Source: a virus. Taken from it: 25,173 bases of DNA. Under the pieces are notes generated by a model that did no database searches, was not told the DNA's origin, and saw only the letters and a program-made list of their open reading frames with translations. The stretch is taken from positions 1 to 25,173 of the IMG/VR virus record IMGVR_UViG_3300032820_000103; one strand, written 5' to 3'. A program made the translations under genes and the position numbers. Shown piece by piece: positions 1-25,173 of the stretch (positions are counted from its first letter, which is position 1; every line of letters begins with the position of its first letter).

Positions 1-1
1 A

Positions 2-127
2 TCATCAAGCGAGGACGTTGCTTTTGCTTGTAAGCTAGCAGCGTTGGAAGCTGGTGAATACTATAAAATAAGACTGCCTATAGAAGCTGATGCTAATATC
101 GGTAACAACTGGGCAGAGGTACACTAA
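2..127 (+). CDS. DNA polymerase (family A), C-terminal end, partial
   Basis: An open frame enters from the left edge and stops at TAA 125-127, giving about 41 residues. The segment AGEYYKIRLPIEADANIG followed by NNWAEVH resembles the extreme C-terminus of T7-like family A DNA polymerases, which end in a short strand and a conserved N-W near the terminal His. The polymerase would replicate the phage chromosome. The position directly before a gp6-like exonuclease is the T7 order (gene 5 then gene 6). The stop codon shares its last A with the exonuclease ATG (TAATG), so the two are probably translationally coupled. No catalytic motif is visible because only the tail of the protein is in the window. 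The identification rests on the C-terminal motif and on synteny. Confidence 0.72.
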   Translation, partial: SSSEDVAFACKLAALEAGEYYKIRLPIEADANIGNNWAEVH

Positions 128-849
128 TGCTATTAATAGATACAGACTTTGTAGCTTACAAATCTGCTCAAGCCTGTGAAGAGTGTATAGATTTTGGAGA
201 TGATGTAGTTATTGCACAATCTGATTTCAAAGAAACTCTCAAGGTATTTGAGCGTGAGTTACGAAAGATACAAACCGCTATGATGGATGATGAAATCATC
301 TTATACTTTTCGAGTCCTCAAAATTTTAGGAAAGAAATTTTTCCGGATTACAAGGGGCATCGAAACAGGCGCAAGCCTTTGGGGTATAAACGCTTGGTCA
401 ATCACTGCCGCGATAATTATAACGTGGTTATTAGGGACGGACTAGAAGCGGATGATTCTCTAGGCATGGATGCAACAAAACATCCAAGCGTAGATAATAT
501 AATCGTCTCACCCGATAAAGATATGCGTCAGATACCAGGTGTCCTATGGGACATGACTAATGACGTAGAAGAGATCACAAAAGAAGACGGAGATCGCTGG
601 CATCTTATCCAAGCTTTAGCAGGTGATGCTACAGATGGATACAGTGGATGCCCTGGCATTGGAGTCAAGCGAGCTTCTGATATACTAAATAAGCACAAGA
701 CTCCATGGAGTGCTGTGTGCAAAGCGTATGAAGATAAAGGATTATCAGACGATGATGCTTTAATGAATGCTAGGCTCGCTAAGATCCTACAGCATGAAGA
801 CTATGACTACGACAAACAACAAGTTATTTTATGGAGCCCTAATGACTAA
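127..849 (+). CDS. 5'-3' exonuclease, T7 gp6-like
   Basis: A 240-aa protein of the 5'-nuclease (FEN/PIN-like) family, close in length to T7 gp6. Acidic metal ligands sit at the expected places: D5 and D7 in LLIDTDFVAY, E107/D109/D110 in GLEADDS, D130/D132 in SPDKDM, and D167/D170 in LAGDATDGY. The helix-hairpin-helix DNA-binding loop follows at about 171-183 (GYSGCPGIGVKRA). The basic stretch around 68-84, with RKEIFPDYKGHRNRRK, matches the helical-arch substrate region. In T7 this enzyme removes RNA primers and degrades host DNA to nucleotides for phage synthesis. Here it sits just ahead of nucleotide metabolism genes, which fits that recycling role. Its start overlaps the polymerase stop by one base. 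Confidence 0.93.
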   Translation: MLLIDTDFVAYKSAQACEECIDFGDDVVIAQSDFKETLKVFERELRKIQTAMMDDEIILYFSSPQNFRKEIFPDYKGHRNRRKPLGYKRLVNHCRDNYNVVIRDGLEADDSLGMDATKHPSVDNIIVSPDKDMRQIPGVLWDMTNDVEEITKEDGDRWHLIQALAGDATDGYSGCPGIGVKRASDILNKHKTPWSAVCKAYEDKGLSDDDALMNARLAKILQHEDYDYDKQQVILWSPND

Positions 850-985
850 GAAGAAAGGAAACGGAAAGAAAGACCCTGAAGCACCTTACTATGAGAGACC
901 TACACCTGGACATCCAGGTTGGAATTTAGCTGGTAAAGGTAAGAAAGGCGGTAAAGGTGGACCACCTAGCGTGGTCGCTACTTAA
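842..985 (+). CDS. small Lys/Gly-rich basic protein
   Basis: A 47-aa ORF starting at ATG 842, inside the end of the exonuclease gene (8-nt overlap). It begins MTKKKGNGKKDPEAPYYERP and ends in a Lys/Gly-rich run (GKGKKGGKGG). The frame is open further upstream, but that part lies within the exonuclease and reads as shadow sequence, so the ATG at 842 is preferred. Strong positive charge and low complexity suggest nucleic-acid binding or simple disorder. I do not recognise a family. The tight packing between exonuclease and pyrophosphohydrolase suggests a real translated gene. Confidence 0.6.
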   Translation: MTKKKGNGKKDPEAPYYERPTPGHPGWNLAGKGKKGGKGGPPSVVAT

Positions 986-993
986 CATGACTG

Positions 994-1395
994 ATGCTGA
1001 CCATAACACCCGACATCCACATGACATTTCTGACAAGTCAAGCGAAAGAGTTTCGTTCGACGTATCGAATTGGAAATTCCATCAGCAGAGAAGCGCGGAG
1101 CCGCCAAATGAATCTCATCACAGAAGAGTTCAAAGAACTACTTCAAGCAGATGGGATGCTGTTCCGTACAGGCACAGAACCAAAGGCGAACTGCCTAAAA
1201 GAACTAGCTGATCTAGTCTACGTTTGTTATCAGTACGCTGCTAATCAAAGGTGGGATTTAGATGAAGCTTTAGACCGTGTACATAAAAGCAATATGTCAA
1301 AGCTTGATACTAACGGTCAACCTATCTTTAGAGAAGATGGGAAGGTCTTGAAAGGACCGAACTATGCACCACCAAATTTAGAAGATTTAGTTTAA
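994..1395 (+). CDS. MazG/HisE-like NTP pyrophosphohydrolase
   Basis: A 133-aa all-alpha protein with the signature of the MazG / phosphoribosyl-ATP pyrophosphohydrolase-like family. There is an E-E-x-x-E set at E44/E45/E48 (LITEEFKELL) and a downstream E-x-x-D at E70/D73 (KELADLVYV). These residues coordinate Mg2+ in all-alpha NTP pyrophosphatases. A C-terminal GPNYAPP segment (121-127) follows and is typical of the phage versions. The enzyme would hydrolyse (d)NTPs or a related nucleotide to the monophosphate and PPi. It directly precedes nrdA, sharing a TAATG junction at 1395, which places it in a nucleotide-pool operon. ATG 994 and ATG 1021 are both possible starts, and neither has a clear ribosome-binding site. 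Starting at 1021 would give 124 aa and lose nothing from the motifs. Confidence 0.8.
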   Translation: MLTITPDIHMTFLTSQAKEFRSTYRIGNSISREARSRQMNLITEEFKELLQADGMLFRTGTEPKANCLKELADLVYVCYQYAANQRWDLDEALDRVHKSNMSKLDTNGQPIFREDGKVLKGPNYAPPNLEDLV

Positions 1396-2765
1396 TGACA
1401 GCACAAGTGATCGCTCGTACTGGCCGAGTACAATCATGGATAGACAACCCTGATTCCAGACTGCCAGTTTCATGCACCGTTTTCGTAGTCGATGACTCGA
1501 TGGAGGGTGATGAAGGTATAGAAAGATCATGGCGTTATGTATCTTTTGCATTACGTCATGGTGCAGGTGTAGCAGTACACCTCTCAAAACTTAGACCGCG
1601 TGGTAATGAGAATGGCCGTGGCTTGACAGCTAGTGGACCAGTATCATTCGCCAAAGTTTATTCAGTACTAAATGAAACACTTCGAAGAGGAGGAGTCTAC
1701 AAGAACGGTGCTGTTGTGGTTCATCTTGACATCGATCACCCTGACATCGTTGAGTTTGTTACTACTCCCAGACACGAGCTCCCATGGATCAAAAGATGCG
1801 TCGATCTTGACCACGAAAAGTGGGAAAGTACTGATACGACAACACGGGAGGCCATAATATATGGTATCAAGTCAGGAGATATCTGGCTCAACAAAATTAA
1901 ACACGATGAGAATGGGAACCGTATCTATGGAAACGTCTGTCTTGAGGTATATTTGCGATCACGAGGAACGTGCTTGCTCCAGCATATTAATCTCGGTGCC
2001 ACTACAATCGGCAACTTACAAGAGGCTATCTTTACGGGTATGTCCGAGCTGTGCGATCTTCATGGCCGAACAGGCGTTGGAAGGACTGGAGAATATCTTC
2101 CAAGTGAAACGGACCGTCAAGTTGGACTCGGATTCCTCGGTCTCGCCAATTTATTGCGACGATACCAAATTACCTACCGAGAGTTCGGTGAAGCACTCGA
2201 AACTTTCAATGCCGGAAGGCCACCCGCAGGTAGAGCTGGATCTATCGTAGCTGAACTACATAAGGGTATAGAACTAGCATCTAATGTTGCTAGAGCTAAC
2301 AAAATGGATAGGGCTTGGGCCATTGCCCCTACCGCCTCCTGTTCTTACAGGAGTCAAGACTTAGATGGCTATACATGTACACCAGAGATCGCACCCCCAA
2401 TAGCTAAGAGTGTTGACCGTGACTCTGGCACCTTTGGTGTACAAACTTACGATTATGGTAATGTAGAGATTGCCAGTGGAGTTGGTTGGGATGCTTATAA
2501 AAAAGTAGCCGACGGCTTCATGACATTATTAAATAAAACGGGACTTCTTCACGGCTACAGCTTTAACTCATGGAGTGATGTTGTAGAATACGACAATGCG
2601 TTCGTGGAAGAGTGGCTTGATAGCCCCCAAACCTCTTTATACTATTCCTTACAGGTTATGGGTAACACTCAGGACAAGTCCGATGCATACGCTGCACTAG
2701 AAGACGCTGAAGCTGACGCATACCTGGAGGAAATACTTGCTCCACAATGCGAATGCGGTGAATGA
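1395..2765 (+). CDS. nrdA: ribonucleotide reductase class I, large (alpha) subunit, compact form
   Basis: A 456-aa RNR catalytic subunit, far shorter than the roughly 760 aa of E. coli NrdA. It has no N-terminal ATP-cone, so allosteric activity control by ATP/dATP at that domain is absent. Catalytic residues can be placed: the first redox Cys at C27 (LPVSCTVF), N180-x-C182-x-E184 (GNVCLEV) carrying the thiyl radical Cys and its partners, the second redox Cys at C193 (GTCLLQHINLG), and the radical-transfer Tyr pair Y416/Y417 (SLYYSLQ). A C-terminal C452-x-C454 pair could shuttle electrons from a reductant. The tandem Tyr and the adjacent small-subunit gene indicate class I, not class II. Codons use more C- and G-ending forms than the structural genes downstream, which suggests a separate origin. 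Confidence 0.9.
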   Translation: MTAQVIARTGRVQSWIDNPDSRLPVSCTVFVVDDSMEGDEGIERSWRYVSFALRHGAGVAVHLSKLRPRGNENGRGLTASGPVSFAKVYSVLNETLRRGGVYKNGAVVVHLDIDHPDIVEFVTTPRHELPWIKRCVDLDHEKWESTDTTTREAIIYGIKSGDIWLNKIKHDENGNRIYGNVCLEVYLRSRGTCLLQHINLGATTIGNLQEAIFTGMSELCDLHGRTGVGRTGEYLPSETDRQVGLGFLGLANLLRRYQITYREFGEALETFNAGRPPAGRAGSIVAELHKGIELASNVARANKMDRAWAIAPTASCSYRSQDLDGYTCTPEIAPPIAKSVDRDSGTFGVQTYDYGNVEIASGVGWDAYKKVADGFMTLLNKTGLLHGYSFNSWSDVVEYDNAFVEEWLDSPQTSLYYSLQVMGNTQDKSDAYAALEDAEADAYLEEILAPQCECGE

Positions 2766-2766
2766 A

Positions 2767-3480
2767 ATGAACCCCTATGATAAATTATTAAATCGAAAAC
2801 GTAAATGGTCTCCAGTACAGACCACTGCAGGAAAAGTTATGGACGGCGCGGAGGAAACTCTGCGTCGCGCCCTCGCTATGAGGCATATGGAAGTACCAGT
2901 AGGAGACTTCATTGAGGAGGCTCTTAAAAATGAAATTCCAGAGACAGCGAGGGAGCTACTTGTGTCCAATGTCAGGGACGAAGAGAGACACGATCTCGCT
3001 CTCGGTTATATCGCCGAGGCTCACGGAGTGGATGAGAAAGCAGAACAAGAAGCTAAGAGAATCAGAGATGCATGGATATCACATCCGGATCACACAATTC
3101 TCAAAGCCATGGTCGCTGAAAGGGCGATCTTCTTTGTCCTCCTCCCATTCTTCCGCTTTAACGGTGACGCTGGAATGCGCACGGTGAGTGCAGATATCTC
3201 AAGAGACGAACAGATTCATGTTGCCTCGAATTCCCTGGTATGCAGAGAGCTTGGCTTGACAGTCTCACCAAGCTTGGACAAGCTGAGGAAAGCTACTATT
3301 AGCTGGGTTATGTCCCCACTAAAGTCAAGCTCTCAAAAATATTTGGACAAAAAATTTTGGTTGGATCAGAGCGACTCTTTAATGTATAGAGGTAAAGCCG
3401 AAGGCTTAATTGCTACACAGAACGCAAGGATGCCAGCTTTCTTTGAACATGCAAACCCCAATCTTCCCAAGTACGCTTGA
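2767..3480 (+). CDS. nrdB: ribonucleotide reductase class I, small (beta) subunit, radical Tyr replaced
   Basis: A 237-aa ferritin-like RNR small subunit, short against about 375 aa in E. coli. The metal ligands are recognisable: E42 is the best candidate for the first helix ligand, E72-x-x-H75 (DEERHDL) is the first E-x-x-H, E118 (VAERAIFF) is the mid ligand, and D147-E148-x-x-H151 (SRDEQIH) is the second E-x-x-H. The residue seven after E72, where Tyr122 lies in E. coli, is Leu79. The protein therefore lacks the canonical tyrosyl radical site and must use another cofactor or radical. It follows nrdA after one base. ATG 2767 is chosen, but an in-frame TTG at 2737 has GGAGG six bases upstream and would add ten residues. 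The encoded pair would supply deoxynucleotides during replication. Confidence 0.88.
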   Translation: MNPYDKLLNRKRKWSPVQTTAGKVMDGAEETLRRALAMRHMEVPVGDFIEEALKNEIPETARELLVSNVRDEERHDLALGYIAEAHGVDEKAEQEAKRIRDAWISHPDHTILKAMVAERAIFFVLLPFFRFNGDAGMRTVSADISRDEQIHVASNSLVCRELGLTVSPSLDKLRKATISWVMSPLKSSSQKYLDKKFWLDQSDSLMYRGKAEGLIATQNARMPAFFEHANPNLPKYA

Positions 3481-3487
3481 CCTGGAG

Positions 3488-3622
3488 ATGCTAGTCAAAG
3501 AACTTGACGAACAGTTTCCAGACAAGATGCCTGAGCTGTCACTATCTGAAAAGGAAATGGCCTATCGGATAGGACAGATCAGCGTTGTACGATACCTAAA
3601 AAGCAAACTTACAGAGGAATAA
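3488..3622 (+). CDS. small conserved-looking protein, unknown function
   Basis: A 44-aa ORF starting at ATG 3488, eight bases after the nrdB stop. It begins MLVKELDEQFPDKMPELSLS and is amphipathic, with a predicted C-terminal helix (YRIGQISVVRYLKSKL). An in-frame ATG at 3410 lies inside nrdB and is less likely. The alternating charged and hydrophobic pattern looks like a real short helical protein. I do not recognise a family. It lies at the boundary between the nucleotide genes and the head genes, four bases before the polyproline protein. Confidence 0.5.
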   Translation: MLVKELDEQFPDKMPELSLSEKEMAYRIGQISVVRYLKSKLTEE

Positions 3623-3625
3623 ATT

Positions 3626-3949
3626 ATGTGCGGCGGCGGCCCTTCGGCTCCTCCACCACCTCCACCTCCTCCTCCCCCACCTCCACCACCACCTCCTCAG
3701 GTTCAACAACCTGATCCGGTACAACTACCCACATCAGGAGAACTAGATGTCTCCGAACAGGGTCAAGGTGCAAAGGTAAAAGAAACCGCTAGCCGTAGAG
3801 CTGAGCGGAAACAAAAGAGAAGGAAAGGAACTAGTACCCTAGCTAAAGATGCTCCAGCAGCAGCAACAGCTAGCAACCTGAACATAGGTACAGGTGGCGG
3901 TGCTTCTACAGGTGGTGCAGGATCTGCATTAAATATTACTAAGAAATAA
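3626..3949 (+). CDS. polyproline protein preceding the portal
   Basis: A 107-aa low-complexity protein. It starts MCGGGPSA and runs straight into 16 consecutive prolines (3650-3697). A middle part is Lys/Arg-rich (about residues 50-70, RRAERKQKRRKG) and the tail is Gly/Ala/Ser-rich. Upstream GAGGAA gives a plausible ribosome-binding site. There is no signal peptide, so the early Cys is not a lipobox. The stop overlaps the portal ATG by one base (TAATG), so portal translation is likely coupled to it. The position suggests a head-completion or minor structural protein, but nothing in the sequence proves that. Long proline runs normally need EF-P to be translated efficiently. Confidence 0.7.
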   Translation: MCGGGPSAPPPPPPPPPPPPPPPPQVQQPDPVQLPTSGELDVSEQGQGAKVKETASRRAERKQKRRKGTSTLAKDAPAAATASNLNIGTGGGASTGGAGSALNITKK

Positions 3950-5583
3950 TGAACACAGCACGGCAACGATACAGTAAGTTGACCAGTGGCCGTACAGCAT
4001 TTCTTGACGTAGCACTTGACTGTGCTAAGCTAACTCTACCTACACTCATGTTGAATGAGGAACAGAAGGCAGAGTACACGAAGTTTAAAACTCCGTGGCA
4101 ATCAGTCGGTGCTAAAGGTGTGGTAACTCTAGCCTCTAAGCTAATGCTAGGGTTACTACCACCTTCTACATCCTTTTTTAAACTCCAATTAGATGACTCT
4201 AAGTTAGGGGTAGAGATACCACCTGAAGCTAAGAGTGAAATGGACTTAAGCTTCGCTAAGATTGAACGTATGATTATGGAGAGCATTGCTGCCTCTACTG
4301 ATCGTGTTCAAATCTTCACAGCACTTAAGCATCTAGTTGTTACAGGTAATGCTCTTCTTTACATGGGTAAAGATGGTATTAAAATGTATCCACTCAACAG
4401 GTATGTAGTAGAAAGAGATGGTAATGGTAACGTAACTGAAATACTTACAAGAGAGCGAGTAAATCGCCAAATACTAGGCGCACAATATAAACTTCCTCCT
4501 AAGATCGGCGTCGTCGATGAAAGCACAGGGGGACACGACAAGGATGTAGATGTCTACACCTGTGTACACTTAACTAAGAAGGGTTATGTCTGGCATCAAG
4601 AGGTAGAGGATTACCTACTGCCAGGTACAGAAGGCAAGGCTCCACTAGATAAAAGTCCATGGCTACCGCTACGGTTTGTAACAGTAGACGGTGAGGACTA
4701 TGGCCGAGGTAGAGTAGAAGAATTCATGGGAGATCTTAAGTCTCTCGAAGGATTAATGCAGGCAGTCGTTGAAGGTTCAGCAGCTGCAGCTAAAGTAATC
4801 TTTACTGTATCTCCTAGCTCAACCACTAAACCAGCAGCACTTGCACAAGCTGGTAACGGTGCTATCATACAAGGTAGACCAGAAGACATAGGAGTGGTAC
4901 AGGTTGGTAAACAAGCTGATATGCAAACTGCTTTTCAATTAATTAATGTACTAGAGAAGAGACTAGGAGAAGCTTTCCTTGTCTTACAACCTAGACAAAG
5001 TGAAAGGACTACTGCAGAAGAAGTTCGTATGACACAGATGGAACTAGAGCAACAGTTGGGAGGTTTATTCTCACTGTTAACTACTGAGTTCCTGATACCA
5101 TACTTGAATCGTAAGATGCATGTCTTACAAGCAAGTAAAAAGATACCTACTATACCTAAGAACTTAGTACGTCCTACTATTGTAGCTGGAGTTAACGCTC
5201 TAGGTAGAGGACAAGATAGAGAATCACTCATACAATTCATCACTACCATTGCTCAGACAATGGGACCGGAGGCTATCTCAGGTTTACTTAATCCTGATGA
5301 AGCTATTAAGAGACTTGCAGCTGCGCAAGGTATTGATATACTTAACCTTGTTAAGAGTGTAGATGAAAGAAATGCTGAACAGCAGCAAGCTCAACAACAA
5401 CAGATGCAAGCTACTATGATGCAGCAAGCAGGACAGTTTGCTAATTCACCTATGGCTGACCCAAGTAAAAACCCACAAGCCGCAGATATGATGGCTCAAA
5501 TGACTGGAGGTGCTGCTCAACCACAGCCTTCACAAGATCCAGTTGACATGCAAGAACAAACCGCGCCACTACCAGGAGCATAA
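3949..5583 (+). CDS. portal (head-tail connector) protein, T7 gp8-like
   Basis: A 544-aa protein, against 536 aa for T7 gp8. The N-terminal segment FKTPWQSVGAKGVVTLASKL followed by MLGLLPPSTSFFKL matches the highly conserved T7-type connector motif, in which TPWQxVGAxG and LASKLMLxLxP recur. The middle region contains the EERTTAEEVRM-like clip and stem segment, here PRQSERTTAEEVRMTQME. The C-terminus is Gln/Met/Ala-rich (about 470-540) and probably disordered. Twelve copies would form the ring through which DNA is packaged and ejected, and around which the scaffold nucleates the procapsid. The scaffold gene follows nine bases after the stop. Confidence 0.95.
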   Translation: MNTARQRYSKLTSGRTAFLDVALDCAKLTLPTLMLNEEQKAEYTKFKTPWQSVGAKGVVTLASKLMLGLLPPSTSFFKLQLDDSKLGVEIPPEAKSEMDLSFAKIERMIMESIAASTDRVQIFTALKHLVVTGNALLYMGKDGIKMYPLNRYVVERDGNGNVTEILTRERVNRQILGAQYKLPPKIGVVDESTGGHDKDVDVYTCVHLTKKGYVWHQEVEDYLLPGTEGKAPLDKSPWLPLRFVTVDGEDYGRGRVEEFMGDLKSLEGLMQAVVEGSAAAAKVIFTVSPSSTTKPAALAQAGNGAIIQGRPEDIGVVQVGKQADMQTAFQLINVLEKRLGEAFLVLQPRQSERTTAEEVRMTQMELEQQLGGLFSLLTTEFLIPYLNRKMHVLQASKKIPTIPKNLVRPTIVAGVNALGRGQDRESLIQFITTIAQTMGPEAISGLLNPDEAIKRLAAAQGIDILNLVKSVDERNAEQQQAQQQQMQATMMQQAGQFANSPMADPSKNPQAADMMAQMTGGAAQPQPSQDPVDMQEQTAPLPGA

Positions 5584-5592
5584 TAAAGCACT

Positions 5593-6447
5593 ATGGCAGA
5601 AACAATTACATATGATCCATCTAATGATCCGCAGGCTATAGCTGAAGCGGAAGCAAGAGATGGAGAGAACCTCGCAGTTGGCGAGGATATGCAAAAACAA
5701 CAGTCAGAACTTCTGGCTGGAAAATATAAAGATGCAGAAGAACTTGAGAAAGCATACATAGAACTACAACAGAAGCTAGGTGAAGGTGAAAAACCTAAAC
5801 TTGAATCTGATAACTGGGAAGCCGTTCCTGGTAAGTCAGGTTATGTAGAAGATGGTAGTGTAGACTACGATACTGTTGAAGAGGTCTATGGTGAAAACTT
5901 AGCAGCTGTATTTGAGGATGCTAACCTAGATCCATGGGAGATAAGTCAGCATTTCCATAGTAATAATGGTACTATTACTGATGAAATGTATCAGAACTTA
6001 CAGAAAGCTGGATTACCTAAAAATGCAGTGGACTCTTATCTAGCAGGTAGAGCTGCCGAGATGGGATATACTTCTAATGCAGAAGTATTGACCCAGCAAG
6101 ATGTTAATGATATGTATGCATTAGCAGGCGGAAAATCTAACTATGATGCTATGACTGATTGGGCGTCTCAAAACTTAAGTCAAGATGACATCCAAGCATT
6201 CGATGAAGTTACCAACACTGGTAACAAAGCAGCTGTACGCTTTGCTGTTAAAGCATTGATGGGACAGTATGAAGATTCTCAAGGTAGGACACCTACATTA
6301 GTGACCGGTAAGAATGCTAGAGCTGGTGAAACCTATCGTAGTATGGCTGAGGTTGTACGTGATATGGAAAGCCCTAAGTATGAAAAGGATGAAGCTTACC
6401 GCTATGATGTACAGAGAAAACTAGAACGATCAAACCTTAAAGTATAA
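5593..6447 (+). CDS. capsid assembly scaffolding protein, T7 gp9-like
   Basis: A 284-aa acidic, helix-rich protein between portal and capsid genes, the T7 gene 9 position (T7 gp9 is about 307 aa). The N-terminus is highly acidic with repeated Ala/Glu/Gln stretches. The C-terminal part carries a conserved-looking helix, ending ESPKYEKDEAYRYDVQRKLE, which resembles the scaffold C-terminus that contacts the coat protein. The protein would guide coat assembly around the portal and then leave the procapsid. Its stop shares one base with the next small gene. Assignment comes from composition, length, C-terminal similarity and synteny. Confidence 0.88.
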   Translation: MAETITYDPSNDPQAIAEAEARDGENLAVGEDMQKQQSELLAGKYKDAEELEKAYIELQQKLGEGEKPKLESDNWEAVPGKSGYVEDGSVDYDTVEEVYGENLAAVFEDANLDPWEISQHFHSNNGTITDEMYQNLQKAGLPKNAVDSYLAGRAAEMGYTSNAEVLTQQDVNDMYALAGGKSNYDAMTDWASQNLSQDDIQAFDEVTNTGNKAAVRFAVKALMGQYEDSQGRTPTLVTGKNARAGETYRSMAEVVRDMESPKYEKDEAYRYDVQRKLERSNLKV

Positions 6448-6599
6448 TGACTAGAACAGTAGAACAACAGAAGGCTGAAGACCTTGCTGTAATCACTAAC
6501 TCAGGCGGGATCGATGGTCTCTCTGATGAACAATTCAAAGCTCGCTATGGTCAGACTGTAGCTCAAGCTAAAGCCCCTGCTAAGAAGAAGGAAGAGTAA
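6447..6599 (+). CDS. 50-aa small protein, unknown
   Basis: ATG 6447 overlaps the scaffold TAA, and the ORF runs 50 codons to TAA 6597-6599. The protein begins MTRTVEQQKAEDLAV and contains SGGIDGLSDEQFKARYG. It ends in an Ala/Lys-rich tail (AKAPAKKKEE). It is hydrophilic with no membrane segment. It is not an hli (high-light-inducible) protein, the gene often found near psbA in related phages, because it lacks the ExxNGRxAMxG-type membrane motif. The one-base overlaps on both sides argue that it is expressed. Function unknown. Confidence 0.62.
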   Translation: MTRTVEQQKAEDLAVITNSGGIDGLSDEQFKARYGQTVAQAKAPAKKKEE

Positions 6600-6760
6600 T
6601 GGGACTACTACAGAAACTTAAAGACCGTCGTGATGCTACCAACAAAGCTCTTGAAGATGCTGGTATGGGTGGTGATCAATGGAAAGGTCAAGAGAAGCTT
6701 GATAAAACCTTTAAGCTTAAAGGTAAGTATGGTAAACCATTCAATGCAAATGTTAACTAA
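6599..6760 (+). CDS. 53-aa small protein, unknown
   Basis: ATG 6599 shares its A with the preceding stop, and TAA is at 6758-6760. The 53-aa product begins MGLLQKLKDRRDATNKALED and has a short Gly-Met-Gly stretch (GMGGDQWKG). It ends in a Lys/Phe/Gly-rich tail (KLKGKYGKPFNANVN). It is hydrophilic with a probable N-terminal helix. No family is recognised. It is the second link in a three-gene chain between scaffold and psbA, all joined by TAATG. Confidence 0.62.
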   Translation: MGLLQKLKDRRDATNKALEDAGMGGDQWKGQEKLDKTFKLKGKYGKPFNANVN

Positions 6761-6855
6761 TGGCACCCCGTTATAGATTCTTAAGCGGGAACAAAAAAAA
6801 GAAAAAGAAAAAAGTTAAAAAGGACAAACCTAAAAAAACTAGCTACAACAACTAA
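6760..6855 (+). CDS. 31-aa poly-lysine micro-protein
   Basis: ATG 6760 overlaps the previous TAA, and TAA 6853-6855 overlaps the psbA ATG. The 31-aa product begins [10 protein letters not shown], then has a run of seven lysines and further KK pairs. Its net charge is extreme. It could bind nucleic acid, or its translation may serve mainly to carry ribosomes onto psbA. The poly-A coding tract (about 6790-6835) is also slippery for ribosomes and polymerase. Exact one-base coupling on both sides supports translation, but no function is known. Confidence 0.55.
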
Positions 6856-7907
6856 TGTCAACAGCCACATTAACTAAACCAAATAATAATTGGCAAAGCT
6901 TTTGTGACTGGGTTACAAGTACTGACAACCGTCTCTATGTGGGATGGTTCGGTACTCTAATGATCCCCTGTCTACTTACAGCTGCCACAGCATTTATCAT
7001 TGCCTTCATAGCTGCACCTCCTGTGGACATTGACGGCATCCGCGAACCCGTCTCTGGATCATTACTCTATGGCAACAACATCATCTCAGGGGCAGTCGTC
7101 CCATCATCTAACGCAATTGGTCTTCACTTCTACCCAATCTGGGAAGCTGCAACCATCGACGAGTGGTTATATAACGGAGGAACATATCAACTCGTTGTGT
7201 TCCACTTTCTCATCGGCATCGCAGCTTACATGGGACGCCAATGGGAACTTAGTTATCGATTAGGGATGAGGCCCTGGATTTGTGTTGCTTACTCAGCGCC
7301 AGTGGCAGCAGCCTTTGCTGTCTTCTTGGTATATCCTTTCGGACAAGGAAGTTTCTCTGACGGTATGCCGTTGGGGATATCGGGAACGTTCAACTTTATG
7401 TTTGTCTTTCAGGCGGAACATAATATCCTCATGCATCCTTTCCATATGTTGGGAGTTGCGGGGGTATTTGGCGGCGCTTTGTTCGCTGCTATGCATGGTT
7501 CCCTGGTTACCAGTTCAATTGTTAAAGAAACAACTGACTTAGAATCTCAGAATTATGGATACAAATTCGGTCAAGAGGAAGAGACGTATAATATCGTCGC
7601 AGCTCATGGCTACTTTGGCAGGCTCATCTTCCAGTATGCCTCGTTTAATAATAGCAGGAGTCTTCATTTCTTCCTTGCTTCTTTCCCCGTGGTATGCATA
7701 TGGCTCACCTCCATGGGAGTATCTACCATGGCTTTCAACCTTAATGGCTTTAATTTCAATCAATCCATCCTCGATGCAAACGGAAGAGTCGTCCCCACTT
7801 GGGCTGATGTGCTCAACCGTGCAGACTTAGGAATGGAAGTAATGCATGAAAGAAACGCACATAATTTCCCATTAGATTTAGCAGCAACACCCGAAACAAT
7901 CGGGTAA
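6855..7907 (+). CDS. psbA: photosystem II reaction-centre protein D1
   Basis: A 350-aa D1 protein, uninterrupted. Numbering is one less than the host standard. Functional residues are present: TyrZ Y160, D169, E188, H189 and the chlorophyll/iron ligands H197, H214 and H271. The Mn-cluster ligands are H331, E332, H336, D341 and the processed C-terminus A343. The DE-loop segment [13 protein letters not shown] is intact. Position 129 (host 130) is Gln, as in D1:1-type proteins. After the CtpA cleavage site ([10 protein letters not shown]) only seven residues remain, fewer than the roughly 16 in typical hosts. Phage D1 replaces light-damaged host D1 to keep energy flowing during infection. The gene lies between scaffold and major capsid, so it is likely transcribed with the late genes. 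Codon use is closer to a host gene than to its neighbours. Confidence 0.98.
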
Positions 7908-7911
7908 TATA

Positions 7912-8037
7912 TTGGCGGCTCGGATCAAACCAGTAGAAGCCAACTCACGCCACGTCCGTTCATTCTTCTTAGAAGAACGCATGAAACCACATCATGGAAC
8001 GGGGGTGTGGTACTGGAGTATTAACAATGACTGTTAA
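7912..8037 (+). CDS. possible 41-aa ORF after psbA (TTG start)
   Basis: A frame open from TTG 7912 to TAA 8035-8037 encodes 41 residues. It contains RIKPVEANSRHVRSFFLEER and then MKPHHGTGVWYWSINND. The amino-acid mix (RH, FF, HH, WYW) looks protein-like rather than random. There is no conventional ATG until 7981, which would leave only 18 residues. The start is therefore uncertain, and this may be the remnant of a longer gene broken at the psbA boundary. I do not recognise the family. It overlaps the next micro-ORF by 11 bases. Confidence 0.35.
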   Translation: MAARIKPVEANSRHVRSFFLEERMKPHHGTGVWYWSINNDC

Positions 8038-8080
8038 ACTAAGGTATCGTGGTGTTGAGTACACAAAAACTACTAAGTAA
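8027..8080 (+). CDS. 17-aa micro-ORF, DUF4278-like start
   Basis: ATG 8027 to TAA 8078-8080 encodes 17 residues, MTVKLRYRGVEYTKTTK. The KLRYRGVEY core is like the start of the small cyanobacterial DUF4278 proteins, which begin with a similar L-x-YRG-x-x-Y motif and are normally several times longer. It may be a trimmed host-derived gene kept by the phage, or a chance match. It ends eight bases before the exported protein gene at 8089. Confidence 0.4.
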   Translation: MTVKLRYRGVEYTKTTK

Positions 8081-8088
8081 AACTTAAC

Positions 8089-8445
8089 ATGAAAAAACTT
8101 GCACTTGCTCTAGCGGCATCTATCGCTTCTGCTCCTGCAATGGCTGGCGTTTATGTAAACGTCGAGTCTAACGCATCTTATACAGGCAATGATTATACTT
8201 CCCGTACTACTGATTTACACGTAGGCTATGAGGGAGATGTAGGAGATCTTGGATACTATATTCAAGGTGGACCAGCTCTCGTCAACGGCGACGCTGTAGA
8301 CGGATCAACTGAATTCTCAGGCAAAGGTGGTGTAACCATCGCTGCTTCAGAGAAGTTCGATGTGTATGGTGAAGTATCATTCATTACTGATGAAGATGCT
8401 GACAATGCATACGGTACTAAAATCGGCGCTAAGTATAAGTTCTGA
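8089..8445 (+). CDS. exported outer-membrane beta-barrel-like protein
   Basis: A 118-aa protein with a clear Sec signal peptide: KK at 2-3, a hydrophobic Leu/Ala core, and an AMA cleavage site at 17-19. The mature 99 residues have an alternating polar/hydrophobic pattern of short beta-strands (GVYVNVESNASYTG, DLGYYIQGGPAL, FDVYGEVSFI) with Asp/Gly turns. The last residue is Phe after an alternating strand (GTKIGAKYKF), the usual BAM recognition signal of outer-membrane barrels. It is shorter than OmpX/OmpA barrels, so it may be a minimal or partial barrel, or oligomeric. It would be made in the infected cyanobacterium and sent to the periplasm or outer membrane. A receptor-masking, permeability or lysis role is possible. 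Its stop overlaps the next ATG (TGATG). Confidence 0.8.
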   Translation: MKKLALALAASIASAPAMAGVYVNVESNASYTGNDYTSRTTDLHVGYEGDVGDLGYYIQGGPALVNGDAVDGSTEFSGKGGVTIAASEKFDVYGEVSFITDEDADNAYGTKIGAKYKF

Positions 8446-8579
8446 TGAAGTATCTAGAATCCCCATGGGCCATACTTATATTGGTCCTGGGGTTCTTTAC
8501 CTTTATAGAAGTCATGCATTTAAACTATCATGAAAACTGTAAAGGTGATTGTCCCTGTACACTAACCGAAGACTATTAA
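8445..8579 (+). CDS. 44-aa single-pass membrane protein with Cys cluster
   Basis: ATG 8445 overlaps the stop of the exported protein, and TAA is at 8577-8579. The 44-aa product has one hydrophobic segment at about residues 8-24 (WAILILVLGFFTFIEVM). A short polar tail follows, with three cysteines (NCKGDCPCTLTEDY). The Cys spacing could bind a metal or form disulphides if the tail is periplasmic. A holin or spanin-like part in lysis is possible from size and topology, but there is no specific motif. It is probably made with the exported barrel-like protein, as the genes are coupled. Confidence 0.6.
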   Translation: MKYLESPWAILILVLGFFTFIEVMHLNYHENCKGDCPCTLTEDY

Positions 8580-8812
8580 TGTATTCACTATTCGATTACT
8601 ATTTCCAACCACCTACACGCACCGTGTATGTTGTATCAGAGGAGCAGCTTGGAAAACTTAAACTCACTCAAAAAGAAAACGAGGTCAAAGAAGCTAAAGC
8701 GCAACTCGAACAACTTGAGGCTGCGTATGATCGCAGAAAATCAGAACTTGTGGATTTACTGGCCAACCTTGAATCCGAAGTAAAAAAACTAGAACCTTCT
8801 AAAGATGGATAA
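8579..8812 (+). CDS. 77-aa coiled-coil protein
   Basis: ATG 8579 overlaps the previous TAA (TAATG). An in-frame start at 8549 lies inside the membrane-protein gene and is less likely. The product begins MYSLFDYYFQPPTRTVYVVS. It continues as a long charged helix from about residue 24 to 74, with heptad-like Leu spacing (LEQLEAAYDRRKSELVDLL). This predicts a coiled coil. No signal peptide or membrane segment is seen. Function unknown. Its end overlaps the next ORF by eight bases. Confidence 0.68.
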   Translation: MYSLFDYYFQPPTRTVYVVSEEQLGKLKLTQKENEVKEAKAQLEQLEAAYDRRKSELVDLLANLESEVKKLEPSKDG

Positions 8813-8954
8813 CGCAGTAGTAACTAGGTTTGGAACACAACCAGTTTATAAAGAAGTAGATATCAAAGATCCTGAAGCCGAAGCTAAAAGGAACGATGAC
8901 TACATGAACAACGAAGTTGATTATGATTCGCTTGAAGAAGCGCTGACCTCTTAG
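8805..8954 (+). CDS. 49-aa acidic protein, unknown
   Basis: ATG 8805 to TAG 8952-8954, overlapping the coiled-coil gene by eight bases. The product begins MDNAVVTRFGTQPVYKEVDI and ends in an acidic stretch (NNEVDYDSLEEALTS). It is hydrophilic, likely partly disordered, and has no recognised motif. It is the last protein gene before the tRNA, six bases upstream of the tRNA 5' end. Confidence 0.55.
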   Translation: MDNAVVTRFGTQPVYKEVDIKDPEAEAKRNDDYMNNEVDYDSLEEALTS

Positions 8955-8960
8955 GGTCAG

Positions 8961-9031
8961 GCGGGTATAGTTTAGTGGTAAAACTGCAGCCTTCCAAGCT
9001 GTTGTCACCGGTTCGAATCCGGTTACCCGCT
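8961..9031 (+). tRNA. tRNA-Gly (anticodon UCC)
   Basis: A full cloverleaf can be folded. The acceptor stem is 8961-8967 (GCGGGTA) with 9024-9030 (TACCCGC), and U9031 is the discriminator. The D arm is GTTT/AAAC around AGTGGTA. The anticodon arm is GCAGC/GCTGT with loop CTTCCAA, anticodon TCC at 8993-8995. The T arm is ACCGG/CCGGT with loop TTCGAAT. No 3' CCA is encoded. It would decode GGA (and GGG) glycine codons, common in an AT-rich phage. It lies on the same strand within the late gene cluster and so must be processed from the long phage transcript. Confidence 0.97.
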
Positions 9032-9066
9032 TTAGGCTTTAAGGCCCTTACGAGGATACCCTTACT

Positions 9067-9080
9067 GCCGCACGTGTGGC
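9067..9080 (+). other. short hairpin in the capsid gene leader
   Basis: The sequence GCCGCACGTGTGGC can form a five-pair stem (GCCGC with GTGGC, one G-U pair) closed by an ACGT loop. It sits between the tRNA and the major capsid gene. There is no T-run after it, so it is not a typical terminator. It may be an RNA-processing or stability element. The call is weak. Confidence 0.35.
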
Positions 9081-9110
9081 GACGATACGCTAAAATAAAA
9101 ACTAAATATT

Positions 9111-9126
9111 TCTAAAACGTTTTAGA
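9111..9126. repeat. perfect 16-bp palindrome upstream of the capsid gene
   Basis: TCTAAAACGTTTTAGA is a perfect inverted repeat with no spacer, 25 bases before the capsid ATG. It is the only such symmetric element I noticed in the window's few non-coding stretches. As DNA it could be an operator. As RNA it could form a 5'-leader hairpin (six pairs around a four-base loop) that protects or regulates the abundant capsid message. The surrounding 9032-9151 region has no other gene. A TAAAAT at 9091-9096 could act as a -10 box, but no good -35 partner is visible. Confidence 0.6.
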
Positions 9127-9151
9127 GTCGTAAACAAATACACTCTTATCA

Positions 9152-10255
9152 ATGGCTAATGCTACCCAAACCGCGTTAGGTAGAATTAATCTATCTACCG
9201 GTACAGGTTATGATGGCGCTACCGATAAGTATGCTCTGTATCTGAAACTATTTTCAGGAGAGCTATTTAAAGGGTTCCAACATAATACAATTGCTCGTGA
9301 TTTAGTCACGAAGCGTACGCTCAAGTCAGGTAAAAGTTTACAGTTCATCTATACAGGACGTATGGGAGCCTCATTCCATACGCCAGGAACCCCCATACTA
9401 GGTTCCGGTGATCCGCCAGTAGCAGAGAAGACCATCAATGTTGATGATCTACTCATCTCTAGCGCATTCGTATATGATCTGGATGAAACTCTTGCCCACT
9501 ATGAGCTCAGAGGAGAGATATCTAAGAAGATTGGATATGCTCTTGCAGAAAAGTATGACCGTCTAGTATTTAGATCGATCATACGTGGTGCTCGTGCAGC
9601 ACACCCCATCTCAGCTTCCGGTAAAGTTGAGCCAGGCGGATCTCAGATCCAGGTTGGTTCAGGTTCTGGTGCAGCTGCTGATGCCCTTGACTCAGGTAAG
9701 ATTGTGTCTGCCTTCTTTGAAGCAGCCGCAGTACTAGACGAGAAAGGAGTATCTCAGGATGGCCGTGTAGCCGTACTCTCACCAAGACAGTACTACTCAC
9801 TAATCGAAAACGTTGCATCTAATGCTCTAATCAACAGAGACGAGCAAGGTGACGGCCTGCAATCAGGCTCCGGCGTAATGTCAATTGCCGGTATCAAGAT
9901 ATACAGATCCATGAACGTTCCGTTCCAGGCTAAGTATGGTACCGCATCTACAATTGATAGAGCTGGTTCGTTCGTTGGTGTAGCTACTGAAGATGCCCGT
10001 GCTTCTGTCTCTGGTATCAACAACGCATATGGTAATGCTACCGACTTTGCTACTTCCTGTGGAGTTATCTTCCAGAAAGAAGCAGCAGGTGTAGTCGAAA
10101 CCATTGGACCACAGGTACAAGTTACGAGTGGTGATGTGTCTGTAATCTACCAGGGTGATGTGATCCTTGGACGTTTAGCAATGGGTGCTGATTATCTAAA
10201 CCCAGCAGCTTGCGTCGAGCTTCATGCTACCTCAACAGCTGGCAGCGCATTCTAA
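9152..10255 (+). CDS. major capsid protein, T7 gp10-like
   Basis: A 367-aa coat protein, against 345 aa for T7 gp10A. Diagnostic stretches match the T7 family: KYALYLKLFSGELFKGFQ near residue 26, SGKSLQFIYTGRMGA near 59, and VYDLDETLAHYELRGEISKK near 111. It is expected to have the HK97 fold and to assemble with the scaffold and portal into the icosahedral head. ATG 9152 follows a leader with a palindrome and the tRNA. A strong terminator comes directly after, which in T7 serves to raise capsid transcript relative to downstream genes. No slippery site or extended -1 frame was apparent to suggest a 10B-type frameshift product. Confidence 0.96.
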   Translation: MANATQTALGRINLSTGTGYDGATDKYALYLKLFSGELFKGFQHNTIARDLVTKRTLKSGKSLQFIYTGRMGASFHTPGTPILGSGDPPVAEKTINVDDLLISSAFVYDLDETLAHYELRGEISKKIGYALAEKYDRLVFRSIIRGARAAHPISASGKVEPGGSQIQVGSGSGAAADALDSGKIVSAFFEAAAVLDEKGVSQDGRVAVLSPRQYYSLIENVASNALINRDEQGDGLQSGSGVMSIAGIKIYRSMNVPFQAKYGTASTIDRAGSFVGVATEDARASVSGINNAYGNATDFATSCGVIFQKEAAGVVETIGPQVQVTSGDVSVIYQGDVILGRLAMGADYLNPAACVELHATSTAGSAF

Positions 10256-10268
10256 ATTATACATTTAT

Positions 10269-10295
10269 AGGGGGTTCTCACGCCCCCTTTTTTTT
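10269..10295 (+). terminator. intrinsic terminator after the capsid gene
   Basis: A GGGGG/CCCCC stem (10270-10274 with 10283-10287) with loop TTCTCACG is followed by eight Ts (10288-10295). An extra A-T pair can extend the stem. It begins 14 bases after the capsid stop, the same place as T-phi in T7. It should partly stop transcription, so that capsid message exceeds tail message. The next gene's ATG starts at the base after the T-run. Confidence 0.93.
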
Positions 10296-10916
10296 ATGGC
10301 AACCCCTACTTACGCAACATCTTCAGAACTAGATGCTGTCAACTCAATTCTAATGAGTGTTGGAGAGTCTCCAGTAAACACATTGAATACTCAAAGCCCC
10401 GAAGTGGCTATTGCACAGAAAACTCTTCAGCAGGTAGTTCGTGAAGTCCAAGCGGAAGGTTGGGTTTTCAACACCGAGTATGAAGTTGAGTTCACACCAG
10501 ATAGTAACGACCAAGTAGCACTATCCGATTCTATTTTACAAATCGATATCAATCGTTACAAACATAACGATAACTATGATGTAATCAAGAAAGGCGGATT
10601 CCTTTATGACCGTTATACCCGTTCAAATACTTTTGCAGATGAAGCAACAGTCTATGCAGATGTAGTTTGGATGTATGCATTCGAGGATATGCCTCAACCT
10701 TTTAAAGATTATTGTACAGCTAGAGCTACACGTATAGCCCATACACGTATGGTCAATGACGGACAGATGGCTCCTATATTCCAGCAAGATGAAGTGGTTG
10801 CAAGATCACTAGCACTGGAGTATGATACAAAACAAGCTGATTATAATGTCTTCCAGAACAGTAGAGGACGTAACCCTTACAATGCCTATAAACCTTATCA
10901 AGTCATAGGTAGATAA
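10296..10916 (+). CDS. tail tube/adaptor protein, T7 gp11-like
   Basis: A 206-aa protein (T7 gp11 is 196 aa). The N-terminus SSELDAVNSILMSVGESPVN matches the T7 gp11 start, in which xELxAVNxILxSIGExPV is conserved. RGGYVYDR in T7 is mirrored here by KKGGFLYDRYTRS. It would form the dodecameric ring joining portal and nozzle. The start ATG is immediately after the terminator T-run. An upstream in-frame ATG at 10224 lies in the capsid gene and is rejected. With no Shine-Dalgarno outside the hairpin, initiation depends on read-through message. Its stop overlaps the gp12-like ATG. Confidence 0.93.
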   Translation: MATPTYATSSELDAVNSILMSVGESPVNTLNTQSPEVAIAQKTLQQVVREVQAEGWVFNTEYEVEFTPDSNDQVALSDSILQIDINRYKHNDNYDVIKKGGFLYDRYTRSNTFADEATVYADVVWMYAFEDMPQPFKDYCTARATRIAHTRMVNDGQMAPIFQQDEVVARSLALEYDTKQADYNVFQNSRGRNPYNAYKPYQVIGR

Positions 10917-13792
10917 TGGCAGCTATTAATCAACGGATTCCTAACTTCTTAGGAGGCGTATCACAACAACCAGATTTTATTAAATTTCCAGGTCAACTTA
11001 GAACCTGTCATAACGCCTATCCTGATGTAACCTTTGGCTTACAGAAGCGAGCCCCAGGAGAATACGTTGGTAAGCTTACTAACGCTACAGACGGTGGTGA
11101 ATGGTTTGAAATTCTAAGAGATGGTGATGAGAGATATTTAATTCAAATCACATCTGGTAATTCTCCTACTATTAAGGTATGGGATCTAGCAGATGGTACA
11201 CAAAAAACAGTTAACTTCACAGGCGGCTCATCTACTGACTATAGTTACCTAATTAAAACTGGTGCTCAACCATACGGTAAGCTTACTATTAATGATTACA
11301 CGATCATTACTAACCCTGAGAAGACTGTAGCTAAAGCACGTACAACAGCATCCTTCCAAGATAATTATGCCTTTGTTACCCTTAATGAGATTGCTTATAA
11401 CTCTGAATACGTGGTATGCCTTGGTAACTCTAGCCTTACAAGTTCTACTAAGCGACGGGTTGAGGCTCTTAAGGTTGTAAAGGATGGAACTAGTTCACCA
11501 ACTTGGGAAACAGATTCCCCTGACGCAGCTTATACAGGTAAGCAAGAGTACTATGGTCAATCTACAGATGGGCTATGGGAAGATGTTAAGTTCACCGTTA
11601 CTGTTAATGCAACACACTTTGTTAACTCATACGATGGTAACAACCCTAACTACAATACACAGTATACTGCCACTGTAACACTACAGGAGAACGGTATTGA
11701 TGTAGGAACCAGTTGGGCTAGTGCTTATCGTACTATTAATGTTAACGGTCAGAACTGGAAGGTAACTATTGAAGATGTATCAGAGTATCAGTCATATGTT
11801 GACTCTAATGCAGCTGTATATAGAACACCTAAGAACATCAAGAAAGCTGAACTTACTAAAGACTTAGTGCTTGGTAACCTTAGGCAGAAGATAATAGATA
11901 AATATCACAACCAAGGTAGTAATACCTGTACTGTAGAAGTAGCTGGTAATGGTTTATATATTCAAACTAATTATGCCTTTAATACTATAGGTACGAGAGG
12001 TGGTATGGCAGGTGACTCATTGGAAGCCTTTACTACTACAGCTCAGAATATATCTAAGCTACCAGGCCAGTGTAAAGATGGTTATCTAGTTAAAGTATCT
12101 AATACTGAAGATGCTACAGCTGATGATTATTATGTAAGATTTGTTACTGATTCTACAGGTGGTATCGGTGCTGGTGTATGGGAAGAAACAGTTGCTCCAG
12201 CTATAGATGCTGGGTATGACTATACAACCATGCCGCATGCTCTGATTAACAACAGAGATGGTACATTCACATGGTCAGCTCTGTCTTATGCAGATACTAA
12301 TAATAATGATGAGAATGATTACACAGCTGTAGGTGGTAACTACTGGGTAGATAGGATATGTGGTGATGATAACACCAACCCTATGCCTACATTTGTGGGC
12401 AAAAAAATTTCTCAGCTTTTCTTCGTTCGAAATCGCCTAGGGCTCCTAGCTGGAGAACAAGTTGTCATATCTCAACCATCTGATTATTTTAATTTCTTTG
12501 TAGGCTCTGCTATATCAGCGTCAGATGCTGACCCTATTGATATGGGTGCATCCGACGTTAAGCCAGCTATTCTAAACTTTGCATTACCCATGCAGAAGGG
12601 TGTTGTCATGTTTAGTGAAGCTGCGCAGTTTATGTTATTTACAGAGTCCGAACAGTTCAGTCCTAAGACTGCACAGCTAAAGAAACTGTCTTCATATGAG
12701 TCTACAGCAGACTTTGCACCGGTTGATACTGGTACTGCTATAATGTTCGCATCAAATGCCTCATCATTTAGTAAGGTATTTGAGCTTATTATCACTGGAG
12801 GTGAAACACCACCTAAAGTTATTGAACAAACAAGAGTTGTACCTGAATATATACCCCGTGATATCAATAGAATCACTAACTCAGCACAGGCTGGGGTAGT
12901 TACATTTGGTAAAATAGGGTCTAATACGTTGTACCATTACAAGTATTTCGATGGAGGACAACAAAGAGAGCAATCGTCATGGTTCTCATGGGAACTGCAA
13001 GGCACTCTTGTTCATCAGCTTTATAGTACTGGTAATTTCTACAGTGTTACTAAACAAGGATCAGACTATGTTCTACAACGTTACGAATTAATTGTAGATG
13101 CTGATAGTAATAGAGCTTATTCTATAGGAGAAGGTACCGTAGGACTACCTACAAACATTGCTAGACGGTTCGAAGCTTGTTTAGATAATATGGTTATTCA
13201 TACATCAGGTGCTGGAACAGGTACTACAACAGGTGTATCCGTAGCCTATAGTGGCGGTGTAGGTGGTAATTCAGTTGTTACCTTACCATATACCATACAA
13301 GGCGGTACAGCTAACTTACAGCTTGTAGAACTAGCTGATGGGAACGTAAGAACTCCTAATTCTGTTAGTGGTGCTACTGCTACGTTCAATAGCTGTGATT
13401 TAAGAACAGTTAAATTTGCAGCTGGGTACAAATATACTGCTGAAGTAGGATTACCAACGTATTATCTCTCTAAAGAAAGAGGTCAATACGACGTAGAAGC
13501 TGATTTAAGGATACATAGGATGAACTTTGACCTTGGTGTGTCTGGACCATTAGAATTCCATATCACATCACCTCAAAGAGACTCTTATGTTCACGAAGAG
13601 ACAGGTATTATATCTGACTTAAGCTCACTAAACAAGGTACCTTCCGCTCTATATAAGAATATAAAGGTACCTATCTATAAAAAGAATACCAAGTACGACT
13701 GTACTGTAAAAATTCCTGACCCCTTTTCCGCTACCCTTGTATCTGCAAGCTGGGATGGTAGCTATAACACTAAACGCCATGCACGTCAGTAA
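10916..13792 (+). CDS. tail nozzle protein, T7 gp12-like
   Basis: A 958-aa protein, longer than T7 gp12 (794 aa). The N-terminus AAINQRIPNFLGGVSQQPDF followed by CHNAYPDVTFGLQKRAPGEY carries the family hallmarks GGxSQQPD and GLQKRP. Later segments such as FFVRNRLGLLAGEQVVIS and QFSPKTAQLKKLSSYES are also typical. Six copies form the tail nozzle through which DNA passes. The extra length probably lies in inserted beta-rich domains between about residues 150 and 460, which are rich in Thr/Asn/Tyr. It overlaps gp11 by one base and the next gene by 14 bases. Confidence 0.95.
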   Translation: MAAINQRIPNFLGGVSQQPDFIKFPGQLRTCHNAYPDVTFGLQKRAPGEYVGKLTNATDGGEWFEILRDGDERYLIQITSGNSPTIKVWDLADGTQKTVNFTGGSSTDYSYLIKTGAQPYGKLTINDYTIITNPEKTVAKARTTASFQDNYAFVTLNEIAYNSEYVVCLGNSSLTSSTKRRVEALKVVKDGTSSPTWETDSPDAAYTGKQEYYGQSTDGLWEDVKFTVTVNATHFVNSYDGNNPNYNTQYTATVTLQENGIDVGTSWASAYRTINVNGQNWKVTIEDVSEYQSYVDSNAAVYRTPKNIKKAELTKDLVLGNLRQKIIDKYHNQGSNTCTVEVAGNGLYIQTNYAFNTIGTRGGMAGDSLEAFTTTAQNISKLPGQCKDGYLVKVSNTEDATADDYYVRFVTDSTGGIGAGVWEETVAPAIDAGYDYTTMPHALINNRDGTFTWSALSYADTNNNDENDYTAVGGNYWVDRICGDDNTNPMPTFVGKKISQLFFVRNRLGLLAGEQVVISQPSDYFNFFVGSAISASDADPIDMGASDVKPAILNFALPMQKGVVMFSEAAQFMLFTESEQFSPKTAQLKKLSSYESTADFAPVDTGTAIMFASNASSFSKVFELIITGGETPPKVIEQTRVVPEYIPRDINRITNSAQAGVVTFGKIGSNTLYHYKYFDGGQQREQSSWFSWELQGTLVHQLYSTGNFYSVTKQGSDYVLQRYELIVDADSNRAYSIGEGTVGLPTNIARRFEACLDNMVIHTSGAGTGTTTGVSVAYSGGVGGNSVVTLPYTIQGGTANLQLVELADGNVRTPNSVSGATATFNSCDLRTVKFAAGYKYTAEVGLPTYYLSKERGQYDVEADLRIHRMNFDLGVSGPLEFHITSPQRDSYVHEETGIISDLSSLNKVPSALYKNIKVPIYKKNTKYDCTVKIPDPFSATLVSASWDGSYNTKRHARQ

Positions 13793-14225
13793 GTACATAC
13801 AAACATGCACCCCTCAATTAGCTCTTGAGGTAGGAGAGAATCTCCGTCGCGAAGATGCTAGAGAAGTAGAAGAGACTATGGGACTGTACGCTCCGGTGGC
13901 AGTCCTACAGTCCTACTATAATTCTGCATTTTCTGTATATTTCACTTCACCACACGACAAGGCTGTCGGAGTGGCAGGTGTAACACCGGATAATATCATC
14001 TGGATGTTATGCACAGACGAAGGAGATAACCATCCACATACTTTTGTGAGAGAAGCTAAACGTTGGATTAATAGTTTAGCTAATCCCTACCTTTATAATC
14101 ATTGTGACATGAGAAATGAAAGTCATGTTAAGTTGTTAAAACTTCTTAAGTTTACTTTCATAAATTATTATGTACAGAATGGAGTCCCCCTTATAACATT
14201 TATAAAACCATGTGCGCTCCCGTAG
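13779..14225 (+). CDS. T7 gp13-like internal virion/assembly protein
   Basis: A 148-aa protein starting at ATG 13779 (MHVSKYIQTCTPQLALEVGE), overlapping the gp12-like stop by 14 bases. T7 gp13 is 138 aa and sits at the same place. The fold looks like a degenerate GNAT-type acyltransferase: an N-terminal REDAREVEETMG helix, a central strand pair (KAVGVAGVTPDNIIWMLCTD), and a later helix (HTFVREAKRWINSL). The usual acetyl-CoA loop is not obvious. It is needed for virion maturation in T7 in some way, but is not a major virion component. An upstream in-frame start at 13737 is less likely. Confidence 0.72.
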   Translation: MHVSKYIQTCTPQLALEVGENLRREDAREVEETMGLYAPVAVLQSYYNSAFSVYFTSPHDKAVGVAGVTPDNIIWMLCTDEGDNHPHTFVREAKRWINSLANPYLYNHCDMRNESHVKLLKLLKFTFINYYVQNGVPLITFIKPCALP

Positions 14226-14944
14226 CTATTGGTGTCCTGTCCGCAGCTAGCGGTGTAATGTCGGCTATTGGTCAGCATCAAGCACAGCAAGCAGCTGTAG
14301 CTAGACAGAACCAAATAGCCCAACAACAATATCAAAATCAATTAAGAATATCCGAAGCTCAAGATAGAGCTAAGAAAGAAAAACATTCTGCTGACTTAGC
14401 CGCTCAAGCTCAAGCTGTAACAGATGCTTTAAAGCAACATAATGTCAATCAGATTGAAGCTGATAGGGCAAGCATGGCTGCATCTAGAGCTGCGAAAGAG
14501 AAGATGACAGAGGCTGCCTTTGAACAGCAAGCAATAGTGGCTTCTGCTATACAAGCACAAGGTCAAATGTTATCTACAGGTAACGCAGGTCAATCATTCT
14601 TACTACAAACACTACAGACTGAGCGAGAGCTTGGAATGCAAACAGCCGCTATTGAACAATCACTATATGACACTAATTCAGCCTTGAATACTGAACTATT
14701 CGGTATACAAATGCAACAGTATGGTGCTAATGCTAAAGTTAATAATGCAGTACCATCAACACCAACTGCACCTGGCGCGTCCTTCATTCCTTACAAACCT
14801 ATCAAAGCTAGAGGTCCATCTAATCTTGCACTAATGGGCAACATTGGTAGCTCTATTATGGGTGGTGTATCAGCTGGAGTAGGTTTCCAGAACATGCAAG
14901 ATAACGCAGCAATTAAAGCTACAATGGTTCCTAAAAAACCTTAA
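14210..14944 (+). CDS. internal virion protein, T7 gp14-like
   Basis: A 244-aa protein (T7 gp14 is 196 aa). The N-terminus MCAPVAIGVLSAASGVMSAI matches the MC-x-hydrophobic start of T7 gp14. A long Gln/Ala-rich amphipathic helix follows (about 22-130). The C-terminus includes a Gly/Ser/Met-rich hydrophobic stretch (LALMGNIGSSIMGGVSAGVG) that could insert in the membrane. In T7 this protein is ejected first and forms the outer-membrane pore. It overlaps the gp13-like gene by 16 bases and precedes the gp15-like gene by nine. Confidence 0.88.
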   Translation: MCAPVAIGVLSAASGVMSAIGQHQAQQAAVARQNQIAQQQYQNQLRISEAQDRAKKEKHSADLAAQAQAVTDALKQHNVNQIEADRASMAASRAAKEKMTEAAFEQQAIVASAIQAQGQMLSTGNAGQSFLLQTLQTERELGMQTAAIEQSLYDTNSALNTELFGIQMQQYGANAKVNNAVPSTPTAPGASFIPYKPIKARGPSNLALMGNIGSSIMGGVSAGVGFQNMQDNAAIKATMVPKKP

Positions 14945-14953
14945 TCAATCATC

Positions 14954-17287
14954 ATGGCACAATATAAGAAAGGTGGCTGGGGCAGTGTAAGCACTAATTT
15001 CAACCCTGTAACTGGATTTACCAGTGAAGCTAACCGGATGAATCAACGTTCTAAGGAACGTTATGATAATGCACAGGATCAACTAAGATCACAGAAAGAA
15101 GTCTTAGGGCTACAGACAACTCAAATGCAGTCTGCAGCTAACATGGATGCTAAGACTGCACAGTATGAGCTCAAAGCTTTATCTAACTTTAGTACAACTC
15201 TTAACAACTTCCTTACTACTACGGTGGCAGAGGAAGCTGCTAAGAGAAAAGAAGCTGACATCCGTAAACATATGGATGCCTACCGTCGAAAGGACGCAGC
15301 TTACTGGGAAACTAAGAATGATCTTTCTACGCAATTAAGTAAAGCTCAGGAGGCTCAAGGTGATACAGCAGCTATTGAATTACAGCTTAAAGAATTAGAA
15401 GAAAAGAGAGAGCTTGATAGAACTAGAGACTTAGATGAATTATCTGGTAATGAGAAGTTTGCTTTCTATGCTGTTAAAGCTGAGAGTATAGTAAAGAATG
15501 CTCCTATTGGACTACAGAATTATTATCAAGATAATGGTGAAGTAGAGATAGAGCAAAAATGGAAAGAGAAAGTTGATGGTAAATATCCAACAATAAAAGT
15601 AAAGGATGTAACAGACCCACGTGACAGACAAACAGTCGCTAGGATGTACCAGACTAAGGTACTGAATGAGACGGATATGGGTGGTTTGAAAAGTAAATTT
15701 CAAGTCGCTTTACTTCACGGTCCGTTAGATGATAAGATACAGGCACAACTAGATAATGATGTAAAGAACTTTAACAAGGATGTAGCTCGTGAGAGAATAC
15801 GTTCTTCTAATCAAACACTAAGTAACATACTCAATAAGAGAGAAGGTGCTCCGACTATAGAATCATGGTTAAAGAATGTCTATCCTCAGTATAGAAGAGA
15901 TTTAGATCTTCTAGGAGATCCTACAGGTGTCTGGGATAAAGTTGCCCAACAGATGGAAGGGGTATTAAATGAAACTACAAGTAAAGCTGAGGCTCAGCAA
16001 GTTTATACAGGGATATTAAATGCGATAAAAAATGTAGACCTTATAACACCTGCAGCTCCAAAAGGTTCTCCTTTACATAAGCTTTATCAAAGTAAATTTA
16101 GTGAGGATCGTTTTACTAAAAAATTCAAATTACAAATGGATCTTTTAGATAAAAAAGCAGAAGGTGAAGCTATAGCTACAGTTACAGGTACAATAGAAGG
16201 TGAAAAAGCTAAGCTATTACAGAAAATAAATAATGGTGAAATAACATATGAAGAAGGTCATGCTAAATTCATGGAGTTACTTGATAAACTATCTGGAGAA
16301 GAAGATCCTTATGGCTACAAAACTGCAACAATCTTAAAGTTTAGGGGTGACTTAGCTCTAGGTAGAAAACCAGAAGCATGGCTTGAGATGGCTAGAGGTA
16401 TTGGCTGGGAGAATAACGGTCAGATTTCACGTAAAGATATAGCTGGAATGCCTAACGCATTGATTGAACAGTTACAGGCTGAGGATTTTGAAATAGTAGA
16501 TCATTATACAGGCGCTGAAACTCCACTTCAGATAGAAAAAGTTAAATCAGATGTTAATGAAATCCACACCTTAATTCAATCGATAGAGAAAAAGGCTGGA
16601 GATAATGGGGGTAAGAAAAGCCCAGCACTATCCGCTGCTACGAGAGATTTAGCTTCAGACTGGTACAACAAACTAACTAGATACTATATGTCTGAAGCCG
16701 GAGGCAGTTATAATTTTAATGACGCTTCTAATCTAGCAGGTACAGATATTAAATCTGCTTTAAGACTTGGTGCCGGTGGTAATACAGAAACTAAAGGATT
16801 AAGTGCAGGAGCACAAGCAAACTTTGGAGATACAAACCCATTCCACTGGAAGCGTACCTCAAGAACGGGTCCATGGGGAGGGAATAAAACAATAGAAAAC
16901 CATAATGTATCAGCTAATCATGAAAGTCTTTATGAAGAAGATTCAGGTACTACTGCAATTAAACATATTGACCGTCAACGTAGACTAAACAGTAAAAAAG
17001 AGAAACCACTAAGTAAAGAAGAACGTAGTAACACTTGGTTATTCCCTCCAGTTAATCCAGAAGATAAAGGTACTTATGATTTTCTACTACCGACTGCTAA
17101 AGGGGATTTACCTCAAGTATTAAAATTCCAAGCTGAACGTATGGGGTTTAAAGAATATCCCAGAAGATTACTGAATAGACAGTTAGCAGCTTTGAAAGCT
17201 TTAGCAGATAAAGGAGATACAAATGCCCAAGCAGTATATCAAATATTATTTGAGGCTTGGAGCCCAACAACAGGAGGTGAAGAGTAA
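14954..17287 (+). CDS. internal virion/ejection protein, T7 gp15-like
   Basis: A 777-aa hydrophilic, helix-rich protein (T7 gp15 is 747 aa). The beginning AQYKKGGWGSVSTNFNPVTG is followed by long charged helices with coiled-coil character (about 80-170, 400-450). There is no signal peptide or membrane segment, consistent with an ejected core protein that acts with gp16 in the periplasmic channel. Position between gp14-like and gp16-like genes, length and composition support the call. I did not see a short diagnostic motif. The stop shares one base with the next ATG. Confidence 0.85.
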   Translation: MAQYKKGGWGSVSTNFNPVTGFTSEANRMNQRSKERYDNAQDQLRSQKEVLGLQTTQMQSAANMDAKTAQYELKALSNFSTTLNNFLTTTVAEEAAKRKEADIRKHMDAYRRKDAAYWETKNDLSTQLSKAQEAQGDTAAIELQLKELEEKRELDRTRDLDELSGNEKFAFYAVKAESIVKNAPIGLQNYYQDNGEVEIEQKWKEKVDGKYPTIKVKDVTDPRDRQTVARMYQTKVLNETDMGGLKSKFQVALLHGPLDDKIQAQLDNDVKNFNKDVARERIRSSNQTLSNILNKREGAPTIESWLKNVYPQYRRDLDLLGDPTGVWDKVAQQMEGVLNETTSKAEAQQVYTGILNAIKNVDLITPAAPKGSPLHKLYQSKFSEDRFTKKFKLQMDLLDKKAEGEAIATVTGTIEGEKAKLLQKINNGEITYEEGHAKFMELLDKLSGEEDPYGYKTATILKFRGDLALGRKPEAWLEMARGIGWENNGQISRKDIAGMPNALIEQLQAEDFEIVDHYTGAETPLQIEKVKSDVNEIHTLIQSIEKKAGDNGGKKSPALSAATRDLASDWYNKLTRYYMSEAGGSYNFNDASNLAGTDIKSALRLGAGGNTETKGLSAGAQANFGDTNPFHWKRTSRTGPWGGNKTIENHNVSANHESLYEEDSGTTAIKHIDRQRRLNSKKEKPLSKEERSNTWLFPPVNPEDKGTYDFLLPTAKGDLPQVLKFQAERMGFKEYPRRLLNRQLAALKALADKGDTNAQAVYQILFEAWSPTTGGEE

Positions 17288-17808
17288 TGGAAGAATGGAT
17301 TATACCAGCTCCACATACTGAGCCGGAAGAGATTGGCCTTACAGGTGCTAAATTACAGAGATTAGGACCAGAGTACGATCAAAGAAAAACTCGTAATAGT
17401 GTTATGCCTGGCATCCTATCACAAAATGGCCATCAGCAAACAGTCTTTACTCCTGCTATAGTTGATATACTAGAAAGTGGTAATGTACCTAGAAGACCTA
17501 TTGAAACAGAAGGTCAAGGTAATCCAGACTATGTTAACGAGTTTCCGATATATCCACACGAACTAAAAGGTTTGATGCGTCAAGCAGGTGAAGAGCCTGG
17601 TTCTATGCAAGAAATGCTTACAAGACTTAAAAACACTCCAGACCTAGAAGAGAGACTATTTTATTTAAAAGCTCAACCAGAGATTGATACTGTTCAGAAA
17701 ATGTTCCCTAATAGTACTGGAGCTCAGTTAGGCTGGCTTGCAGATCAGTGGGACGTAGATGCTCGTACTCTCAAAACTATTTATAGAACTTATGGGGGTA
17801 TGCTATGA
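17287..17808 (+). CDS. 173-aa protein inserted between gp15-like and gp16-like genes
   Basis: A 173-aa protein beginning EEWIIPAPHTEPEEIGLTG. It is Pro/Glu-rich in the first half, with a helical second half (EMLTRLKNTPDLEERLFYLK, then GWLADQWDVDARTLKTIYR). T7 has no separate gene here. It may be a virion-core component, or a detached N-terminal piece of the gp16-like protein. No catalytic motif is recognised. One-base overlaps with both neighbours place it firmly in the ejection-protein operon. Confidence 0.7.
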   Translation: MEEWIIPAPHTEPEEIGLTGAKLQRLGPEYDQRKTRNSVMPGILSQNGHQQTVFTPAIVDILESGNVPRRPIETEGQGNPDYVNEFPIYPHELKGLMRQAGEEPGSMQEMLTRLKNTPDLEERLFYLKAQPEIDTVQKMFPNSTGAQLGWLADQWDVDARTLKTIYRTYGGML

Positions 17809-20800
17809 CTCAACAACTCACTGAAGAATTACAGAAAAAAATGTATGAGCCTGAACCTATTCCAGTTAGTGAAGAGGAGCAGACTCAAATAGATCAATCA
17901 GGGGATACTGGTGAATTCCCTCTTAATTTAGAGGCACCTGATCCAAACTGGACTCCACCTGAAGTCCAGCCTAGTGTACCAGCACAACCGGATTTAACAA
18001 GCTTAGTTGGAGATTATAGTCAGTCTGCTAATGCTTTTGTACAGTCCTTGAATCCAGAGCAAATGCAGCAGTATATAATGCAGAACATGCCTAACCTTAA
18101 AGTAGGTGAGGATGGACGCATTATAAATGAAGGCATCTCAGGATTGCAAGATAACATTGCTACTAATTTATTAGGACAAAATGCAGATACACGTTATAAC
18201 CAACAACTACAGAATACAGCTAGAAGTATATATCTAGATCAACAGATTGAGCGTCAGAAAAGCATACCTTCCGAGGTTATCCGTGCTGCATTAGGTGCTA
18301 GAGAAGATCAGATCCATAGTTTAGGTAGTTTTGCTGATCTCAGTGGAGATACCTTGAAACTGTGGATGAACAATATAATGGGTAGAACTACCGATCCTTC
18401 TCAGAAACCATGGTTAGACGATGGTTCTAAGAACCCTGACTATGAAAAAGGTAGTTGGACAGGATTCTTACCTAAAAATATAGTCAGAGAAAACCAGACA
18501 GGCTGGGGTAATTTTGCTAGAGATATACTTGAGTTTCGCTTAATGCTGAAGCTAACTAACAAATTCCCTGGACGTGTACCTAATCAAGCTGTAGCTGGTG
18601 ATAAGAAGATTAACTTCATCACTAAAGCTATGAGGATTACTAGAGATGGTGCTGTAGCTGATCTTTTAACAGAAGATTCAGAGCTTGGCAACATCATGAA
18701 CTCAGCTCAAACACACATGCCTTGGTTAGTTCCACAGATCACAGCTATGATGGCTGTTGATTCTGATGATAATCCGTGGGAGGCTCGCATTAAAACAGTA
18801 GCTGCTGGTAGTACTATGAACTGGGTAGGATACTTCTTAGGAGGTCTATTCAGAGGTGCAAGAGCTGCTAAAAAAGCAAGACAAGCTGGGAAGTCAGTGG
18901 ATGAAGCTAATGATATAGGTAATAATGCATATCGTAAATCAGTTGCTCAAGATGTACTTAAAGCTGAAGAAGCTGCTGAAAGTTCAGCTAAACAACGCTG
19001 GAGTGAAGGGAAAGGTATTTCTAAAGCTGATACAAGAGATGAATTCTTAAGAAAACATCTTAGCCCTGAAGACTATTCTAGACTTAAGGATACAGCTACT
19101 GACGGTGCTGAACGGAATCGCCTAAACCAGCTTGCTGATCAAACAGGTGAAGCTGCAGATGACATATGGGACTGGACTGAATATACAAGCAAACAACAAG
19201 CTCTAAAGAATGCAGGTAGAGAGCCAGATCCATTTGTTAATCCAGAAGGATTTGACAGTGTAGAGAAGGCTACTTACGGTTCGGAAAGAAGGCTAGCTAC
19301 ATCCTCTGCGTTAAGAGATGCAATGGATGGAGGCACTGGAAGAGGGTTTGGTCCCATAGCCAGTGAAGCTCAGATTAGATCCATAGCTATAGGTAATAAA
19401 GCTTTAAGAGAAATAGTCACAGAAGTTTTAGATGATATATCCAACTCCTTATTCCATAGTAAAGAACTAGGCAAGGCTATTCCGAAAGGAATGAGTCAAG
19501 AACAGTTTGAAGTTGCAGCTTATAGAATAGCAGCTCCATTACTAGAACAGTTAGATATCTTCCTTGATGGAGGTAAGATTGATCTAGGTAAAATGTTTAG
19601 ACAACAGCTGAAGAAGCCCAAAGACTTTAGATTATATGGTGAAGTTGATGGAACAATAGTTAAAAATGTTGGTCCTGTACAGAGATCAGCTAATACTATT
19701 GTACTAAGATCTCTCGCTCAAGTTGCATCAGATTTATCTTCTAGTGCTCTTACTATCTCAGATCAAATGCCAATAGGTAGACAAGCTGAGATGGTATTTG
19801 ATGCTATGAAAGTACTATTCCTAGAGAATAAGAAATTAGGCATGATGTGGGGTCTAGATGGACAAGCATTGCAGAAAGGTTTTGTCCTTAGTGATGTAAT
19901 GAAAGCTTCTAAAGAGGCTGATCTTACTAGATTTAACCAACAAACCGAAGAACTTTTTGGTGAATTAGATAAACTTAGACGTTCTGGAGACTTTGAAGGT
20001 ATCAGAGATCTTCTAGAATTATTTAAACTATCTGATGGTAAGGTAAGAACACAAGCACATATTCTTGAATTCCTGTCTGCCAAATTAACTGGCGGTAGAA
20101 TGGATGGTATTGATATTAGAGGAATGACACGTACACAATTACAAGGTACATTCTTTAATTCAATCCTTAGTGGGATGCGAACAGCTCCTAAAGCGATCAT
20201 AGGTACTAATATGATTGCTTATCTACGTCCTGCAATGGGAGCATTAGGTTCTGTTATCAAGATGGATAGAAAAGAACTAGCTGTAGCTATGTCTACATTA
20301 GATTCTTTAAACAGATCAGCTACAGAAAGCTGGGCAATGTGGAAATATAACTGGGATTTAGGTGTTAATAGACAAACTCAGGTTTATCAGGGTAAGTTTG
20401 ATATAGGTTCAGACTTAAAAGAGTGGAATATACTAGGTAAACATATAGCTAAGTACGGCTCTGAAACAGAAAAGATGGCATATGGTGCTCTAGATTTTAG
20501 TGTTAAATTCAACAGCAGCCCTTGGGTTAAGTATAGTGCTAACGCTATGGGAGCTGGAGATGCTTATGCTAGAACTGTAATAGGTCGTCAATATATGGCT
20601 ATTAGAGCAGCTAGAGACGCTTTAGCTAAAGGTGTTGATCCAAAAGATCTTAAGAAGTTTGTTAGAGAAACAGAAGAGAACTTCCGTAACGAAATCTTTA
20701 CTAAAAATAAGGATGGAATGTGGATAGTTAGCGATAAAGCTGCTGCAATGGCAGGTGATGAAGCTGCTATGACCACTGCTTTAGAAGGAAGTCTTAAAGG

Positions 20801-22097
20801 TTTTGAGTTAATTGCTAACTGGCCTGGGATGAGAGCTTTCTTCCCATTTGTTAGAACAGGTTTTAATTATCTTGATATTACTTTCCAGCATACCCCAGCA
20901 GGATTACTTAGAAATAAGTATAGAGACTTAGCAGCTAAAGGTGGTCCACGTAATCTAGAGAAATATGGTATACGTCCGGAAGATGTAGCTGGTGAAATAG
21001 CTATTATGGAAGGTCGTATAGCTGCAGGTACTATGGCTACAATTGCTTTAACTACCGCAGCTCTATCTGGTAGGATTACAGGAGACCTGCCTTGGGATAA
21101 TGAAGATAGAAAACTATGGAAAGCAATGGGTATACAGCCCAATTCCTTTGTATTCGATAAACCAGGTGGAGGTAAAGTATATGTATCCTATAAGGGTATA
21201 GAAATATTCAATACCTTATTTGCAGCCGGTGCTAATACAGTATATGGAACTCATTTATTAGGTGAGAAAGGTACAGATGAATGGCAAAGAAAGCTAGCAT
21301 GGATGTTTAGTAATGTTATTGTTGAACAATCTATGTTAGGCGGTCTCGGTGATTTAATGGATATCTTTAATACCAGTTTAAGTGATGATCTTAGAATGAA
21401 AGCTGTAGCTAGGATAGCTCGATCACATGTACCATTTAAAGGTCTTGCAAATGACTTTGGTATGATTCTTGATGCTAACCAGAAAGAAGCCAACACTCTA
21501 TGGGAAACTCTATTAGCTACAAATGTAGGTACTAAGAGTGTATTATACCCTAAATATGATATATTAAGTAAAGGTAAGAAGCCAAAACCACTAACTACTG
21601 ATCCCTTAAATCCTTTATTACGTTTCTATAATAGAATAAGTCCAGTACCTATAGTTCCTGTTGATGATGATCCAGTCAGAGAAGCTCTTATGGAGATTCG
21701 TTTTAATCTTCCTGATGCATTAGCACGTTTAGAGGGAGTAGAATTAGATTCAAGACAACGATCTGAACTACAGAAGTATTTAGCTTCGAGCGATCTCTAT
21801 GAAAGACTATTAGCTTTAACTAAGAATCCAGACTGGCAAGAAACTTTAAAAGATTATAAAGTTGATAAACTTAAAGATTCAGACGGATGGGACCGTAAAG
21901 CTACATTCTTCTATAGAGAAGTTTATAGAATATTCCAAGAAGAAAAGGAATGGGCAAGATCTCAAATGGCATTAGATCCTAGAAATAGAAAACTAATGAA
22001 TGATATTGAGATTCAAAAAGAACAGAAACGAGCTTTAGCTACAGGTGATCGAGAACTAATTAAAGATGTACAGCATCTCAAGAAACATGGCTATTAA
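17805..22097 (+). CDS. internal core/DNA ejection protein, T7 gp16-like
   Basis: A 1430-aa protein (T7 gp16 is 1318 aa), the largest in the window. The N-terminus is acidic and Pro/Gln-rich and shows no lytic transglycosylase motif, unlike T7 gp16. The rest is mostly helical, with segments such as GMRAFFPFVRTGFNYLDITF and WNILGKHIAKYGSETEKMAY, and a few hydrophobic stretches (TMATIALTTAALSG) that may contact the inner membrane. In T7 it completes the channel and motors the first DNA into the cell. The ATG is inside ATGA shared with the previous stop. Assignment is by size, position and general character. Confidence 0.87.
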   Translation: MTQQLTEELQKKMYEPEPIPVSEEEQTQIDQSGDTGEFPLNLEAPDPNWTPPEVQPSVPAQPDLTSLVGDYSQSANAFVQSLNPEQMQQYIMQNMPNLKVGEDGRIINEGISGLQDNIATNLLGQNADTRYNQQLQNTARSIYLDQQIERQKSIPSEVIRAALGAREDQIHSLGSFADLSGDTLKLWMNNIMGRTTDPSQKPWLDDGSKNPDYEKGSWTGFLPKNIVRENQTGWGNFARDILEFRLMLKLTNKFPGRVPNQAVAGDKKINFITKAMRITRDGAVADLLTEDSELGNIMNSAQTHMPWLVPQITAMMAVDSDDNPWEARIKTVAAGSTMNWVGYFLGGLFRGARAAKKARQAGKSVDEANDIGNNAYRKSVAQDVLKAEEAAESSAKQRWSEGKGISKADTRDEFLRKHLSPEDYSRLKDTATDGAERNRLNQLADQTGEAADDIWDWTEYTSKQQALKNAGREPDPFVNPEGFDSVEKATYGSERRLATSSALRDAMDGGTGRGFGPIASEAQIRSIAIGNKALREIVTEVLDDISNSLFHSKELGKAIPKGMSQEQFEVAAYRIAAPLLEQLDIFLDGGKIDLGKMFRQQLKKPKDFRLYGEVDGTIVKNVGPVQRSANTIVLRSLAQVASDLSSSALTISDQMPIGRQAEMVFDAMKVLFLENKKLGMMWGLDGQALQKGFVLSDVMKASKEADLTRFNQQTEELFGELDKLRRSGDFEGIRDLLELFKLSDGKVRTQAHILEFLSAKLTGGRMDGIDIRGMTRTQLQGTFFNSILSGMRTAPKAIIGTNMIAYLRPAMGALGSVIKMDRKELAVAMSTLDSLNRSATESWAMWKYNWDLGVNRQTQVYQGKFDIGSDLKEWNILGKHIAKYGSETEKMAYGALDFSVKFNSSPWVKYSANAMGAGDAYARTVIGRQYMAIRAARDALAKGVDPKDLKKFVRETEENFRNEIFTKNKDGMWIVSDKAAAMAGDEAAMTTALEGSLKGFELIANWPGMRAFFPFVRTGFNYLDITFQHTPAGLLRNKYRDLAAKGGPRNLEKYGIRPEDVAGEIAIMEGRIAAGTMATIALTTAALSGRITGDLPWDNEDRKLWKAMGIQPNSFVFDKPGGGKVYVSYKGIEIFNTLFAAGANTVYGTHLLGEKGTDEWQRKLAWMFSNVIVEQSMLGGLGDLMDIFNTSLSDDLRMKAVARIARSHVPFKGLANDFGMILDANQKEANTLWETLLATNVGTKSVLYPKYDILSKGKKPKPLTTDPLNPLLRFYNRISPVPIVPVDDDPVREALMEIRFNLPDALARLEGVELDSRQRSELQKYLASSDLYERLLALTKNPDWQETLKDYKVDKLKDSDGWDRKATFFYREVYRIFQEEKEWARSQMALDPRNRKLMNDIEIQKEQKRALATGDRELIKDVQHLKKHGY

Positions 22098-22110
22098 CCC
22101 CTATTAAATT

Positions 22111-24555
22111 ATGGCAGTCACATCAAATACATACACAGTAGGTGGTTCCGGTCAAGCTGGTCCTTATTCCTACTCTTTTCCTATACTCGCTGATACTGAT
22201 GTCAAAGTTAGTGTTAACGCAGTAGTTAAAACTGTTACCACTCATTACACCTTAGATTCAGCAAATACACGAATAACATTTGTCAGTGGACAAGAACCGA
22301 GCACTGGTGATAAAGTTATTGTTTATAGGGATACCGATGAAGATCCTATTAAGTCTGTATTTAGTTCAGGCTCTACACTTAGGTCTACTGAATTAAACGA
22401 TAACTTTAATCAGTTACTATATATTGCACAGGAAACTGAAGACCAAGCTATGAGTACCCTTGGTGGTACTATGCAAGCGAACTTTACATTAGGTAAAAGT
22501 TCTGATTTGGTCTTTGAAGGGGATACTGATGATGCTTATGAGACTACTCTTACTGTTGCTGATCCTACAGCTGACCGTACTATTACCCTACCTAACGTTA
22601 CAGGTACGGTAGTAACGACAGGGGACACTAGTTCTGTTTCAGGTACAATGATAGCTAATGATGCTATTAATAGAGATAAGATAGCTGATGATTCAGTCGG
22701 TACCTCAGAGCTTTTAGCTAATGCTGTAACAGCTAGTGAATTAGCAAATGATGCAGTTGAAACTGCTAAAATAGCAGATGATGCAGTTACAGGAGCGAAG
22801 ATAGCTGATGATTCTATCAATTCTGAGCATTATGTTGATGGTTCTATTGACACTGCTCACATTGCTGACAACCAAATAACAACAGCAAAAGTAGCAGATG
22901 ATGCTATAACTACAGCTAAAATGGCTGCTGGTAGTATTACTGCAACTGAGATAGCTGACAATGCCGTGACCCACGGTAAAATGGCAGATAGCTCTGTAGG
23001 TACTGCTGAGCTTAGAACTGGAGAAGTTACTAATGCAAAGCTTGGAGCAGATAGTGTAGATGGATCAAAAATTGCAGATGATGCAATCGGAGCAGAACAT
23101 ATACAAGCAAATGCTGTTGGTACTTCAGAAATTGCTGATGCGGAGCTGGTTACTCTTGCAGGTATGCCTAGTGCTACCGCTAGTATTCTTGCCGATAGTA
23201 CCGCACTTACTTCCACTACTGCCGAGCTTAACCTCCTTGATGGCAAAAGCGTTGTCACATCGGTTAGCGGAAGTTCTACTGACGTTCAGTTACCAACTGC
23301 AAAAGCCGTTAACGATCAAATAGTATCATTACTAAATGACGCAGGCGGATTCGTACCTATTAATGATGAACTTAAATTCCCCAATGCTAACCCTGATCCT
23401 GATGATGGGGCTGGTACTATTGTTTCCATTGCAGATGCTGGGGGCATTGTCGTTAATGGTTCGGGTGTTAGTACAACTGGTAGAACCCTTGGTGGATCTA
23501 CTGTCACGATCAACGGCATCGACTCCTCCCTCCATAATACTACCATAGCAGCTGGTAAAGGTATGCTGGTACAGACAACTAGTACCTTAAATACCTATGA
23601 TTACCATAGACTAGTAGTAGATGAAGCTGGAGTAGCTGCTACTCAGACACTTGTTAATGATTTTAATGATAGATATCGTGTAAATGCAGGTGAACCTAGT
23701 TCAAGTCTTCATGAAGGAGATCTAGTATACGATACCAATGCTGATAAGATGAAAGTGTATGATAGCACTACATCAGCATGGAAAGAAGTTACATCAACTG
23801 GAGACTTTAAATATCTATTCCTCTGCCCTGCAGGTGGAAGTGGAGCACCTACTTTTAATGGTAGTATTGCTACATATGACTTAAGAGAAGGTAGTAACTC
23901 AGGAGCTGCAGCTAGTGTAACTAATGCAGCACAGCTTGTCGTTAGTATTAATGGTGTTATACAGAAAGCTAATACAGGAACAAGTGCTCCTAGTGAAGGC
24001 TTTGCACTAGTAGATGCTAATACTATTATATTTGGTACTAACTTACCTGCTGGAGCTAATGTCTTTATACATCAAGCTGGCTCTGCTGTAAGTATTCCTG
24101 TACCAGGAGATAATACAGTATCTACAGCTAAGATACAGAACTTAGCGGTAACAACTGGTAAGATAGCAGATCAAGCAGTTGATCTTACTAAATTACCTCA
24201 TGGTGATGGATCTAGTAATGGTAAATATCTAAGAAGTAATAACGGCGCTGATCCTACATGGGAACCAGTTGAACAGTACACTACACCTTTAACAACTAGA
24301 GGTGATATACTCTTTAGAGATTCATCTGGAGATCAGAGGCTCGCTAAAGGTACAGACGGTCAGTACTTAAAGATAGGTGCTAATGACCCTGAATGGGCTG
24401 ACGTTGTTGGTGCTGTAGCTGATGGATGTATCTTCGAGAACGATCAAACAATATCTAATAACTATACTATTGCTTCTGGTAAAGGAGCACACAGTGTTGG
24501 ACCTATAACGGTTAATGCCACTGTAACTGTAAACGGAAACTGGGTGGTTAGCTAA
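22111..24555 (+). CDS. tail fibre, T7 gp17-like N-terminus with repeat shaft
   Basis: An 814-aa fibre. Residues 1 to about 115 match the T7 tail-fibre N-terminal domain that docks on the tail (YTVGGSGQAGPYSYSFP, then ELNDNFNQLLYIAQETED). About 171-346 is a shaft of short repeats of the form K-I-A-D-D-A-V/I-T-x-A. A TTAELNLLDG motif (369-378), common in phage fibres, follows. A second short repeat block is near 671-700. The C-terminus (about 771-814, with NYTIASGKGAHSVGP) resembles the end module of marine cyanophage fibres. It is expected to trimerise and bind the host surface. Two fibre-type genes in tandem suggest divided receptor binding. Confidence 0.93.
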   Translation: MAVTSNTYTVGGSGQAGPYSYSFPILADTDVKVSVNAVVKTVTTHYTLDSANTRITFVSGQEPSTGDKVIVYRDTDEDPIKSVFSSGSTLRSTELNDNFNQLLYIAQETEDQAMSTLGGTMQANFTLGKSSDLVFEGDTDDAYETTLTVADPTADRTITLPNVTGTVVTTGDTSSVSGTMIANDAINRDKIADDSVGTSELLANAVTASELANDAVETAKIADDAVTGAKIADDSINSEHYVDGSIDTAHIADNQITTAKVADDAITTAKMAAGSITATEIADNAVTHGKMADSSVGTAELRTGEVTNAKLGADSVDGSKIADDAIGAEHIQANAVGTSEIADAELVTLAGMPSATASILADSTALTSTTAELNLLDGKSVVTSVSGSSTDVQLPTAKAVNDQIVSLLNDAGGFVPINDELKFPNANPDPDDGAGTIVSIADAGGIVVNGSGVSTTGRTLGGSTVTINGIDSSLHNTTIAAGKGMLVQTTSTLNTYDYHRLVVDEAGVAATQTLVNDFNDRYRVNAGEPSSSLHEGDLVYDTNADKMKVYDSTTSAWKEVTSTGDFKYLFLCPAGGSGAPTFNGSIATYDLREGSNSGAAASVTNAAQLVVSINGVIQKANTGTSAPSEGFALVDANTIIFGTNLPAGANVFIHQAGSAVSIPVPGDNTVSTAKIQNLAVTTGKIADQAVDLTKLPHGDGSSNGKYLRSNNGADPTWEPVEQYTTPLTTRGDILFRDSSGDQRLAKGTDGQYLKIGANDPEWADVVGAVADGCIFENDQTISNNYTIASGKGAHSVGPITVNATVTVNGNWVVS
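22650..23148 (+). repeat. degenerate in-frame repeats in the tail-fibre shaft
   Basis: About fifteen degenerate repeats of roughly 10-12 codons, built around ATAGCTGATGATGCT-like DNA (Ile-Ala-Asp-Asp-Ala). They encode a regular shaft with alternating Ile/Ala and Asp/Asn positions. Copies differ in sequence, so this is not a CRISPR array or a recent expansion. Such repeats can change in number by recombination and so alter fibre length. Confidence 0.85.
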
Positions 24556-25173
24556 TGGCAATTACAATTAACGGTACTTCAAATAGTATCGCAGGACTGG
24601 CTGTTGGTGGATTACCAGACGGCACAGTAGATGCAGCAACCCTTGCAGCAGGGGCTGTGACAGAATATGATGATAATAAACTACAATCTAATTTAGCAAT
24701 TCTTGGATTTAAAGCAGCTTCAAACGGTAGCTTGGCTAAGTATAATTTAGTAGATCAGATTATCGATGAATACGAAGATGCTACTGGTATAGATGCAAGT
24801 GCCTCAACTAATGAAGCTTTAGATACTGATGGATATGCAGGAGGAACCGTAGGAGCTAACCACCCAACAGGTGGAACTGTTACAACCTACGGTAATTATA
24901 AAGTACATACCTTCTCTACTGGTACAACTACCTTTGCAGTTCCAGTGACTGGTACTATTGATATCCTCGCAATCGCCGGCGGCGGCGGAGGCGGCGGTGG
25001 ACAAAATGGTGCTGGTGGTGGTGCAGGTGGTATGATTGCTACTAGTGGAGTAACAGTTGCACAAGGTAACTATTCAATAGTTGTCGGAGCAGGTGCTTCA
25101 GGCGGACATGCTGCAGCTGGTGATAACTCAACAGCCGCTAACGGTGCTGATACAACAACAGGTGGCATAACAG
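24555..25173 (+). CDS. second tail fibre/adhesin with glycine-rich domain, partial
   Basis: ATG 24555 overlaps the first fibre's stop, and the frame is open to the window end (206 codons). The start is AITINGTSNSIAGLAVGGLP. A helical linker follows, then a beta-rich part (YKVHTFSTGTTTFAVPVTG) leading into eight consecutive glycines (residues 142-149) and more Gly-rich loops (GAGGGAGGMIATSG). This is the layout of glycine-rich adhesin domains in phage fibres, where polyglycine helices form a receptor-binding sandwich. It probably acts at the fibre tip or as a separate host-range fibre. The C-terminus is outside the window. Confidence 0.8.
   Translation, partial: MAITINGTSNSIAGLAVGGLPDGTVDAATLAAGAVTEYDDNKLQSNLAILGFKAASNGSLAKYNLVDQIIDEYEDATGIDASASTNEALDTDGYAGGTVGANHPTGGTVTTYGNYKVHTFSTGTTTFAVPVTGTIDILAIAGGGGGGGGQNGAGGGAGGMIATSGVTVAQGNYSIVVGAGASGGHAAAGDNSTAANGADTTTGGIT

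Follow-up and report, generated by a model that had tools for sequence, protein, structure and literature searches.

A putative outer-membrane protein of cyanophages modeled as a half-barrel, with relatives beside phosphate- and zinc-uptake genes

Why does a phage carry, among its late genes, a short gene for an exported protein of outer-membrane type? The question is raised by a virus record from IMG/VR (IMGVR_UViG_3300032820_000103, positions 1 to 25,173), which was analyzed over its whole length of 25,173 nucleotides, referred to here as the window. A preliminary description of this DNA had offered three roles for the gene, namely, blocking the receptor against co-infecting phages, changing nutrient permeability while photosynthesis is kept going, and weakening the envelope before lysis. 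A change in nutrient permeability has emerged as the best supported of these, with family members lying upstream of pstS and host relatives lying in a zinc-uptake cluster. We propose that two chains of the protein form an accessory channel for nutrients in the outer membrane, a reading that we consider evenly balanced between right and wrong and in which insertion, dimerization, channel activity, and substrate are what we infer.

The open reading frame of 118 amino acids located exactly at positions 8089 to 8445 of the window (Table 1) is genuine and under purifying selection. Over the mature part, dN/dS had a median of 0.116 and a maximum of 0.211 in 43 comparisons with same-length proteins of at least 70% identity, a set that includes some duplicates. 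The preliminary description had reported a signal peptide, a mature chain of 99 amino acids, an alternating strand pattern, and a terminal Phe after KYK, and all four observations held. An AxA-G cleavage site leaves residues 20 to 118 as the mature chain, and AxA[G/S] is found in 65 of the 68 aligned family proteins. The chain ends in KYKF, and its last eight residues, K-I-G-A-K-Y-K-F, match the beta-signal consensus zeta-x-G-x-x-Omega-x-Omega. The full motif is present in 66/68 aligned proteins and the terminal Phe (F118) in all 68, the other invariant positions of the alignment being A19, Y22, G46, Y57, G61, and G81. Such an ending is rare in the window itself, where 1 of the 80 stop-to-stop frames of at least 60 amino acids carries it, namely, the 8089-8445 frame alone.

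Table 1. Features of the window that bear on the gene and its surroundings (window coordinates)
Feature	Position	Strand	Basis
Scaffold protein, left flank of slot	5593..6447	+	named from matching annotated gene of 9515-10a
psbA (photosystem II D1), optional neighbor	6855..7907	+	PHROG 182, E 2.3e-190
41-aa ORF, TTG start, conserved, directly after psbA	7912..8037	+	tblastn match in 57/80 related loci
Phage_OMP (PF24653/PHROG 417) gene, 118 aa	8089..8445	+	profile and tblastn matches
Signal peptide, residues 1-19, AxA-G cleavage	8089..8145	+	sequence; low pLDDT at 1-16; cleavage motif in 65/68 proteins
Predicted strand 1, residues 20-32	8146..8184	+	AlphaFold/DSSP
Predicted strand 2, residues 35-51	8191..8241	+	AlphaFold/DSSP
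Predicted strand 3, residues 54-67	8248..8289	+	AlphaFold/DSSP
Predicted strand 4, residues 73-85	8305..8343	+	AlphaFold/DSSP
Predicted strand 5, residues 90-99	8356..8385	+	AlphaFold/DSSP
Predicted strand 6 (DSSP 107-116) with beta-signal K-I-G-A-K-Y-K-F	8407..8442	+	AlphaFold/DSSP; F118 invariant in 68/68
ORF of 44 aa with a single hydrophobic stretch; its start codon and the OMP stop codon overlap (TGATG)	8445..8579	+	tblastn match in 28/80 related loci
Major capsid protein, right flank of slot	9152..10255	+	345-1153 nt after OMP in the 62/80 loci where seen

Profile searches placed the window protein in Phage_OMP (PF24653; 7.5e-43, 146.1 bits against a cut-off of 27, profile positions 3 to 122 of 122), a family that is the same as PHROG 417 (1.2e-40), PhCOG173 "DUF680," and gp222. 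The window protein is a plain member that shows no difference from the rest and has both family traits, the signal peptide and the C-terminal aromatic residue. The profile OMP_b-brl (PF13505) stayed below its curated cut-off (14 bits versus 28.7) and was matched over positions 58 to 175 of 175 only. The homology search that the preliminary description had called for returned relatives in 469 of 50,697 phage records (tblastn), in addition to single-unit and two-unit relatives from host genomes. By the first word of their names, 458 of the 469 records are Synechococcus, Prochlorococcus, or cyanophage entries, 8 are "Marine," and 3 are "uncultured." The nearest relatives belong to Prochlorococcus podoviruses (P-SCSP-R27W, 66%; P-SSP6, 9515-10a, and NATL2A-133, 65%), and those of 9515-10a and NATL2A-133 are annotated as gp222. 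In genome contigs, a single peptide pattern gave 24 stretches, from which 9 loci with single-unit relatives were obtained. One contig of 188,235 bases, deposited under the name of the flavobacterium Nonlabens xiamenensis, also carries the gene; its length is near that of a T4-like cyanophage genome, and it is possibly a case of contamination.

The family is known and widespread. The earlier statement that no function was described for such a gene was too strong, as papers exist on PF24653, PHROG 417, and PhCOG173/DUF680 and a link to phosphate stress has already been discussed in print. In the available passages of these sources, cluster 173 (DUF680) is over-represented at BATS, as is PstS (PMC3686209), and DUF680 is among the genes in which cyanophages are enriched and which the other phages of the comparison lack, with pstS clusters described in the same work (PMC3037559). 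The relative in phage S-TIM4 is, in the accessible text, not among the particle proteins, and a role in phosphate limitation is cited there as suggested (Enav 2018, PMC6224464). The same source reports 13 mutations in this gene, many of them expected to be inactivating, whose sum in every population passaged on Synechococcus WH8102 is about 100% (Enav 2018, PMC6224464); the phage can therefore do without the gene, and having it can carry a cost, a finding compatible with many roles. The DUF680 relative of S-SZBM1 is listed in a particle proteome, where the part seen gives a row of 2 and 25.4%, taken here as peptides and coverage (PMC9146016). In the available part of a P-depletion table, the largest log2 fold change is that of S-PM2d169, which was considered as a relative and rejected; by eye it reads as a different, helical membrane protein. 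In the titles, abstract openings, and passages covered, we found no tested function of the PF24653/DUF680 family and no account of its members as half-barrels or in connection with a zinc cluster.

An AlphaFold model of the window protein, built from the 68-sequence alignment, has six strands, with a pLDDT of 82.8 for the full sequence and about 91 for the mature chain. Natural one-chain outer-membrane barrels are not known to have fewer than eight strands, and since the models have only six, the protein was not filed as a one-chain barrel. Superposition with VIA-align gave the lowest rmsd values for the designed barrel TMB10_163 (1.9 Å over 87 residues), BAM-bound EspP (2.3 Å over 99), TbuX (2.6 Å over 110), AaaA (2.9 Å over 118), and AIDA-I (3.0 Å over 118). 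The eight-stranded barrels OmpX, OmpA, NspA, OprF, OmpW, and Ail gave 3.8 to 5.0 Å, a range overlapped by the wider barrels Pla (3.8 to 3.9 Å), OmpG (3.1 to 3.9 Å), and FadL (4.0 Å), and the Z-scores of eight-stranded and wider barrels were tied at about 8 to 9. The five barrels of lowest rmsd, together with Pla, OmpG, and FadL, have 10 to 14 strands. For the paralogue OMP2, an alignment that mixes 36 OMP2-type and 30 OMP1-type rows yielded a model that also has six strands (pLDDT about 92) and that lies closest to TMB10_163 (1.5 Å over 88 residues), KdgM (1.9 Å over 87), and BrkA (2.2 Å over 95), with the eight-stranded barrels at 3.6 Å or more. Foldseek found no match to the window model in the PDB at an E value of 0.001 or lower, the top rows being mostly outer-membrane proteins; at the same threshold it found 11 matches in BFVD, seven of them named, all as cyanophage or uncultured-phage entries, and four nameless. 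A sequence profile search of the PDB returned three matches, the best a designed barrel (E 0.044), with KdgM, NanC, PhoE, and OprP not among them.

In our reading, the model is an unclosed sheet that curves as part of a wider barrel would, amounting to half of approximately 12 strands, and the window protein is probably a half-barrel needing a second chain. The preliminary description had assigned a BAM-type outer-membrane barrel. The barrel type is upheld by the sequence features and the model, which make an outer-membrane location very likely, but the single chain probably forms half of a barrel and not the whole. The six-stranded models superpose on part of KdgM/NanC-type 12-stranded porins and of 12-stranded autotransporter barrels; in these, unlike the proposed arrangement, one chain makes the whole barrel. 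Barrels closed by several chains exist in the YadA anchor (a trimeric autotransporter) and in TolC, although there three chains contribute four strands each and have long helical parts. We know of no description of two-chain barrels among natural outer-membrane proteins.

Relatives of the phage unit occur in the hosts. PF24653 matched 48 of 400 genomes from the family of the Prochlorococcus single-cell genome G002, 32 of them above the curated cut-off, and none of 14 control genomes. Among 386 genomes sampled from the phylum, 20 were matched by a profile of the two-unit proteins and 9 by PF24653 (4 over the cut-off), but except for G566, which was below the cut-off, these are genomes already drawn in the G002-centered searches. 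Besides single units, the host forms include open reading frames of about 320 to 410 amino acids with a His-rich stretch and two-unit open reading frames of about 260 amino acids in five genomes (G162, G041, G127, G083, and G033; domain E values of 6e-6 to 4e-3). Within the two-unit proteins, one half matches the other at 4e-19 to 1e-13 by hmmsearch and at 6e-17 over 102 columns by hhalign, and the phage unit matches each half both locally over 79 columns (2.3e-8 and 1.1e-7) and when forced into a global alignment of 99 columns (6.5e-9 and 1.9e-8), all four values being from single comparisons; the sixth strand is aligned in the global mode only. In a Pfam scan, PF24653 was the sole match of a host two-unit protein (1.2e-13, in two stretches, the better of which covers profile positions 20 to 122 of 122). 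The host protein is built of the same unit as the phage protein, with halves of 98 to 103 amino acids as cut and an aromatic C terminus, but it differs in having two units per chain, in being cellular, and in lying beside zinc-uptake genes.

At host locus L220, a FUR regulator gene is followed in turn by genes for an ABC ATPase, an ABC-3 permease, ZnuA, the His-rich OMP, the two-unit OMP, and the cobW GTPase, and the same order was read by sequence at L226. At L221 the His-rich and two-unit OMP genes come after a FUR gene, with cobW 1.7 kb downstream; at L223 a FUR gene adjoins the two-unit OMP gene, with a cobW-like open reading frame on the other side (by sequence); and at L224 ZnuA adjoins the His-rich OMP. 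L225, which has a His-rich OMP, showed no recognizable zinc-uptake gene within 11 kb. The zur-znuCBA-OMP-cobW neighborhood places the fused host relatives in zinc uptake, and we infer that they transport zinc, which would make them a candidate outer-membrane zinc channel of picocyanobacteria. No fused two-unit protein was found on the phage side among 193 family open reading frames in 178 loci, and the host two-unit profile, run on viral contigs, gave 90 pattern stretches and no relatives. In a tree of 100 columns, whose bootstrap had not settled, OMP2 sequences form one group and the host halves group together; the tree gives no direction of transfer between phage and host forms. The His-rich OMP, found beside znuA (L220, L224, and L226) or a FUR gene (L221), is itself a candidate outer-membrane zinc protein of picocyanobacteria; its L220 representative had no Pfam match at 1e-5, and that of L188 matched PF24653 at 5.5e-8. 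A decayed single-unit OMP gene with in-frame stops, perhaps a phage relic, was noted on a 2.4-Mb host contig (G123:C1:132523-132861; L203 and L229).

On the viral side, the paralogue OMP2 lies directly upstream of pstS, with a gap of 7 to 224 nucleotides, in 69 of 73 loci; these 73 are the OMP2 viral loci, out of 80, with at least 400 nucleotides downstream, 7 having less. The exceptions are L264, L265, L268, and L272. Another family member lies within 1.2 kb upstream of OMP2 in 48 of the 75 loci with room for it. When the OMP2 records listed (60 of 361) were compared with the pstS records listed (60 of 89), both containing GenBank/RefSeq duplicates, 41 were common to the two, and in all 41 pstS follows OMP2 on the same strand. 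Of the 19 listed pstS records that were not in the listed OMP2 records, one record each of S-SM2, S-SM1, and S-SKS1 was examined, and in all three pstS directly follows a DUF680/gp222 gene. The orders are OMP1, OMP2, pstS, phoA in S-SM2; OMP1, OMP2, pstS in P-SSM2; OMP, pstS, phoA in S-SM1; and OMP (acidic type), pstS in S-SKS1. P-SSM2 g247 is said to have been found P-induced by Zeng and Chisholm in 2012. One S-RIM12 isolate from the same 19 is a counter-example, with pstS and no adjoining OMP gene. Adjacency to pstS, by which a Pho auxiliary gene would be recognized, is present for OMP2 and absent for the window gene; pstS had no match in the window, nor in five podovirus records that contain genes closely related to the window gene and that may be fragments. 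Such adjacency is present in the podovirus contig L315, where an OMP of the window type stands in the order psbA-OMP-pstS-capsid (positions 433 to 1903). The pstS frame of L315 is in two overlapping pieces, 957 to 1445 and 1415 to 1903. The 200 nucleotides before the window gene contain no Pho box, even when one mismatch is allowed. Among 52 podovirus and 79 myovirus genes, one of each is preceded by an exact box, compared with 0.1 to 0.2% of random 200-nucleotide windows, and Pho-box control as a family-wide feature was rejected.

The predicted lumen of the two paralogues differs in charge. The lumen side was defined as the more polar face of each AlphaFold strand by one parity rule, applied to 86 rows in groups that are phylogenetically non-independent. 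By this rule the net lumen charge is -3 for the window protein and averages -2.6 for podoviruses (n = 25, range -5 to +2), -2.65 for OMP1 (n = 20), -3 and -3.25 for host N and C halves (four each), and +2.4 for OMP2 (n = 33, range +2 to +5). Over the entire mature chain, the mean net charge is negative in every group, OMP2 included (-4.1), and OMP2 is positive on the predicted lumen face only. Predicted lumen positions are less variable than lipid-facing ones in podoviruses and OMP1 together (P = 0.031) and in OMP2 (P = 0.0004); for podoviruses alone, where the means are 0.79 bits in the lumen, 1.0 on the lipid face, and 1.09 in the loops, the lower lumen variability is not significant (P = 0.12). 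For the window protein, an acidic predicted lumen suggests cations such as divalent metals, and for the paralogue beside pstS, a basic one suggests phosphate. Charge type and neighbor do not correspond one to one, as a basic OMP lies beside psbA in P-SSP2 and acidic OMPs lie beside pstS in S-SKS1 and L315.

The window appears to be a piece of a T7-like cyanopodovirus genome, as its genes for portal, scaffold, psbA, OMP, capsid, and tail tube follow the order of the annotated 9515-10a (Autographiviridae). The late-region position given in the preliminary description agrees with this order, with psbA upstream and the major capsid gene downstream. In 80 related viral-contig loci, the OMP gene is downstream of the scaffold gene wherever one is seen (49/49) and upstream of the capsid gene wherever one is seen (62/62), and three loci (L028, L044, and L045) have the OMP gene without another marker. 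Of the 49 loci with a scaffold gene, 20 have psbA between it and the OMP gene and 29 lack it there, and coupling of the OMP gene to psbA was rejected for this reason; the tie to photosynthesis made earlier is accordingly weak. In P-SSP2 (L311), this slot is filled by hli-OMP-psbA, in which a basic-lumen OMP stands directly before psbA instead of an acidic one after it. Together with the psbA counts, this indicates that either type of outer-membrane protein can occupy the slot and that psbA is an optional neighbor.

We hypothesize that the window protein is made late in infection, exported by its signal peptide, and inserted by BAM into the host outer membrane through its C-terminal beta-signal. 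Each chain would supply six strands, and two chains would close a 12-stranded channel that feeds periplasmic binding proteins with nutrients during infection; the host two-unit relative would make the equivalent channel within one chain. Given its kinship to a host pore in a zinc cluster and to viral pores beside a phosphate-uptake gene, the protein probably helps the infected cell take in scarce nutrients, and we hold a nutrient role to be reasonably likely. More tentatively, and with doubt on our part outweighing belief, cyanophage half-barrels in general, as identical chains or as a tandem OMP1-OMP2 pair, may close one 12-stranded pore that the host has as a fusion in a zinc-uptake operon, the phage forms being split into an acidic type for metal and a basic type, beside pstS, for phosphate. 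In function such a channel would resemble PhoE and OprP, outer-membrane anion channels co-regulated with phosphate uptake, which differ in being 16-stranded trimers. A phage gene for an outer-membrane channel is also found in coliphage PA-2 (Lc), although that is a full-size, host-like porin linked to superinfection. New here are the six-strand half-barrel model, the fused host relative in a zinc cluster, the pstS-linked paralogue, and the two lumen types; in the literature passages available, PhCOG173/DUF680 has so far been called phosphate-related with no mechanism given. If the proposal is true, the first, outer-membrane step of nutrient uptake would be under viral control and not the PstS step alone. 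Whether ocean viruses open the picocyanobacterial outer membrane to metals and phosphate becomes a testable question, and a rare natural two-chain barrel would bear on barrel evolution by duplication.

The same channel role might be filled by another architecture, either one chain closing on itself with its six strands or three such chains sharing a barrel of 18 strands. By our estimate the geometry allows a six-stranded barrel, the Z-scores do not separate barrel sizes, and YadA and TolC are precedents for barrels shared between chains, but the lowest rmsd of both models is to barrels of 10 to 14 strands and the five host proteins have two units, not three, and we consider such an architecture unlikely. 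Receptor blocking, in which an outer-membrane protein would mask or remodel the phage receptor and so exclude superinfecting phages, is quite improbable. It gained no positive evidence; the predicted extracellular loops are only 2 to 7 residues long, variability is lowest in the lumen and highest in the loops, and family members lie beside pstS and, in hosts, in a zinc cluster. A phage-encoded exported protein of barrel type does agree with it, as does the S-TIM4 relative, which the mutations in the available part of that report indicate to be dispensable and potentially costly (PMC6224464), a finding that fits many roles.

Accumulation of a barrel late in infection could instead loosen the outer membrane and help lysis, as the third of the original suggestions had it. 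Nothing beyond the late position of the gene in the podovirus, apart from the 44-amino-acid hydrophobic open reading frame overlapping its stop codon, speaks for this; the gene sits between scaffold and capsid genes, its paralogue is tied to pstS, and it shows purifying selection and lumen conservation, all of which make a lysis helper highly improbable. Slightly less probable still is that the protein belongs to the virion and not to the host envelope. Its signal peptide is of the export route, and phage preparations can be contaminated by outer-membrane vesicles, which counts against taking presence in a preparation at face value. The particle proteome of S-SZBM1, in the part seen, does contain a DUF680 protein (PMC9146016), whereas that of S-TIM4, as far as the available text goes, does not (PMC6224464).

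Several smaller features of the window were noted. The 41-amino-acid open reading frame at 7912 to 8037 had no Pfam or PHROG match, and its relatives are present even where psbA is absent. That at 8445 to 8579 has a Cys-rich tail, CKGDCPC, and in part of the 28 loci matched out of 80 its relative lies at the same place. A promoter and terminator scan gave 7 promoter-like sites where 6.0 were expected and 4 terminator-like sites where 1.8 were expected. A tRNA-Gly gene (TCC) lies at 8960 to 9032, between the OMP gene block and the capsid gene, and a 107-amino-acid open reading frame at 3626 to 3949 encodes a long proline run after MCGGGPSA.
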